Shown: positions 1 to 64,000 of the stretch, piece after piece
Layout: each line of letters starts with the position of its first letter
How positions within the stretch are numbered: position 1 is the stretch's first letter
From: Mangrovibacillus cuniculi
GTDB taxonomy: Bacteria; Bacillota; Bacilli; Bacillales; R1DC41
NCBI RefSeq assembly: GCF_015482585.1
Contig: NZ_CP049742.1
Span: 12,501 to 76,500, forward strand
Length of the DNA: 64,000 bases
Direction of reading: 5' to 3'
The notes under the pieces: model-generated
Seen by the model: only the letters and a program-made list of their open reading frames with translations
Told to the model about the DNA's origin: nothing
The model's database searches: none
Made by a program: the position numbers and the translations under genes

Positions 1-1545
<1,545 letters not shown>

Positions 1546-1632
1546 AAGTCAAACTTGGTGATTCTCGGCAATACGCTTTGGTGGCGCGCAGTATTTAGTT
1601 TTGAAAGAACAACGTTCTTTTACATGTACATA

Positions 1633-1750
<118 letters not shown>

Positions 1751-1756
1751 AACAAG

Positions 1757-1795
1757 CACTCTTCATTTACTTACGTAGATGGAGAGTGTTTTTTT
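1757..1795 (+). terminator. Intrinsic terminator of the rRNA operon
   Basis: A 14-bp stem (CACTCTTCATTTAC with GTAGATGGAGAGTG, including G-T pairs) closes a TTAC loop and is followed by seven T. It lies 6 nt after the 5S gene. From its end to 1929 I see only AT-rich sequence with no gene. Confidence 0.93.
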
Positions 1796-1929
1796 GTTCT
1801 GGAAAAATAGAATCTTAGATTTAAATGATAGTTATTATATACTTTAGTAATTATATATTTCTTTTCATAGATACATATTTTTAGCAATGCGTAGAGAGAC
1901 TAATAGTAGAAAAGATAAATGAATGATGA

Positions 1930-2565
1930 GGTATATTACAGGAAGCTCTTGCGGTATAGCAGAAACTGAAAAAACATGATTAGGTATACCAGAGGAAGTT
2001 CCCGCGGTATAGCAGAAGCCGAAAAAGCTTGGTTAGGTATACCAGAGAAGCTTCCCGCGGTATAGCAGAAACTGAAAAAACATGATTAGGTATATCAGAG
2101 GAGCTTCCCGCGGTATAGCAGGAGCGGAAAAAGCATGGTTAGGTATATCAGAGGAGCTTCCCGTGGTATAGCAGAAGCCGTAAAAACATGATTAGGTATA
2201 TCTCAGGAAGCTCCCGCGGTATAGTAGGAGCGGAAAAAGCATTGTTAGGTATATCAGAGGAGCTTCCAGCGGTATAGCAGAAACTGAAAAAACATGATGA
2301 GGTATACCAGAGGAAGTTCCCGCGGTATAGCAGGAGCGGAAAAAGCATGTTTAGGTATACCAGAGGAGCTTCCCGCGGTATAGCAGAAGCGGATAAAGCA
2401 TATTTAGGTATATCAGAGGAGCTTCCCGCGGTATAGCAGAAGCGGAAAAAACATGATTAGGTATATCACAGGAAGCTCCAGCGGTATAGTAGAAGCCGAA
2501 AAAGCTCGATTAGGTATACCAGAGGAGCTTCCCGGGGTATAGAAGAAGTCAAGAATCGTCGTTAG
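1930..2565. repeat. Tandem array A, 12 x 53 bp
   Basis: Twelve contiguous units of exactly 53 bp (starts 1930, 1983, 2036 and so on to 2513) fill 636 bp. Each unit begins with GGTATAYC, carries a CCCGCGGTATAG-type core and ends in an A-rich stretch. Variation between units is by substitution, not length. Inside many units GCTTC and GAAGC can pair across about 13 nt. There are no unique spacers, so this is not CRISPR. Open frames on the minus strand are chance products of the repeat. A degenerate tail runs to about 2580, and 2581-2670 holds nothing I recognise. Confidence 0.95.
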
Positions 2566-2670
2566 CTATATCAGAGGAAAAATTATATGCCGTTTAATTG
2601 AAAATTAAATAAATGATCAAGAATTAGTAATAGTTTCTCACGGACCATGAGAGAAGCAAACTCAGAGCAC

Positions 2671-3054
2671 AGGTGCCCCACAAGAGTGTCTCGCAGACCA
2701 CGAGAAGAGGAAAACCAATGCGCAGGTGTCCCACAAGAGTGTCTCGCAGACCACGAGAAGAGGAAAACCAATGCACAGGTGCCCCACAAGAGTGTCTCGC
2801 AGACCACGAGAAGAGGAAAACCAATGCACAGGTGTCCCACAAGAGCGTCTCGCAGACCACGAGAAGGGGAAAACCAATGCGCAGGTGTCCCACAAGAGCG
2901 TCTCGCAGACCACGAGAAGAGGAAAACTAATGCACAGGTGTCCCACAAGAACGTCTCGCAGACCACGAGAAGAGGGAAACCAATGCACAGGTGTCCCGCA
3001 AGAACGTCTCGCAGACCACCAAAAGAAGAAAACCAACGCACAGGTGCTCCGCAA
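2671..3054. repeat. Tandem array B, 7 x 53 bp plus a partial unit
   Basis: Seven full units of 53 bp start at 2671, 2724, 2777, 2830, 2883, 2936 and 2989, with a broken eighth at 3042. The unit sequence (AGGTGYCCCACAAGAG and so on) is unrelated to array A, but the period is identical. Each unit has a small dyad, TCTCG-N7-CGAGA. Since 53 is not a multiple of three, all frames are traversed in turn; the Arg- or Leu/Cys-rich open frames on both strands are artefacts. Confidence 0.95.
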
Positions 3055-3103
3055 ACAAATCCCCTAGCAGTTCTATCACTAAATCACCAGCCAAATCCCC
3101 AAG

Positions 3104-3301
3104 TAATCCACACACTGACTCTCCCAACCAAGGATTTTCCTATCACGTCCTGTGCATAACTCCCCTTATCCACACCTTACCCCTAACAAAAGGGACAAAA
3201 ATTCTCCTTCTCCCAAAAAGTTATCCAAAACACTTGGATAACTCTGTGTACAACCGGACTTATCCACCACCGATAATAGAGAAAAAATGTCATTATCCAC
3301 A
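3104..3301. promoter_or_regulatory. DnaA-box cluster
   Basis: Within 200 bp there are three exact matches to TTATNCACA: 3151-3159 (reverse strand), 3166-3174 and 3293-3301. Near matches lie at 3104-3112 (TAATCCACA), 3221-3229 (TTATCCAAA), 3234-3241 (reverse, incomplete) and 3260-3268 (TTATCCACC). The cluster lies just upstream of yebE and its probable promoter (TTCCAC at 3308, 17-bp gap, TAAAAT at 3331). No dnaA or dnaN gene is nearby, so it is not evidently oriC. B. subtilis is known to carry several non-oriC DnaA-box clusters that affect initiation; a similar role here is inference. Confidence 0.75.
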
Positions 3302-3372
3302 ATTCCCTTCCACATTACTAGAATGTTTAGTAAAATGTAGGCTCAAGGCCAGGTTTATAAAGGAGTGTATGT

Positions 3373-3915
3373 ATGCTGGAAAATGGTTTGTGGATGGTTT
3401 TGATCATCCTTGCTATCAATATTGTTTATGTGTCATTTTTTACCATTAGAATGATTCTTACGTTAAAAGGGTATCGATATATGGCTGCGTTTGTCAGCGT
3501 GTTTGAAGTTATTATTTATGTCATTGGACTTGGGTTGGTGTTAGACAATTTAAATCAAATACAAAATGTCATTGCATATGCAGTAGGATATGGTATTGGT
3601 GTTGTTGTCGGGATGAAAATTGAAGAAAAGATGGCACTTGGGTATATTACTGTTAATGTGATTACGAAAGAGTATGACAAGCAGTTACCAGAGGTGCTAC
3701 GTCAAAAAGGATATGGCGTGACAAATTGGGCGGCAGAAGGTTTGGAAGGTGATCGTATGGCAATGCAGATCCTCACTCCTCGTAAATACGAGCTAAAGTT
3801 GTACGATACCATTAAAGAGTTGGATCCAAAAGCGTTTATCATCGCTTATGAACCGAAAACGATACATGGCGGCTTCTGGGTAAAAGCTGTTCGGAAAGGG
3901 AGGCTGCAGTCTTGA
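3373..3915 (+). CDS. yebE: UPF0316/DUF2179 membrane protein YebE
   Basis: The 180-residue protein has three hydrophobic segments in its first 85 residues, with G-x-G-x-x-x-G packing motifs (YGIGVVVG near 76-83). A soluble domain of about 95 residues follows, of the DUF2179 type that also ends YitT-like proteins. The function is unknown. The start at 3373 follows AAGGAG at 3360-3365 with 7-nt spacing. It overlaps the next gene by 4 nt, so the two are translationally coupled, as in B. subtilis yebE-yebG upstream of purE. Here an rRNA operon, two arrays and DnaA boxes lie directly upstream, where B. subtilis has guaA, pbuG and yebC. Confidence 0.9.
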
Positions 3916-4100
3916 AGAAGAAATTCGAAGTCTTGGAATCCGAGACGATTGGCGATTGTTTAGACCGTATGGCGAAAGAAGGATTTATGCCTGTTCGACG
4001 TATGGAAGAGCCAGTGTTTGAAGAAATTCGTGAAGGAAGTAAAGTTGATTATCGTCCAATCAGACAGAAAATTGTCTTTGAAGGAGTAAAAAAGAACTAA
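3912..4100 (+). CDS. yebG: NETI-motif protein YebG
   Basis: This small 62-residue protein is charged and has no membrane segment. It corresponds to the short YebG/NETI-motif family that follows yebE in Bacillus (here the motif reads SETI). No function is known. It starts with TTG at 3912, which overlaps the TGA of yebE, and GGGAGG lies 8 nt upstream. Its 3' end at 4100 abuts the first PurR box of the purine operon. Confidence 0.85.
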
Positions 4101-4143
4101 ATCACGAACATTAGTTAAAAATAAGTATAAATTGTTCGAAAAT
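4099..4143 (+). promoter_or_regulatory. Paired PurR boxes upstream of purE
   Basis: Two boxes containing the CGAAC core lie in opposite orientation: AATCACGAACATT at about 4100-4112, and ATTGTTCGAAAAT at 4131-4143, whose reverse complement is ATTTTCGAACAAT. The 18-bp gap is close to the 16-17 bp spacing of B. subtilis PurBoxes. The second box ends 3 bp before the -35 element. In B. subtilis PurR represses initiation at such sites and is released by PRPP. Confidence 0.85.
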
Positions 4144-4146
4144 AGC

Positions 4147-4175
4147 TTGACGTTCCCCATCACTATTGGTAAGAT
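4147..4175 (+). promoter_or_regulatory. Sigma-A promoter of the purine operon
   Basis: TTGACG (4147-4152), a 17-bp spacer and TAAGAT (4170-4175). It sits between the PurR boxes and the riboswitch aptamer, which is the expected order. Initiation is expected near 4182. Confidence 0.85.
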
Positions 4176-4192
4176 AAAAGAGAATTAAATGA

Positions 4193-4261
4193 CCTCATAT
4201 AATCTTGGGAATATGGCCCATAAGTTTCTACCTGGCTACCGTAAATGGCTGGACTATGAGG
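4193..4261 (+). promoter_or_regulatory. Guanine-type purine riboswitch aptamer
   Basis: The aptamer is closed by CCTCAT/ATGAGG and contains the conserved TATAATCTTGGGAATATGG and AAGTTTCTACC blocks, then GGACTATG. The C in GGACTA is the ligand-pairing base that selects guanine or hypoxanthine; adenine aptamers have T there. It lies in the 5' leader of purE, upstream of a terminator. Ligand binding should favour termination, adding attenuation to the PurR control of initiation. Confidence 0.97.
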
Positions 4262-4329
4262 AAGTGAACGTTTCTGGCGAATGATAGTATGAGAACGATA
4301 GTGTAGGTTCACTATACGTTTCTTTTGTC

Positions 4330-4376
4330 ACCGGATTCTCGCTTTCTCCTAGAGAGAGTGAGGCTCCGGTTTTTTC
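4330..4376 (+). terminator. Riboswitch-controlled terminator in the purE leader
   Basis: ACCGGA pairs with TCCGGT around an extended inner stem (CTC-CT-TCTC with GAGA-AG-GAG), followed by a T-rich tract at 4371-4376. It lies between the guanine aptamer and purE, so it is the expression platform. Confidence 0.9.
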
Positions 4377-4435
4377 TTTTGGGAAAATCGAGCTTCCCTC
4401 TCTCTCCTACAATAAAGTGGATTGGGGGAAATGAC

Positions 4436-4918
4436 ATGAAAGTCGGCGTTATCATGGGTAGCCAATCAGATTGGTCTACGATGAAGAATACATGTGATTT
4501 ATTAGATCAGTTAGGAATACCATACGAAACTAGAGTGGTATCTGCTCACAGAACACCAGATGAGATGTTTTCGTATGCAGAGACTGCTAGAGTAAGAGAT
4601 ATAGGTGTCATCATTGCAGGAGCTGGTGGAGCTGCTCACCTTCCAGGTATGGTTGCCGCAAAGACAACACTACCGGTAATCGGAGTTCCCATCGCTTCTA
4701 AATATTTAAAGGGAATGGATTCTTTGCTATCTATCGTTCAAATGCCAGCGGGAGTTCCAGTGGCAACGGTAGCTATTGGAGAAGCTGGTGCCAAAAATGC
4801 TGCGCTTTTAGCAACACAAATCCTAGCAATCCATAACACTACCTATCAAGCCGCACTACAATCATTCCGAGCTGCTCAACACGAACAGGCATTAGAAAGT
4901 AGTGATGCACTTGTTTAG
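4436..4918 (+). CDS. purE: N5-carboxyaminoimidazole ribonucleotide mutase
   Basis: PurE moves the carboxyl group of N5-CAIR to form CAIR, after PurK. It has 160 residues, the normal length for class I PurE. The N-terminal GSQSDW nucleotide-binding turn, the SAHRTP catalytic loop with its His, and [11 protein letters not shown] are all present. The start at 4436 is chosen because GGGGGA lies 7 nt upstream; the frame is open further 5', but that part overlaps the riboswitch terminator. It is the first gene of the operon, and its 3' end overlaps purK. Confidence 0.97.
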
Positions 4919-6059
4919 AGATTGGGTGAAGCCAGGACAAACAATTGGAATTATAGGTGGCGGGCAGTTAGGTAGAATGATGACTTTTTCCGCTAAACAG
5001 ATGGGCTACATCGTCTTTATTTGGGATCCGACAGAGAATTGTTCGGCTGGCCAGGTGGCAGATTTACATATACAAGAACCGTTTGAAGAAGGTAAAACGC
5101 TAGATTGGTTTGCGGAGAAGTGTGACGTAATCACGTATGAGTTTGAACACTTGCCTTTATCTTTTATGAGAAAACTTGCTGCTAAAGGTAATGTGCCACA
5201 AGGGATTGCTTTACTAGAGTGGACGCAACACCGTTTAGTAGAAAAGAGAATGATAGAAGATGCTGGCCTGCACGTCGCTCCATATATGCCGTTAGAAAAC
5301 GAAGAAGACCTTGAAGAAGCCATGCAGCTCTTCGGATTACCACTTGTAGTGAAAACCGTTAAGGGTGGGTATGATGGGAAAGGGCAAGTCGTAGTGGAGA
5401 GCGAGAGCGACATGAAGGAAGCATTATCCTTAATACAAACAGCAGCATGTATCGGAGAAGCGTGGATGCCGTTTACAAAGGAACTATCCATCATGGTTCA
5501 CCGTAACAAACGTGGGGAAACAGTCATGTTGCCAGTTGTGGAGAATCACCATCGTCATCAACAACTTTGGCTGACAGAAGCACCTGCTCTCGTATCAAAG
5601 CACGTGTTACAAGATATTGAAGAGCAAGCACAGCGATTGGTGCAGCACCTGCAATTGGTTGGAACACTAGCGATTGAATTGTTCTTAATGGAAGATGGCT
5701 CCATCTACGTTAATGAACTGGCTCCACGACCTCACAATAGTGGGCACTATTCGATTGAAGCGTGTGATTGGTCTCAGTTTGATCTACACATTCAAGCTAT
5801 ATGCAATCGATCCCTCCCACAACCAGTTTTACATCAAGAAGCCTTCATGGTAAATATAGTAGGACAGGACTTAGCTCGTTTGGAAGAGAGAATGCCTTCT
5901 TTCGTAGATTGGCACGTGCATTTGTATGGAAAAGGTACACCTGCACCGTTTCGAAAAATGGGTCATGTCACGATTCTTTCGCAAGAACGCCAGAAAACGT
6001 TAAGCGAAATTAGAAACTCTGGTATATGGCCAGGTAATAGGGAGGAACTACATACATGA
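4902..6059 (+). CDS. purK: N5-carboxyaminoimidazole ribonucleotide synthase
   Basis: PurK is an ATP-grasp enzyme that makes N5-CAIR from AIR, bicarbonate and ATP. It has about 385 residues. The N-terminal [11 protein letters not shown] dinucleotide-type turn (residues ~17-27), the ATP-grasp segment [13 protein letters not shown] and the metal-binding region [13 protein letters not shown] are visible. GTG at 4902 and ATG at 4905 are both possible starts; both overlap purE, and the Shine-Dalgarno match is weak, suggesting translational coupling. It ends in an ATGA overlap with purB. Confidence 0.96.
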
Positions 6060-7351
6060 TAGAACGTTACTCACGTCCAGAGATGGCAAACATATGGACG
6101 GAAGATAATCGCTTTGCGGCTTGGTTAGAAGTCGAAATCGTTGCTTGTGAAGCGTGGGCAGAACTAGGTGAAATTCCAAAAGAAGATGTGGTAGCTCTTC
6201 GTCAAAACGCAAAAGTAAATGTAGACCGTATTAAAGAAATTGAAGAAGAGACTCGTCACGACGTGGTTGCATTCACTCGCGCAGTTTCGGAGACGCTTGG
6301 ACCAGAAAGAAAGTGGGTTCATTACGGATTAACGTCTACAGATGTAGTAGACACGGCATTATCTTATCTGTTAAAACAAGCGAATGATCTAATTCGTGAT
6401 GCTATCCAAAACATGATCGACGTGTTAGCGGATAAGGCGAAAGAACATAAACATACCGTTATGATGGGACGTACACATGGCGTTCATGCAGAGCCAACGA
6501 CATTTGGCTTAAAGCTTGCTCTTTGGTACGAAGAAATGAAACGTAATTTAGATCGTTTCAATGACGCAGCAAAAGGTATCGAGTTCGGTAAGTTATCTGG
6601 AGCTGTAGGAACGTATGCCAATATTGATCCGTTCGTTGAAAAGTTTGTGTGTGAGCAACTAGGCTTAACACCAGCTCCACTATCTACGCAAACACTTCAA
6701 CGTGATCGTCACGCTCATTACATGGCGACGCTAGCATTAGTGGCAACTTCTATTGAAAAGTTTGCAGTGGAAGTTCGTGGCTTACAAAAATCTGAAACAC
6801 GTGAAGTGGAAGAGTACTTTGCAAAAGGGCAAAAAGGGTCTTCTGCTATGCCACATAAACGTAACCCAATTGGTTCTGAAAACGTGACAGGACTAGCACG
6901 TGTCCTTCGCGGGTACATGCAAACGGCTTACGAAAATGTTGCTTTATGGCATGAGAGAGATATTTCTCACTCTTCGGCAGAACGTATCATTTTACCAGAT
7001 GCTACGATTGCTCTACATTATCAACTAACTCGCTTTGCTTCCATTATCAAGAACTTAACGGTGTTCCCAGAGAACATGAAACGTAATATGGAGCGTACGC
7101 ACGGGTTAATCTATTCCCAACGAGTTCTTCTTTCTCTCATCGACCATGGGATGAGTAGAGAAGAAGCATATGACATCGTGCAGCCAAAAGCGATGGAATC
7201 TTGGGAGAAAGGTGTTCCTTTTAAAGAATTACTTCAAGAGGAACCAGCAGTAACAAATACACTCTCTAGCGATGAACTAGATCAATGCTTTGATTACACA
7301 TACCACTTAGCGCAGGTGGACATGATTTTTGAGCGACTAGGACTGAACTAA
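6056..7351 (+). CDS. purB: Adenylosuccinate lyase
   Basis: PurB acts twice in purine synthesis: it cleaves SAICAR to AICAR plus fumarate, and adenylosuccinate to AMP plus fumarate. The length of 431 residues is standard. The fumarase/aspartase signature [11 protein letters not shown] is intact, as are TSTDVVDTA and the [10 protein letters not shown] catalytic His region. It starts 4 nt inside purK, with GGGAGGA upstream. The next gene is separated by 84 nt that contain a terminator-like hairpin. Confidence 0.98.
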
Positions 7352-7359
7352 GACAAGTG

Positions 7360-7391
7360 AAGAGGTAGGTAAATGTCACCTGCCTCTTTTT
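7360..7391 (+). terminator. Terminator-like hairpin between purB and purC
   Basis: AAGAGGTAGGT pairs with ACCTGCCTCTT (one G-T pair) around a 7-nt loop and runs into a T-tract (TTTTTGT). It has the form of an intrinsic terminator but lies inside the operon, 9 nt after the purB stop and 45 nt before purC. It could lower expression of the genes downstream of purB or mark an RNA end. Confidence 0.75.
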
Positions 7392-7435
7392 GTATGCTTA
7401 AATTGTCAGAAAAGTTAATAATCGGAGGGGTTAAG

Positions 7436-8161
7436 ATGGTGGAAAAAGGATCACTTCTCTACGAAGGGAAGGCAAAAAAACTTTACAAAACGAACGATTC
7501 TTCCGTTCTTTGGGTGGAGTATAAAGATGAAGCAACAGCTTTCAATGGAGAAAAGAAAGAGAAAGTTTCGGGCAAAGGGTCTTTAACGAACATAATTTCA
7601 AGTGAACTTTTTGCTTATCTTCGTAGGCAAGGGGTGCAGTCACATTTTATTGAACAAGTCAGTCCTACAGAGCAGTTGATTAAACCATTAAGTATGATTC
7701 CTTTAGAAGTAGTTGTCCGTTTTGTTGCTGCTGGTAGCTTATCTAAGCGACTAGGGATACCAGAAGGAGAAATATTCCCTCAGCCGATTATTGAGTTTTA
7801 TTACAAAAATGATGAGTTAGGAGATCCACTCCTAACGGAAGACCATTTAGAGTACCTAGAACTTCTTTCGCCAAAAGAATATGCAAAGGTGAAAGTCGAA
7901 GCAATTATCATTTTTAAATATTTGCAAAAGTTATGTGATCAATCAGGACTTCAGTTAATAGATGGAAAGTTGGAGTTTGGGCGTACAGAAGATGGCAGCA
8001 TCATGCTTGGAGATGAAATCTCTCCAGATACGTGTCGCTTTTGGAGAAAAGGTACAAAGGAACGATTGGATAAAGATGTGTTCCGTTTAGGTACTGGAGA
8101 TATGGTAAGCGTTTATGAAGAATTCTATCAAACAATTAAGGGAGTGTCCGCTCATGTTTAA
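7436..8161 (+). CDS. purC: Phosphoribosylaminoimidazole-succinocarboxamide synthase (SAICAR synthetase)
   Basis: PurC joins CAIR and aspartate with ATP to give SAICAR. It has 241 residues, as in B. subtilis. LLYEGKAKKLY (N-terminal ATP site), VVVRFVAAGSLSKRLG and LGDEISPDTCRFW are family blocks. ATG 7436 follows GGAGGGG with 5-nt spacing; an open frame extends upstream to 7373 but runs through the intergenic hairpin, so it is unlikely to be coding. It overlaps purS by 8 nt. Confidence 0.97.
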   Translation: MVEKGSLLYEGKAKKLYKTNDSSVLWVEYKDEATAFNGEKKEKVSGKGSLTNIISSELFAYLRRQGVQSHFIEQVSPTEQLIKPLSMIPLEVVVRFVAAGSLSKRLGIPEGEIFPQPIIEFYYKNDELGDPLLTEDHLEYLELLSPKEYAKVKVEAIIIFKYLQKLCDQSGLQLIDGKLEFGRTEDGSIMLGDEISPDTCRFWRKGTKERLDKDVFRLGTGDMVSVYEEFYQTIKGVSAHV

Positions 8162-8408
8162 TGTTCAAATTCACGTTCGTCTTCGTCCAAGTATTTTAGA
8201 TCCTCAAGGGAAAGCAGTTCTTCAAGCGATTCAATCTTCTGGTGAAGAGATGGTGCAAGAAGTAAGGATGGGAAAATTAATTGAAGTACAAATGAAAGGA
8301 AACTCCGTGCAAGAAGTGGAGGAAAAAGCGAAGCAACTAGCAGATCAACTACTTGCTAACCCAGTAATGGAAGATTACGAGATTTTCGTAAAGGAGATGG
8401 CTTTGTAA
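8154..8408 (+). CDS. purS: Phosphoribosylformylglycinamidine synthase subunit PurS
   Basis: PurS is the small (84-residue) structural subunit of the FGAM synthase complex PurL-PurQ-PurS of Gram-positive bacteria and helps channel ammonia. The sequence shows the typical [18 protein letters not shown] start and [10 protein letters not shown] block. The start at 8154 follows AAGGGAGTG and lies inside the 3' end of purC. Its stop codon is interlocked with the purQ start (TAATG). Confidence 0.97.
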
Positions 8409-9091
8409 TGAAATTTGCTGTCATCGTGTTTCCTGGATCCAATTGTGATGTGGATATGTACCATGCTGTTGTAGATGCACTTGGAGAAGAAGCGGAGTAT
8501 GTCTCTTCGACTGCTACTAGTTTAGTAGGATTCGATGGCGTTTTACTGCCAGGCGGCTTTTCTTACGGCGATTATTTACGCTGCGGAGCCATTGCTCGAT
8601 TTGCTCCTGTGATGAGCGAGGTACAACGCTTTGCAGATGAAGGAAAACCAGTATTAGGCGTTTGTAATGGATTTCAAATTCTAACAGAGGCTGGACTTTT
8701 ACCAGGAGGATTACTTCAAAATGAAGGGCAAACATTCCTGTGTGAAACTGTGACGTTACGAGTAGAAAACAATCATTCTCTATTTTTAACAAACTATGAA
8801 GTAGGTGAAAAAATAGAGATTCCAATTGCGCATGGAGAAGGGAATTACGTGTGCAGTGAGGAGACGTTACAAGAACTACATGACAATCGTCAAATTGCTT
8901 TTAAATACGAGAACAATCCAAACGGTAGTATGGCAAACATTGCTGGAATTACAAATAAACAAGGAAACGTCCTTGGCATGATGCCACATCCAGAGCGAGC
9001 GGTAGAAGCACTTTTAGGCAGTACAGATGGGAAACGTCTATTTGAATCCATGATCAAAAATTGGAGGAATGAATATGCTTACCATGCTTGA
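8408..9091 (+). CDS. purQ: Phosphoribosylformylglycinamidine synthase subunit PurQ (glutamine amidotransferase)
   Basis: PurQ hydrolyses glutamine to supply ammonia to PurL. It has 227 residues and is a class I amidotransferase with the nucleophile Cys in GVCNGFQ (about residue 86) and the His-Glu pair in [10 protein letters not shown] near the C-terminus. FPGSNCD and [14 protein letters not shown] are further conserved blocks. It is translationally linked to purS and overlaps purL by 17 nt. Confidence 0.98.
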
Positions 9092-11288
9092 ACCAAGTCC
9101 ACAACAGATCCAAGAAGAAAAACTGTATCAAACGATGGGATTAAAAGATAGCGAGTTTGATTTAGTGACAAAAACCCTAGGACGTTTACCAAATTACACA
9201 GAGTTAGGTTTGTTCTCTGTTATGTGGTCCGAACATTGTAGTTATAAGCACTCCAAAAAAGCATTACGTGCTTTTCCGACAACAGGTGAACGTGTGCTGC
9301 AAGGTCCTGGTGAAGGTGCAGGGGTAGTGGATATCGGTGATCATCAAGCGGTAGTGTTTAAGATGGAAAGCCATAATCACCCTTCTGCCATTGAGCCGTA
9401 CCAAGGAGCTGCAACTGGTGTAGGCGGTATTATTCGCGACGTATTCTCCATGGGCGCACGTCCTATTGCTCTATTAAACTCGCTTCGCTTCGGAGAATTA
9501 CAAGATCCTGCTGTTCGTCAGACGATGAAAGGTGTCGTAGCGGGAATCGCTGGTTATGGGAACTGTATTGGAATTCCGACAGTTGGAGGAGAAGTGCAGT
9601 TCGATGCTACATATAAAGGAAATCCACTTGTAAACGCGATGTGTGTTGGGATTATCGAACATGACAAAGTACAAAAAGGTGTCGCAAAAGGAATTGGTAA
9701 CACGGTGATGTACGTTGGTGCAAAGACTGGTCGCGACGGCATCCACGGAGCAACGTTTGCTTCCGATGAACTAAACGAAAGTTCAGAAGCAAAGCGCCCA
9801 AGTGTACAAGTCGGTGATCCGTTCATGGAGAAGCTGGTAATGGAAGCATGTTTAGAGGCTATTACATTACCTGGCCTAGTTGGTATTCAAGATATGGGAG
9901 CTGCTGGACTAACTAGTTCTTCGGCAGAAATGGCGAGTAAGGCGGGAACAGGAATCGAAATGAATCTTGATTTCGTTCCGCAACGCGAAGAAGGCATGAC
10001 AGCTTATGAAATGATGCTTTCTGAATCACAGGAGCGAATGCTTTTAGTAGTAGAAAAAGGGATGGAACAACCGTTTTATGACTTATTCGAGCGCTACTCT
10101 CTTGATGCAGTGGCAGTCGGTACCGTTATCGAAGAAAAAGTTCTTCGTTTACTACACCACGGAGAAGTAGTCGCGGAAGCACCAGTAGACGCATTAGCCG
10201 AAGAAGCTCCTGTTTATTCACCAAAAACAGCCGTACCTACGTACTTTGAGCAAGCGAAAGAAGTAACAATCGAAGTGGAACAACCAGAGGAGATGCTAGA
10301 AACGCTTCTACAACAGCCAACGATTGCAAGCAAAGAGTGGGTATATCGACAGTATGATACGCAAGTTCGCACGAATACAGTCGTGACACCTGGTTCCGAT
10401 GCAGCAGTAGTAAGAATTCGTGGTACGAAAAAAGCCCTTGCGATGACGACGGATTGTAACAGTCGATACGTTTATTTAGATCCTTTTGTGGGAGGACAAT
10501 TAACGATTGCAGAAGCAGCGCGTAATCTGGTCTGTTCGGGAGCGCAACCACTAGCGGTAACAGACTGCTTAAACTTTGGAAGTCCGGAGAAACCTGAAAT
10601 TTTCTGGCAGTTCCAACAAGCAATCAACGGAATGGCAGACAGCTGTAACGCTTTGTCTACACCAGTAATTAGTGGAAATGTTTCTCTTTACAACGAGACA
10701 AATGGGCAAGCAATTTACCCAACGCCGATCGTCGGTATGGTTGGATTAATCGAAGACATTGCAAACGTCACTACCCAACAAGTCAAAGAAGCGGGAGACG
10801 CGGTGTACTTAGTTGGAGAGATTGGTCACGATTACGGTGGTAGCGAAGTGCAAAAAGTGTTACATGGGGAAACTTCTGGAAAAGCACCAGACTTCTCGAT
10901 CGAAAAAGAAAAGAACGTACAAGAAGCAGTATTGAGTGCTATCCAAGCGGGGTTCATTACAGCAGCTCATGACATTGCAGAAGGTGGATTAGCGGTTGCG
11001 TTAAGCGAAATGTGCTTTGGAACAGAAGGACTTGGCATGGACGTGGAAATGACACTTTCAAAAGAACAATTATTCAGTGAAACACCGTCTTGTATTATCG
11101 TGACAGTTAAACCGGAGCAGGAAGCAGCTTTCCTACAAGACAATGCACACCTTGTGACGAAGCTTGGAATGGTAACGGCTGATGGGACTTTGACTATTAC
11201 TAATAAAGACGGGGAAACAGTAATCCAAACACCAGTTCAGAAACTGGAAGAAGCATGGAGAGGGGCTATCGCATGTTACCTGAAATAA
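9075..11288 (+). CDS. purL: Phosphoribosylformylglycinamidine synthase subunit PurL
   Basis: PurL is the ATP-dependent synthetase subunit that converts FGAR to FGAM. It is the small PurL type (about 737 residues) that needs PurS and PurQ. Conserved blocks are [34 protein letters not shown] and the second half-domain [10 protein letters not shown]-like [13 protein letters not shown] 9075 is preferred because GGAGG sits 7 nt upstream and MLEPS matches the family start; ATG at 9069 and 9084 are alternatives. It overlaps purF by 16 nt. Confidence 0.97.
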
Positions 11289-12694
11289 AAGGTCTGAATG
11301 AAGAGTGCGGCGTATTCGGTGTTTGGGGGCATCCCCAGTCCGCGTCCATTACGTACTATGGACTTCATAGCTTACAACATCGTGGTCAAGAGGGAGCTGG
11401 TATCGTCACGACGGATGGCGATGTGCTTCGCGGATTAAAAGGCGAAGGACTAGTAACAGAGGTGTTTAAACAACACGATATGTCCGAACTAAAAGGCCAT
11501 GCTTCCATCGGTCACGTGCGATACGCAACAGCTGGAGGAGGCGGATATGAAAATGTCCAACCTCTTCTGTTTCACTCACAAACAGGTAGCTTAGCCATTG
11601 CACACAATGGAAATTTAGTAAATGCCAATGCCTTAAAGCATCAGCTAGAAGGACAAGGCAGTATCTTTCAGTCCACATCAGACACAGAGGTGGTCGCTCA
11701 CCTAATTAAGAGAAGTGGGTATTCTACTTTTTCAGACCGCGTAAAGAATGCCTTAACGATGTTAAAAGGAGCGTACGCACTTCTTTTATTAACGGAAACA
11801 GAGATGATGGTTGCACTAGATCCAAACGGATTGCGACCACTATCCCTTGGGACAATTGGAGATGCGTATGTTGTAACGTCTGAAACGTGCGCGTTTGATG
11901 TAGTCGGAGCGGAGTATCTACGCGACGTGCAACCTGGCGAACTCGTCATTATTAATGAAGAAGGCATTCGTTCGGAGCGCTTTTCCTACGGCGCAAAGCG
12001 AGCAATGTGCTCAATGGAATATATCTATTTCTCAAGACCAGATAGCGATATTCAAGGAGTCAATATCCATACAGCCCGCAAAAATTTAGGTAAGCAATTA
12101 GCGAGAGTAGTAGACATTGAAGCAGATGTGGTAACGGGGGTGCCAGACTCCAGTATATCTGCTGCAATTGGATTTGCAGAGGAAGCGGGTATTCCTTATG
12201 AGTTAGGGCTAATTAAAAATCGTTATGTTGGTAGAACGTTTATTCAACCTACGAAGTCTCTGCGTGAACAAGGGGTGAAAATGAAACTGTCTCCTGTTCG
12301 CGGTGTAGTAGAAGGGAAACGCGTCATCATGGTGGATGATTCCATCGTTCGTGGAACGACGAGTAAGCGGATTGTGACGATGTTAAAGGAAGCAGGAGCA
12401 ACGGAAGTACATGTGTGTATTAGTTCTCCGCCTATCAAAGACCCATGTTTTTACGGCATTGATACATCGACGCATGAAGAGTTAATTGCTTCTAAGCATT
12501 CTGTAGAAGAAATCCGCGAAATGATTGGAGCAGATTCTCTTACCTTTTTAAGCGTAGAAGATATGGTGACAGCAATTGGTAGAACAGATCAAGGAGAGCA
12601 CCGTGGACAATGTGTCGCTTGTTTCACTGGTCAATATCCTACAGAACTTTATCCAGATACGGTTTTACCGCACGAAAAAGAACTTACGAGATAG
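11273..12694 (+). CDS. purF: Amidophosphoribosyltransferase
   Basis: PurF is the first committed enzyme, forming phosphoribosylamine from PRPP and glutamine. It has 473 residues with an 11-residue propeptide whose removal would expose Cys12 (EECGVFG), the glutaminase nucleophile. The PRPP loop is [14 protein letters not shown]. Cys residues in MCSMEY, DPCFYG and GQCVACFTG match the [4Fe-4S] ligands of the Bacillus-type enzyme. The start 11273 is supported by GGAGAGGGG upstream and by propeptide length. Confidence 0.97.
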
Positions 12695-12706
12695 GGAGTG
12701 TCTTAT

Positions 12707-13726
12707 ATGTCAAAACGTTATGCGGATGCAGGTGTTAGTTTAGAAGCGGGATATGAGACCGTCTCTCGAATTCAAAAGCATGTCCAAAAGACGAATCGTC
12801 CAGGTGTGATGGGGATGATTGGCGGATTTGGTGGAGCGTTTGATTTGTCTTCTTTACAAGTAAAAGAGCCGATGTTGGTTTCTGGAACAGACGGTGTAGG
12901 AACGAAATTGATGCTAGCTTTTCAAACTGGTCGACATGACACTATTGGCATCGATTGTGTAGCAATGTGTGTGAATGACATTGTTGCACAAGGAGCTGAG
13001 CCACTGTACTTTTTAGATTATCTGGCGTGTGGAAAAGCTGATCCTGTTTTGCTAGAACAAGTCGTGAAAGGAGTAGCGGATGGTTGTGTGCAAGCAGGAA
13101 GTGCACTTATCGGTGGGGAGACGGCAGAAATGCCAGGCATGTATCCAGAGGGAGAGTACGACCTTGCTGGATTTGCAGTTGGTGTGTGTGAAAAGAGTGA
13201 GTATATAACGGGTGAAACTATTGCAGAAGGTGATGTACTAATTGGATTGCCTTCTTCAGGCTTACACAGCAACGGTTTTTCGTTAGTTCGTCAAATTGTC
13301 AAAGGAATGGATCTAGAAATGGAAGTCCCGGCGCTTGGAATGACTCTTGGGGAAGCATTGTTAACGCCAACGGAAATTTACGTCAAAACCGTTTTACCTC
13401 TAGTGAGAAAAGGATACGTCAAAGGAATGGCGCATATCACTGGAGGAGGATTTATCGAGAATATTCCACGTATGATGCCTGCAGGAGTAGGGGCAAAAGT
13501 AGATGTGGATAGCTGGCGTGTTCCTCCAATTTTTACTTGGTTAGAAGAAGTAGGTTCTCTTGAAAGAGAAGAAATGTATTCGGTTTTTAACATGGGAATC
13601 GGTATGGTACTTGCCGTGGATCCGAAAAGCGTATTGTCTATCTTAGCTCAAGTGCCAGAAGCAGTTGTGATGGGAGAAGTGACGGCTACAGAAGGAGTAA
13701 CACTGGAGAATTCTTTAGTTCTTTAG
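12707..13726 (+). CDS. purM: Phosphoribosylformylglycinamidine cyclo-ligase (AIR synthetase)
   Basis: PurM closes the imidazole ring, turning FGAM into AIR with ATP. It has 339 residues, typical for the family and related in fold to PurL. Visible blocks are [43 protein letters not shown] and [17 protein letters not shown] 12707 lies 9 nt after GGGAG; GTG at 12698 is in frame but overlaps this ribosome-binding site. Confidence 0.97.
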
Positions 13727-13750
13727 TAAGATAAAGAAAGAGGTCATACA

Positions 13751-14362
13751 ATGAAACGGTTAGCGATTTTTGCATCAGGAAATGGATCCAATGCACAAGC
13801 AATGATTGAAGCGAGTCGTCAAGAAAAGTGGGAAGAGCAAGTGGTCTTAGTGGTTTGTGACCAACCAAGTGCTTATGTCATAGAAAGAGCCCGCTCTCTG
13901 CACGTGCCTGTCTTGGCGATCAGTCCCATTTTGTTCTCTACCAAGCAGGAGTATGAAACGTGTATCCTTCAAACACTCCACTCCTTACAAGTGGATGCAC
14001 TGATTTTAGCGGGATATATGAGGTTAATTGGTCCAACCATCTTGCATTCTTATGAGGGGAAAATAGTGAATGTCCATCCATCGTTACTGCCTTACTACCC
14101 TGGTTTACAGGCGATTGAACGAGCGTTTGAAGCTGGTGAAGAGGAACTTGGCATCAGTATTCATTTAGTGGATGAAGGGATGGACACAGGACCGATATTG
14201 CAACAGGTTTCCGTTCCGAGGACAGAGGGAATGACATTAGTAGAGATGCAAAAAGCTATTCAAGCTGTCGAACATGAATGGTATCCGAAAACCGTACGAT
14301 CATGGCTAGATGACCAGAAGAACAGAGGAGGAACAAAGCATGAAAAAGCGAGCGTTAATTAG
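13751..14362 (+). CDS. purN: Phosphoribosylglycinamide formyltransferase
   Basis: PurN transfers a formyl group from 10-formyl-THF to GAR. It has 203 residues. [11 protein letters not shown] is the phosphate-binding start, and the catalytic triad region is recognisable as N-H ([13 protein letters not shown]) and D ([12 protein letters not shown]). AGAGGTCATACA precedes the start. It overlaps the start of purH by 23 nt, a large overlap for this pair that suggests coupling. Confidence 0.97.
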
Positions 14363-15875
14363 TGTATCAGACAAAGCAGGAGTGGTGGAGTTAGCTCAAG
14401 CATTAGTGGAACAAGGTATAGAAATCGTTTCAACTGGTGGAACGAAAACAATGCTTCAGCAATTTGACGTTCCAGTGATCGGTGTAGAAGAGGTGACTGG
14501 TGCGAAAGAAATGCTAGAAGGAAGAGTGAAGACACTTCATCCGAACATTCACGGTGGACTACTAGCAAAAAGAGACCGTGCAGACCACATGGAAACACTA
14601 AAAGAACGTGGCATTTCACCATTCGACTTTGTCATCGTTAACCTTTATCCGTTCCAACAAACCATAGCAAACCCAACGGTTACAGAGGCAGATGCAATCG
14701 AGAATATTGATATCGGTGGACCGACAATGCTTCGTGCAGCAGCAAAGAACTTTGCTTCGATCACAGTAGTAGTGGACCCACGTGATTACGATAAAGTCGT
14801 GGAAGAAGTAAAAGGTGCTGTAGAAGTTTCATTAGAGACGCGTAAAGCTCTAGCAGCAAAAGTATTTAGACATACAGCAGCATACGATGCGTATATTGCA
14901 AATTACTTTACAGAGCTAGTGGGAGAAGAGAACCCAGAACGTTTCACCGTTACATATGAACGAAAACAATCGTTACGTTACGGAGAAAATCCTCACCAAG
15001 CAGCGACATTCTATGCGAATCCACTTGGATCTGCATTCTCGATCGCACATGCAAGGCAACATCATGGGAAAGAGCTATCGTTTAACAATATTCGCGATGC
15101 AGACGCAGCTCTTCAAATTGTAAAAGAATTTGAGAAACCAGCTGCTGTTGCAGTGAAACATATGAACCCTTGTGGTGTCGGTGTGGGAGAAACACTGGTA
15201 GAAGCTTACGAACGTGCATACGCTGCGGATCCTGTTTCCATCTTTGGCGGAATCGTTGCGCTTAACCGCATAGTAGATAAGGATGTGGCAATGCAATTAC
15301 ACGAGATCTTCTTGGAGATTGTTATTGCACCAGCCTTTACAGATGAAGCATTAGAAATCTTGACGCAAAAGAAAAATATCCGTCTACTGACCATTCCGTT
15401 TGAAGGAGAGAAAAAGTCTGAGTACTGGTTAACATCTGTAGAAGGTGGATTACTAGTACAAGAGCAAGATGAAAAGAGACTGGACCTTCAAAACGTAACA
15501 GTGCCGACAAAACGTCAGCCTACGGAAGAGGAGTGGAATGCTGTAGAACTTGCATGGAATGTAGTGAAGCACGTGAAATCCAATGCAATTGTACTAGCAA
15601 CACATGAGAAGACAGTGGGAATTGGTGCGGGACAGATGAACCGTGTAGGTGCAGCGAAAATCGCTATCGAACAAGCTGGTGAATTAGCAGAAGGTGCAGC
15701 GATGGCATCGGATGCGTTCTTCCCAATGAATGATACAGTGGAAGCGGCTGCGAAAGCAGGGATTAAAGTCATTATTCAGCCAGGTGGTTCCATCAAGGAT
15801 CAAGATAGCATCGACATGGCAGATCAATACGGTATTGCCATGATCATGACTGGAGTACGACATTTTAAACATTAA
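14340..15875 (+). CDS. purH: Bifunctional AICAR transformylase / IMP cyclohydrolase
   Basis: PurH carries out the last two steps to IMP. It has 511 residues. The N-terminal IMP cyclohydrolase (MGS-like) domain shows [10 protein letters not shown] and STGGTK; the C-terminal transformylase domain has [24 protein letters not shown] and a family-like ending. ATG 14340 is preferred: GGAGGA lies 8 nt upstream within the end of purN. Confidence 0.98.
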
Positions 15876-15895
15876 TCATGTGAGGAGGGCGTTAC

Positions 15896-17188
15896 ATGAA
15901 AGTGTTAGTAATTGGACGTGGTGGACGTGAGCATGCGCTCGTTCACATGTGTACAAAAAGTTCTTTAGTAGAGGAAGTATATTGCGCACCAGGAAGCGAT
16001 GCGATTGGTGCGATGGCACAACTTGTAAATGTACAAGAAACGGACGTAAAGGGACTAGCAACATTTGCAGAAGAAGCAGGCATTGGTTTGACGATTGTTG
16101 GTCCTGAAGTTCCGTTACTAGCAGGCATTGTGGACCAGTTCCAACAACGAGGATTGCTTATCTTCGGTCCTTCCCAAAAAGCAGCGCAACTAGAAGGAAG
16201 TAAATCTTTTGCCAAAGCATTTATGGATCGCCACGGTATTCCGACAGCTTCATATGAGGTAGCGACGGGAATCGAGGCGGTTATTTCTTGGTGTGCCAAG
16301 GTCGCACCACCATACGTGTTGAAAGCAGACGGACTTGCTGCTGGGAAAGGTGTCGTCATTGCGTTGACGAAGCAAGAAGCGGTAGATACGGCATTATCTT
16401 TCTTTGACGGACAATTAGGCGATGCGGGTAAAACGATTGTACTGGAAGAATATTTGGATGGCGAAGAATGTTCTTTCATGGTCATGGCGAACGGAGAGAA
16501 CTTCGTAACATTACCAATCTCCCAAGATCACAAGCGTTTGTTGGAAGAAGATCAAGGGCCCAACACCGGTGGAATGGGAGTGATTGCACCGCTAGAACAT
16601 GTGAGGTTCCAGTGGCAGTCCTTTATTGAAGAAAACATCATAACGCCTACGCTTCGCGGTATGCTAGCAGACGGAATTACGTATCAAGGCGTACTTTACG
16701 CAGGCTTAATGATTACGGAGGATGGTCCGAAAGTTATTGAGTTTAACGCACGCTTTGGTGATCCAGAAACACAAGTCGTGTTGCCAATGGCGGAGAGTGA
16801 CTTAGTGGTGACGATGCTGCAACTGCTGAACGAAGAAAAGGTAGAGAAAGTTGTGTGGCGTGAAGACTTTTCCATCGGTGTTGTGTTGGCAGGCAGCAAC
16901 TATCCAGTAAGTTCATCTTATGGGGAAGCGGTAGAGTTAATCGAAACTGCAGATGGAAATCTTTATCACGCGGGAACAACTTGGTCTAACGAGCGTGGTG
17001 GCTGGTTAACGAACGGTGGAAGAGTGGCATTGTATCAAGCGTTTGGAAACACTCTACAAGAAGCGCAGCAATTAGTATATCAAGTGGTAGATCAGGTCGT
17101 AGCGTCTGGTAGCGTAAGAGCAAGACGCGATATCGGAAACAAACTTATCGAGTTCGTCTCCGAGAGCGTCGGACAAATACGTAAGTAA
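15896..17188 (+). CDS. purD: Phosphoribosylamine-glycine ligase (GAR synthetase)
   Basis: PurD, an ATP-grasp ligase, joins phosphoribosylamine and glycine. It has 430 residues, slightly longer than the usual ~422. The N-terminal VIGRGGREHAL, the ATP-grasp ADGLAAGKGV, QDHKRLLEEDQGPNTGGMG and FNARFGDPETQ are present. TGAGGAGGGC precedes the start. It is the last gene of the operon and is followed by a terminator. Its last 44 nt are overlapped by a small convergent gene. Confidence 0.98.
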   Translation: MKVLVIGRGGREHALVHMCTKSSLVEEVYCAPGSDAIGAMAQLVNVQETDVKGLATFAEEAGIGLTIVGPEVPLLAGIVDQFQQRGLLIFGPSQKAAQLEGSKSFAKAFMDRHGIPTASYEVATGIEAVISWCAKVAPPYVLKADGLAAGKGVVIALTKQEAVDTALSFFDGQLGDAGKTIVLEEYLDGEECSFMVMANGENFVTLPISQDHKRLLEEDQGPNTGGMGVIAPLEHVRFQWQSFIEENIITPTLRGMLADGITYQGVLYAGLMITEDGPKVIEFNARFGDPETQVVLPMAESDLVVTMLQLLNEEKVEKVVWREDFSIGVVLAGSNYPVSSSYGEAVELIETADGNLYHAGTTWSNERGGWLTNGGRVALYQAFGNTLQEAQQLVYQVVDQVVASGSVRARRDIGNKLIEFVSESVGQIRK

Positions 17189-17255
17189 TCGCAACAATAC
17201 CGCCAATGACACTTCCTAAGACATACACCATGTCGGTTACGTATTCCATAAACAT
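17145..17255 (-). CDS. Small EYxxD-motif membrane protein, 36 aa
   Basis: This gene is short but has strong support. A perfect AGGAGGTG (17262-17269, minus strand) lies 6 nt before ATG at 17255. The peptide has the motif EYVTD near its start, one membrane segment (about residues 9-28, with the GSVIGGIVAI core) and an Arg-rich tail RRSRRRTR. This matches the group known as EYxxD-motif small membrane proteins in Bacillaceae. Function is unknown. The gene converges with purD and overlaps its 3' end by 44 nt. Confidence 0.8.
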   Translation of the reverse strand: MFMEYVTDMVYVLGSVIGGIVAITYVFVRRSRRRTR

Positions 17256-17280
17256 AAGTAACACCTCCTAATGTGAGATA

Positions 17281-17312
17281 AAAGGGTGACGCTGCGGCGT
17301 GCACCCTTTTTT
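17281..17312 (+). terminator. Terminator of the purine operon
   Basis: AAGGGTG-x-CGC pairs with GCG-xx-CACCCTT and runs into TTTTTT (17307-17312). It lies 92 nt after purD, beyond the start of the convergent small gene, so the purD transcript is expected to run antisense through that gene. Confidence 0.88.
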
Positions 17313-17352
17313 GGTTTGGCTGATGGTCGTGAAAGTGCGGCTTTCTTTAGTT

Positions 17353-17690
17353 GACGACCGTCAGCCGTTGGAGACGGTCGTTAAAAGATAGAGCAGGTTG
17401 ATTTGACGACCGCCAGCGGGCTGAGACGGTTGTAAAAAGGTGTAGCATGTGGGTTTGACGACCGCCAGCGGGCTGAGACGGTTGTCAAAAGGTGTAGCAT
17501 GTAGATAAGACGACCGTCAGCGGGCTGAGACGGTTGTCAAAAAGTGTAGCATGTAGATTAGACGACCTTCAGCAAGCTGAGATGGTTGTAAAAAGGTGAA
17601 GCATGAAGATTAAACGACCGTCAGCGAGCTGAGATGGTTGTCAAAAGTTAAAATACAAACGCTAGACGACCATCAGCTTCCCACGAAGCT
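17353..17690. repeat. Tandem array C, 6 x 52 bp plus a partial unit
   Basis: Units of exactly 52 bp start at 17353, 17405, 17457, 17509, 17561 and 17613, with a partial at 17665. Each begins with a strong dyad, ACGACCGTCAGC followed after 2-6 nt by GCTGAGACGGTNGT, then an A-rich linker. Arm changes are partly compensated by G-T pairs. An inverted fragment (GCTGATGGTCGT) lies just before the array at about 17319. The unit is unrelated to the other arrays. No gene is apparent. Confidence 0.95.
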
Positions 17691-17708
17691 CATCACGCCT
17701 CGTTCCTC

Positions 17709-18104
17709 TTACAGGTTATCCTTCTTCTCAATCCCAGCTTGCTCAGCAAATTCATGTAACATTTCAGGAGGTAACCCAGCTTCTTTTGCAATCTCGCTTG
17801 GGCTAGCTTCTGGTGTATGCGACATCTGTTTGCGCTCATCAGCATCATTACCGCCGAAAAATCCTTTTACCTTCTCTGTACCGCGTTTTAGTGAATCATC
17901 ATTATCATCAAATAATGCTGTCACTGGGCAATAGCGTACAATTCCTTCCGCCACTTTCATTGCTCCCACTAAAATGTACCAAACGTAATGCTCTTTCCAA
18001 GGTCGCTTTGTATACTTTGCTGCAGACCAAACAACTAACGTTAAACCAAGTGTAATGCGGATAAGCGCGTTAACAAGGCCAATATTCTGAGATACTTTAA
18101 ACAT
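17709..18104 (-). CDS. DUF2892 (YgaP-like) membrane protein
   Basis: The first 65 residues form the two-helix YgaP-like transmembrane domain, with the typical N-terminal NIGLVNALIRITLG and the RYCPVTALF motif after the second helix. A charged soluble tail of about 65 residues follows. The role is unknown; in other proteins this domain is fused to rhodanese. CAGGAGTGAGAG precedes the start. The gene is monocistronic and points away from yerA; array C lies directly downstream. Confidence 0.85.
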   Translation of the reverse strand: MFKVSQNIGLVNALIRITLGLTLVVWSAAKYTKRPWKEHYVWYILVGAMKVAEGIVRYCPVTALFDDNDDSLKRGTEKVKGFFGGNDADERKQMSHTPEASPSEIAKEAGLPPEMLHEFAEQAGIEKKDNL

Positions 18105-18213
18105 AATTCTCTCACTCCTGTCATATGTTTTACATTAAAATTCCAATCCGTTTATGCGTTAAAGTCAGAAATATGGTACGATAACGTCATAAACAGTTTG
18201 AGGAGGGGACAAG

Positions 18214-19956
18214 TTGATCGAGCAGCGCTACCGTTGGAAAAATAAACAGATTCGCGAACAGTTATCCGTCCTTTCACAAGAAGTAACACCGACTCTTGTC
18301 CTAAAAGACGCTACTTATCTTCACAGCAAGTTACGTCGTTTCCTAACACAAAATATTTGGATTCATGAAGATCGTATCGTATACTGCGGCCCTGAACTCC
18401 CTTCTAAAATAAATGAAAGTAACATCATTTCATTAGAAGGAAAAGTGGTGGTACCTGGATACATTGAGCCTCATGTGCATCCATTTCAGTTATATAATCC
18501 CCAGTCATTCGCGCTGTATGCATCAAAGTTCGGAACGACTACCCTTATACAAGACAACTTAATGCTTGCTTTATTGTTAGAAAAAAAGAAAGCGTTTACC
18601 TTATTAAGAAAATTCCGTCAACTGCCTGTATCGTTATACTGGTGGAGTCGTTTTGACTCTCAAACGGTACTCGGTATGGAAGACGACCCTTTTACCCATG
18701 CCAACGTAAAAAGTTGGTTAGAACACGATGCGGTTTTACAAGGTGGAGAGCTTACGGCATGGCCTCAACTTTTGGCTGGCGACGATATGTTGCTTCACTG
18801 GGTTCAAGAAGCGAAAAGAATGAGAAAAAGAGTGGAAGGCCATTTACCTGGAGCATCTCCGCTAACGTTAACCAAAATGGCCCTTGCTGGAGTCGATAGC
18901 GACCATGAATCGATCAGTGGCGAAGATGTGTATCAGCGCCTGCTAGCAGGTTTGACAGTTTCCTTACGACACTCGTCTATTCGACCAGATATACCTAAAA
19001 TTCTGGAAGAGCTTAAAAAGTATGATTTAACAAATTACGATGATTTTATGATGACAACAGATGGATCCTCCCCTTCTTTCTATAAAGAAGGAGTCTCCAA
19101 TATCTTAGTTAAACTTGCAATAGATAACGGAGTGCCAGTAGTAGACGCGTATCAAATGGTTACTGCCAATGTCGCCAAATACTATCGCATCGATCATCTG
19201 CATGGAGAAATTGCCCCGGGTCAAGTGGCGAATGTAAACATTCTAGATCATATGCTAGAGCCAAAGCCATCAGCGGTACTTTCAAAAGGTGTTTGGATAG
19301 TTGATATGGAAGGAAATCAATACGAACCAGAAGAGGTAAACTGGAAGGAATATGACTTAGCTCCGTTATCGTTAGATTGGAGCTTACAATCGGATGACTT
19401 GCAATTTTCCATGCCATTTGGATTAGAGATGGTTGATGCAGTTATCACTAAACCTTATTCAATCGGCATTGATCCTTATACGGATGCACTGCTAGAACAA
19501 GGAGACGAGTGCTTCTTGATGTTAGTTGATCGAGAAGGCAGGTGGCGAATAAACACTCTATTAAAAGGGTTTGCTAAATCGATTGGAGGGCTATGTTCGT
19601 CTTTTTCTAGCTCCGGAGACCTTTTATTGATAGGTAAAAGTAAAGAAGATATGCTTGAAGCGTTTGAGGAAATGAAGCGGATGAAAGGTGGAATTGTACT
19701 TGTACAAAAGGGTGAAGTGGAAGCAAGGGTTTCCCTTTCAATTGCTGGTACAATGTCCGATAAACCGTTGGAAGAATTAATGATAGAGGAGAGTAAATTC
19801 TCCGCCAAAATGAAGGAGCACGGGTACTCATTCCAAGATCCTATCTACTCTCTATTATTTTTCTGTAGCACGCACTTGCCTTATATTCGTCTAACATCGC
19901 AAGGAATCTATGATGTCATGAAGAAAACAATACTCTTTCCGACAATAATGCGTTAA
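18214..19956 (+). CDS. yerA: Adenine deaminase-like amidohydrolase YerA
   Basis: The protein has 580 residues, the same length as B. subtilis YerA, a putative adenine deaminase related to AdeC. The metal-binding HxH of amidohydrolases is in EPHVHPFQLY (about residue 90), with further candidate ligands in EGHLPG and SDHES and Asp in MTTDGSSPS. The C-terminal half is the AdeC-type domain. TTG at 18214 follows GAGGAGGGG with 5-nt spacing. Substrate is unproven. Its place after the purine operon is conserved. Confidence 0.88.
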   Translation: MIEQRYRWKNKQIREQLSVLSQEVTPTLVLKDATYLHSKLRRFLTQNIWIHEDRIVYCGPELPSKINESNIISLEGKVVVPGYIEPHVHPFQLYNPQSFALYASKFGTTTLIQDNLMLALLLEKKKAFTLLRKFRQLPVSLYWWSRFDSQTVLGMEDDPFTHANVKSWLEHDAVLQGGELTAWPQLLAGDDMLLHWVQEAKRMRKRVEGHLPGASPLTLTKMALAGVDSDHESISGEDVYQRLLAGLTVSLRHSSIRPDIPKILEELKKYDLTNYDDFMMTTDGSSPSFYKEGVSNILVKLAIDNGVPVVDAYQMVTANVAKYYRIDHLHGEIAPGQVANVNILDHMLEPKPSAVLSKGVWIVDMEGNQYEPEEVNWKEYDLAPLSLDWSLQSDDLQFSMPFGLEMVDAVITKPYSIGIDPYTDALLEQGDECFLMLVDREGRWRINTLLKGFAKSIGGLCSSFSSSGDLLLIGKSKEDMLEAFEEMKRMKGGIVLVQKGEVEARVSLSIAGTMSDKPLEELMIEESKFSAKMKEHGYSFQDPIYSLLFFCSTHLPYIRLTSQGIYDVMKKTILFPTIMR

Positions 19957-19991
19957 TATTATATATAAGAAAAGCGATGAAGGAGAGTGCC

Positions 19992-21032
19992 ATGAGTTAT
20001 TTGCGTTCCATGATTGGAGCTGGTTTAAGTATATGGCTGTTAACTGCTTGTTCTAAGGAAGAAGCGGTGAAACCAGTCAGTGTTCCAGCTGAAGAAGTAG
20101 TAGACAATAAAGAAGAAACAGAAGATGGTAAAGAAGTAGAAGCTGGTTTCGAAGCACCATTGTCAGGAGAACTTCTAGAAGAAGAAACTACACAGCGAGC
20201 AGTAGCAGTAACGATTAATAATCACCCAAAAGCAAGACCTCAATCCGGTTTAGCAGAAGCAGATATCGTGCTGGAGATGTTAGCGGAAGGGTCCGTTACG
20301 AGACTATTAGCCATATACCAAAGTGAACAACCAGAGAAAATCGGCCCGGTGCGAAGTTCAAGGGATTATTTTATTGACTTAGCAAATGGATATGATGCGT
20401 TTTACGTTTCGCACGGCTATAGCCCTGATGCGAAATCTAAATTAGACGCAGGTGAAATCGATCATATCAACGGAATGCAATATGATGGTAGTCTATTTAA
20501 TCGTTCTAGTGAGCGTAGAGCACCTCATAATTCGTATATTACTTGGGCAAACATTGAAAAAGGTGCCGAAATGGTGAGTGCATCCATGGACACACCGCCA
20601 AGCGCTAATGACTTTGTAAAAGAGTTACAAGTTGGAAATTCAAGCGATTCCATTGCAAAAGAATTCACAGTTTCGTATTATAATGACGCTAGCTTTACCT
20701 CCACTTATACATACGATGAAGGAACCAATGCCTTTCACCGATCTATAAAGGGAGAACAAACCAAGAACAACGAAGACGAGAGACCAGTTGAGCTGAGGAA
20801 TATAGTTATAATGGAAGCAAAACATAAAATAGTAGACGACGTTGGAAGAAGAACGATTGACTTAGAAAGTGGTGGAAACGCCCTACTTTTCCAACAAGGA
20901 ACTGTCCAAGAGATAGAATGGCAAAATGAAGATGGCCGTCTTGTGCCATACAGCAATGGAGAACCCATCAAGCTGCTACCAGGGAAGACGTGGATACATC
21001 TCGTGCCGGAACTATCCTTTGCAAGCTATTAA
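19992..21032 (+). CDS. yerB: DUF3048 lipoprotein YerB
   Basis: The 346-residue protein starts with a lipoprotein signal: a hydrophobic stretch ending in LLTAC, so Cys becomes the lipidated residue. An acidic Glu/Val-rich linker follows (about residues 20-60), then the DUF3048 domain with VTINNHPKARPQSGL and GPVRSSRDYF. It should be anchored on the outer face of the membrane; no activity is known. ATG 19992 is preferred over an upstream ATG at 19977 because AAGGAG lies just before it. It is in series with yerA and yerC. Confidence 0.9.
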   Translation: MSYLRSMIGAGLSIWLLTACSKEEAVKPVSVPAEEVVDNKEETEDGKEVEAGFEAPLSGELLEEETTQRAVAVTINNHPKARPQSGLAEADIVLEMLAEGSVTRLLAIYQSEQPEKIGPVRSSRDYFIDLANGYDAFYVSHGYSPDAKSKLDAGEIDHINGMQYDGSLFNRSSERRAPHNSYITWANIEKGAEMVSASMDTPPSANDFVKELQVGNSSDSIAKEFTVSYYNDASFTSTYTYDEGTNAFHRSIKGEQTKNNEDERPVELRNIVIMEAKHKIVDDVGRRTIDLESGGNALLFQQGTVQEIEWQNEDGRLVPYSNGEPIKLLPGKTWIHLVPELSFASY

Positions 21033-21047
21033 AAAGGAGCGAAATAC

Positions 21048-21362
21048 ATGCAAATCGATAAATTAAGAGGTCGCGAACTTGACCAACTATTCCAAGCGGT
21101 TCTTTCTTTAAATGATCTAGAAGAATGCTATCGATTTTTTGATGACCTGTGTACGGTAAACGAAATCCAATCACTAGCACAACGCTTAGAAGTTGCAAGA
21201 ATGCTACGTGAAGGAAAAACATACCACAAAATCGAAACAGAAACAGGAGCAAGTACGGCAACTATCTCACGAGTTAAGCGTTGCCTAAACTACGGAAACG
21301 ACGCATACGAAGAAATGCTTGCGCGTGTACACGAAGACAAAGCGGAAGCAGCAGAAAAATAA
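21048..21362 (+). CDS. yerC: TrpR-like regulator YerC/YecD family
   Basis: This 104-residue protein has the TrpR fold: RLEVARMLREGKTYHKIE and the helix-turn-helix ETGASTATISRVKRCLNYG (about residues 64-84). Family members are DNA-binding proteins; the target and ligand are not evident. It follows yerB by 15 nt with AAAAGGAGCG as ribosome-binding site. The gene is followed directly by a terminator and by copy 1 of the 60-nt structured element. Confidence 0.92.
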   Translation: MQIDKLRGRELDQLFQAVLSLNDLEECYRFFDDLCTVNEIQSLAQRLEVARMLREGKTYHKIETETGASTATISRVKRCLNYGNDAYEEMLARVHEDKAEAAEK

Positions 21363-21373
21363 GAAGTGATGGG

Positions 21374-21403
21374 ACAAAACGTTGAGGCGTTTTGTTCTTT
21401 TTT
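21374..21403 (+). terminator. Terminator after yerC
   Basis: ACAAAACG pairs with CGTTTTGT around a 6-nt loop, followed by TCTTTTTT. The T-tract runs directly into the structured element at 21404. Confidence 0.88.
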
Positions 21404-21463
21404 GTTACGTGACCAGTAACAACTCATCGTTAGCCACGTGATGTGGCTTGTACTTAGATGAGT
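21404..21463 (+). other. 60-nt structured element, copy 1
   Basis: Hairpin 1 is GTTAC-GTGACCA-GTAAC (21404-21420). It is followed by an outer stem, ACTCATC (21422-21428) with GATGAGT (21457-21463), that encloses an inner hairpin, GCCAC-GTGAT-GTGGC (21433-21447). Copies at 28747 and 42685 have the same layout with compensatory changes in both stems. It could be a structured RNA or a dispersed small repeat. I do not recognise a named family. Confidence 0.75.
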
Positions 21464-21508
21464 CTCCTTTGTTAGTTTAATGTTTAAAGGCAAGCGGGAG
21501 GAATCGGG

Positions 21509-22290
21509 GTACAAAAGCGCTTAAGCCGCCATGGGAAGAAGTAAAATCATGCGGCAAAAGCGCTTAGGTCGTCGAGAGAAGAAGGGAATCTTTGTGGCAA
21601 AAGCGCTTAAGCCGTCAAGAGAAGAAGGGAATCCAAGGGGAAAACCGCCGAAGCCGCCGAGAGAAGGAAGGAATTCAAGGTGCAAAAGCGCTTAAGCCGC
21701 TGAGAGAAGAAGGGAATCCAAGGGGCAAACCGCCGAAGACGCCAAGAGAAGAGGAAACGCAAGGCGACAAACGGCCGAAGTCGCCAGGAGAAGAGGAAAC
21801 GCAAGGCGACAAACGGCCTAAGCCGCCAAGAGAAGAGGAAACGCAAGGCGACAAACGGCCGAAGTCGCCAGGAGAAGAGGAAACGCAAGGCAACAAAAGT
21901 GCGAAGCCGCCAGGAGAAGAGGAAACGCAAGGCGACAAACGTGCGAAGCCTCCAAGAGAAGAGAAAACGTAAGGCGACAAACGGCCGAAGCCGCCATGAG
22001 AGGAGGAAACGCAAGGCGACAAACGGCCTAAGCCGCCAAGAGAAGAGGAAACGCAAGGCGACAAACGGCCGAAGTCGCCAGGAGAAGAGGAAACGCAAGG
22101 CGACAAACGGCCTAAGCCGCCAAGAGAAGAGGAAACGCAAGGCGACAAACGGCCGAAGCCGCCAAGAGAAGAGGAAACGCAAGGCGACAAGCGGCCGAAG
22201 TCGCCAGGAGAAGAGAAAACGTAAGGCGACAAACGGCCTAAGCCGTCAAGAAAAGAGAAAATCCCATGCGGCAAAAGCGCTTAAGCACCA
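21509..22290. repeat. Tandem array D, about 18 units of 42-43 bp
   Basis: Anchors at 21538, 21581, 21624 and 21667 are 43 bp apart. From 21667 through 21709, 21751 and on to 22255 the period is exactly 42 bp. The later units carry GGCGAC and GTCGCC arms about 11 nt apart; the earliest carry AAGCGCTT. As 42 is divisible by three, long open frames with a 14-residue period appear on both strands (for example 22182 to 21607, minus). They lack credible ribosome-binding sites and are treated as artefacts. From 22290 to 22390 I see nothing. Confidence 0.93.
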
Positions 22291-22390
22291 AACATCCTTG
22301 CCCCAAGCCCCACCAAAAAATCTTCCAATAACCACTACCAACGAAATTCCTTCCACCATCTAACTATCCCTATGGTCTGCCCTCGACTTT

Positions 22391-22435
22391 TGTTATAATT
22401 TGATGATGGAGATAGACGCTTAATCCATTAAGCGT
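22391..22435 (+). promoter_or_regulatory. Extended -10 promoter and palindrome before pcrB
   Basis: TGTTATAAT (22391-22399) is an extended -10 element with a perfect TATAAT; no good -35 is visible. A perfect inverted repeat, ACGCTTAAT-CC-ATTAAGCGT (22416-22435), starts within about 10 nt of the expected transcription start and ends 1 nt before the AAGGAGG ribosome-binding site. It could act as an operator or as an RNA hairpin limiting ribosome access. Confidence 0.6.
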
Positions 22436-22451
22436 AAGGAGGACATGTAAA

Positions 22452-23141
22452 ATGTACGATATTAAAGAGTGGCAACATGTGTTTAAAGTAGATCCGAACA
22501 AAGAGAATTCGGATGAGTTTATAGAGGCAATTTGTGAATCTGGTACAGACGCTATTATGGTAGGAGGTACGGACGGAGTCACGTTAGATCAAGTATTAGA
22601 TCTTCTAGTAAGAATAAGAAGATATTCTGTTCCAGTTATTCTAGAAGTGTCAAACTTAGAATCGATCACACCAGGTTACGACCTTTACTTTATCCCGACA
22701 GTCCTTAATACAACAAAGACGGACTGGATTACTGGACTCCATCATGCAGCCGTGAAAGAGTACGGGGAGATCATGAACTGGGAAGAAATCCTTGTTCAAG
22801 GCTACTGCATTTTAAATCCAGAGTGTAAAGCGGCGAAAGTGACAGAAGCTAATACAAAACTTGATACGGAAGATGTTGTTGCTTATGCACAAATGGCGGA
22901 AAAGATGTTTCATCTGCCAATCTTCTATATAGAATATAGCGGAACGTATGGAGACCCAGAAGTAGTGAAGCAAGTAAAAACTCGAACGGATGACATAACT
23001 GTGTTTTACGGCGGTGGAGTCACGTCTACAGAGAAGGCTACAGAAATGGCTGCGTATGCAGATGTAGTAGTTGTAGGAAACTATTTATATGATGATTTAG
23101 CAGGAGCGTTAAAAACCGTTCAAGCTGTGAAAGGTAAATAA
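22452..23141 (+). CDS. pcrB: Heptaprenylglyceryl phosphate synthase
   Basis: PcrB transfers a heptaprenyl group to glycerol 1-phosphate in the Gram-positive archaeal-type ether lipid pathway. It has 229 residues with the TIM-barrel GGGP synthase signatures: [30 protein letters not shown] and the phosphate-binding [19 protein letters not shown] lies 8 nt before the start. It is the first gene of the pcrB-pcrA-ligA-camS operon. Confidence 0.96.
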
Positions 23142-23170
23142 ATGCAATTTGAAAAGTAATGTGTTAAAAT

Positions 23171-23184
23171 AGAACAAACGTTCG
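23171..23184 (+). promoter_or_regulatory. LexA (SOS) box upstream of pcrA
   Basis: AGAACAAACGTTCG agrees with the Bacillus LexA/DinR consensus CGAAC-N4-GTTCG in all but the first base. It lies 21 nt before the pcrA start and 1 nt after a TAAAAT -10-like sequence (23165-23170), so bound LexA would block initiation or elongation from a pcrA-proximal promoter. Confidence 0.7.
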
Positions 23185-23204
23185 TAATTAACGGAGGTGC
23201 TTGT

Positions 23205-25472
23205 ATGCAATCCCTTGTGGAACGACTATTACAAGGTTTAAATAAAGAGCAAAAAGAGGCAGTACAACAAACAGATGGACCGCTACTAATCATGGCTGGT
23301 GCTGGTAGTGGTAAGACGCGAGTGTTAACACAACGTATCGCGTATTTGATGGTAGAAAAAGGAGTAAATCCTTATAATATTCTAGCTATTACGTTTACCA
23401 ATAAGGCTTCTAGAGAAATGAAAGAGCGTATTGGTGCAGTCATGGGTGGGGCCGCAGAGGATGTTTGGATTTCCACATTCCACTCCATGTGTGTTCGTAT
23501 TTTACGTCGTGATATCGACAGACTTGGTTACAACAGGAACTTTACCATTCTCGATCCGACTGACCAACAATCTGTCGTAAAAGGTATTTTAAAAGATAAA
23601 AATATTGATCCGAAGAAATTTGAGCCTAGAGCTATTTTAAATACCATTAGCTCAGCAAAAAATGAACTGATCGATGCCGATGAATACGAAAAGCAAGCTG
23701 GTAACTACTATGATCAAACAATTACAGATGTGTATAAAGAATATCAACGTCGTCTACGAAAGAATTCTGCATTAGACTTTGATGATTTAATTATGATTAC
23801 CATCCAACTATTCACGCGTGTGCCAGAAGTACTGACTTTCTATCAACGTAAGTTTCAATACATCCATGTGGACGAGTACCAGGATACAAACAGAGCACAA
23901 TATCAGTTAGTAAAGATGCTTGCACAACGATACCAAAATCTTTGTGTCGTAGGGGACTCTGATCAGTCCATTTATCGTTGGCGTGGTGCTGATATTGCGA
24001 ACATCCTATCGTTTGAAAAAGATTATCCTCGAGCAAGAGTAATCCTATTAGAGCAAAACTATCGATCCACCAAAACAATTCTAGATGCAGCAAACAAAGT
24101 CATTCAAAACAACTCTAACCGTAAGCCGAAAAATCTGTGGACGGACAATGACGAAGGAATGAAACTTTCCTACTACCGTGCTGACAGTGAGCAAACAGAA
24201 GCGCAGTACGTTACGGGTAAAATTTTAGAGCTGAAAAAGCAAGATAATCGTAAATTCTCTGATTTCGCAATTTTATATAGAACAAATGCACAATCTCGTG
24301 TAATGGAGGAAATGCTACTAAAGTCGAATATCGAATACTCCATTGTTGGCGGTATCAAGTTCTATGACAGAAAAGAGATTAAAGACTTACTTGCTTACTT
24401 ACGCTTAATTGCGAACTTAGATGATGATATTAGTTTACAACGAGTGATAAATGTTCCGAAAAGAGGCGTTGGAGCAACGAGTGTGGATAAAATCGGTCGT
24501 TTTGCAGATATGGCAGATGTGTCCATGTTTGAAGCATTGAAAGATTTAGACTTAATAGGCTTAAGTCCGAAGATTTCCAAAGCTGTCACGGAGTTTAGAC
24601 AACTAATAAAAAATCTGCACGACATGCAAGAATACCTATCTGTAACGGAATTAGTAGAGCAAGTAATTGAGAAGTCTGGATACAGAGATATGTTAGTGGC
24701 TGAAAAGTCTCTAGAAGCGCAAAGTAGATTAGAGAACATCGACGAGTTTTTATCAGTTACCAAGTCATTTGAAGAGTCTCAAGACGATAAAAGCTTAATA
24801 GCTTTCTTAACGGACTTAGCTTTAGTTGCCGACATTGATCGTTCGGATGAAGATGAAGAGAAATCTTCAGACTCTGTTATCTTAATGACTCTACACTCTG
24901 CTAAAGGACTAGAGTTCCCTGTTGTATTCCTAATGGGTATGGAAGAAGGGGTATTCCCGCATAGCCGTTCCTTAATGGAAGAAGAGGAAATGGAAGAAGA
25001 ACGCCGCCTAGCATACGTAGGTATTACTCGTGCAGAGGAACAGCTATTTATCACAAATGCACAAATGCGTACCCTTTTTGGACAAACCAAGATGAATCCT
25101 GTTTCTCGCTTCATTAAAGAAATTCCAGAAGAATTAATTGATACAGTGGAAGTAGGAAACAAGAGAGAGTCACAATCTACGCTAAACACTCCATTTGGTT
25201 CTTCTCGTTCTGGTGGATATGGTGGCATGAGATCAACAACTTCTTATGGAGCACCTACAAGACCTCCTGTAAAACGCCCACAAGTGAACAATGCTGCTAC
25301 GCAAAGTTCATGGAGTGTGGGAGATAAAGCAGAACACGGAAAGTGGGGAACTGGAACAGTTGTAAGTGTAAAAGGTTCAGGTGACGGACTGGAACTAGAT
25401 ATCGCATTCCCAGCACCAACTGGTGTAAAACGACTAATGGCTAAATATGCGCCAATACAGAAAAAGAGCTAA
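23205..25472 (+). CDS. pcrA: ATP-dependent DNA helicase PcrA
   Basis: PcrA is an essential superfamily 1A 3'-5' helicase for repair, rolling-circle replication and removal of RecA or RNA polymerase. It has 755 residues. All SF1 motifs are seen: [13 protein letters not shown] (I), VDEYQDTN (II), [13 protein letters not shown] (III), LEQNYRS (IV), [14 protein letters not shown] (V) and [11 protein letters not shown] (VI). The C-terminus has a Ser/Gly-rich linker and the RNA-polymerase-binding Tudor-like segment near [24 protein letters not shown] precedes the start. Confidence 0.98.
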
Positions 25473-25489
25473 CGGATACGGAAGGATAA

Positions 25490-27502
<2,013 letters not shown>

Positions 27503-27519
27503 GGTAAGAGGGTGAGGGC

Positions 27520-28692
27520 ATGAGGAAGCTTACGGCCAGTTTGATAGCTTGCTTGCTGGTGTTAGGGGGATGCGCACCGAGCTTTGATCGAGAGAATGAA
27601 GTAGTACAGGAAACAGATGATTCCCAAGAAAAAGCAGTAATACCTAGTGTGCAAATATCCGATCAATATTATCGAACAATTACACCATTTAGACCTAGTG
27701 CATCACGTGGTCTGATTGCAGCAAACTTAAACACGCAATATGATATTGAAGAGTTTGAACGAGGACTGATGAGAATTGCACAAGAGTCATTTTCTCCAGA
27801 GAGATTCTTGTTCCAAGAAGGTCAATATTTAGACAGAGATACAATTAGGTCATGGTTAGCTAGGAAGAAAACAGAGAAGCAATTAGCAGAAGAAAAGATG
27901 ACAGAAGACCAAAACCTGGGGCTTAATCCTGTTTTACAGGGAGATCCAACGAATGACGAAGTGCAGGAAGATAGCCCGTTGTATCTTGCTCATATTTTAG
28001 AACATAACTATCTAGTGCAAAAAGAGGATTCTTTGGAATTAGGTGGTTTAGTTATTGGACTTGCTTTAAACACTACTCATTACTACCAAAAAGAACAGTT
28101 TGGTGCTACGTATGAGGTGAACCTTGCAGATAGGGATAAGCAAGTAGAAGAGCAAGGAAAGAAGATGGCGCAACAAATTCTAAATCGTATTAGAGCTAGA
28201 GAAGACTTACAAGAAGTACCTGTGACCATCGCTTTGTTTAAGCAACGTCCAAAGCATTCTGTAACACCTGGTAACTTCGTTTCTTTCACAGAAGTGGAGA
28301 AGGGGAGTAACAATATAGGTTCCTGGAAAAAATGGAATGAGAAGTATATGTTGTTCCCATCAGATGCGGCACAAAGAGATCACCGTGATGATTACATGCG
28401 CTTCTTAAACTTTAAACAGGATATTGATGAATATTACCCTAACTATAATGGGGTAGTAGGTAGAGGATTATACCAAGGTGAGCAGTTAAATAGGTTGACC
28501 ATTGATATTCCAATCCAGTTTTACGGACAAGCAGAAACAATTGGATTTACACAATATGTGACAGGCTTAGTAACAGAGCACTTCCCAGAGTATTTACATG
28601 TTGAGGTAAACATCTCTTCTGTAAGTGGTGCGGAGTCGCTAGTTGTCAAAGAGGCAAATGCGCAAGAGCCTTATGTTCATATTTATCGATAA
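27520..28692 (+). CDS. yerH: CamS-family lipoprotein (YerH)
   Basis: The 390-residue protein has a lipoprotein signal, LLVLGGCAPSF, with the lipidated Cys at about residue 18. The rest is the CamS sex pheromone precursor domain found across Bacillales: RPSASRGLI, EGQYLDRDTIRSWL and GLVIGLALNT are typical. In enterococci and staphylococci the signal peptide of such proteins yields a peptide pheromone; a role here is unknown. It closes the pcrB operon, and a terminator and element copy 2 follow. Confidence 0.93.
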   Translation: MRKLTASLIACLLVLGGCAPSFDRENEVVQETDDSQEKAVIPSVQISDQYYRTITPFRPSASRGLIAANLNTQYDIEEFERGLMRIAQESFSPERFLFQEGQYLDRDTIRSWLARKKTEKQLAEEKMTEDQNLGLNPVLQGDPTNDEVQEDSPLYLAHILEHNYLVQKEDSLELGGLVIGLALNTTHYYQKEQFGATYEVNLADRDKQVEEQGKKMAQQILNRIRAREDLQEVPVTIALFKQRPKHSVTPGNFVSFTEVEKGSNNIGSWKKWNEKYMLFPSDAAQRDHRDDYMRFLNFKQDIDEYYPNYNGVVGRGLYQGEQLNRLTIDIPIQFYGQAETIGFTQYVTGLVTEHFPEYLHVEVNISSVSGAESLVVKEANAQEPYVHIYR

Positions 28693-28698
28693 AGTAAA

Positions 28699-28746
28699 AA
28701 CGTCGTCAGAAAAAGTTGGTGAGTAGCTTTTTTAGACGGCGTTTTT
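28699..28746 (+). terminator. Terminator after camS
   Basis: ACGTCGTC (28700-28707) pairs with GACGGCGT (28735-28742, one G-T pair), with a nested AAAAAG/CTTTTT hairpin inside, followed by TTTTT. The structured element begins at the next base after the T-tract. Confidence 0.85.
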
Positions 28747-28806
28747 GTTACGTGAACAGTAACAACTCCTCGTTAGCCACGTGATATGGCTTGCTCTTAG
28801 AGGAGT
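28747..28806 (+). other. 60-nt structured element, copy 2
   Basis: Same layout as at 21404: GTTAC-GTGAACA-GTAAC (28747-28763), outer stem ACTCCTC/GAGGAGT (28765-28771 with 28800-28806) and inner GCCA/TGGC around GTGATA. Compared with copy 1 the outer stem changes A-T to C-G at one pair, a compensatory double change. It is followed after 34 nt by tandem array E. Confidence 0.75.
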
Positions 28807-28840
28807 CTCTATATATTGAGTCCGAATATTGGGGTTTCAC

Positions 28841-29100
28841 GTGCGCTCAAGGGAAGGAAAAGCAAGTGTAGAGCACACGATACGAGAATAACGAGTGCTC
28901 AAGGGAAGGAAAAGCAAGAGTTGAGCACACGATATGAGAATAACGTGCGCTCAAGGGAAGTAAAAGCAAGTGTAGAGCGCACAATATGATAATAACGTGC
29001 GCTCAAGGGAAGGAAAAGCAAGTGTAGAGCACACGATACGAGAATAACGAGTGCTCATGAAAAGGAAAAGTAAGTGTAAAGCACATCATGACTACATCTC
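28841..29100. repeat. Tandem array E, 5 x 52 bp
   Basis: Units start at 28841, 28893, 28945, 28997 and 29049. The consensus begins GTGCGCTCAAGGGAAGGAAA, has GAGCACACGAT about 30 nt in and ends GAATAAC. GTGCGCTC and GAGCACAC can pair across about 16 nt. This unit is clearly homologous to that of array G at 56990, 28 kb away, and both keep a 52-bp period. The fifth unit is decayed. Confidence 0.94.
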
Positions 29101-29105
29101 TACAA

Positions 29106-29139
29106 ACAAAAAAACCGCCCAACGCAATGTTAGGCGGTT
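29106..29139 (-). terminator. Terminator of opuE
   Basis: On the minus strand AACCGCC-TAAC pairs with GTTGGGCGGTT, followed by seven T. It lies 14 nt after the opuE stop codon. The A-run on the plus strand makes it one-directional. Confidence 0.88.
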
Positions 29140-29152
29140 CTCCACAATCGAA

Positions 29153-30646
29153 TTACTTCGCTTGCTCTTCTTTCAATTTCGCTTCGTAACGATCAAATGT
29201 TTCAAGTGTTTCATCGCTAATTTCTTTACCATTGTTCGTAACTAGAGAAACAACGTAAGCTGCTAGTGCAGCAAGGATTACACCAGGTACCATCTCATAG
29301 ATCGTGGATTTAAGTGCTTCAATACTAATCCAGATAATAACGGTGAATGTACCGACAAGCATACCTGCAAGGGCACCCCAACGAGTCATACCTTTCCAGT
29401 ATAGAGACATTAGAATTACTGGACCGAATGCAGCACCGAATCCTGCCCATGCGTTACCAACTAATCCTAAGATTGTATCACTTGGATTAATAGCCATTAA
29501 GATCGCCACAATGGCTACTAAGAATACAGAGATACGACCAACTAATACTAATTCTTTATCAGAAGCATTACGGCGTAGGAATGATTTGTAGAAGTCTTCT
29601 GTTAAAGCACTAGAAGTAACTAGTAGCTGAGAAGAAATCGTACTCATGATAGCTGCAAGGATTGCTGCTAGTAAGAAACCTGTAATGTAGTTGTTAAATA
29701 ATACATCAGAGAAATAAATAAAGATAGTTTCTGGATTTTCTAACGTTCCTCCATTAACCGTTACATATGCAACCCCGACAAGACCTACTGCTAGAGCACC
29801 GATGATGGAAACAATCATCCATGATAAACCGATACGACGTGCAGGCTTTAATTCTTTAACAGATTTAATCGCCATAAATCGAACGATAATATGTGGTTGA
29901 CCAAAGTATCCAAGTCCCCAAGCAAGGGAAGAAATGATACTAAGTAGTCCAACACCAGTAAAGAAACTTAATAGTGATGGGTCAACGCTTTCTACCGTAT
30001 CTAATACCGTTCCAACGCCACCTAAGTCAGTAAACGCTACAACTGGTACTAAGATTAAAGCGAAGAACATGATACATCCTTGAACGAAGTCCGTTAAACT
30101 TACAGCAAGGAATCCTCCGAATAACGTGTAGGCAATTACAACACCTGCTGTTACCCATAGTCCAACTTGATAGTTTAACCCAAATGCCGATTCAAATAAC
30201 GTACCACCTGAAACCATTCCAGACATTGTGTAAAGTGTGAAGAAAATAATGATTACTATACCTGACACTAGTCGTAAAATACGTTTCTTATCTCCAAAGC
30301 GATTTTCCAAGAAATCTGGAATTGTGATTGAATCGTTTGCAACTTCTGTGTAAACACGTAATCTTGGAGCAAGTAGTAAATAGTTTAAATATGCTCCTAT
30401 AGAGAGACCGATCGCAATCCACGCACTGGAAAGACCAGTAGCATACATCGCACCTGGCAGACCCATAAGCATCCAACCACTCATGTCAGAAGCTCCTGCT
30501 GACATAGCAGTTACCCAAGGTCCTAATTGACGTCCTCCTAGCATGTACTCCGATAGGTTACCCGTAGATTTTTTGTACGCATAGACACCGATAAGTAGCA
30601 TCCCGATAAAGTAAATGGCTAACGATATACCTATTCCTATATCCAT
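29153..30646 (-). CDS. opuE: Sodium/proline symporter (OpuE/PutP family)
   Basis: The 497-residue protein is a sodium:solute symporter with about 13 membrane helices and the PutP-type features [16 protein letters not shown] and [15 protein letters not shown]. In B. subtilis OpuE takes up proline for osmoprotection and occupies the same place between camS and gatC. The start at 30646 is chosen because AAAGGGAGAG lies directly upstream; a longer frame to 30676 includes that site. Overlapping sigma-A and sigma-B promoter matches and a nearby cre site suggest osmotic/general-stress and carbon control. Confidence 0.93.
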
Positions 30647-30665
30647 ACATCTCTCCCTTTCAAGT

Positions 30666-30740
30666 TTTTTAAGCACGCTTAAAAACGCACTTTCCTATAT
30701 AACGCTAACAAACTATACCCAGTGTCTCAACCATGTAAAC
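30666..30740 (-). promoter_or_regulatory. Overlapping sigma-B and sigma-A promoters and leader hairpin of opuE
   Basis: On the minus strand GTTTAC (30740-30735), 14 bp, then GGGTAT (30720-30715) matches the sigma-B consensus. Shifted by one to a few bases, TTTACA-N16-TATAGT fits sigma-A. B. subtilis opuE is known to use one sigma-A and one sigma-B promoter. The leader then contains a perfect inverted repeat, TTTTTAAGC-GT-GCTTAAAAA (30685-30666), just before the ribosome-binding site. Confidence 0.7.
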
Positions 30741-30787
30741 GTAATGTTACAAATTTGTGACAAGCTATAATTACCATTAAACCAGTA

Positions 30788-30802
30788 ATGAAAGCGTTAC
30801 CA
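30788..30802. promoter_or_regulatory. cre (CcpA) site between opuE and gatC
   Basis: ATGAAAGCGTTACCA fits the catabolite-responsive element consensus WTGNAANCGNWNNCA at every specified position. It lies about 48 bp upstream of the opuE -35 region and 185 bp upstream of gatC. In this position CcpA could regulate opuE. A possible gatC promoter (TTGCGA at 30911, 18 bp, TATTAT at 30935) is further downstream. The rest of 30803-30986 shows nothing else. Confidence 0.65.
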
Positions 30803-30986
30803 TAAACAAATTAAAATAAAAATATTCTGAAAATTAGACAACCCTATCGGAGGTCGCACGAATACTTTGTCCTAATATAGAAAGATCTATGCACAAAATA
30901 CTCACACAAGTTGCGAGGTATAGCCTTTCTTTGCTATTATCAAAGGTATTGCGAGTGTTCGTAACCATATTGGAGGTGCAAGGATC

Positions 30987-31277
30987 ATGACAAAGATTTC
31001 AAAAGATCAAGTAAAGCACGTTGCTCATCTTGCTCGTCTAGAATTAGATGATCAACAAGTGGATAAATTTGCAGAACAACTTGGTTCCATTATTGGATTT
31101 GTGGAACAGTTAAATGAATTAGACACAACTGGTGTAGAACCAACTACACACGTTCTTACGCTAAAAAATGTGATGCGTGAAGATAAATCAATTGCTGGAT
31201 TGCCACGTGAAGAAGTATTAAAAAATGCACCAGATCATCAAGATGGACAAGTTCGTGTTCCATCCATTTTAGAATAA
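30987..31277 (+). CDS. gatC: Asp-tRNA(Asn)/Glu-tRNA(Gln) amidotransferase subunit C
   Basis: GatC is the small (96-residue) scaffold subunit of the GatCAB amidotransferase that converts Glu-tRNA(Gln) to Gln-tRNA(Gln). The [14 protein letters not shown] start and [10 protein letters not shown] block are typical. TTGGAGGTG precedes the start with suitable spacing. It is first in the gatCAB operon. Confidence 0.97.
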
Positions 31278-31289
31278 GGAGGGCTTACC

Positions 31290-32747
31290 ATGTCGTTATT
31301 TGATCAACGTTTGTCCCAAACAATGGAACAACTACATAAAAAAGAAATTAGTGTAACGGATTTAGTCAACGAGTCGTATACACGTATTAACGCTGTGGAA
31401 GACAAAGTAAAAGCTTTTATCACGTTAGACGAAGAAAACGCTCGTGCGAAAGCAAAGGAATTAGACGAGCTTTTAGGCACGGATGAGGCGAAAGGCCTTT
31501 TATTCGGTATGCCTATCGGTGTGAAGGATAACATTGTGACAAAAGGGCTTCGCACAACAGCTGCGAGTAAAATTTTAGAGAACTTTGACCCAATTTATGA
31601 TGCAACAGTTGTTCGTAAATTAGAGGAAGCAGGTTCTATTACAATCGGTAAATTAAACATGGACGAGTTTGCAATGGGTTCTTCTACAGAAAACTCTGCG
31701 TATAACAAAACTCGTAACCCATGGAATTTAGATGCTGTACCAGGAGGATCTTCCGGGGGCTCTGCAGCAGCGGTAGCAGCTGGAGAAGTACCTTTCTCAC
31801 TAGGTTCTGACACAGGTGGTTCGATTCGTCAGCCAGCTTCTTTCTGTGGTGTGGTTGGACTAAAACCTACATACGGCCGTGTGTCTCGTTATGGACTTAT
31901 TGCGTTTGCTTCTTCTTTAGATCAAATTGGACCAATTACACGATCTGTTGAAGATAATGCGTACTTATTACAAGCGATTGCGGGACATGACCCTCAAGAC
32001 ATGACTTCTTATCCTGCGGAAGTTCCAAACTATACAGAAGCTCTAACTGGTGACATCAAAGGACTTCGTATCGCTGTACCTAAAGAATATTTAGGTGAAG
32101 GTGTACAAGAGGAAGTACGTCAATCTGTTTTAGATGCGCTTAAAGTTCTTGAAGGACTTGGAGCTACTTGGGAAGAAGTATCTCTTCCGCATTCTAAATA
32201 CGGTGTGGCTACGTATTACTTACTTTCTTCTTCAGAAGCATCTGCAAACCTAGCGCGTTTTGACGGCGTACGTTACGGGTACCGTTCTCCAAATGCAGAG
32301 AACTTATTAGAAATTTATAAAAAGACTCGTGCAGAAGGATTTGGAGACGAAGTAAAACGTCGTATCATGCTTGGTACGTTTGCTCTTAGCTCTGGTTTCT
32401 ACGATGCTTACTATCGTAAAGCGCAACAAGCACGTACGTTAATCAAAAAAGACTTTGAAGATGTATTCGAAAAGTATGATGTGATTGTTGGACCTACAAC
32501 ACCAACACCTGCATTCAACGTTGGAGAGAAAATTTCTGACCCATTAACGATGTATGCAAATGATATTTTAACAATCCCAGTTAACCTTGCAGGAGTGCCA
32601 GGTATCTCTGTACCATGTGGATTCTCTAACGGTTTACCACTAGGATTACAAATTATCGGACGTCATTTTGATGAAGCTACACTATATAAAGTTGCACATG
32701 CATATGAGCAAGCAACTTCATTCCATAAAGAAAAGCCAAACTTGTAA
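31290..32747 (+). CDS. gatA: Asp-tRNA(Asn)/Glu-tRNA(Gln) amidotransferase subunit A
   Basis: GatA is the glutaminase of the complex, an amidase-signature enzyme of 485 residues. The Lys-Ser-Ser triad is visible: Lys in PIGVKDNI (about residue 78) and the serines in [14 protein letters not shown] and [14 protein letters not shown]. It is 12 nt after gatC with AAGGAGGGC before the start. Confidence 0.98.
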
Positions 32748-32760
32748 GGGGGGACTTCAG

Positions 32761-34191
32761 ATGAACTTTGAAACGATTATTGGTCTAGAAGTACACGTAG
32801 AGTTAAAAACAGATTCTAAAATGTTTTCACCAGCACCGAATCACTTCGGTTCTGAACCAAATGCAAACACAAACGTAATCGACTTAGGATATCCAGGAGT
32901 TCTTCCGGTAGTGAACCAAACGGCGATCGACTGGGGAATGAAAGCAGCTCTAGCGTTAAACATGGAGATTGCACGTGATACGAAGTTCGACCGTAAAAAC
33001 TACTTCTATCCAGATAACCCGAAAGCATATCAGATTTCTCAATTTGACCAACCAATCGGCTACAACGGCTGGATTGAAATCGAAGTAAACGGAGAAAAGA
33101 AAAAAATCGGTATCACTCGTCTTCATTTAGAAGAAGACGCAGGAAAACTAACGCACTCTGGCAATGGTTATTCTTTAGTAGACTACAACCGTCAAGGAAC
33201 GCCTCTAATTGAGATCGTTTCGGAGCCAGATATTCGTACGCCAGAAGAGGCATATGCATACCTTGAAAAACTAAAATCTATTATCCAATATACAGGTGTT
33301 TCAGACTGTAAAATGGAAGAAGGATCTCTTCGTTGTGATGCGAACATTTCTCTTCGTCCATACGGTCAAGAGAAATTCGGTACAAAAACAGAGCTAAAGA
33401 ACTTAAACTCGTTCAACTTTGTCCGTAAAGGATTAGAGCATGAGCAAGTGCGCCAAGCAAAAGTTCTTTTATCAGGTGGAGTAATTGACCAAGAAACACG
33501 TCGTTTCGATGAGTCTACTGGGAAAACAATCTTGATGCGTGTAAAAGAAGGATCTGACGATTACCGTTACTTCCCAGAGCCAGACTTAGTTCACCTTCAA
33601 ATTGATGATGCATGGATTGACCGTGTTCGTGCGGAAATCCCTGAGCTTCCAGATGCTCGTAAAGCTCGCTATGTAAATGAGCTCGGCTTACCTGCTTACG
33701 ATGCAATGGTACTAACGTTAACAAAAGACATGTCTGACTTCTTTGAAGCAACAGTTAACGAAGGCGCTGATGCGAAGTTAGCATCTAACTGGCTAATGGG
33801 TGAAGTATCTGCATACTTAAACTCTGCGCAAAAAGAGCTAAAAGACAGTGCGTTAACGCCAGAAGGACTTGCGAAAATGATTAAGCTTATTGAAGACGGT
33901 ACGCTATCTTCTAAGCTTGCGAAAAAAGTATTTAAAACACTTGCAGAAAAAGGTGGAGACCCAGAGAAGATTGTAAAAGAACAAGGGCTTGTTCAAATCT
34001 CTGACGAAGGTGTCTTACGCCCGATGATCTCTGAAGTGCTTGATGCGAACCCGCAATCTATCGAAGACTTCAAAAACGGTAAGGACCGTGCCATCGGCTT
34101 CTTAGTAGGCCAAATCATGAAAAAATCCAAAGGCCAAGCAAATCCGCCAATGGTAAATAAAATTCTTTTAGAAGAAATTCAAAAGAGATAA
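32761..34191 (+). CDS. gatB: Asp-tRNA(Asn)/Glu-tRNA(Gln) amidotransferase subunit B
   Basis: GatB binds the acceptor end of the misacylated tRNA, phosphorylates the side chain and receives ammonia from GatA. It has 476 residues with GLEVHVEL, the YPD-x-PKxYQISQ region, HLEEDAGK and the C-terminal YqeY-like tail domain. ATG 32761 follows AAGGGGGGAC; an open frame extending back to 32668 lies inside gatA and is not used. A terminator follows. Confidence 0.98.
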
Positions 34192-34205
34192 GAATAGCAA
34201 TATTC

Positions 34206-34245
34206 ATCCCAAAAGGACCGTTAGATGTTCTTTTGGGATTTTTTC
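34206..34245 (+). terminator. Terminator of gatCAB
   Basis: ATCCCAAAAG pairs with CTTTTGGGAT, with an additional GAACATC-like inner loop, followed by TTTTT. Confidence 0.92.
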
Positions 34246-34323
34246 ATATATAAATCTAACATTTGCTATGTGTATTTACTTTGGCGTATGGTAGAGACAG
34301 TAAATGGTTGGAGGAGGATAAAG

Positions 34324-34866
34324 ATGCTAAAACAACATTTTGAAAACGGACTAATTCCGGAAAATTACATGAACAGAATGGAAAAGTTACAAGAACCTTT
34401 TATGAAAGTATACGAACAGTTCACGGTTCCAACTAATGACCAATCATTCTGGGATGATGTTGCTAAACGAGAATGGAACGCAGTAGTGATTACAGAAGAC
34501 TGGTGTGGAGACGCGATGATGAATGTCCCGATTTTCTTCAGAATCACAGAAGCAGCTAACATCCCAACGCGAGTAGTGTATCGTGATTCCACAGAATTAA
34601 TCGATCACTACTTAACAAATGGAACGGCGAAAGCAATTCCCATTATGGTAGTCTTTGACGAAGAAGGAAAAGAAGTAGCAAAATGGGGACCACGTGCGCC
34701 AGAAGCGCAAGCATTTGTTGATCAACAGCGAGCAACATTACCGCCAAAAGAGGCAGAGAACTTTGAAGAAGCAACGAAAGAGTTGTATGCTGGAATACAG
34801 CAAAAGTATGTCTCTGATAAGGAACTTTGGAATGCCGTGTATGAAAGTATGAAGCGTATATTTTGA
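34324..34866 (+). CDS. Thioredoxin-family protein with atypical active site
   Basis: The 180-residue protein has no signal peptide or membrane segment. It belongs to the thioredoxin-like group (Thioredoxin_9 type). The usual WCxxC is replaced by W60-C61-G62-D63-A64, so only one active-site Cys remains. The cis-Pro region is AIPIMVVFDEEG. It probably does not act as a simple dithiol oxidoreductase. ATG 34324 follows GGAGGAGG; it is a single gene between two terminators. Confidence 0.8.
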   Translation: MLKQHFENGLIPENYMNRMEKLQEPFMKVYEQFTVPTNDQSFWDDVAKREWNAVVITEDWCGDAMMNVPIFFRITEAANIPTRVVYRDSTELIDHYLTNGTAKAIPIMVVFDEEGKEVAKWGPRAPEAQAFVDQQRATLPPKEAENFEEATKELYAGIQQKYVSDKELWNAVYESMKRIF

Positions 34867-34876
34867 GTAGTTATTA

Positions 34877-34911
34877 AAGCTGTCTAGGATTCTTGCCTAG
34901 ACAGCTTTTTC
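34877..34911 (+). terminator. Terminator after the thioredoxin-like gene
   Basis: AAGCTGTCTAG pairs perfectly with CTAGACAGCTT around an 8-nt loop, followed by a T-run. Confidence 0.93.
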
Positions 34912-35064
34912 TTGTAGCATTTAGTGAGAAATCTGTCGCATTTTGTCTTGTTACTGAAATGTTTGTAACATTTTAACTTGACAGTTGTGTAAGCTATTTC
35001 AATTGTGGTAGATTGAGAGAAAGTAAGAGAACGGGCAATATTTAGAGAAAGGAGGAGAACAACA

Positions 35065-35865
35065 TTGGAGAAAGCAGTAGAGCGCTATTTACAAGGGTTG
35101 CGTATGAAAAAAGAAGTGCCTACCGTGAACTATTTACAACGATTAATCCAACAGCAACTAAGTCGAGTGCCATACGAGAATTTTAGTAAATTTCACTATG
35201 CGGTAGAAGGAATTTTGGTTCCAAGTTTTGAGCGATATGTAGACGAAGCATTACGCCGTGGTTGGGGTGGGACATGTTACACATTGAATTTCAACTTTGC
35301 CAGGTTATTAACGTACTTAGGGTTCGACGTCCACTTAGTTCGCGTTAATCCTGGACATGTAGGACTTCAAGTAATACTAGAGAACCGGGCGTTCTATGTC
35401 GATGTTGGGTATGGTTCTCCTCTAATGAAGCCGATCGAACTAGAAAGTCGTCGGGAACAAACGATGCAAGGATTCGGTGAAAAAATCCGTTTTATCCAAT
35501 CCGGTGACAACCGATACACGATTGAAAGATCCTTTAATGGAAAAGTATTCGTTACCAAAGAAATTGAGTGGACTGCCTTGCAGGAAGAGGACTTTATAGA
35601 AGATATGAAGGCTTCCTATAGAGACGACGTAGAAAACGTGACGATGAACCGTCTAACAGCAGTTCGTTTTAGTGGCAACGAGTGTTACTTTTTAAGAAAT
35701 GACACAATAAAGATCATGACGTATCGCGCACGCCGAGAATTAAAACTAAAAGACGAGCAACGATGGCTACATACAGTACAACAAGTGTATCAAGTGGACG
35801 AAGAGACATTAAAAAGTGCCGTCGGAGTCTTGAAAGAGAAGGAACTAGATTTATTTTTATCTTAA
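35065..35865 (+). CDS. Arylamine N-acetyltransferase
   Basis: The protein has 266 residues and is an NAT-family acyl-CoA-dependent acetyltransferase. The catalytic triad is complete: Cys71 in RGWGGTCYTLN, His98 in PGHVGLQV and Asp113 in YVDVGYG. The usual RGGxCxELN motif is altered to GWGGTCYTLN. These enzymes acetylate aromatic amines and hydrazines. The start is TTG at 35065 after AAAGGAGGAG. A TTGACA at 34978 may be the -35 element, although no good -10 is visible. Confidence 0.9.
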   Translation: MEKAVERYLQGLRMKKEVPTVNYLQRLIQQQLSRVPYENFSKFHYAVEGILVPSFERYVDEALRRGWGGTCYTLNFNFARLLTYLGFDVHLVRVNPGHVGLQVILENRAFYVDVGYGSPLMKPIELESRREQTMQGFGEKIRFIQSGDNRYTIERSFNGKVFVTKEIEWTALQEEDFIEDMKASYRDDVENVTMNRLTAVRFSGNECYFLRNDTIKIMTYRARRELKLKDEQRWLHTVQQVYQVDEETLKSAVGVLKEKELDLFLS

Positions 35866-35879
35866 TAGAGAGTAATGGA

Positions 35880-35916
35880 AGAGAATCATTCGGTCTGGCC
35901 TGTCGATTCTCTTTTT
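35880..35916 (+). terminator. Terminator after the N-acetyltransferase gene
   Basis: AGAGAATC pairs with GATTCTCT around a 17-nt loop and ends in TTTTT. Array F starts 24 nt later. Confidence 0.85.
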
Positions 35917-35939
35917 GTATGTTAGAGAGAGAATTGTAA

Positions 35940-36199
35940 ACTCATCTCGGACGTAGGGTTTGGTGCTGAGAAGAGAATAGAAGACCTCTATACTCATCTC
36001 GGCCGGAGAACTCGGTGCTCAGAAGAGAATAGAAGGCCTCTATACACATCTCGGCCGGAGAACTCGGTGCTCAGAAGAGAATAGAAGGTCTCTATACACA
36101 TCTCGGCCGGAGAACTGGGTGCTGAGAAGAGAATAGGAGTGCTCTATACACATCTCGGCCGGGGAACTGGGTGCCGAGAAGAGAATAAGGCATTCCTGT
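35940..36199. repeat. Tandem array F, 5 x 52 bp
   Basis: Units start at 35940, 35992, 36044, 36096 and 36148. The unit contains CATCTCGGCCGGAGAACT and GAAGAGAATAGAAG. TCTCGGC can pair with GCTGAGA (one G-T pair) across about 13 nt. The sequence is unrelated to the other arrays except in period. From 36200 to 36367 there is an AT-rich leader with an inverted repeat, AAGAAGT-N11-ACTTCTT (36294-36318), upstream of dgkB. Confidence 0.94.
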
Positions 36200-36367
36200 G
36201 TCACGAAAATGTATAAAATTAGAAAAATACCATATTAACGAAACTTTCCTAGTGCTTTTTACGTCTAAATTTAGTATGATAACCTTCGTCTAAAAGAAGT
36301 TTGAAGAACATACTTCTTAGGAAACAATAAAAATAGATTATGCAAAGAAAGGACAAGGGGGTACAAA

Positions 36368-37282
36368 ATGAAAAGAGCTAGAATTATCTATAATCCCACG
36401 TCTGGACGAGAACTTTTTAAAAAACATTTACCGGAAGTATTAGATAAATTAGAGAATGCAGGGTACGAAACATCTTGTCATGCAACAAAATGTGAAGGGG
36501 ACGCTACGGAAGCTGCTAAAGCTGCTGCTGAGCGAGGATTTGATTTAGTTATTGCCGCTGGTGGAGATGGGACCATTAACGAAGTGGTGAACGGTCTTGC
36601 TGATTTTGAAAATAGGCCGAAGCTTGGTATTGTTCCGATGGGTACAACAAATGACTTTGCACGTGCATTACACATTCCAAGAGATGTACATCAAGCGATC
36701 AACATCATTGTAAAAGGTGATACGCTTCCAGTGGATATTGGGAAAATGAATGATCGCTACTTTATCAACATCGCTGGTGGAGGACGTCTGACGGAGCTAA
36801 CGTATGAAGTTCCTAGTAAATTAAAAACTATGCTAGGGGCACTAGCTTACTACTTAAAAGGAATCGAAATGCTTCCTTCTATCCGTGCTTCGCATGTGAA
36901 AATTGAATATGATAACGAAGTATTCGAAGGAGAAGTGATGCTTTTCCTAGTTGGATTAACAAATTCCGTAGGTGGATTTGAAAAGCTTGCACCAGATGCT
37001 TCTATTAATGATGGTCTCTTTACTTTGCTAATTCTAAAGAAAACGTCTTTAGCGGACTTTATTCGAATTGCGACATTAGCTGTAAGAGGTGAACATATCT
37101 ATGATGATCATGTAATCTATACAAAAGCTAATCGTATCAATGTTACTACGACAGAAGAAAAAGTACAGTTAAACTTGGATGGAGAATTCGGTGGAGTCTT
37201 GCCAGCACAATTTACGAACTTGTATCGTCATTTTGAAGTGTTTGTTCCAATCGAAAACGTGAGACCTCAAGATCAGATATAA
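36368..37282 (+). CDS. dgkB: Diacylglycerol kinase DgkB
   Basis: DgkB phosphorylates diacylglycerol released by lipoteichoic acid synthesis back into phosphatidate. It has 304 residues with the DAG kinase catalytic loop AAGGDGTINEVVNGL, GIVPMGTTNDFARAL and the C-terminal DGEFGGVLPAQ-like block. The enzyme is soluble and acts at the inner membrane face. It is the yerQ orthologue of the B. subtilis region. AAGGACAAGGGGG precedes the start. Confidence 0.95.
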   Translation: MKRARIIYNPTSGRELFKKHLPEVLDKLENAGYETSCHATKCEGDATEAAKAAAERGFDLVIAAGGDGTINEVVNGLADFENRPKLGIVPMGTTNDFARALHIPRDVHQAINIIVKGDTLPVDIGKMNDRYFINIAGGGRLTELTYEVPSKLKTMLGALAYYLKGIEMLPSIRASHVKIEYDNEVFEGEVMLFLVGLTNSVGGFEKLAPDASINDGLFTLLILKKTSLADFIRIATLAVRGEHIYDDHVIYTKANRINVTTTEEKVQLNLDGEFGGVLPAQFTNLYRHFEVFVPIENVRPQDQI

Positions 37283-37393
37283 TAATTAGTACGCTTCATT
37301 CCTGGGTTTGTGGATGAAATTACTGCTTATTCATGATACAGTAACAGAAGAGATATAGAACTGAAGCGAAGAGTTGTAAAGGTGTGGGACAGG

Positions 37394-38074
37394 ATGTTTC
37401 GTTTGATTAAAAAAATCATTACAGTTGTGATGATCATTTGTATTAGCTTTGTCGGATACGCTACGTGGAGTGTATGGGACTATGGAAAAGAAAGAGAAGT
37501 TGAAGAGGCGGATGCAGCAATTATACTTGGTGCTGCCGAGTGGAATGGAAAGCCATCTCCTGTCTATGAACAACGAATTCTTCATGGTATCTCTCTTTTT
37601 GAAGAAGAGAAAGTGGATAAGTTGATATTTACGGGTGGAAGAGGAACAGGTAGTGATTTTTCGGAAGCAGAAGCAGGTAGAAATTTTGCCATAGAACAAG
37701 GGGTTCCTGCTCATGCGATTTTACTAGAAAATGAATCACAAGTCACGCAGGAAAACTTGCGTAATGCCAAAAACTTAGTAGATCAACAAGGTCTAGAAAG
37801 TGTCGTATTAGTAAGTGACCCTTATCACATGAAACGAGCTAGTCTTCTGGCAGAATATGTTGGTCTGGATGCTCAACCATCCCCAACTCCGACATCTGCT
37901 TATCAAACAAATGAAACAAAGATCCCTTTCTTTATTAAAGAAGTTGTGTACGTAATGGGTTATATGATTGCTTTCCCTGCAGAATCCATCTTAGGCGAAG
38001 AGAATGATTTAGATTCTGTTGTGGCGAAAGCTAGAACCTGGGTTGATGAAGTGGAAAAGCAAATAACCAAGTAA
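37394..38074 (+). CDS. DUF218 / YdcF-ElyC-SanA family protein
   Basis: One N-terminal membrane segment (about residues 5-24) is followed by a DUF218 domain with ADAAIILGAAEWNGKPSP, FTGGRG, ESQVTQENLRNA and VVLVSDPYHMKRA, all typical of the YdcF/ElyC/SanA family linked to cell-envelope integrity. The domain should face outwards. ATG 37394 is chosen, with AAAGGTG upstream; GTG at 37382 is in frame. The catalytic function of the family is unproven. Confidence 0.85.
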   Translation: MFRLIKKIITVVMIICISFVGYATWSVWDYGKEREVEEADAAIILGAAEWNGKPSPVYEQRILHGISLFEEEKVDKLIFTGGRGTGSDFSEAEAGRNFAIEQGVPAHAILLENESQVTQENLRNAKNLVDQQGLESVVLVSDPYHMKRASLLAEYVGLDAQPSPTPTSAYQTNETKIPFFIKEVVYVMGYMIAFPAESILGEENDLDSVVAKARTWVDEVEKQITK

Positions 38075-38101
38075 AAAACCTACCAATATCGGTAGGTTTT
38101 T
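38073..38101. terminator. Bidirectional terminator between converging genes
   Basis: AAAACCTACC pairs with GGTAGGTTTT around a 6-nt loop, with A- and T-tracts on either side, so it can serve both the DUF218 gene and the minus-strand acetyltransferase gene. Confidence 0.9.
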
Positions 38102-38104
38102 ATC

Positions 38105-38638
38105 TTAATCTCGAACTTTCGCAAACACCTTATGATCCACAGTACGCCCATAAATGATTTCGCTTTTACGTGCAATGCCTTCCAACTCAAATCCAAGGCG
38201 TTCAGGAATAGCTTCTGATTTTTTGTTTTCCGTAGCTACACGTATTTCCACTCGATTTAAATCTAATTCCTCAAAGATGTAGGAAAGCATCGCCTCATTT
38301 GCTCTAGACATAATACCTTTCCCTTGAAACTTTTCGCTTAACCAATAACCGATGCTACTTTTCTTGTTTTGCCAGTGAATATAGTGTAATCCGATAACTC
38401 CAGCCAGTTCCCCTTTGTACCATATCCCAAACTCAGGACCTTGACCGTCTGCGAATTTCTTTAACCCAAACTTAATATAGTCTTTGGAATCTCGCACTGT
38501 TCTGGTTGCATCCACCCACGGTAACCACTCGCGTAGATATGTACGGCAGTTATCAACAGCAGCAAATAAATCCTCTGCGTGCCTTTCCTCCAAAATCCGT
38601 AGGCTTAACTCGTCGTCAATTTTAATTTGCAACATCAT
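38105..38638 (-). CDS. GNAT acetyltransferase, RimJ/RimL type
   Basis: The 177-residue protein has the Acetyltransf_3 pattern: RILEERHAEDLF at the N-terminus, GVIGLHYI, the acetyl-CoA loop SEKFQGKGIMSRA, LDLNRVEIRVATENKKSEAIPERLGFELEG. Relatives acetylate protein N-termini or small molecules. The substrate is unknown. A GGGGGATGATGA sequence precedes the start; a second Met lies 3 nt in. Confidence 0.88.
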   Translation of the reverse strand: MMLQIKIDDELSLRILEERHAEDLFAAVDNCRTYLREWLPWVDATRTVRDSKDYIKFGLKKFADGQGPEFGIWYKGELAGVIGLHYIHWQNKKSSIGYWLSEKFQGKGIMSRANEAMLSYIFEELDLNRVEIRVATENKKSEAIPERLGFELEGIARKSEIIYGRTVDHKVFAKVRD

Positions 38639-38709
38639 TCATCATCCCCCTAACGATAATTTCTCCTATTCTAGCAAAGTAGGAAGTTATTAACAATAGG
38701 TTATTTTAC

Positions 38710-38738
38710 TTCACTCTTTTTACGTAACTGTGTATAAT
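38710..38738 (+). promoter_or_regulatory. Sigma-A-like promoter of the DUF4395 gene
   Basis: TTCACT, 17 bp, TATAAT, ending 36 nt before the start codon. The -10 is perfect and the -35 weak. Confidence 0.55.
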
Positions 38739-38774
38739 AACCAATAAAGAAGATAAGAAAGGTAGGGATTAAAG

Positions 38775-39197
38775 ATGCCGACCTCGATACCTAAACCATT
38801 AGTATTGACGAATCAATGGTTCATCGTGGCATCCGTCCTTGTGGCATGGATCGCCAACCAACCAGCAACTTTATTTATTCCACTAGTTGTAGGACTGATT
38901 AGTTTATTTTTTAAAAAGAATGTTGTTATAGAATTAGCCAAACCTTTTTTAAAGAAACCATTTAATGAATACCCACAAGAAGATGTAGCGCAACAGCAGT
39001 TTAATCAGTGGATTGCGGTAATTTGCCAAGCGGTGGCTCTAGTAGGTGCATACTCTGGAATTACTGCAGTATACTTCATCTTCTCTGGAATGGTTGCAAC
39101 TGCAGCGTTTGTAGCAATTTTAGGATTTTGCGTTGGATGTTTTATAAGGTTCCAATGGCAACAATATAGATACCGTAGAAGTCAAAAAAGTGCATAG
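38775..39197 (+). CDS. DUF4395 membrane protein
   Basis: The 140-residue protein has four predicted membrane helices arranged as two pairs, separated by a charged loop of about 30 residues (KPFLKKPFNEYPQEDVAQQ). This is the DUF4395 layout, including the N-terminal VLTNQWF region. The family occurs across Bacillales; function is unknown. AAAGGTAGGG precedes the start. A strong terminator follows. Confidence 0.85.
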   Translation: MPTSIPKPLVLTNQWFIVASVLVAWIANQPATLFIPLVVGLISLFFKKNVVIELAKPFLKKPFNEYPQEDVAQQQFNQWIAVICQAVALVGAYSGITAVYFIFSGMVATAAFVAILGFCVGCFIRFQWQQYRYRRSQKSA

Positions 39198-39212
39198 ATA
39201 ATATCGACAAAT

Positions 39213-39250
39213 AAAGCTTGAGAAGGTGTATTTTCTTCTCAAGCTTTTTT
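39213..39250 (+). terminator. Terminator after the DUF4395 gene
   Basis: AAGCTTGAGAA pairs with TTCTCAAGCTT, followed by TTTTT. It stands between converging transcripts, but the minus side lacks a clear T-tract. Confidence 0.88.
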
Positions 39251-39268
39251 GTTTTGCTTAATCAAGCA

Positions 39269-40537
39269 TTATTTTAAATGAACATCGACTACTTCTTGGT
39301 AATCCTTTAAGTAATGCATTCCTCCAATATATAATTCTTCCATTTTTTCATTAGTTGGAAAAACTAGTGTCCTTTCTTTTAGAAGTTCTCCTTTTTGCGT
39401 TTTTATAAGTGCCGAATTAATAGTTGTTTGTAAATCTATCTTTGCTCCGCTAATTGTACTGATTGATACATCATCTAATAATACATTTTCTTCTGTTTGA
39501 ATTGTCACGTGCATATTATTGTCTTGCAGTTTTATCTCCTTAAATAGCACATATAGAGAATTATTGAAGCTATGTGTTTTTGGTATGGAATCCATTGAAA
39601 CGAAAGTGTCTAAATTTTTATATCCTATAAACTCTTCTACCACAATTTCAAGTTTAGTTAAATCTTTTGGTAAAGCGTCAAATCGCCATTCAGCTTTCGT
39701 AGTAATTCCGTTAGAAGAGGAACCACCACCTAGAGGATTTAGAGGTTTTCCATTAGCGTATAAAGCCAAACCAGATCCAGAAGTAGATATACGTCCATAA
39801 TTGCTAACATGTACTTTACCAGTAATGAGTGTTTCTGTCGGAGTCGCAATCAAATCGTTAATGACAAAATGTCCTTTGTCCACCTGAACTTTATGATTAA
39901 TCGATTTCTTTAAAGTAGTCTGTAAAGCTTTGTTGGCATCATAATTAAATGTAAATGTTCCTGCTTCTCCGGTAGAGTCTGTATAATGCAATGTTAATTT
40001 TTTTGCAAACCCATTGACCGGTTCAAAAGCTTGAGTTGTGATTATTTGGGTGCCTCTAACTTTTGAAGATACACTGTAAGTACGCATGCTATCAGTTAAA
40101 AATCCAGAAATTTTATTAATAGTGAAATTTGAATGTTCGATTTCTTCGTCATTTTCCATCGAATAGTAAAAAATAAACTGATTCTCATCCGACAGAATGG
40201 CATCAAAAGAGACAACAGTCCCATCGCTCAACGTAATCTGCTCATCTATTACCTGACCTTTTCCCTCTTCGTGTAGGGATGTTAACGTTTCTCGAGAAAC
40301 TTCATCATACCCTATAATCTGCTTTCCGTAATAAGCTAATCCGCTATAATGATAGGTCCCAAGAGATAAGAACAAAATAGCTGCTGAAGTGAGCACCATT
40401 GGTCGGAATGGTTTTTTTGGCTTTCTAGTCGGCACTTGATCAAGCGCTCCCTGTAATCGGTCTGCTAGGTCAGTTGGAACCTGCAATTGCTCCAATTTTT
40501 GCTTGTCTTTTAAGAATTGATCTTCCAATCTAGTCAT
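39269..40537 (-). CDS. DUF4179 membrane protein, probable anti-sigma factor
   Basis: The 422-residue protein has a cytoplasmic N-terminus of about 45 residues, one membrane helix (about 46-62) and a large extracytoplasmic part that starts with the DUF4179 domain (DGTVVSFDAILSDENQFIFYY). Proteins of this type are usually encoded directly after an ECF sigma factor and hold it inactive. The start overlaps the sigma gene by 8 nt, supporting that pairing. The signal sensed is not apparent. Confidence 0.85.
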   Translation of the reverse strand: MTRLEDQFLKDKQKLEQLQVPTDLADRLQGALDQVPTRKPKKPFRPMVLTSAAILFLSLGTYHYSGLAYYGKQIIGYDEVSRETLTSLHEEGKGQVIDEQITLSDGTVVSFDAILSDENQFIFYYSMENDEEIEHSNFTINKISGFLTDSMRTYSVSSKVRGTQIITTQAFEPVNGFAKKLTLHYTDSTGEAGTFTFNYDANKALQTTLKKSINHKVQVDKGHFVINDLIATPTETLITGKVHVSNYGRISTSGSGLALYANGKPLNPLGGGSSSNGITTKAEWRFDALPKDLTKLEIVVEEFIGYKNLDTFVSMDSIPKTHSFNNSLYVLFKEIKLQDNNMHVTIQTEENVLLDDVSISTISGAKIDLQTTINSALIKTQKGELLKERTLVFPTNEKMEELYIGGMHYLKDYQEVVDVHLK

Positions 40538-41054
40538 TTAAATCCCTCCTAACGATGTCACGCAATTTATTCATTCCTTGAAAAATCCTTGACTTCACTG
40601 TTCCGATAGAAACATTGGTGATAGCAGCGATAGTTTTATAATCTAGATCGTGCAAATACTTCAAGGTGATGGCTTCCCGTTGGTGTTCATTTATATGTTC
40701 AAGCAAATAGTGAACTTCCAGCACTGCTTCTTGTTGTGTATGTGGGTTATGTGCATCCGCCGTAGTGGCAAATTCATCTACTAATATAATTTTCTTTCTT
40801 TTTCTTAACTGATCTTTACAACTATTGACCAAAATCGAACGACTCCAGCTATAAAACATCTCAGGCTTCCTTAATTGATGTATCTTTTCATATATTTTTA
40901 CGATCATATCTTCCATTGCATCCATCGCATCGTGTTGGTTTCCAACATAGGAATAGGCTAATCGGTAGTAATCGTCTTTATCTTCTAAAATTAGTGTCAG
41001 GAGCGCTTCTTTATTTCCTTGTTTTGCGCTCTTTACTAAATCCTTGATAATCAT
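40530..41054 (-). CDS. ECF-type RNA polymerase sigma factor
   Basis: This 174-residue sigma-70 family protein contains regions 2 (DAMDAMEDMIVKIYEKIHQLRKPEMFYSW, split here by function) and 4 (HQREAITLKYLHDLDYKTIA with the helix-turn-helix NVSIGTVKSRIFQGMNKLR). It lacks regions 1 and 3, as ECF factors do. It is the first gene of a two-gene operon with the DUF4179 anti-sigma. GAGAGAGGTGAGG precedes the start. The target genes are unknown; the upstream DNA contains a TGAACTTTTT stretch but no confident -10. Confidence 0.9.
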   Translation of the reverse strand: MIIKDLVKSAKQGNKEALLTLILEDKDDYYRLAYSYVGNQHDAMDAMEDMIVKIYEKIHQLRKPEMFYSWSRSILVNSCKDQLRKRKKIILVDEFATTADAHNPHTQQEAVLEVHYLLEHINEHQREAITLKYLHDLDYKTIAAITNVSIGTVKSRIFQGMNKLRDIVRRDLND

Positions 41055-41225
41055 TGCCTCACCTCTCTCCCTAATAAGAGTATATAAGTATGGAAAAAGT
41101 TCATTAAAAGGAAAATTAATTTTATTGTAACAATAATTGTAAGTGTAAAGAGAGACATTTCTCCAATAGCCTTTCGTGTGATAAAATAAACAAATCGAAA
41201 TCGAACGGAAAGTGAAGGAAATGAA

Positions 41226-42602
41226 ATGAGTAAATTTACAGCACCAGTCAAAAAGAATGATGTCGTGGAAGTAACCGCGGAGGATTTAACGCATGAAGGG
41301 TTAGGAGTCGCGAAAGTAGATGGGTATCCTATATTCACACCCAATACCTTACCAGGTGAAAAAGCTGAAATCCGCGTTGTGAAGACGCAAAAAGGGTATG
41401 CGTTTGGTCGTTTACAGACATTGATTTCAGAAAGCCCAGATCGAGTAGAGCCACCTTGTCCTATTTATAGTCGTTGTGGAGGTTGTCAAACACAACATCT
41501 TTCCTATGATGGGCAGCTACGAGCGAAGCAAAAACAGGTAAAAGACTTAATGAAGAAAGTTGCGAAACTACCAGACGTTCCTGTTCATCCAACAATCGGA
41601 ATGGACGAGCATCCTTGGAACTATCGTAATAAAGCGCAGATGCCAGTAGGAGAGCAGGATGGAAAGTTAGTGGCTGGATTTTATGCGAAGCGTACGCACG
41701 AGATTATTGATATGGATCATTGTTTAATTCAGCAGGAGAAGAACGATGAAGTATTGCAAATTGTGAAAGCAGAAGCGGAACGATTAGGGGTCCGTCCTTA
41801 TGACGAGAAAACACATAAGGGAACGCTTCGCCACGTGATGACACGGGTTGGAAGAACTTCTGGAGAAATTATGGTGGTGCTGATTACTCGAACACCATCT
41901 TTCCCGCAGAAAGAAGCATTGGTAAGTGCTTTAACCGAAAAGATCTCTGGACTTACTTCAGTTGTCCACAATATTAATAATAAGCGAACAAATGTGATTT
42001 TTGGTGAGGAAACGAATACTTTATGGGGAGCGGATGTTATTTATGATAACATTGGCGACATTCGCTTTGCTATTTCAGCACGTTCGTTCTACCAGATTAA
42101 TTCGGTTCAAACAAAGGTGTTATATGATAAAGCGTTAGAGTATGCACAGTTGACTGGTGAAGAAAATGTCATCGATGCATATTGTGGCATTGGGACGATT
42201 TCGTTATTCTTGGCACAGCAAGCAAAGCATGTATACGGAGTGGAGATTGTTCCAGAAGCTATTGAAGATGCGAAGGTAAATGCAAAGTTAAACAACATCT
42301 CCAATGCTACTTTTGAGGCGGGACCTGCTGAAGTTGTTATTCCTAATTGGTATAAAAACGGAATTACGGCTGATGTGTTAGTAGTAGACCCACCAAGAAA
42401 AGGCTGCGATCAAGCTTTATTAGATACCATTATGGCTATGAAACCAAAGCGTGTGGTGTATGTGTCGTGTAATCCAGCAACGTTAGCTAGAGATTTACGC
42501 GTGTTAGAAGATGGTGGATATAAGACTGTGAAAGTGCAGCCTGTAGATATGTTCCCGCAGACAAGTCATGTCGAGGCAGTCGCCATGCTGACCTTAAAAT
42601 AG
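41226..42602 (+). CDS. rlmCD: 23S rRNA (uracil-5-)-methyltransferase RlmCD
   Basis: The 458-residue protein methylates U747 and U1939 of 23S rRNA in B. subtilis (YefA). It has an N-terminal TRAM domain (residues ~5-60), a [4Fe-4S]-type cysteine cluster ([15 protein letters not shown]), SAM-binding [14 protein letters not shown] and the catalytic region [14 protein letters not shown] 41226 follows GTGAAGGAAATG. The terminator after it is followed by element copy 3. Confidence 0.94.
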
Positions 42603-42646
42603 GAACAAAGTATATAAACGGAATATTTTACTTATATTTTATCGTG

Positions 42647-42684
42647 TGTCACTTCGGTATTATAATACCGGAGTGACATTTTTT
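42647..42684 (+). terminator. Terminator after rlmCD
   Basis: TGTCACTTCGGTATT pairs with AATACCGGAGTGACA, nearly perfect over 14-15 bp, followed by TTTTTT. The element follows the last T directly. Confidence 0.93.
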
Positions 42685-42744
42685 GTTACGTGAACAGCAA
42701 CAACTCATCATTGACCACGTGATGTGGTCCTTACTCAGATAAGT
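42685..42744 (+). other. 60-nt structured element, copy 3
   Basis: Same layout: GTTAC-GTGAACA-GCAAC (42685-42701, one mismatch), outer ACTCATC/GATAAGT (42703-42709 with 42738-42744, one mismatch) and inner GACCAC-GTGAT-GTGGTC (42713-42729). The inner stem replaces the G-C pair of copies 1 and 2 with A-T, a compensatory change, and extends by one pair. The sequence after it, to 42860, holds no gene that I can see. Confidence 0.72.
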
Positions 42745-42862
42745 TTCCTTTATATACTTGGTTGATTATTCGATGTGAAGTTTCAGATGGTCATATTTTC
42801 GATTTTGGATATCCATTATCCTCCGAATTCGTAAGCCACTATTAAAAAAGCTTCATGAGTCA

Positions 42863-42919
42863 TTGACCATATAAAAAGCAATATGCTAAAATTCTCTATG
42901 AAAATGATAATTGTTATCA
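42863..42919 (+). promoter_or_regulatory. Promoter with Fur box for the acyl carrier/MBOAT operon
   Basis: TTGACC (42863-42868), 18 bp, then TGCTAAAAT (extended -10, 42884-42892). The sequence TGATAAT-T-GTTATCA (42905-42919) is a 7-1-7 inverted repeat that differs from the Bacillus Fur box at one position. It covers the expected start of transcription at about +6 to +20, a repressing position. Iron control of this operon is therefore likely but inferred. Confidence 0.75.
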
Positions 42920-43024
42920 ATCGATTATTGGGAATTGGTGGGGGCACAATTCACTCATCATTTTCTTTCGCTTATAGACTAGGGATAACTACACTAATGA
43001 ACATAAAGGGAAGGATGTAATGAA

Positions 43025-43273
43025 ATGAGAAACATAGACAAATATAAACATGCATTTATTACTGCACTCGATATAGAAGAAAGTGAAGTAAGAGAAGATC
43101 TAGCACTTGGCGATATTAGAGAATGGGACTCTATTGGACATATGGGACTTATTTCTGAGATGGAAGATGTGTTTGACGTTTCCATCGATGCGGAGTGGAT
43201 GACAGAATTTAACTCTTATAGTTCAGGGCTGGAATTATTGAAACGCTTAGGAGTGGACTTTATTAATGAATAG
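43025..43273 (+). CDS. Acyl carrier protein
   Basis: This 82-residue acidic protein has the phosphopantetheine site at Ser36 in EWDSIGHMGLI. It resembles the stand-alone carriers of DltC or alginate-type acylation loci rather than fatty-acid AcpP. It should carry an acyl or aminoacyl group loaded by the next gene's product. GGGAAGGATG precedes the start. It overlaps the adenylating enzyme gene by 8 nt. Confidence 0.85.
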   Translation: MRNIDKYKHAFITALDIEESEVREDLALGDIREWDSIGHMGLISEMEDVFDVSIDAEWMTEFNSYSSGLELLKRLGVDFINE

Positions 43274-44654
43274 TTTCCAAACACTAGATGATTTTGGGAA
43301 CAACACCGCTGTATATGCTGATCGAAATTACTCTTACTCTGAAATGCTAGAAATTGCTGATGATATAGGTAGTAATGTAGGTGGTAGAACGCTTGTTTTT
43401 TGCCTATGTTCCAACAATAAAGAATCTTTATTTGGCTACGTGGGCTTTATTAGAGGTGGTGTTGTGCCTGTTCTTCTTGACGCTTCTATTCAAATGGATC
43501 AGTTGAGAAGATTGATAGACCTATATAAGCCTACGTATATTTGGGCAAAAAGCAAAGATCAGTATTTAGTAAATACAATGGAAAGTTCATTTTCTTTTGG
43601 AGATTATACTTTGTTTAGGTCCCCGTCACCACATCAACATAATCTTCATGAAAGCCTAGCCTTACTTTTGACAACCTCTGGTAGTACAGGTAGTCCCAAA
43701 CTTGTTCGACTAAGCTATGAAAATATTTTTGAAAATGCTAAATCAATAGCAACGTACCTGGACATTACTGCAGAGGATAAACCTATCACCACATTACCGA
43801 TGAATTATTCCTATGGACTATCAATCATTAATAGTCATCTGATCTGTGGGGCGTCAATAATTGTTACGAATGCATCTGTTATTTCTAAAGAATTTTGGGA
43901 CTTATGTAGAGACCAAGAAGCAACAACTTTTGGCGGAGTTCCTTTCTTGTATGAGATGCTCGATAGACTTAAGTTCGAAAATTTTCAACTACCAAGTCTA
44001 AAGAAGCTAACGCAAGCAGGTGGAAAATTAAGTGATTCTCTTTCTACTAAATTTGCTAAAGTATGTAGGGAAAAAGGGATACAATTTTTCTCCATGTATG
44101 GTCAAACGGAAGCGACAGCGCGTATGGCCTATTTACCGTGCGAAAAAAACGTTGAGAAAGTTGGAAGTATTGGTATTGCTATTCCAGGTGGAGAGCTAAG
44201 TCTGCAAGATGAACATGGGAACGCTATTACAGAACCTAATAGTAGGGGTGAATTAATCTACAAAGGTGAAAATGTTTCTATGGGGTATGCAGAGTCGATA
44301 GATGATCTTTCAAACCCAGATGAAAACAGAGGTTTTTTACGTACAGGTGATATAGCTTATTTTGACGAAGATGGATACTTTTTTATATGTGGTCGGATAA
44401 AAAGAATGATTAAAAACTATGGGAACCGTATCAGTCTTGACGAAGTAGAAGGAATTTTATCTGAGTATGGTCATGAGTGTATTTGCGCTGGCACGGATGA
44501 CAAGTTGTATATTTACACGTTAAAAGATGATGATGTTCAGATTAAAAAAATAATGAAGGAAAAAGTAAACTTAAAGGGCATTACTATTATGAAAATCGAT
44601 GAGATCCCTCGTAATCAATATGGGAAAATTCTTTATGCAGAGTTACCAAAATAA
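43266..44654 (+). CDS. AMP-binding acyl/aminoacyl ligase (DltA-like)
   Basis: The 462-residue protein is an ANL-superfamily adenylating enzyme. Core motifs are present: TTSGSTGSPK (136-145), YGQTEAT (279-285), RTGD (359-362), GRIKRMIKNYG (376-386) and the catalytic Lys454 in NQYGKI. It should activate a carboxylic or amino acid and load it on the carrier protein encoded upstream. The substrate cannot be read from the sequence; the short N-terminal domain suggests a small acid. It is not DltA itself. Confidence 0.85.
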   Translation: MNSFQTLDDFGNNTAVYADRNYSYSEMLEIADDIGSNVGGRTLVFCLCSNNKESLFGYVGFIRGGVVPVLLDASIQMDQLRRLIDLYKPTYIWAKSKDQYLVNTMESSFSFGDYTLFRSPSPHQHNLHESLALLLTTSGSTGSPKLVRLSYENIFENAKSIATYLDITAEDKPITTLPMNYSYGLSIINSHLICGASIIVTNASVISKEFWDLCRDQEATTFGGVPFLYEMLDRLKFENFQLPSLKKLTQAGGKLSDSLSTKFAKVCREKGIQFFSMYGQTEATARMAYLPCEKNVEKVGSIGIAIPGGELSLQDEHGNAITEPNSRGELIYKGENVSMGYAESIDDLSNPDENRGFLRTGDIAYFDEDGYFFICGRIKRMIKNYGNRISLDEVEGILSEYGHECICAGTDDKLYIYTLKDDDVQIKKIMKEKVNLKGITIMKIDEIPRNQYGKILYAELPK

Positions 44655-44832
44655 TCATTAAAAACCGTACTAAGTAAATATGTACTACGGACAAACCTAA
44701 CTAGTTCATAATAAAACGGTGGGTACTACCTACATTTAAAAATGTTAAGCCACAGTGGTGTATGGTATAGGAGTTCTACATTATTTGTCAACATATTGCG
44801 GAGTTTTAAGTTTACTTTTATCAGGTGGTTAT

Positions 44833-46284
44833 ATGAGTTTCATATCTATTGAGTTTCTGTTATTTTTCACAATAATTGTATGTATTTATTATTTAATTCC
44901 TCATCAATTTAGATGGATTCTCTTATTAGTAGCAAGTTATGTATTTTACGGAATGATCAATGTTCAATTTTTACCGTTACTCATTTTAAGTACAGTGTGT
45001 ACTTATTTTTTTGGAATAGTAATTGAGAAGCAGGAGACGAAAAAACAAAAAAAACACGTTATGCTTTTGGGCATTTCTATTCTACTATTCTTTCTCGGTT
45101 GGTTTAAATATTTTAATTTCGTAAATGAATCTCTTCGAGCGGTTGCAGAATATTTTAATTGGAATTATTCCATACCATACCAAGAAATACTATTACCAAT
45201 AGCAATTTCTTTTTATACTTTTCAAGCAGTAAGTTACCTTGTAGATGTTTCTAAGGGGAAGCAAAAGGCTGAAAGACATTATGGCTATTTCTCCATTTAT
45301 TTTGCATTCTTTCCACAATTGGTTGCTGGACCAATAGAACGCGCGAAGAAGTTACTTCCACAATTGAGAGCGGAACAAAGTTTAGAGTATGAAAATATAA
45401 GTTATGGGATGAAACGTATTGCATGGGGGTTCTTTAAGAAAACACTGATTGCAGATCGACTAGCACCTATTGTATCTAGTGTATTCGATAGTCCTAATCC
45501 GACTGGTTCCGAGGTTGTGGTAGGTACTATATTATTCTCCATACAACTGTATGCTGACTTTTCAGCGCTTAGTGATATCGCAATCGGTTGTGCTAGAATA
45601 CTAGGAATAAAATTATCGGAAAACTTTAAGCAACCGCACTTTGCCGTATCCATTTCGGATTTCTGGAATAGATGGCATATAACGCTCTCTACATGGCTAA
45701 GAGACTATATCTTCTTCCCACTTTGTAAGGGCAAGAAGAAAAGAAGTGACATTTATGTAGCAATTATCATCACTTTTCTAGTAAGTGGTGTTTGGCACGG
45801 TGCTGCTTGGACTTTTGTTTTATGGGGTCTTATTCACGGCATCTATAGAGTATTTGGGGATTATACAAAACATTATCGAGAAAAAGTGGTTTCATTCACT
45901 CGTTTGGATAGAAGTCCGACGCTACACAGATGGATGAAGATTTCCATCACTTTCTTCCTAATATGCTTTGCAAGAGTTTTCTTCCGATCGGATTCCGTCT
46001 CACAAGCTTTTGAAAATGCGCAATTATTCTTATCTATCAGTTCATGGAGCCCAGTTGGAATCTTCAAGGCATTGGAATTATTTACGTTACTAGATTTTGT
46101 CGTTTTTAGTTTCTTCTTTATTATTTTACAGCTGTTTCAATATATCGAAAGAAAAAAAGTTTCCACATGGAAATTGCTATCCCAGCGTTCCCTTATTACT
46201 AGATATGCGTTTTATATTTTTATTATCCTATCAGTACTTGTATTTGGTGTTTCTGGTGATGGGTTTGTTTATGGAAGGTTTTAA
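44833..46284 (+). CDS. MBOAT-family O-acyltransferase (DltB/AlgI/PatA-like)
   Basis: The 483-residue membrane protein has about 10-12 hydrophobic segments. The MBOAT features are present: FFPQLVAGPIERAKKLLPQ, DFWNRWHITLSTWLRDY and the catalytic His in VSGVWHGAAWTFVLWG. It should move an acyl group from the carrier to an extracytoplasmic acceptor. ATG 44833 matches the family N-terminus, with AGGTGG upstream; an in-frame GTG at 44755 lacks a ribosome-binding site. The 178-nt gap before it contains no gene resembling dltX. Confidence 0.88.
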   Translation: MSFISIEFLLFFTIIVCIYYLIPHQFRWILLLVASYVFYGMINVQFLPLLILSTVCTYFFGIVIEKQETKKQKKHVMLLGISILLFFLGWFKYFNFVNESLRAVAEYFNWNYSIPYQEILLPIAISFYTFQAVSYLVDVSKGKQKAERHYGYFSIYFAFFPQLVAGPIERAKKLLPQLRAEQSLEYENISYGMKRIAWGFFKKTLIADRLAPIVSSVFDSPNPTGSEVVVGTILFSIQLYADFSALSDIAIGCARILGIKLSENFKQPHFAVSISDFWNRWHITLSTWLRDYIFFPLCKGKKKRSDIYVAIIITFLVSGVWHGAAWTFVLWGLIHGIYRVFGDYTKHYREKVVSFTRLDRSPTLHRWMKISITFFLICFARVFFRSDSVSQAFENAQLFLSISSWSPVGIFKALELFTLLDFVVFSFFFIILQLFQYIERKKVSTWKLLSQRSLITRYAFYIFIILSVLVFGVSGDGFVYGRF

Positions 46285-46372
46285 TAAAGGTGCAATCAGG
46301 TTTATCTAACACAGATGAACAGTGATGTTTTGTCATTTAAGTAAAAGAAACACAGTATGGAAAGGATCTACT

Positions 46373-47278
46373 ATGAAACGTTTATTCATGAAGGTAACAA
46401 TGATTGTTACTGGCGTTTTGTTACTATTCATCCCAGTAAATAACTTTGTAAAGAATTCTTATGATTACAACATAAGTCATGAAATACAAGGTTTTAAAAA
46501 GAACCCAATTTCCATTGATATCGTTAATTTGGGTGCATCTCATTCTATGTACGGTTATTATTTTAAACCGACTGGGTTGGCCCATTTAGATTTAGCGCTT
46601 CCTGGTCAGACATTTGAATACGATTTAAAGCTGATAAAGGAGTATGGAAAATATCTTAAACCAAATGGAATAGTGCTTATTTCTATTTCCCAAATTTCTT
46701 TCGTCGATTCTGAGGTCGACAGTATCGGTAAGTATTACAGAATATTAGATCGTAATGATATTGACCCTTTTCACTTAGTGGATTATTACAGTTATATGTA
46801 CGTACCTGGAACAAACAGTGGGATCTTTACTTCAGCGCTCTCACGTAAATGGAAAACATTTAAATGGAATGCTCATCAAACATGGGCGAACAACGGTAAA
46901 AACTATTCGAAAAGAAAGTTTGAGATGGTACAAGAACAATACCGACAAGCTTCTGAAACTAATAACATAAAACAAAGTGTAGAGAAGTTAGTAGATATCG
47001 TTGAATATTGTAAAGACAAAGGGTATCAGGTAGTTTTAACGATGGAGCCTGTGCATCAGTCTTATCAAGAGTATTTTAATGAGGAAGTCATGGATCAACT
47101 AGTCTTTCAGTACTTAAAACCTCATGAACTGGATGTCCCGTTTTTAAATTATATGAGGGATGAGAGATTTTCCACTAACAAAAATTATTATCTGGACCCG
47201 GACCATTTGAATAGTGATGGAAGAAAGAAGTTATCTTGGATAGTGTATAAAGACCTCAAGGATTTGGGTTATTTATAA
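46373..47278 (+). CDS. SGNH-like / DltD-like accessory acyltransferase protein
   Basis: The 301-residue protein has one N-terminal membrane anchor (about residues 5-25) and an extracytoplasmic domain with NLGASHSMYGY (nucleophile block, Ser) and DPDHLNSDGRKK (Asp/His block), the pattern of SGNH-type partners of MBOAT enzymes such as AlgJ, PatB and DltD. It should finish acyl transfer outside the cell. AAAGGATC precedes ATG 46373. It is the last gene of the operon; no strong terminator follows. Confidence 0.75.
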   Translation: MKRLFMKVTMIVTGVLLLFIPVNNFVKNSYDYNISHEIQGFKKNPISIDIVNLGASHSMYGYYFKPTGLAHLDLALPGQTFEYDLKLIKEYGKYLKPNGIVLISISQISFVDSEVDSIGKYYRILDRNDIDPFHLVDYYSYMYVPGTNSGIFTSALSRKWKTFKWNAHQTWANNGKNYSKRKFEMVQEQYRQASETNNIKQSVEKLVDIVEYCKDKGYQVVLTMEPVHQSYQEYFNEEVMDQLVFQYLKPHELDVPFLNYMRDERFSTNKNYYLDPDHLNSDGRKKLSWIVYKDLKDLGYL

Positions 47279-47379
47279 GTAAATGAACCAATAATTAACT
47301 TCCATCTTCCTTTCAAGTAATAAATTCCATTTAATAGATCATACTAACAAGTAGGAAAGTACTTTGGAGTTGATATGAA

Positions 47380-48108
47380 ATGGAATTAATGAAAGAATTG
47401 GTCATGGTAATAGGAAGAATAGTGACCATTATTCCTCTGATGCTCATCGTAGCTTTATTGATGGGGAAGCGGTCTATTGGTGAGCTACCAGTCTTTGATT
47501 TTCTAGTCATCATTATTCTTGGAGCGGTGGTTGGAGCAGATATCGCTGACCCAGATATACCACATATCCATACAGGAGTAGCTATTGTTTTTATAGGTAT
47601 TTTTCAAATAATAGTTTCTAAATCCATTATCAAATTTAGAAAACTAGGGCACTTAATTACTTTTGAGCCTACCATTGTTATTCAAGATGGACAGTTAGTC
47701 ATTAAAAATTTAAAAAGACTTCGATACTCTGTCGATAATGTGTTGCAAATGCTAAGGGAAAAAGATGTCTTTGATATTAGCGATGTACATTTAGGTATCA
47801 TTGAGGCGAATGGTAGAATTTCTATCTTGAAAAAGGAAACAAAGGCTACTGTTACTCTAGAGGATATGAATTTAGAGAAAAAATCCGCGACCATATCTTA
47901 TCCAGTCATTGTAGACGGGAAGATATATGTGGATGTATTAGAGAAATTACAATTGAGTGAAAAATGGCTGCAAGATCAGCTAGTGAATCTTGGTTTTACC
48001 ACGAAAGAAGAGATCTTCTTTGCATCTGTTAATGATAAACAGGAGTTACACGTATCTTTAAAAGGTTATAAGGAAAATGGGGAAGGACTTGCCCCGATAT
48101 ACCATTAA
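47380..48108 (+). CDS. DUF421 membrane protein (YetF family)
   Basis: The 242-residue protein has three N-terminal helices (residues ~10-85) and a soluble region of two DUF421 subdomains; the family motif appears as RRLRYSVDNVLQMLRE-like sequence and KATVTLEDMNL. Paralogues (YetF, YdfS, YkjA, YrbG) are widespread in spore formers, some linked to spore germination or envelope functions. No specific role can be assigned. The start at 47380 has a weak ribosome-binding site. Confidence 0.85.
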   Translation: MELMKELVMVIGRIVTIIPLMLIVALLMGKRSIGELPVFDFLVIIILGAVVGADIADPDIPHIHTGVAIVFIGIFQIIVSKSIIKFRKLGHLITFEPTIVIQDGQLVIKNLKRLRYSVDNVLQMLREKDVFDISDVHLGIIEANGRISILKKETKATVTLEDMNLEKKSATISYPVIVDGKIYVDVLEKLQLSEKWLQDQLVNLGFTTKEEIFFASVNDKQELHVSLKGYKENGEGLAPIYH

Positions 48109-48139
48109 GAACAGACTGATGCAGTTTGTTCTTTTTTTT
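48107..48139 (+). terminator. Terminator after the DUF421 gene
   Basis: AAGAACAGACTG pairs with CAGTTTGTTCTT around a 3-nt loop, followed by T8. Confidence 0.88.
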
Positions 48140-48229
48140 AGGTTTCTATATACCGTTTGTGTTCCTTCGCGGTGAATGTTATTGTAAATAAAACGTTTTC
48201 ATAAATTAGTATGTTAGGAGATTTATGTG

Positions 48230-49567
48230 ATGGAACTAAAACTTATTAGCACAACATATGAAGATAACCAAAAAGAAACAAACGAAGCCGCAGTTAGATT
48301 TGTAACGGACAACAACGTAGAAATGAACGTCATTAACATTTATCCAGAGATAGAATATCAAACATTTGATGGATTTGGTGGAGCGATTACAGAAGCATCT
48401 GCCTATACGTTTTCCAAGATGAGTGAAGCATCACAGAAAAAGTTAGTAGATGCGTATTTTAGTGAGAGTGGTAATAACTATAATATGATTCGCACGCATA
48501 TCGATAGCTGTGACTTTTCTCTAGGGCAATATGAAGCGATGAGTGATCCTACAGATCGAGCATTTACATCCTTTTCATTAAAGCGTGATGAAGAATATAT
48601 TATTCCTTTGCTAGAAAAAGTAAAAGAAACTTCTACGCAAAATTTAGAGATGATGCTATCACCATGGTCACCTCCAGCATTCATGAAAACAAATGGACAA
48701 CGTGTTGATGGAGGTTCTCTGAAGCCAGAATACCGAGCATTTTGGGCGGAGTATATTGCTCATTATATTAAAGAGTATCAAAAACGTGGGTTCCCTATTA
48801 AGATGATGACGATTCAAAACGAACCAAATGCAAGGCAAACGTGGGATTCTTGTCTTTATACTGCAGAAGAAGAGAAAGTATTTTTACGAGACTATCTTTA
48901 CCCTGCGTTTCAAAAGAATGGAATGCAAGATATTCAAGTGTTTATTTGGGATCATAATAAAGAAAGAATGTATGAAAGAGCGGCTGCTATTATAGATGAA
49001 GAGACGGATAAAATGGTAGATGGAGTAGCCTTTCACTGGTATTCTGGCGATCACTTTGAGGCAATCCAATTAGTGAGAGAACGATTCCCGAATAAGAAGC
49101 TTTATTTCACAGAAGGTTGTGTGGAATATAGTAGATTTGCAGATGCAAGCCAATTGCAATATGCTCAAATGTACGCGCACGACATTATTGGGAATATCAA
49201 TGCGGGAATGAATTCTTTCATTGATTGGAATATTATCTTGGATCAACAAGGTGGTCCAAACCATGTGGGGAATTATTGTAATGCGCCGATTATGTGTGAT
49301 ACGGAGAATGATGCGATACTAGAAAACCTTTCATTCTCCTACATTGGACATTTTAGTCGTTATATTGCTCCTGGTGCGAAGAGAATTGCTTTTACCAGGT
49401 ATTCAGACAAGGTGGAACTAGTAGCCATGAAGAATCCCACAGGGGAGATAGTACTTGTTGCACTCAATCGCACTAAGGAAGATATGCCTGTTGCTCTAAG
49501 ATGGAAAGGACAGGTTGCAGAGTTTACTATTGCTGCGAATACAATTTTGACAGGTATTATAGAATAA
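48230..49567 (+). CDS. GH30 glycoside hydrolase (glucosylceramidase-like)
   Basis: The 445-residue protein is a family 30 beta-glycosidase. The acid/base is Glu198 (TIQNEP) and the nucleophile is Glu295 (FTEGC); GFGGAITEASA and SPWSPPAFMKTNG are conserved. There is no signal peptide, so it should act in the cytoplasm, perhaps on imported beta-glucosides or sphingolipid fragments. TTAGGAG precedes ATG 48230. A palindrome resembling half of a cre site (AAAACGTTTTCA, 48190-48201) lies upstream but lacks the TG of the consensus. Confidence 0.9.
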   Translation: MELKLISTTYEDNQKETNEAAVRFVTDNNVEMNVINIYPEIEYQTFDGFGGAITEASAYTFSKMSEASQKKLVDAYFSESGNNYNMIRTHIDSCDFSLGQYEAMSDPTDRAFTSFSLKRDEEYIIPLLEKVKETSTQNLEMMLSPWSPPAFMKTNGQRVDGGSLKPEYRAFWAEYIAHYIKEYQKRGFPIKMMTIQNEPNARQTWDSCLYTAEEEKVFLRDYLYPAFQKNGMQDIQVFIWDHNKERMYERAAAIIDEETDKMVDGVAFHWYSGDHFEAIQLVRERFPNKKLYFTEGCVEYSRFADASQLQYAQMYAHDIIGNINAGMNSFIDWNIILDQQGGPNHVGNYCNAPIMCDTENDAILENLSFSYIGHFSRYIAPGAKRIAFTRYSDKVELVAMKNPTGEIVLVALNRTKEDMPVALRWKGQVAEFTIAANTILTGIIE

Positions 49568-49582
49568 GAGTTCAAGAGAGTA

Positions 49583-49617
49583 AAAAAGAACAAACTCAGG
49601 GGAGTTTGTTCTTTTTA
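49583..49617. terminator. Bidirectional terminator between GH30 and ykoC
   Basis: AAAAAGAACAAACT pairs perfectly with AGTTTGTTCTTTTT around about 6 nt. A- and T-tracts on both sides allow use from both directions. Confidence 0.92.
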
Positions 49618-49647
49618 ATTTCTAGAAATACATACTAATTTCACCAT

Positions 49648-50394
49648 TTACAAACTAACTACAATCGGAATAGTGAGTAGTGCTACAAACAACGGATCTC
49701 TCCAGCTAAAAGGTACCCAATGGTAATACGTTCGTCCTTCTCGATTTCCAGTAAATCCACGTGCTTCCATAGCAAAAGCAGTCTGTTCTGCTTTTCTTAT
49801 GGCATTTGCCATCATTGGAATGGCGTATCTCTTCATCTCTAAGATTTTACCTCGTATAGAGCGCGCTTTAGGAACACCTCTTACCATATTTGCTTGTTGA
49901 ATCAAAAAGAATTCCTCTTTCATGGAAGGGAGAAACTGATAGCCTGCAAGAATGCTATAAGCTATTTTGGGAGATAATTTCCCGTGCTGTACCATACTCA
50001 AAATTAGATTTTCAGGCTTTGTGGTGTGAATAAAAAGTAAAGATAAGCTAGTAAACGCTAGCACCCGTAAGCCAAGAGAGAGAGCATAAGTTAATGATTT
50101 TGTCGTAACAATAACAAAGCCCCACTCCATCAGTACTTCTCCACTAGTTTTTAATTGTTGAGAGGGGAACAACAGCGCATTCCATATGTAAATTACACAA
50201 ACGAACAAGAAGGGTAGGAAGGATAACAACCAACGTTTTCCATCTATCTTACCCAAAATCCAAGTTAACCCAATTGCGAAGATGCATACAATGAGAGGTT
50301 CATAGATGGAAAATTTAGTAGTGAGCCAAAAAATAAGAACAACTATCATCCCCATTTTCACCAAAGGGTTAACATGGTACAAATAATTCTGCAT
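49648..50394 (-). CDS. ykoC: ECF transporter T component, thiamin-precursor type (YkoC)
   Basis: The protein has about 248 residues with five to six membrane helices and the two EcfT coupling motifs, each containing A-R-G: MVRGVPKARS and MEARGFTGNREGR. It links the ATPase YkoD with the substrate-binding component YkoE. ATG 50394 has AAGGACGG upstream; GTG 50403 is an alternative. The start lies within the 3' end of ykoD. Confidence 0.9.
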   Translation of the reverse strand: MQNYLYHVNPLVKMGMIVVLIFWLTTKFSIYEPLIVCIFAIGLTWILGKIDGKRWLLSFLPFLFVCVIYIWNALLFPSQQLKTSGEVLMEWGFVIVTTKSLTYALSLGLRVLAFTSLSLLFIHTTKPENLILSMVQHGKLSPKIAYSILAGYQFLPSMKEEFFLIQQANMVRGVPKARSIRGKILEMKRYAIPMMANAIRKAEQTAFAMEARGFTGNREGRTYYHWVPFSWRDPLFVALLTIPIVVSL

Positions 50395-51853
50395 GGTAAT
50401 CACCGTCCTTTTTTTCCTTTGGCGGGAGTAAGTGACACTTTTCTACCAAGTCTTTATGCTTCCATAACTGTCTTGGCGCCCCGTTAAAAATCACGGACCC
50501 TTGATCTATTAACCATACCCGATCGAAAAATGCATCTACCCACTCCATGTCATGTGTGACACAAATTAGCGTACCACCTGCCTCCGTATACTCTTCTAAT
50601 GTTTTCCAGAGTATTGCTGTTGTGTTGGCATCTTGACCAAACGTCGGTTCATCCAGTAGAAGTACTGTGGGATTAGGAAGAATTGCTGTTAAAACGCTTA
50701 ATCTTTTTTTCTGACCTTCGCTTAAAGACAAAGGGTGGTGGTAAAACATTTCACCAAGCCCAAAGTTTTTCAAATACTCTTTTCCTTTTTCTACTAATGT
50801 TGGGTTAGTAGCAACAGATACAAGTGCATCTTCTAAAACAGTGTCCTCAACAAATTGCCAATCAGGATTTTGAAAAACAAATCCTAACCGCTCATGAAGT
50901 ATTGTTTCTTTCCACTTTTGATAACCTTTTAATTCTAAGTAGCAATCTCCTTTTGTTGGTCTCCTCAAACCTGCGAGAAGGGACAATACAGTACTCTTTC
51001 CAGAACCGTTTGCCCCGATTATTGCAATACGTTCTCCTTTTTTGGCGGAGGCACTGATATCTTTGATACGTAACGGAGCTTTTTTATGATAACGAAAGTC
51101 TACTCTTTCCAACCGTATGATCTCGTCTCCTATGCTTCTTTTTCTCAAGGAAGGGGAAAAGGTAACTTGGGAATCAGGTGACTGCTGACCTATAGAAATT
51201 ACCTGGTCACTTATCGGTAACCAATCACGTGTATTGTGTTCTACTACCAATATAGTAAGGTCAAGAGTGTTCTTCAGGTGTAACAGCAGATCTATCCACT
51301 TCTTGCGTGTATACGGATCAAGTTGAGACGTCGGTTCATCAAGTAGTAATATACTAGGCTCCATAACAAGAACACAAGCTAATGCCAATCGTTGTTGATA
51401 GCCCCCTGATAATTGATCAATCAGAGTGTTTCCGAAAGGTGTCAAACCAACTAAACGAAGGACTTCATCGATTTTAAGATCCATCTCTTCTCTTGGTATT
51501 CCGATATTCTCTAGTCCAAAGGCCACTTCTTCTCGGATCGTTCGCATACACCACTGATGACGAGGGTTTTGAAAAACCATGCCAACATGCTTTGCCAGTT
51601 CACCTGGAGGATAGTCTTCTACCTTTTTTCCAAAAACAGTTATCTCTCCGTCAAGTTTACTTTCTACATGACCACGAGGATAAAGCCCATTTATACATCG
51701 TAGAATGGTACTTTTACCACTTCCACTTGGACCTTTTAAGAGTGTTATCGTACCTTTTTGTAAAGAAAAAGAAAGAGGAGGAAAGAGAGGTGGGCTCTCT
51801 TCCTCGTAGGAGAAACATAAATTGTCAACCTTTATGATTTCGTTATGCGGCAT
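50369..51853 (-). CDS. ykoD: ECF transporter double ATPase (YkoD)
   Basis: The 494-residue protein contains two ABC ATPase domains in one chain. Walker A motifs are GPSGSGKST (about 38-46) and GANGSGKST (about 282-290); the signatures are LSGGYQQRLALA and a degenerate LSEGQKKRLSVL; Walker B reads LLLDEPT in both. It powers uptake by the YkoC-YkoE pair. GGAGGCGG precedes the start, which overlaps ykoE by 11 nt. Confidence 0.93.
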   Translation of the reverse strand: MPHNEIIKVDNLCFSYEEESPPLFPPLSFSLQKGTITLLKGPSGSGKSTILRCINGLYPRGHVESKLDGEITVFGKKVEDYPPGELAKHVGMVFQNPRHQWCMRTIREEVAFGLENIGIPREEMDLKIDEVLRLVGLTPFGNTLIDQLSGGYQQRLALACVLVMEPSILLLDEPTSQLDPYTRKKWIDLLLHLKNTLDLTILVVEHNTRDWLPISDQVISIGQQSPDSQVTFSPSLRKRSIGDEIIRLERVDFRYHKKAPLRIKDISASAKKGERIAIIGANGSGKSTVLSLLAGLRRPTKGDCYLELKGYQKWKETILHERLGFVFQNPDWQFVEDTVLEDALVSVATNPTLVEKGKEYLKNFGLGEMFYHHPLSLSEGQKKRLSVLTAILPNPTVLLLDEPTFGQDANTTAILWKTLEEYTEAGGTLICVTHDMEWVDAFFDRVWLIDQGSVIFNGAPRQLWKHKDLVEKCHLLPPKEKKDGDYHAELFVPC

Positions 51854-52436
51854 GCGAACCGCCTCCTCGATTTTTTCTCTCTTTGGCGATTGGGAAGCTA
51901 TTTAATGCTCCAGTATCAGCAAGTTTCTCCGTTAACCATTTTCCAAGTAAACCAGCAAGAAGGGCACCAGATAGGCAGCGTACCGCAAACATACTACCTA
52001 GAAGCCAAGGATTTAATTGAGCGAAACCTGATACATAAAATCCCCATGCAAAACTGAATACAGCTGCACCTACACCAGACATGATAAGGGTAAGTGTGGA
52101 GAAACTACGATATCGTGTTAGCGCAAAAGCAGCTTCTGCCCCGAGCCCTTGAATCAAACCAGATAAAATTAAGGACGGTCCTATGGCATTACCAATTAGC
52201 ACTTCAATTGTGGCTGCCATTGTCTCCGAAATCACAGCAGCTCCAGGTTTGCGAATAATGTACATGGCAATGATGGAAACGATAAACCAAATCCCAAAAA
52301 TCACTTCGTATCCCATCGGTCCCATGACGCCGAACAATACATTTCCAACTTGTAAAAATAATAAATAGACGACAGCAAAGACAACTGCCAAAGCAGACAT
52401 CACCATTACTTCACGAAGAGACCATTTACTTAACAT
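51843..52436 (-). CDS. ykoE: ECF transporter S component for a thiamin precursor (YkoE)
   Basis: The 197-residue protein has about six membrane helices and fits the YkoE family, which binds hydroxymethylpyrimidine or thiamin. Features are WSLREVMVMSALAVVFAVVY at the start, GYEVIFGIWF and the LGAEAAFALTRYR loop. The C-terminal tail is Lys/Arg-rich. It lies between ykoF and ykoD with overlaps on both sides and is under the upstream TPP riboswitch. Confidence 0.92.
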   Translation of the reverse strand: MLSKWSLREVMVMSALAVVFAVVYLLFLQVGNVLFGVMGPMGYEVIFGIWFIVSIIAMYIIRKPGAAVISETMAATIEVLIGNAIGPSLILSGLIQGLGAEAAFALTRYRSFSTLTLIMSGVGAAVFSFAWGFYVSGFAQLNPWLLGSMFAVRCLSGALLAGLLGKWLTEKLADTGALNSFPIAKERKNRGGGSHAA

Positions 52437-53067
52437 GTGCGCTACCTCGTATTTCTAGCTCATTGCCACTGTGTGATGGACTATGGACAGAGGCATGAAA
52501 CGTCATCACAACATGACTAGTTTTCTCACTTGTTTCTGTAAATGTTTGTTCTAAGGAATGGAAAACTTCCTCAATAGACCCATCTAGTCGAGAAGCGTAA
52601 TGCTTACTTTGAGAATACGTTCCATGCTTGGTAGCGGTACCGATCGCGTCGTATATAAGCCCCATATAGTTTGGTTCATTCATTGGATAAAGAGCAAACT
52701 GGCTTCCTACATAAATAGAGTCAGCTACTTCACGCACTTGCTCCTTATTAGGAACAGAGTCATCTGCCTCCATGTAAGCATCACCTGCTGTATCTCCAGG
52801 GCAACCAATGGAAAATGTTGCGTGGAATGCTACATGTACTTCATGAGTGGAAGCGTAAGCCAAGATTGCTTTTGCTGTTGCAAACACATGATGAGCTTTA
52901 CCACGGATACATGTACTGACATCATCTGTTTTCATCCATACTCGTGATGTATCCACCTTTTCTAAAGTACCTAAAATAATGTTTAAAAAATTGTCTGTCA
53001 TTGGATGTAGGGAGATATTACATCCTACAATACGGCTAGTACCGCAAACTACTGGTTGATTTGTCAT
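52426..53067 (-). CDS. ykoF: Thiamin/HMP-binding protein YkoF
   Basis: The 213-residue protein has two related ACT-like subdomains, each containing the Ykof motif around SRIVGCNISLHPMTDNF and SQFALYPMNEPNYMG. B. subtilis YkoF binds thiamin and hydroxymethylpyrimidine in the cytoplasm. It is the first gene of the ykoFEDC operon. ATG 53067 follows GTAGGAGC; GTG 53070 is in frame. Confidence 0.93.
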   Translation of the reverse strand: MTNQPVVCGTSRIVGCNISLHPMTDNFLNIILGTLEKVDTSRVWMKTDDVSTCIRGKAHHVFATAKAILAYASTHEVHVAFHATFSIGCPGDTAGDAYMEADDSVPNKEQVREVADSIYVGSQFALYPMNEPNYMGLIYDAIGTATKHGTYSQSKHYASRLDGSIEEVFHSLEQTFTETSEKTSHVVMTFHASVHSPSHSGNELEIRGSAHVK

Positions 53068-53096
53068 CACTATCAGCTCCTACTTTCGAGATAAAC

Positions 53097-53293
53097 GAAA
53101 AAACACTGCACCTTGTTAGAAAGATGCAGTGTCGGAGCACGATATGTAGATAACCTACTAGACAATAGCCTAGTAAACTAGTAAAAGCGATTCGTGTCGT
53201 CGCTGCACTTCCCCACGCTAGTATTATCTAGATCGGGTCTTAAGGGTCTAGGCACGAACCTATCTCAGCCCCGTAATGGAGCTCCCCTAGTGC
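53097..53293 (-). promoter_or_regulatory. TPP riboswitch (THI box) with terminator
   Basis: On the minus strand the aptamer runs from 53293 to 53204, closed by GCACT/AGTGC. It contains the THI-box cores GGGCTGAGAT and ACCCTTAAGACCCGATCTAG, ending CGTGGGGAAGTGC. The expression platform ends with a terminator, ACACTGCACC paired with GGTGCAGTGT-type arms and a T-tract (53133-53097). It lies 30 nt before ykoF, so TPP should turn the transporter operon off. Confidence 0.97.
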
Positions 53294-53326
53294 ACAAGTA
53301 TGCAGTTGTTAATCGTTTTCTAAGTC

Positions 53327-53356
53327 ATTGTACATTTGGTACAAGTAGTTTGTAAA
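53327..53356 (-). promoter_or_regulatory. Promoter of the TPP riboswitch-ykoFEDC operon
   Basis: On the minus strand TTTACA (53356-53351), 18 bp, TACAAT (53332-53327). It ends 34 nt before the aptamer. The rest of 53357-53547 is AT-rich with no gene that I can see. Confidence 0.6.
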
Positions 53357-53547
53357 GGGGTGTACTAATCACGAATTGATTTAATGAGGTTGTTTTTTGT
53401 AAGATGAGAGTAAGTATGACGCTGGTTAGATCTTTGAAATTTTTCTGAGAATGATAAAAGTTAAATGATTGTTATGTGAGTTTGTAGAGGTAATGGCCTT
53501 AAGAATGGTTATACCAATTTTGATAATTAGAGAGGGAGAAAAATTTC

Positions 53548-53901
53548 ATGACGAAACATAAAATTTACACCATGAGTTTTGCAAGTGTCTATCCTCATTA
53601 CATTTCCAAAGCAGAAAGAAAAGGACGAACAAAAGAAGAAGTCGATGAAATTATCTACTGGTTAACAGGTTACACGGAAGAGCAGTTGGCAGAAGTGTTG
53701 GCAGAGAAGAAAGACTTTGAGACGTTCTTTGAGACAGCGCCAAATATGAATCCTGCAAGAGCATTAGTAAAAGGTGTGGTTTGTGGAGTTCGAGTAGAAG
53801 ATATTGAAGAGCCAATAATGCGAGAAATTCGTTATCTGGACAAGTTAATTGATGAATTGGCAAAAGGAAAGAAGATGGAGAAGATACTTAGGAGTGTGTA
53901 A
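53548..53901 (+). CDS. DUF2200 family protein
   Basis: The 117-residue protein fits DUF2200 throughout: the start [27 protein letters not shown], the [12 protein letters not shown] helix and [48 protein letters not shown] (cited in parts). It is a small soluble helical protein of unknown function. AGAGGGAG precedes the start. It is a single gene. Confidence 0.85.
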
Positions 53902-53993
53902 AGAAATTTAGTATGGAGTTATTAAAGCCTACAGTTCTTGCCGAATAAATCTCATCAAAATTCTCATAATAATAGTGAAAAGAGGTGAGAGAT

Positions 53994-54176
53994 ATGGCAA
54001 AACGTAACGGTCAAACTGATGCACAACAAAAGAATAAAAAAGGCTTTGACTCTAGTCAAACAGATTCGGAGTTCTCAAAAGAATTCGGTAGTGCAGCAGC
54101 TAATGCAGCACATAAAGAGAAAGCTAAGAAAGAAAAAGCATCCAAAAACCAAGGGGAATGGAATGGGATGCAATAA
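53994..54176 (+). CDS. Small hydrophilic protein, possibly gamma-type SASP-like
   Basis: This 60-residue protein is rich in Lys, Ala, Gln, Ser and Asn and has no hydrophobic segment. The pieces TDAQQKNKK and SEFSKEFGS resemble the TDAQQVKKQN and TEFASE repeats of gamma-type small acid-soluble spore proteins, but the match is short and only one copy is present. AGAGGTGAG lies 5 nt before ATG 53994. A terminator follows. If the resemblance is real, it should be expressed in the forespore. Confidence 0.6.
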   Translation: MAKRNGQTDAQQKNKKGFDSSQTDSEFSKEFGSAAANAAHKEKAKKEKASKNQGEWNGMQ

Positions 54177-54182
54177 TTCAGA

Positions 54183-54214
54183 AAAGGTCTAATCCGACGT
54201 GGGTTAGACCTTTG
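54183..54214 (+). terminator. Terminator after the small hydrophilic gene
   Basis: AAAGGTCTAA-x-CC pairs with GG-x-TTAGACCTTT; the T-tract is short (TTTGTT). Confidence 0.8.
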
Positions 54215-54245
54215 TTAGCTGTTGTATGTGATGAAAAGAGTAAAT

Positions 54246-55448
54246 TTAAAGTTCCATAAGGGTAACTTTTTCTTCCATTTTAATAATAATATCTTCTATT
54301 TTTGCGAATCCATGATAGCGAACGTAAACCACAACATTTCCTATAGATGCGTATACTTCCTTGGATTCTTGTTCTTCATAAGCATAGAAGGTATCAAAAG
54401 ATTTATTTTCTGAATGGACTAATTTTATGCCTCTTCCTGGGTAGTGATTTCTCTTTCTCAAGTCATTCAGTAACGGTTCTGCTAAAAAAGAGAATTGTAA
54501 TTGATAGTATTCAGTTGATAACGAAGGAGAGTATTCACCACTTTGATCAGCCCATTGTTCTCCTGGCACATATCCATTTTCATCTGTTTCATATTGTACT
54601 GGTGCTAATGGATCCCAACTGATGGATAAGCGGTTAGCCCAGTCTACATCATCGCCACCAAAATACTCAGGTTCTTGTCTAAGAAGATTTGGATTATTTT
54701 CAATTTCAGCAAGTCGTACAATTGGTAGAGATGGGGTGGATTCTGGTAAAGTCTCCGTAGTATCTTGAACTAATTTATAAAAAGGAACTATGGAACTGAA
54801 AAGTAAGAGAATAGTAAATAGGAGAGAGATAATGGTTCGTCTTTTACTATTTTTACTCCATTTTGCTCTATGATCTATGGATTTCCCTGCAGCCAAGTCT
54901 TTTTTCAATGTATGGATAGATTTAGCACCTATGATGGTTTGGTAAGTTGCAAAGATTAAAAATAAGGAAATTAAGTTCAAATGAAGTAATCCACCATCTA
55001 TCAATTGTAGGAAAGGTGTGCCGTCTAGAAAGAGATTTGCTCCTAACATTCCTGTTAAGAAAATGGCAGCTACAACTGAAGTGATAGCATTAGATTTTAA
55101 TTTTTTGTCTAACTCCGTTAAAGTGTAGGCTTGCTCTGCAGGATCTGTATGTAACTCTGGAGCGTTTACTTTAACAGGAGAGGCAAATATATGATACATT
55201 CCATACTTCGCAACGTAATCCCAACCATTTTCTTGATAGAATTGTTTCTGTTCTGAAGATATATATCTTTTTGATGTGAGCTCTATTCTATAATTCATGT
55301 CTTTCGGTTCGCCTTTAGCAAATTTTGCAAACAAGACCCCGATTTTCTTTAAATGTAACCCTTCCGCAGCCATATCGGAAAACCAACTCTCATGCTCCCC
55401 AATCTTCCAGTAGTCACTTGGCCGTAACTTATAGACATGCTTATCCAT
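54246..55448 (-). CDS. DUF2812 membrane protein
   Basis: The 400-residue protein has an N-terminal DUF2812 domain (LRPSDYWKIGEHESWFSDMAAEG, with the typical ENGWDYVAKYG and YHIFAS further on), then three membrane segments (about 120-145, 155-180, 215-240) and an extracytoplasmic C-terminal region. DUF2812 proteins are regularly encoded next to PadR regulators. Its start overlaps the padR-like gene by 8 nt, so both are co-expressed. Function is unknown; an envelope stress role is a guess. Confidence 0.82.
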   Translation of the reverse strand: MDKHVYKLRPSDYWKIGEHESWFSDMAAEGLHLKKIGVLFAKFAKGEPKDMNYRIELTSKRYISSEQKQFYQENGWDYVAKYGMYHIFASPVKVNAPELHTDPAEQAYTLTELDKKLKSNAITSVVAAIFLTGMLGANLFLDGTPFLQLIDGGLLHLNLISLFLIFATYQTIIGAKSIHTLKKDLAAGKSIDHRAKWSKNSKRRTIISLLFTILLLFSSIVPFYKLVQDTTETLPESTPSLPIVRLAEIENNPNLLRQEPEYFGGDDVDWANRLSISWDPLAPVQYETDENGYVPGEQWADQSGEYSPSLSTEYYQLQFSFLAEPLLNDLRKRNHYPGRGIKLVHSENKSFDTFYAYEEQESKEVYASIGNVVVYVRYHGFAKIEDIIIKMEEKVTLMEL

Positions 55449-55761
55449 GATTGTTCCCCTCCTCTAAAATGTGACTATCCTCAATCAGCGCTTGTAATCT
55501 CACATACTCTTGACGTAATGCCTTTTCTCCGACAGGTGTAATCTGATAAATTTTTCGTCGTCCATCATTTTCAGCGAGTGAAATCAGTCTATCTTTTTCC
55601 ATGCGAGAGAGAACGCCATAAAGGGTTCCAGGCCCCATGCTAATTCTGCCTCTCGATACTTCCGAAATAGACTGCATTAACTGATACCCATGGTTTGGTC
55701 GCATGAGTGCTAGTAGTACATAGTACATAGCTTCGGTCATTGGGCCGCCGGTGTATGCCAT
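55441..55761 (-). CDS. PadR-family transcriptional regulator
   Basis: The 106-residue winged-helix protein has the PadR pattern MYYVLLALMRPNHGYQLMQ, SMGPGTLYGVLSRMEKDRLI, DGRRKIYQITPVGEKAL and a short C-terminal helix (PadR-s2 type). GAGGTGACA precedes the start. It probably represses itself and the downstream DUF2812 gene through the dyad at 55781-55810. Confidence 0.92.
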   Translation of the reverse strand: MAYTGGPMTEAMYYVLLALMRPNHGYQLMQSISEVSRGRISMGPGTLYGVLSRMEKDRLISLAENDGRRKIYQITPVGEKALRQEYVRLQALIEDSHILEEGNNHG

Positions 55762-55780
55762 ATTGTCACCTCATTTATTA

Positions 55781-55810
55781 TTATGTTACGCGATATATCG
55801 TATGACATAA
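55781..55810. promoter_or_regulatory. Dyad operator upstream of the PadR gene
   Basis: TTATGT-TACG-CGATATATCG-TATG-ACATAA is a 30-bp element with a self-complementary centre (CGATATATCG) and outer arms TTATGT/ACATAA placed symmetrically. ATGT...ACAT arms are usual in PadR operators. It lies 20 nt upstream of the start codon, where a promoter should be. Confidence 0.65.
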
Positions 55811-55908
55811 CAGTAAGGGTTTGATGATTGAATGTAAAGATAAATTGGGTTGGATTGGTAAAAAAGTGATGTTACAATGGGAAAAATAGAAAGTATAGGA
55901 GAGAAAAG

Positions 55909-56142
55909 ATGAAAGGTTGGGAGATTAATTATAATAATAATAAAGTCACTGTAGAAAATAGATGGTTTGGTGAGAGATTATACGTAAACGGAGAACTGCA
56001 AGATGAACTTATTGGTGTAGCATCTAGAGCTAGACTATGGGGGAAGTTAAGTACGGGAGAAGAAATTAAGGTAACGCTTGGTGGTATTTTTAAAATCCAT
56101 TGTCGTATTTTTATTGATCAGAAATTAGTTTCTAGTGATTAG
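55909..56142 (+). CDS. Hypothetical protein, 77 aa
   Basis: I do not recognise a named family. The 77-residue protein is soluble and appears beta-rich: alternating hydrophobic residues (WEINYNNNKVTVENRWFGERLYVNGE), a Gly-containing turn (GKLSTGEEIKVTLGGIF) and a Cys in KIHCRIFID. AGGAGAGAAAAG precedes ATG 55909 with good spacing. It is a single gene. Confidence 0.7.
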   Translation: MKGWEINYNNNKVTVENRWFGERLYVNGELQDELIGVASRARLWGKLSTGEEIKVTLGGIFKIHCRIFIDQKLVSSD

Positions 56143-56545
56143 CTCTATGACCTAATAGACAGTGAGTTGAAAGAAATTATCTATCTCCCATCGTGGAAAT
56201 GTGGGTGATTGTTTTTTAGATTTATAGAAACAATATCGATGGAAAGGGAACTACTATAAGATTCTTTTCCATCGGTGTTATCAAGTGGTAACGTTTATGT
56301 AATTCTATATGATAGGTTGTTTAAAATTTGACATATTATATCTATGATGGAAAAATAAAGTTATAAGCCTCGAAAGCTTCGCACAAACCTCGAAATCCCT
56401 AAAACCTTCTGCTATATTTTTATCCCTAAAACTAATAAAACATTGATTACCATTGTTGCTAGTCCTCTTTATAGGAGGTGATAGGTATGTAATGGATGAA
56501 ACGTAAGTCTTACCATTCAATTACAACAAATCAGGAGGGATAGTA
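56143..56545. other. Gene-free stretch with two hairpins
   Basis: A weak terminator-like hairpin follows the 77-aa gene: ATC-x-CCCA with TGGG-x-GAT at 56183-56209, then TTGTTTTTT. A second, longer hairpin has arms CGATGGAAA (56231-) and TTTCCATCG (ending about 56274) about 24 nt apart, with no T-tract. A minus-strand frame of 71 codons at 56520-56305 has no convincing start site and is not called. Confidence 0.5.
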
Positions 56546-56875
56546 ATGGGTCATGATATTTATGGACTAAACAAAAAAGGAAAAGAAATCGCTTATGCTA
56601 GATTTAGTATGAGTAACAGTAATGCTAGAATTTTGTATCGAGTACTTAACGCTCAAGACAAAGATGGCGGAGTAAGTGGCATTGGTGCAGTAGCAGACTT
56701 TGACTTTCATCAAATGGAATCCGCACGTAAAACATTCTTAGGACATACAAAAGATCTTCGTAACATTCCTCCGGGCAGTCTCGCCCACCATGATATCCAA
56801 CAAATTTCAACCTTTTTAACTAACTGTAAAGAAACCGCACATCGAGAAGGGAAAGTGCAGGTTTATTTTGGGTGA
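56546..56875 (+). CDS. Hypothetical protein, 109 aa
   Basis: I recognise no characterised family. The 109-residue protein is soluble and begins MGHDIYGLNKKGKEIAYARFSMS, has a segment YRVLNAQDKDGGVSGIGA, and a helical C-terminal part ending in EGKVQVYFG (quoted in parts). CAGGAGGGATAG gives a strong ribosome-binding site. It is monocistronic and followed by a terminator and tandem array G. Confidence 0.75.
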   Translation: MGHDIYGLNKKGKEIAYARFSMSNSNARILYRVLNAQDKDGGVSGIGAVADFDFHQMESARKTFLGHTKDLRNIPPGSLAHHDIQQISTFLTNCKETAHREGKVQVYFG

Positions 56876-56900
56876 TTAATTTTCAATAAGTGTTAATAGG

Positions 56901-56935
56901 GAAGTGAATTTGTTTAAAAGCAGATTCACTTTTTC
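56901..56935 (+). terminator. Terminator after the 109-aa gene
   Basis: AAGTGAAT-x-TG pairs with CA-x-ATTCACTT around about 8 nt, followed by TTT. Confidence 0.85.
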
Positions 56936-56989
56936 TATGGGTGCCTAGCCGAGAAATAAGGAAGTTAGAATACACGATCATGGAATAAC

Positions 56990-57301
56990 GTGCGCTCAAG
57001 CGAGTGGAAAAGCGCTCTAGAGCACACGATAAAGGAATAACGTGCGTTCAAGCGAGTGGAAAAGCGCTCTAGAGCACACGATAAAGGAATAACGTGCGTT
57101 CAAGCGAGTGGAAAAGCGCTCTAGAGCACACGATAAAGGAATAACGTGCGTTCAAGCGAGTGGAAAAGCGCTCTAGAGCACACGATAAAGGAATAACGTG
57201 CGCTCAAGCGAGTGGAAAAGCGCTCTAGAGCACACGATAAAGGAATAACGTGCGTTCAAGCGAGTGAAAAAGCACTCTAGAGCACACGATAATGAAAAAA
57301 C
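56990..57301. repeat. Tandem array G, 6 x 52 bp
   Basis: Units start at 56990, 57042, 57094, 57146, 57198 and 57250; a partial unit precedes them from about 56952. The unit, GTGCGYTCAAGCGAGTGGAA to GGAATAAC, is nearly invariant across copies 2-5, indicating recent amplification. GTGCGCTC and GAGCACAC pair across about 16 nt, with AGCGCTCT inside. It is homologous to array E. Confidence 0.95.
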
Positions 57302-57413
57302 CTGCGCTCTAGACAGCAGAAAATAACTTCAGACCATACATTAAGAAAAAATGAAACTCCTTCCAGACTATTTTCGTCTTACTATATACAAATATATAAA
57401 TAGGAGACTCACA

Positions 57414-57980
57414 ATGAACACAACCATCTACTTCGTCCGGCACGCACATTCTCATTTCGACCTTAAAAATGAAAGATTAAGAGAATTATCTGAAAAAGGG
57501 TGGAACGACGTCAGCGCAGTGACGGATATTTTGACGAAAGAACAAGTTAATAGAATATACTCTAGTACATATACGAGAGCCGTTCAAACTGTGGAGGAGT
57601 ATGCGAAATCACTTAATCAAGTTGTAGAAGTAGATGAGCGCCTTAGGGAAGGTATGTTATCGCATGCAGACTTTCATTTTGAAAACGCCAACGCTTCCTT
57701 AAAATTTGCGATGGAAAACCCGGATTTTACATACGATGGCGGAGAGTCGCGCCGTTCGATTCAAGCTCGTGGAGTAGAAGCGTTAAAAGAGATCGTTGCA
57801 AAGCACCAAGGTGAAAAGATTGCCATCGGGACTCACGGATATATTTTAATGGCGATGATGAACCACATAGATTCTTCCTATGGCTTTGACTTCTTCTTGT
57901 CTACTACTAATCCAGATATTTATCGAGTGGAAGTGTCACCGGAATTTGAGCTGGTGGATATGGAGCGTCTTTGGAAGTAG
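57414..57980 (+). CDS. Histidine phosphatase family protein
   Basis: The 188-residue protein belongs to the phosphoglycerate-mutase/histidine phosphatase superfamily. The phospho-acceptor His is in FVRHAHS; SSTYTRAVQT holds the catalytic Arg, DERLREG the Glu and GTHGYIL the second His. Most small bacterial members are phosphatases, not mutases. ATG 57414 follows TAGGAGAC; an upstream frame from 57351 is not supported by a ribosome-binding site. Confidence 0.9.
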   Translation: MNTTIYFVRHAHSHFDLKNERLRELSEKGWNDVSAVTDILTKEQVNRIYSSTYTRAVQTVEEYAKSLNQVVEVDERLREGMLSHADFHFENANASLKFAMENPDFTYDGGESRRSIQARGVEALKEIVAKHQGEKIAIGTHGYILMAMMNHIDSSYGFDFFLSTTNPDIYRVEVSPEFELVDMERLWK

Positions 57981-57998
57981 AGATTAGGAGGAAAAATA

Positions 57999-58259
57999 AT
58001 GAAAAGTAAAATTATAGAGATAGTATGGAGAGTTCTTGTAATATGCTTAATGATTTATGTTATGTACTCATTTTTTGATGGAAATGACTCTAATGACACA
58101 TTTCCACTGTTTATTTTAATAGGATTTTGGATCATCAGCTCCACTTTAGAATTAACTAAGGCAATCCGCGAAAAGAAAAAATGGCAGATAGGGTTATGGG
58201 GTACACTTCTTACAGTGTTTTCTATTATGTGTCTATACGTTTTAGTAGACATTATTTAA
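57999..58259 (+). CDS. Small membrane protein, 86 aa
   Basis: Three hydrophobic segments (about residues 9-25, 35-52 and 64-84) are separated by short charged loops (FDGNDSNDT and AIREKKKWQ). No family is recognised. TTAGGAGGAAAA precedes the start. It lies 18 nt after the phosphatase gene and is probably co-transcribed. Confidence 0.75.
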   Translation: MKSKIIEIVWRVLVICLMIYVMYSFFDGNDSNDTFPLFILIGFWIISSTLELTKAIREKKKWQIGLWGTLLTVFSIMCLYVLVDII

Positions 58260-58323
58260 GGTAATAATATAATAGCGAAATCTATAAGTAACATATATCA
58301 CTATAAAAGAGGAGTATAATAAA

Positions 58324-58575
58324 TTGAAAAATTTCAAACCAATAACCGAATTGAGGAACTATAAAGAGATTCTAGAGCAAGTAAAAGATAATGCCCCAGT
58401 TTATCTAACTAGAGAAGGAAAGAGTGAGTATGCAATTGTGAAGGTGGAAGATTTAGAAAAATTGCAATCCACAATAACGTTACTTTCCGAAATTGAAAAG
58501 GGGGAACAATCGGCTAGAGATAAGAAGTGGATCTCAGCCGATGAAGTGGATGACTACTTTAGCTTAAAAGGGTAA
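58324..58575 (+). CDS. Phd/YefM-type antitoxin, no toxin gene adjacent
   Basis: The 83-residue protein has the Phd/YefM fold pattern: FKPITELRNYKEILEQVKDNAPVYLTREGKSEYAIVKVEDLEKLQ (in parts), where the N-terminal half binds DNA and the rest neutralises a toxin. The start is TTG at 58324 after AGAGGAG. The next gene is on the other strand, and no RelE/Doc-like toxin lies nearby, so it is an orphan here. Confidence 0.85.
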   Translation: MKNFKPITELRNYKEILEQVKDNAPVYLTREGKSEYAIVKVEDLEKLQSTITLLSEIEKGEQSARDKKWISADEVDDYFSLKG

Positions 58576-58588
58576 AAAACCAACTAAC

Positions 58589-59155
58589 TTAGTTCTCTCC
58601 CCCACAAACCCCACTCAACCCCTTATTCACAAACCCATACAAAAACTCCGCCATCTCTCTAGGTGTCTTATTTTGACCAGATTCCAGCCAGTTTTTAATA
58701 ACATAAATACAACCACTAACCAAGAACAAATTGATATACTCATATGTTTCGGGATCCAGCTTTTTATCCGTGATCCAATGATGAAAAATATACTCTTGCG
58801 TTATCCGCATCCCTTTTTTCTGAAATTGCATATCGCTATTTTCGCTTAGAAGCACCTGGCAAATGTCACTCTTTTCCGCAAGAAACTCAAAAAGTTTAAT
58901 CGTCATCTCCATCGCTTCGTCTTCTTTTGAAAAATTATATTGGTTTAACGTAGCCACTAACTCCTCCATAAACTCTTCTTCAATCGCATAAAGCAAATCA
59001 TATGGGTTTGCATAGTGGGCATAGTAAGTAGAACGATTAATATCGGCCAGCTCACATAGTTCTTTCACCGTTATATTCGCAATTTGTTTGGTTTTGATTA
59101 ATGCTAATAAGCTTTTCTTTAGCACCATTTGTGTGTACTTTTTTCGACGATCCAT
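58589..59155 (-). CDS. TetR/AcrR family regulator
   Basis: The 188-residue protein has a TetR-type helix-turn-helix (ANITVKELCELADINRSTYYAHY, about 24-47, in parts) and a C-terminal domain of the TetR_C_33/DhaS-like kind. It is divergent from the MMPL operon and probably represses it; dyads are present in the shared promoter region. CAGGAGTTTT precedes the start. Confidence 0.9.
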   Translation of the reverse strand: MDRRKKYTQMVLKKSLLALIKTKQIANITVKELCELADINRSTYYAHYANPYDLLYAIEEEFMEELVATLNQYNFSKEDEAMEMTIKLFEFLAEKSDICQVLLSENSDMQFQKKGMRITQEYIFHHWITDKKLDPETYEYINLFLVSGCIYVIKNWLESGQNKTPREMAEFLYGFVNKGLSGVCGGEN

Positions 59156-59214
59156 TTATAAAAACTCCTGTCTACTTGTCCAATATGCTACATCCTCAAC
59201 ACGAAGCGGAAAAG

Positions 59215-59279
59215 TGTTGGGAACGCAACATTCTCTACACAACTGTTTGTTGTATATCCAACACTGTGTTTACTATAAT
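59215..59279 (+). promoter_or_regulatory. Promoter and candidate TetR operators of the MMPL operon
   Basis: TTGTAT (59250-59255), 18 bp, TATAAT (59274-59279) faces the MMPL gene. Three short dyads cover it: TGTTG-N6-CAACA (59215-59230), ACAAC-N5-GTTGT (59239-59253) and AACAC-T-GTGTT (59260-59270). They share AACA/TGTT-type half-sites and would suit a TetR dimer. Confidence 0.6.
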
Positions 59280-59316
59280 GATAAAGGGATTAGTAAGAAG
59301 AAACAAGAGAGGATGA

Positions 59317-61377
59317 ATAACGATATCTATTGCATCGAGCATTATTAAACATAAAAAAGCTGTCTTACTTGTATTTCTGATTTTAACGGTACTATCGGCT
59401 GTCGCGTCGTCTTTTGTTTCCGTCAACTATAATATGGTCGACTATTTACCAGAAGAAGCGCAGTCCGTTAAAGGAATTGAGATTATGGAAGAAGAATTCA
59501 CTGGGGCAGTTCCAAACACCCGAGTGATGATTCCGGATATAACAGTCCCAGAAGCACTGGAATATAAAGAAAAGCTAGCTGCGGTAGAGGGAGTGACCGA
59601 CGTCCTTTGGCTAGATGATGTCATGGATGTCAAAACACCGCTCGAACTCGCAGATAAAGAATTAGTAGAAACCTATTATAAAGAACAGAATGCCTTATTT
59701 TCTATCGGTGTCAAAAATGGGGAAGAAGTAGCGGCAACAGATGATATATATGAACTAATTGGAGAAGAGGGAGCTATCGCGGGAGAAGCTAGTAATACCG
59801 CAAGCTCACAAAAAATGGCCGGATCGGAATCTATGTATGCTGCACTACTTTTGGTACCAATCATTATCTTCATCTTAGTCATCTCCACAACCTCTTGGAT
59901 TGAACCTGTTTTCTTCCTAACAGCTATTGGAGTTTCGGTTTTAATCAACCTCGGAACCAATGTATTTATAGGTGAAGTATCATTCGTCACACAGTCTGTT
60001 GCTCCTATTTTACAGCTTGCAGTCTCACTCGATTACGCCGTGTTCTTGCTACATAGCTTTTCTGATTATCGTAAAACAGAAGAAGACCCTGCTGTAGCGA
60101 TGAAACTTGCCATGAAAAAGGCGTTCCCAGCGATAACGGCAAGTGCTGCAACGACGTTTTTTGGCTTTATCGCACTGATGTTCATGAACTTTGAGATTGG
60201 ATCGGACTTAGGATTAAACCTGGTAAAAGGAATCGTGCTAAGCTTCATCAGTGTCATGGTGTTCTTGCCAGCATTAACGCTTTACTTCTATAAATGGATG
60301 GACAAAACACAACATAAAAACTTTGTTCCAAGTTTCCAAGGGATTGGTAATAAATTTTTAAAGTTTAAGATTCCAAGTCTTGTCATTATCGGAATCATTA
60401 TCGTACCAGCATTTTTAGCACAAAGTAACACGTCCTTCATCTACGGATTAGGAGAGCAGCCGGAAACGACTCGAAACGGCAGTGATTTAATCAAAGTCCA
60501 AGAAGCGTTCGGTGATATGACGCCAATTGTCGTGTTAGTGCCTAGAGGCGATGTGGCAAAAGAAGAAGAAATGGTGGAAGACTTAGAGCAATTAGATTAT
60601 GTAACTGGCGTTATTGCGTATGCCAACAGCGTAGGAACAGCTATCCCACCAGAGTATTTGGAAGAATCAGTTCGAAACGAGTTTTACTCTGAAAATTACG
60701 CTCGAATTGTCATTAATACCAACCAGACGACAGAAGGGGACGTTCCGTTCACGATAGTGGAAAATGTAGAGAAGATTGCTACGGATTACTACGGGGACGA
60801 AGCACTTAGTCTAGGGGAAAGTGTTACGCTTTACGATATTAAAAACACGGTGACGAAAGATAATGTTGTTGTGAATGCATTAACCATCGTTACCATTGCA
60901 CTTGTTTTATTGATAAGTTTTCGATCGATATCCATCCCGATTGTGTTACTCATTACAATTCAATCAGCGGTGTGGATCAACTTATCAATTCCTTATTTTG
61001 CGAACGCATCGTTGGTGTTTGTTGGCTACCTTATTATCAGTACCGTTCAGCTTGCAGCAACCGTAGATTACGCCATTTTATTAACAGAAGCATACACCCA
61101 TAACCGCAAGGAAATGCCAGCGGGGAAAGCAATCCGTAAAACGCTTGATGAAAAGACATTCTCGATATCTATTTCGGCTGCAATTCTCTCCAGCGTGGGA
61201 TTTATTCTTTGGATTACGTCGTCCAATCCAATCGTGCAATCCATCGGCTTACTACTTGGGCGAGGAGCATTACTAGCATTCATTATGGTTGTAGTCTTCC
61301 TGCCAGCATTATTAGTCGTGTTAGATAAATTTATGAAGAAAACAACGTATCAAGCAAACTATTACGAGGAGAAGTGA
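59317..61377 (+). CDS. MMPL family (RND-type) transporter, start codon missing or frameshifted
   Basis: The protein resembles YdfJ/MmpL-type lipid or drug exporters: two copies of five or six helices with DYAVFLLHSF and DYAILLTEAY as the paired Asp-Tyr motifs. The expected first helix (VLLVFLILTVLSAVASSF, from about codon 18) is encoded in frame upstream of the first ATG (59434), but no standard start codon exists between the in-frame TGA at 59314 and 59434. The ATG at 59313, with AGAGAGG upstream, is one base out of frame. Loss of one base at 59313-59317 would restore it. I place the 5' limit at the ATA codon 59317. Confidence 0.75.
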   Translation: MTISIASSIIKHKKAVLLVFLILTVLSAVASSFVSVNYNMVDYLPEEAQSVKGIEIMEEEFTGAVPNTRVMIPDITVPEALEYKEKLAAVEGVTDVLWLDDVMDVKTPLELADKELVETYYKEQNALFSIGVKNGEEVAATDDIYELIGEEGAIAGEASNTASSQKMAGSESMYAALLLVPIIIFILVISTTSWIEPVFFLTAIGVSVLINLGTNVFIGEVSFVTQSVAPILQLAVSLDYAVFLLHSFSDYRKTEEDPAVAMKLAMKKAFPAITASAATTFFGFIALMFMNFEIGSDLGLNLVKGIVLSFISVMVFLPALTLYFYKWMDKTQHKNFVPSFQGIGNKFLKFKIPSLVIIGIIIVPAFLAQSNTSFIYGLGEQPETTRNGSDLIKVQEAFGDMTPIVVLVPRGDVAKEEEMVEDLEQLDYVTGVIAYANSVGTAIPPEYLEESVRNEFYSENYARIVINTNQTTEGDVPFTIVENVEKIATDYYGDEALSLGESVTLYDIKNTVTKDNVVVNALTIVTIALVLLISFRSISIPIVLLITIQSAVWINLSIPYFANASLVFVGYLIISTVQLAATVDYAILLTEAYTHNRKEMPAGKAIRKTLDEKTFSISISAAILSSVGFILWITSSNPIVQSIGLLLGRGALLAFIMVVVFLPALLVVLDKFMKKTTYQANYYEEK

Positions 61378-61379
61378 GG

Positions 61380-63167
61380 ATGAAGAAAAAAACGATTTTA
61401 CCTGTCGCTGTCGCAACCATGCTTGTCGCACCTAATGTCCTAGCCAATCCGGCGAAAGCTGCAGAGAATGTGGCTGCGAAAGAAGAAGTAGTGTATGCAA
61501 CATTGAGTGCAGAAGGAAAGGTCGCTAATATATACGTCGTTAACACGTTAGATGTGGAGAAAGATGGCGTCGTGACGGACTTCGGTGATTATCAAAAGAT
61601 CAAGAATCTAACGAACGTGTCTCCTATCAAACAAGAAGGCAATACGATTTCCGTAGAAGCTCCGGAAGGGAAGTTCTACTATCAAGGAAACCTCGATAAT
61701 AGCACCGAGCTACCTTGGAACGTAGAGGTCACTTATTTTCTAGACGGCCAAGAGATTGATGCTACCGAACTTGCAGGAGCATCTGGAAAAGTGGAAATGA
61801 CCATCACCACACAACAAAATGAATCTGTAGATCCTCTTTTTTATCAAAACTATTTATTACAAGTAACGGTGACGCTGCCAAACACGTATCAGAACATTGA
61901 TTCAACTGGCGGGATGGTTGCGAACGTAGGGAAGAACAAACAAATTACGTTTTCCGTACTACCGGAACAAGAAGAAGCGTTGAAAGTGGAAGCGGACGTA
62001 GAAGACTTTGCATTTCAAGGAGTCGAAATTGCTGCAGTTCCTTCTAGTTTTCCGATTGACCTAGGAGATACAGATCAGTTGACGGGAGACATGGGAGAGT
62101 TGTCCGACGGCATCAGTAAAGTGAATGACGGGATGACGGAATTGGAAGATGGTATCCGTCAATTACGTGATGGCGCTGCAGAGTTGGAGAAGGGGTCTGC
62201 TCAGTATCAAAGAGGGGTTAGAGAGTTGAACGGATCTTCTGGAGACATTGTTGCTGGATCCACGCAGATTAAGAATGCATTGCAAACGATAAACGCAGGA
62301 TTATCCGGCGGTGCTGGTGAGATGGATTTAGGTGCTTTGGCGGAGTTGCCAGCTGGGTTAGGGAAGCTTTCGGATGGTTTGAAGCAAACGAATGAGGGCT
62401 TAACGACTTTTCAACAACAGTACAATCAAGCATATGCTGCGCTGAACGAAGCAATACGTGCCATTCCAACGGCGCAAGTAACGGAAGCGGAAATCGCTGC
62501 GCTATATGAAAGTGGAGCAGATGCAGTAGTGGTGGATAAGTTGGTAGCATCTTATGCAGCAGCTCAAAAGGTTAGAGGCACGTATGAGTCTGTTCAAGGT
62601 GCGTTTGCAGCGGTGGACCCAACGATGACACAAGTGAAAGGTTCTCTTACTACTATTAGTGGTCAGTTAGATAGCATTTCTGCCAACCTTGAGAAGTCTT
62701 TAGCGCAGATGGATACAGGAAGTTTAGTCGAGCTGCAAGAAGGTATAGCTCAATTGGCATCTAATTACAATACGTTCCACAACGGAATTGTCAGCTATAC
62801 GCAAGGTGTGGGACAGTTAGCGAACTCGTATAAAGAGTTGAACAAAGGTGTCACGGAAGTCTCCAACGGCTTAGGTGAGTTACAAAGTGGAGCTGGTGAA
62901 CTGCAAGATGGGACACAAGAGTTGAGCGATGAAACGGCAGACTTACCAGAGCGTTTACAAGCGGAAATCAATGAGATGGTTGCACAGTTTGATAAGTCAG
63001 ATTTTGAACCAATTTCTTTCGTTTCTCCAGAGAACGAAAATGTGAAGTCTGTACAATTCGTTCTGAAGACGGAAAGCATTGAGAAGGAAGAGCCGAAGGA
63101 GAAGGAAGCGGTGGAGGAAGAGAAGAATGGTTTTTGGGAGTTGTTTGTTGGATTGTTTAAAAAGTAA
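61380..63167 (+). CDS. Secreted coiled-coil protein partner of the MMPL transporter
   Basis: The 595-residue protein has a signal peptide (residues 1 to ~30, cleavage near AKAAE), a beta-rich region (about 35-220) and a long heptad-type region with repeated GxxELxxG patterns (ELSDGISKVNDG, ELEDGIRQLRDG, ELQSGAGELQDG), as in YhgE/Pip-related exported proteins. The C-terminus is acidic/Lys-rich with a hydrophobic end, FWELFVGLFKK. It overlaps or abuts the MMPL gene (GTG 61374 or ATG 61380), with GAGGAG upstream. It probably works with the transporter outside the membrane. Confidence 0.82.
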   Translation: MKKKTILPVAVATMLVAPNVLANPAKAAENVAAKEEVVYATLSAEGKVANIYVVNTLDVEKDGVVTDFGDYQKIKNLTNVSPIKQEGNTISVEAPEGKFYYQGNLDNSTELPWNVEVTYFLDGQEIDATELAGASGKVEMTITTQQNESVDPLFYQNYLLQVTVTLPNTYQNIDSTGGMVANVGKNKQITFSVLPEQEEALKVEADVEDFAFQGVEIAAVPSSFPIDLGDTDQLTGDMGELSDGISKVNDGMTELEDGIRQLRDGAAELEKGSAQYQRGVRELNGSSGDIVAGSTQIKNALQTINAGLSGGAGEMDLGALAELPAGLGKLSDGLKQTNEGLTTFQQQYNQAYAALNEAIRAIPTAQVTEAEIAALYESGADAVVVDKLVASYAAAQKVRGTYESVQGAFAAVDPTMTQVKGSLTTISGQLDSISANLEKSLAQMDTGSLVELQEGIAQLASNYNTFHNGIVSYTQGVGQLANSYKELNKGVTEVSNGLGELQSGAGELQDGTQELSDETADLPERLQAEINEMVAQFDKSDFEPISFVSPENENVKSVQFVLKTESIEKEEPKEKEAVEEEKNGFWELFVGLFKK

Positions 63168-63176
63168 AGAGGAGGC

Positions 63177-63201
63177 CACCGCGGTTTGCGGTGGTTTTTT
63201 T
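63177..63201 (+). terminator. Terminator of the MMPL operon
   Basis: CCACCGC pairs perfectly with GCGGTGG around a 4-5 nt loop, followed by T7. Its T-tract touches the 3' end of the opposing acetyltransferase gene. Confidence 0.93.
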
Positions 63202-63742
63202 AGATGTACTTTTGAACAGAAAGATTCCATATCATATGATCGCGGTCTTTTCCCCAATAGTCTTTCAGGTGAATAGTGGGAGCTCCAAATTTTTTGCACC
63301 AAACTTGCTGCGCAGCAATAAACCCACTGTCTAAATAGAATCGGGTCATTTGCTTAGCGTGAAGTTCTACCAACATGCTCTTTACTAAAAAACTACCGAC
63401 CCCTTTTTGTTGATAGGAAGGGTGAATGTAAACAGTTCCGACCTCTACAAATGTTTGAGGATCTTCTTCAACCCATTCTTGAATAAGCGAGTTTGGAGGG
63501 CCATATTCAATCGTTCCAATCAATTCATCATCAAGAAATGCTAATAAGAAAAAACGATCTTTTCCATTGCTCCGAAAATCGACTTCTAAGTATGTTTTCT
63601 TTTCTTCTATCTCCTGCTGGATGTCCTCTACCTTATCGCCAATCCCATCTTTTTCATATGTGTCGAAAATCATCAATTCGAAAAATCGATGTAAGATATG
63701 GACGTCAGTTACAGTAGGTCGACGAAGTGTAACAGGTAACAT
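63200..63742 (-). CDS. GNAT-family N-acetyltransferase
   Basis: The 180-residue protein has the GNAT core: LAFLDDELIGTIEYG, VEVGTVYIHPSYQQKGVGSFLVKSML (in parts; Q-x-K-G-V-G is the acetyl-CoA loop) and a C-terminal GAPTIHLKDYWGKDRDHM. The substrate is unknown. ATG 63742 follows AAGAGGTGAAG; GTG at 63751 is in frame but overlaps the ribosome-binding site. Confidence 0.88.
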   Translation of the reverse strand: MLPVTLRRPTVTDVHILHRFFELMIFDTYEKDGIGDKVEDIQQEIEEKKTYLEVDFRSNGKDRFFLLAFLDDELIGTIEYGPPNSLIQEWVEEDPQTFVEVGTVYIHPSYQQKGVGSFLVKSMLVELHAKQMTRFYLDSGFIAAQQVWCKKFGAPTIHLKDYWGKDRDHMIWNLSVQKYI

Positions 63743-63847
63743 TGGCTTCACCTCTTTTTAGTTCTACTATATCATTCTATTAACTAGTTTTTGAGTATCC
63801 TATTCGATACAATAAGAAAAAATGACAATCAAGAGAGGTGTAACGAA

Positions 63848-64000
63848 ATGAAAGAACTAATGGAAAAGATTACAGCATTTCGAGAAGCGCGTGGATGGGA
63901 TGCGAATTTAAGTGAAAAAGATTTAGCCATCTCCATATCGTTGGAAGCGAACGAGTTGCTAGAAAACTTTCAATGGAAGACTAGTGAAGAAGCCATTGCA
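63848..64000 (+). CDS. MazG-like nucleotide pyrophosphohydrolase, 5' part
   Basis: The first 51 codons are present, cut by the window end. KELMEKITAFREARGW, LSEKDLAISISLEANELLENFQW (in parts) match the N-terminal half of the RS21-C6/MazG-like family; the paired Glu of EANELLENFQW would be metal ligands. The family removes pyrophosphate from non-canonical dNTPs. AGAGAGGTG precedes ATG 63848. Confidence 0.88.
   Translation, partial: MKELMEKITAFREARGWDANLSEKDLAISISLEANELLENFQWKTSEEAIA

Follow-up and report, generated by a model that had tools for sequence, protein, structure and literature searches.

The window, by which we mean the whole stretch of 64,000 nucleotides of Mangrovibacillus cuniculi analyzed here, contains three copies of a short structured element on the forward strand. 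Each copy begins directly where the T-run of an intrinsic terminator ends, a feature that was overlooked in the original prediction. The genes, terminators and elements at the three sites are listed below, where R1 is a covariance model that we derived from 34 copies, taken from this genome and from others.

21048 to 21362, forward strand: gene upstream of copy 1, Trp repressor family (YerC-like; Pfam PF01371, E 3.8e-36)
21372 to 21403, forward strand: terminator (hairpin and T6) of the TrpR/YerC-family gene, flush with copy 1 (hairpin scan)
21404 to 21473, forward strand: copy 1 (RF01690, 35.2 bits; R1, 74.2 bits), made of hairpin 1 (21404 to 21420), the outer stem with the inner hairpin (21422 to 21463) and a TCCTT tail
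27520 to 28692, forward strand: gene upstream of copy 2, CamS family (Pfam PF07537, E 2.1e-121)
28701 to 28746, forward strand: terminator-like hairpin and T5 after the CamS-family gene, flush with copy 2 (hairpin scan)
28747 to 28816, forward strand: copy 2 (R1, 59.5 bits; on its own below the Rfam threshold)
41226 to 42602, forward strand: gene upstream of copy 3, TRAM domain and uracil-5 methyltransferase (Pfam PF05958, PF01938)
42648 to 42684, forward strand: terminator (hairpin and T-run) after the uracil-5 methyltransferase gene, flush with copy 3 (hairpin scan)
42685 to 42754, forward strand: copy 3 (R1, 49.3 bits; pairs broken on the forward strand)

The original prediction had placed three copies at 21404, 28747 and 42685, and they are present at exactly these coordinates. 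The order of their parts had also been described correctly: a 5-bp hairpin is followed by a 7-bp outer stem that encloses a second hairpin, whose loop GTGAT is invariant. The proposed length of 60 nt is too short by some bases, as the element spans about 66-70 nt when the TCCTT tail is included. The double changes put forward as signs of a selected structure exist as quoted, with one pair of the outer stem turning from A-T in copy 1 to C-G in copy 2, and with exchanged pairs in the inner stem between copies 1 and 3. The stems are nevertheless less regular than claimed: copy 3 has GTTAC/GCAAC and ACTCATC/GATAAGT, which break pairs of the forward strand, and the inner stem of copy 2 has one C-A mismatch that was missing from the earlier description. 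Copies 1 and 2 fold better than shuffled sequences on both strands. Copy 3 folds like its shuffles on the forward strand (z 0.10) and moderately better than them on the minus strand (z -2.3). The difference comes from those changes of copy 3 that disrupt forward-strand pairs but leave wobbles on the other strand. Conservation extends to unpaired positions of the element, namely GTGA, GTT, TTA, and TCC.

The element is a member of a known family, Bacillaceae-1 RNA (RF01690), an RNA of unknown function in Rfam, and the claim that it was undescribed and matched no recognized RNA family was wrong. Copy 1 matches RF01690 on the minus strand with 35.2 bits, for a gathering cut-off of 35, and copies 2 and 3 are tied to the family by model R1. 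A search of the genome with the Rfam model gave 43 matches at E values up to 1, of which 24 were above the cut-off (copy 1 and 23 others). The family has the same architecture as the element but is read on the opposite strand, and its usual loop is AGGA whereas the loops of this genome are GTGA. Bacillaceae-1 RNA was listed by Weinberg et al. 2010 as a structured, not cis-regulatory RNA from Bacillaceae (PMC2864571), and eight newly added structures of a B. subtilis atlas are annotated with it (PMC8208703). Our search of the literature, mainly outside subscription journals, found no paper assigning a function to RF01690. The loop ACAGGAUGU, common in other genomes, resembles the CsrA consensus. 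A role as CsrA sponge was rejected as a general explanation, since the loops ACGTGA (here) and ACACGA (in others) lack GGA.

While Rfam files RF01690 as a small RNA (type Gene; sRNA), it behaves here as an interspersed repeat. Model R1 identified 144 copies (E up to 0.01) in the 3.15-Mb genome, so the repetition noticed in the window is far beyond chance. The distribution across 60 other genomes of the order is patchy, from 0 to at least 83 copies each: no copy reached the threshold in about half of the 61 genomes, others have 40 to 80, and two species within one genus have 57 and 4 copies, respectively. Copies cluster by genome, unlike an sRNA gene, and for 86 of 91 copies the nearest relative came from the same genome, against 7.4 expected. 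Carriage by phages or plasmids was rejected, since the queries used had no match in plasmid, phage, and viral collections (copy 1 searched in plasmids and phages, two family patterns in IMG/VR).

We read 136 copies of this genome with their context. At least three T immediately precede the element in 113 of them, meaning that it lies flush at the end of a T-run, and at least 96 of these have a terminator hairpin ahead of the T-run (score above the 95th percentile of 300 control T-runs). The remaining copies comprise 10 within a larger repeat and 13 others, several of which are in tandem. Terminator-linked copies always have the same orientation, with hairpin 1 next to the T-run. In the 89 clear cases, the element starts 4-10 nt from the basal G-C pair of the terminator hairpin, and in 58 of them 6 or 7 nt from it, which is about where intrinsic termination releases the transcript. 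For comparison, the T-runs of 37 terminator-like structures without the element end 4-9 nt from the stem, without the peak at 6-7. The upstream ORF is co-directional in 84 of the 98 testable cases, and the median distance from its end to the element is 65 nt. This flush placement of family copies at terminators, in one orientation, is new. Nothing similar was observed among the RF01690 copies that we read in other genomes, which are mostly high-scoring ones and not a complete sample. A preference for a replication strand was rejected: using a split between origin and terminus that was fitted to the same data, 101 of the 113 terminator-linked copies and 232 of the 283 nearby ORFs are on the leading strand, with no clear excess over the gene bias.

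The interpretation that we develop below competes mainly with a functional link to termination. The element could be a cis-acting site working with the terminator, either as a palindromic binding site for a protein or as a back-up structure past the T-run, which would stop or handle polymerases that read through. The uniform orientation at 6-7 nt beyond the stem, the co-directional upstream ORFs and the conserved unpaired positions would all fit such a site. We still regard it as unlikely, because the same joint recurs at the ends of larger repeats, which are no gene terminators, none of the copies read from other genomes showed the arrangement, and the stems are decayed, with many mismatches. 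Furthermore, most terminators lack the element: roughly 12-15 intergenic terminators can be called in the window and three carry it, the corresponding genome-wide counts being estimates from sampled stretches.

We measured covariation within the genome on 85 distinct terminator-linked copies and 18 pairs. Standard pairs make up 93.3% of the pair cells, against 85.8% in shuffled data, and two-sided changes are found in 10 of the 18 pairs. The covariation score is 0.259 (0.127 when shuffled), a value that was reached by none of 500 shuffles nor by any slid control. Across genomes, the score for the two main stems is 0.789 against 0.194 when shuffled, and all these figures count related sequences, not independent events. 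Covariation is strong, and selection on the structure is supported by the two-sided pair changes and by the excess over shuffles. However, covariation by itself is no proof that such a family works as RNA. Copies kept as the RNA of one strand should tolerate G-U on that strand more than A-C. On the strand of the original prediction, the stem cells of this genome have 43 G-T and 39 A-C (P = 0.74), along with 66 other mismatches. This fits copies that change without a strand-specific constraint, even if such balanced counts say nothing about the selective force behind the structure in the source lineages. In copies from other genomes, 33 G-T cells stand against 8 A-C in the two main stems on the same strand, and a single terminal pair contributes 15 of these 33.

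The copies of other genomes are often modules of larger repeats or lie within rRNA or tRNA operons. The operon copies adjoin 16S, 5S, or tRNA genes (L035, L048, L044, L046, L045, L051, L132, L135), and the Rfam strand has the sense of the operon in all eight cases checked, so a role as RNA is possible in these operons. The family might accordingly be a functional RNA as filed in Rfam, either a small RNA or an RNA-processing element, with the terminator-linked copies as a side expansion. The strong covariation and the common sense of the operon copies argue for this reading, as does the excess of G-T over A-C elsewhere. Yet that excess favors the strand opposite to the one of Rfam, and the asymmetry is absent in this genome. 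The terminator-linked copies also lie beyond the end of the transcript, and the number of copies is patchy and reaches 144. We consider a functional RNA quite unlikely on these sequence patterns. Between the two options given in the original prediction, an RNA or a cruciform-like DNA site, the DNA site fits this genome better and the RNA fits it worse.

Several observations bear on mobility, and we infer from comparisons of sequences that copies originate by insertion. A larger repeat has the right end CGCGCGCCTnnnGCTTTT, which occurs 27 times in the sequence examined; about 11 are joined to the element at an identical joint and the rest to other sequence. In relatives of the genus Cytobacillus, the purH-purD and yerC-pcrB regions are filled in some genomes and empty in others. 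Among the eight loci of the Cytobacillus group, a composite repeat with the element lies between purH and purD in three, and the element lies between yerC and pcrB in two. Copies occupy different intergenic gaps in different genomes across 80 yerC neighborhoods, and one genome has a copy within a 5S-like gene that follows an intact 5S gene (genome G004, locus L132, 390-570). Both paralogous and orthologous empty sites exist; a clear target-site duplication was not seen. The pattern of the variant of this genome had no match in a collection of genome contigs, which offered no close relative in which to look for empty sites orthologous to the terminator-linked copies. A larger repeat that starts with TGTCTAGCTCC and ends with GCGCTTTTC recurs in intergenic regions of several Bacillaceae, often with the element as a module (L019, L012, L016; L142 and L143 in Cytobacillus).

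We think that the element is probably a non-autonomous, palindromic, interspersed DNA repeat of the REP/MITE type, which in this genome favors sites made of a hairpin and a T-run. It would spread within individual genomes, and one lineage in this genome would land at such sites with hairpin 1 against the T-run, so that most copies start where an intrinsic terminator ends. The enzyme involved would recognize hairpins as single-stranded or cruciform DNA, and the placement would reflect recognition or tolerance of the target, not a job in termination. Against this reading, the conserved unpaired positions and the compensatory changes could mean that the element has a function at each site, and the copies of rRNA and tRNA operons elsewhere share one sense (8/8 checked).

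Like REP elements and MITEs (BOX, RUP, SPRITE, bcr1), the element is short, structured, intergenic, present in high copy number, genome-specific, and non-coding. In contrast with these systems, it has no partner transposase that we could find, lacks a GTAG tag and lies flush at terminators. SPRITE itself resembles a terminator (PMC3049150), whereas the element follows one. The stem-loop families Bhal-1 (74 bp, B. halodurans) and Bant-1 (PMC2267715) are similar in size and in their intergenic class, a likeness that we draw by description only. The surroundings of the copies showed no MITE partner with a transposase and shared terminal inverted repeats, while palindromic hairpins are present. 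Mobilization by a RAYT is not supported, nor is a REP of the GTAG type, because there is no GTAG at the ends of the element, the single Y1 transposase gene of the genome is flanked by a different repeat, and the presence of Y1 does not track copy number across genomes. Sites of the attC/integron type were also rejected, as their core motifs were unmatched by eye.

The insertion sites of bacterial-C group II introns lie directly behind intrinsic terminators, with one orientation (PMC8919778), and these introns thus have the same target placement as the element (113/136 flush to the T-run, at least 96 with a terminator hairpin). This shared target is what speaks for a link to a group IIC intron, or to another element with a reverse transcriptase, of which the repeat would be a remnant or a passenger; we regard this as very improbable. 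Unlike these introns, the element has 66-70 nt and no ribozyme, and it ends in short palindromic hairpins. No group II intron was matched by Rfam in the window, and no reverse transcriptase (PF00078) was matched in the 98%-complete genome. On the latter result a group II intron or a retron was rejected, and a resident group IIC intron is thus not the explanation. For the DNA repeat that we favor, one tentative possibility is that a putative enzyme, independent of reverse transcription, moves the element by recognizing a DNA hairpin and a T-run, with terminators serving as landing sites across the genome. Such a system would be a DNA-level counterpart of the targeting of group IIC introns.

If the repeat interpretation is true, a curated RNA family that is used for the annotation of small RNAs would be largely a mobile repeat and would need re-examination. 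The genome would also offer around 100 natural terminator sites to test the landing rule (hairpin, T-run, 6-7 nt), and prompts one to ask which agent, in the absence of a reverse transcriptase, would read terminators as DNA.

The window has other repeats and structured elements. An array with a period of 42 bp follows copy 1 directly, at 21512-22261. It has AAAAGCGCTTAAGCCGC in common with an array next to the sole Y1 (RAYT-like) gene of the genome (L031, G000 C1:2434935-2438222) and, given this shared sequence, may represent the REP family of that gene. Six intergenic tandem arrays (1923-2548, 2667-3046, 17351-17677, 28839-29085, 35962-36187, and 56972-57306) have apparently unrelated units of nearly equal period, 52-53 bp. 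Ordinary riboswitches are found at 4175-4276 (purine, forward strand) and at 53193-53298 (TPP, reverse strand).

Follow-up and report, generated by a model that had tools for sequence, protein, structure and literature searches.

The window analyzed here is a stretch of 64,000 nucleotides from Mangrovibacillus cuniculi (assembly GCF_015482585.1, contig NZ_CP049742.1), and the coordinates in Table 1 are positions in this window. Between positions 43025 and 47278, it encodes a carrier protein, an adenylate-forming ligase, an MBOAT acyltransferase, and a membrane-anchored SGNH protein, all preceded by a promoter and a Fur box. The ligase gene overlaps the carrier gene by 8 nt, and the genes neighboring this operon encode a 23S rRNA methyltransferase and a YetF-like protein. 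These are the four genes described in an earlier note on this DNA, and the three residues or motifs that it singled out (Ser36 of the carrier, Lys454 of the ligase, and WHGAAW of the MBOAT protein) are all invariant.

Table 1. Coordinates of the operon genes and of the elements in front of them
Feature	Position	Strand	Remarks
Sigma-A-like promoter	42863-42892	+	-35 TTGACC (42863-42868), -10 TAAAAT (42887-42892), 18-bp spacer; read from the sequence
Fur box	42905-42919	+	TGATAATTGTTATCA; 13/14 to TGATAATnATTATCA
Acyl carrier protein	43025-43273	+	Phosphopantetheine Ser36; motif WDS, invariant Ser
Adenylate-forming acid-carrier ligase	43266-44654	+	Lys454; Ser182 and Arg286 at predicted pocket positions
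MBOAT acyltransferase, PatA/AlgI type	44833-46284	+	C-terminal acyl-shuttle hexapeptide FVYGRF
Membrane-anchored SGNH acyltransferase (predicted)	46373-47278	+	TM helix 2-27; Ser56 in GASHS, His278 in DPDHLN

Fur box and distribution of the operon

The match of the Fur box amounts to 14 of 15 bases, as the earlier note had it, when the free base is counted (only 14 positions are scored), and a motif scan of the whole window revealed no second Fur site of such quality. The box lies just downstream of the sigma-A-like promoter, so that it overlies the first transcribed bases, some 105 bp ahead of the first ATG; the same arrangement, with the -35/-10 pair immediately 5' of the box, is found again in many relatives. 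All 42 copies of the operon carry a Fur box with at least 11/14 matches in the 400 bp that precede the carrier gene, the promoter feature expected of a Fur regulon, and matches of at least 12/14 occur in 40 of these copies versus 13 of 1,621 control windows from the same loci. The conservation of this predicted regulatory site is not due to chance. In the genome of M. cuniculi itself, the same motif is located upstream of the FutABC importer, an NIS siderophore operon, and siderophore-type transporter genes, and thus appears, as far as sequence tells, to be a working Fur motif in this organism. Fur-box iron loci of this genome are adjoined by long reading frames composed of short repeats (LSRHAGEERKATKG and LSPSLLLPHGDLTT; L147, 1-753, and L146, 326-1144), which resemble repeat arrays more than genes.

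A genome scan, which the earlier note had proposed as a check on gene order, identified all four genes, in unchanged order, at 40 other genome loci (51 to 83% identity), nearly all in named Bacillales genera (Sutcliffiella, Bacillus, Neobacillus, Fictibacillus, Lysinibacillus, Solibacillus, Metabacillus, Planococcus, Exiguobacterium, and others), and one further copy on a Metabacillus plasmid. Every copy includes a dedicated carrier and ligase. More distant MBOAT relatives (identity of 47% or less) have no neighboring ligase of the operon type. The genes flanking the operon vary between genera, and the ligase occurs in only 15 of 348 sampled genomes of the class, which indicates a patchy distribution. 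The earlier note had suggested transfer on the basis of AT-richness. The operon is indeed slightly AT-rich (35.0% GC versus 38.6% in the flanking 16 kb), but operon GC content follows that of the host (34 to 51% across loci) and is therefore a weak argument; horizontal transfer is better supported by the patchy distribution and the plasmid copy. One locus, from Planococcus sp. CP5-4_YE (L013, 8556-8660), has a second MBOAT-like fragment of 35 amino acids after the MBOAT gene, probably a partial duplication.

Acid activation and acyl transfer compared with known systems

The carrier Ser36, which lies within the WDS motif, is invariant in 42/42 copies, and the ligase, with its invariant Lys454, matches the Pfam AMP-binding family (E value of 1.4e-42). 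Its score against the DltA model TIGR01734 (92 bits) is far below the cutoff of 560 bits for D-alanine ligases of the DltA type. A phylogeny against DltA, likewise proposed in the earlier note, separated the ligase family from DltA and from NRPS domains with a support of 100/100, and Ser182 is aligned with an Asp residue of DltA and NRPS domains. In those proteins, the Asp binds the amino group of the amino acid substrate, and its replacement by Ser would make D-alanine an unlikely substrate. Aryl acids (2,3-dihydroxybenzoate [DHB] or salicylate) were also considered and rejected as substrates: the sequence matches in the PDB are diffuse ANL enzymes, among which salicylate ligases rank low, and the operon contains no DHB genes. 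An AF2 model of the ligase was poor (mean pLDDT of 66) and was left unused, and the putative pocket residues (Ser182, Tyr183, Ser186, Met277, and Arg286) were taken from the alignment only.

Of these residues, Arg286 is shared by all 29 displayed members of the wider family, whereas DltA and NRPS domains have no Arg at the aligned position, which we take to be NRPS code position 331. An Arg in the pocket suggests a second anionic group on the acid. A stand-alone ligase that loads an organic acid onto a small acyl carrier protein is also known from cispentacin biosynthesis, in which AmcH charges the carrier AmcB with 2-oxoglutarate and accepts neither malate nor citrate (PMC10698177). However, AmcH/AmcB feeds a polyketide-type synthase rather than a membrane acyl transfer, and the operon ligase matches the NCBIfam model of AmcH, which is not its best match, far below the cutoff. 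Other relatives of the ligase are encoded in glycan loci, together with SDR and LuxE/LuxC-like genes, a combination that would suit the reduction of a small acid. Such a reduction has been proposed for tetronate in Vibrio cholerae. The tetronate role of the V. cholerae wbeK-O locus, whose WbeL protein has 471 amino acids, is confirmed (PMC3441752). From one pocket Arg and these distant relatives, our leading guess, held with low confidence, is that the acid may be a small dicarboxylic or hydroxy-dicarboxylic acid. In other Bacillales, related ligases with ACP, SDR, and LuxE/LuxC-like genes (L099, 5116-9876; L100, 5462-10592; L101, 6377-11042) are located inside flagellar-glycan loci of the pseudaminic-acid type and may belong to an uncharacterized sugar-acyl pathway.

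The third protein matches Pfam MBOAT (2.6e-26), and its WHGAAW motif (residues 321 to 326) is invariant in 42/42 copies. It scored 164.5 bits against the DltB model TIGR04091 (cutoff of 375 bits) and is thus not of the DltB type; its scores were about 320 to 380 bits with PatA/AlgI-type relatives versus 114 to 124 bits with two MBOAT proteins encoded beside DltA. In all 42 copies, the C terminus ends in F[VI]YG[GR]F. Of 43 other MBOAT proteins compared, 41 have an end resembling the FxYFxF motif usual in PatA/AlgI/WssI-type proteins, and two encoded beside DltA lack such an end. The operon protein therefore combines the catalytic His with the C-terminal Tyr hexapeptide of MBOAT-SGNH systems, except that G replaces the second aromatic residue. 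No open reading frame for a separate DltX microprotein was found in the operon among frames of at least 70 amino acids, the lower limit of the list used. Its absence, already remarked in the earlier note, is explained by the fusion of the shuttle motif to the MBOAT C terminus.

The product of the fourth gene has no Pfam match. Its AF2 model (pLDDT of 86) resembles SGNH hydrolases and O-acyltransferases, including PatB and OatA (Z scores of 11 to 13.7), with DltD also among the Foldseek matches, and Ser56 and His278 are invariant. We thus confirm the anchored SGNH-like protein of the earlier note as to its presence, its N-terminal transmembrane helix, and its predicted fold, which would supply the adjacent extracytoplasmic partner of an MBOAT-SGNH pair; its start, however, is more likely the ATG at 46373 than the GTG at 46322 given in that note, because the former has a ribosome-binding site and agrees with the relatives.

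The notion of a dlt-like system, put forward in the same note, therefore holds for the logic of acid activation and export acylation, and such a chain under Fur control is supported at the level of sequence. It does not hold for the system itself. The operon differs from canonical Dlt (DltXABCD) in a ligase outside the DltA clade that is without the amino-binding Asp, in an MBOAT protein nearer to the PatA/AlgI type that bears the shuttle motif for which Dlt uses DltX, and in gene order, Fur control, and linkage to ferric transporters. The C-terminal Tyr hexapeptide and the separate SGNH protein are shared with PatA/PatB and other MBOAT-SGNH pairs (AlgI and WssI types). The operon encodes a dedicated ligase and carrier; the described pairs of the PatA/PatB type use an acyl-coenzyme A donor without a carrier, and among the MBOAT-SGNH pathways described so far, only Dlt has a carrier (PMC12148441, 2025). 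The only other MBOAT protein of M. cuniculi is of the PatA type (ending in FLYFNF; L092, 5535-8081; contig C1, approximately 2268534-2271080); it is encoded with an SGNH-like neighbor near wall proteins resembling copper amine oxidase N domains and probably serves the acetylation of a secondary cell-wall polysaccharide.

Linkage to ferric-iron importers

Genes for a ferric ABC transporter (SBP, permease, and ATPase) adjoin the operon in 5 of the 41 other copies, upstream in L014 and L040 (where the set is cut by the locus end) and downstream in L017, L031, and L083. The SBP of L083 matches solved iron-binding proteins of the FutA/IdiA type (E value of 1e-110). Across the order, 30/30 operon carriers have a FutA ortholog, versus 16/58 non-carriers (Fisher test, 3e-12, phylogeny ignored); in M. 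cuniculi, the FutABC genes are located about 2.8 Mb from the operon. SBPs of the FutA/SfuA/FbpA type bind the bare ferric ion rather than ferric siderophores. Because both gene neighborhood and co-occurrence tie the operon to ferric-iron ABC importers, its link to iron is strong, and iron is probably its purpose as well as its trigger.

A counterpart occurs on plasmids of Rhodococcus and Mycolicibacterium, in which a single fused protein comprises a ligase (about 40% identity), a carrier domain, and an AT3 membrane acyltransferase, without an adjacent SGNH gene. The AT3 domain (PF01757) was detected in three of four proteins tested (3e-8, 3e-7, and 5e-5), only one of which was above the Pfam cutoff. 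The fusion gene is directly beside an SBP-permease-ATPase operon in 8/8 loci; the one SBP tested matches SfuA, YfuA, HitA, and FbpA (E values down to 1e-134), a subfamily different from FutA. An IdeR/DtxR-like box with at least 13/19 matches is located no more than 70 bp from the first gene in all eight loci, versus 7 of 329 control windows. Rhodococcus loci have a second IdeR-like box (13 to 14 of 19) some 80 bp upstream of the SBP gene (L085, around position 11468; L090, L154, L155, and L157).

In the ligase tree, the Bacillales proteins and the actinobacterial proteins fall into two distinct clades, and ligases from capsule and flagellar-glycan loci branch off between the two (support of 97/94 for the grouping of actinobacterial, flagellar-glycan, and Deinococcus ligases). 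The simplest reading of this topology is that one ligase class was recruited twice into putative ferric-iron systems, with different acyltransferases; a single ancestral link to iron followed by loss may also account for it. The ligase is the part common to both versions, which points to the acid itself as the iron-relevant part. FutABC/FbpABC/SfuABC importers are thus a repeated gene partner of acylation genes and share their iron regulation, and to our knowledge no acylation system belongs to the described transporters of these types.

Proposed role in iron acquisition

We consider it probable (approximately 0.6) that this Fur-repressed operon acylates a component on the outer face of the membrane in iron starvation and thereby contributes to the acquisition of ferric iron by FutABC-type importers. 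Iron starvation would lift the Fur repression of the four genes. The ligase would then adenylate a small acid and load it onto the Ser36 phosphopantetheine of the carrier, from which the MBOAT protein would transfer the acyl group through the membrane to the Tyr residue in the hexapeptide at its own C terminus. The anchored SGNH protein would accept the group on Ser56 and pass it to a surface acceptor (a wall polymer, glycan, or lipid), and a free carboxylate of the resulting ester may hold Fe3+ near the substrate-binding lipoprotein. This order of transfer steps is modeled on Dlt and PatAB biochemistry; we infer the role in iron uptake and, most tentatively, the identity of the acid. A broader proposal, which we regard as possible but would not favor over its negation, is that the acylated envelope component may be a fixed surface iron ligand, with a carboxylate acid, that hands Fe3+ to a siderophore-independent FutA/SfuA importer, and that such ligands may have arisen at least twice, with unrelated acyltransferases (MBOAT-SGNH in Bacillales and AT3 in Actinobacteria) and different regulators (Fur and IdeR).

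The ester could instead tune charge, as D-alanylation does, by making the wall polymers of iron-starved cells less negative and thereby freeing Fe3+ for FutABC or guarding against cationic stress. The chemical logic is that of dlt, M. cuniculi has no dlt of its own (no DltA match at an E value of 1e-60), and canonical dlt transcripts increase in low iron in Clostridioides difficile (PMC6311696). This last response means that Fur regulation alone is no proof of a role in uptake, and the transporter linkage is the stronger argument; its direct recurrence, which extends to actinobacteria and there involves an unrelated acyltransferase, together with a ligase that is not DltA and is without the amino-binding Asp, makes charge tuning unlikely in our judgment. 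We give similarly little credence to the idea of a small-molecule or lipid product, such as a cell-associated or secreted siderophore-like chelator, that is finished outside the membrane. The linkage to iron transporters would fit such a product, as would the actinobacterial AT3 version without an adjacent SGNH gene, but the SBPs concerned take up the ferric ion itself, the operon has no siderophore scaffold gene, and the MBOAT-SGNH pairs characterized to date act on polymers (PMC12148441). NIS synthesis was also rejected as a partner, since the operon includes no NIS gene (IucA/IucC-type synthetase) and such genes are neither enriched nor clearly depleted in its carriers (9/30 versus 24/58 non-carriers). 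Least credible is an ordinary glycan decoration for which Fur is merely an environmental cue and the FutABC association a matter of chance or habitat: ligase relatives do occur in capsule and flagellar-glycan loci and the direct linkage is confined to 5/41 copies, but FutA co-occurrence and the Fur box are without exception and the actinobacterial linkage, under IdeR-like boxes, is separate.

Returning to iron acquisition as the preferred role, a search of freely accessible journal papers yielded nothing on the four-gene operon, and it is a credible claim that the operon belongs to a hitherto undescribed route of ferric-iron acquisition. It is poorly understood by what means Gram-positive cells that have no matching siderophore maintain a supply of Fe3+ at the cell surface. 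A Fur-controlled acylation that recurs with FutA/FbpA-type importers would provide a testable answer, namely, a covalently displayed iron ligand. The predicted MBOAT-SGNH machine pairs the carrier-fed donor known from Dlt with the fused shuttle motif known from PatA, a combination absent from the 2025 account of the family (PMC12148441). Loci annotated only as "AMP-binding protein / MBOAT / hypothetical protein" or as "AMP-binding protein / iron ABC transporter" may accordingly be flagged as likely iron genes.
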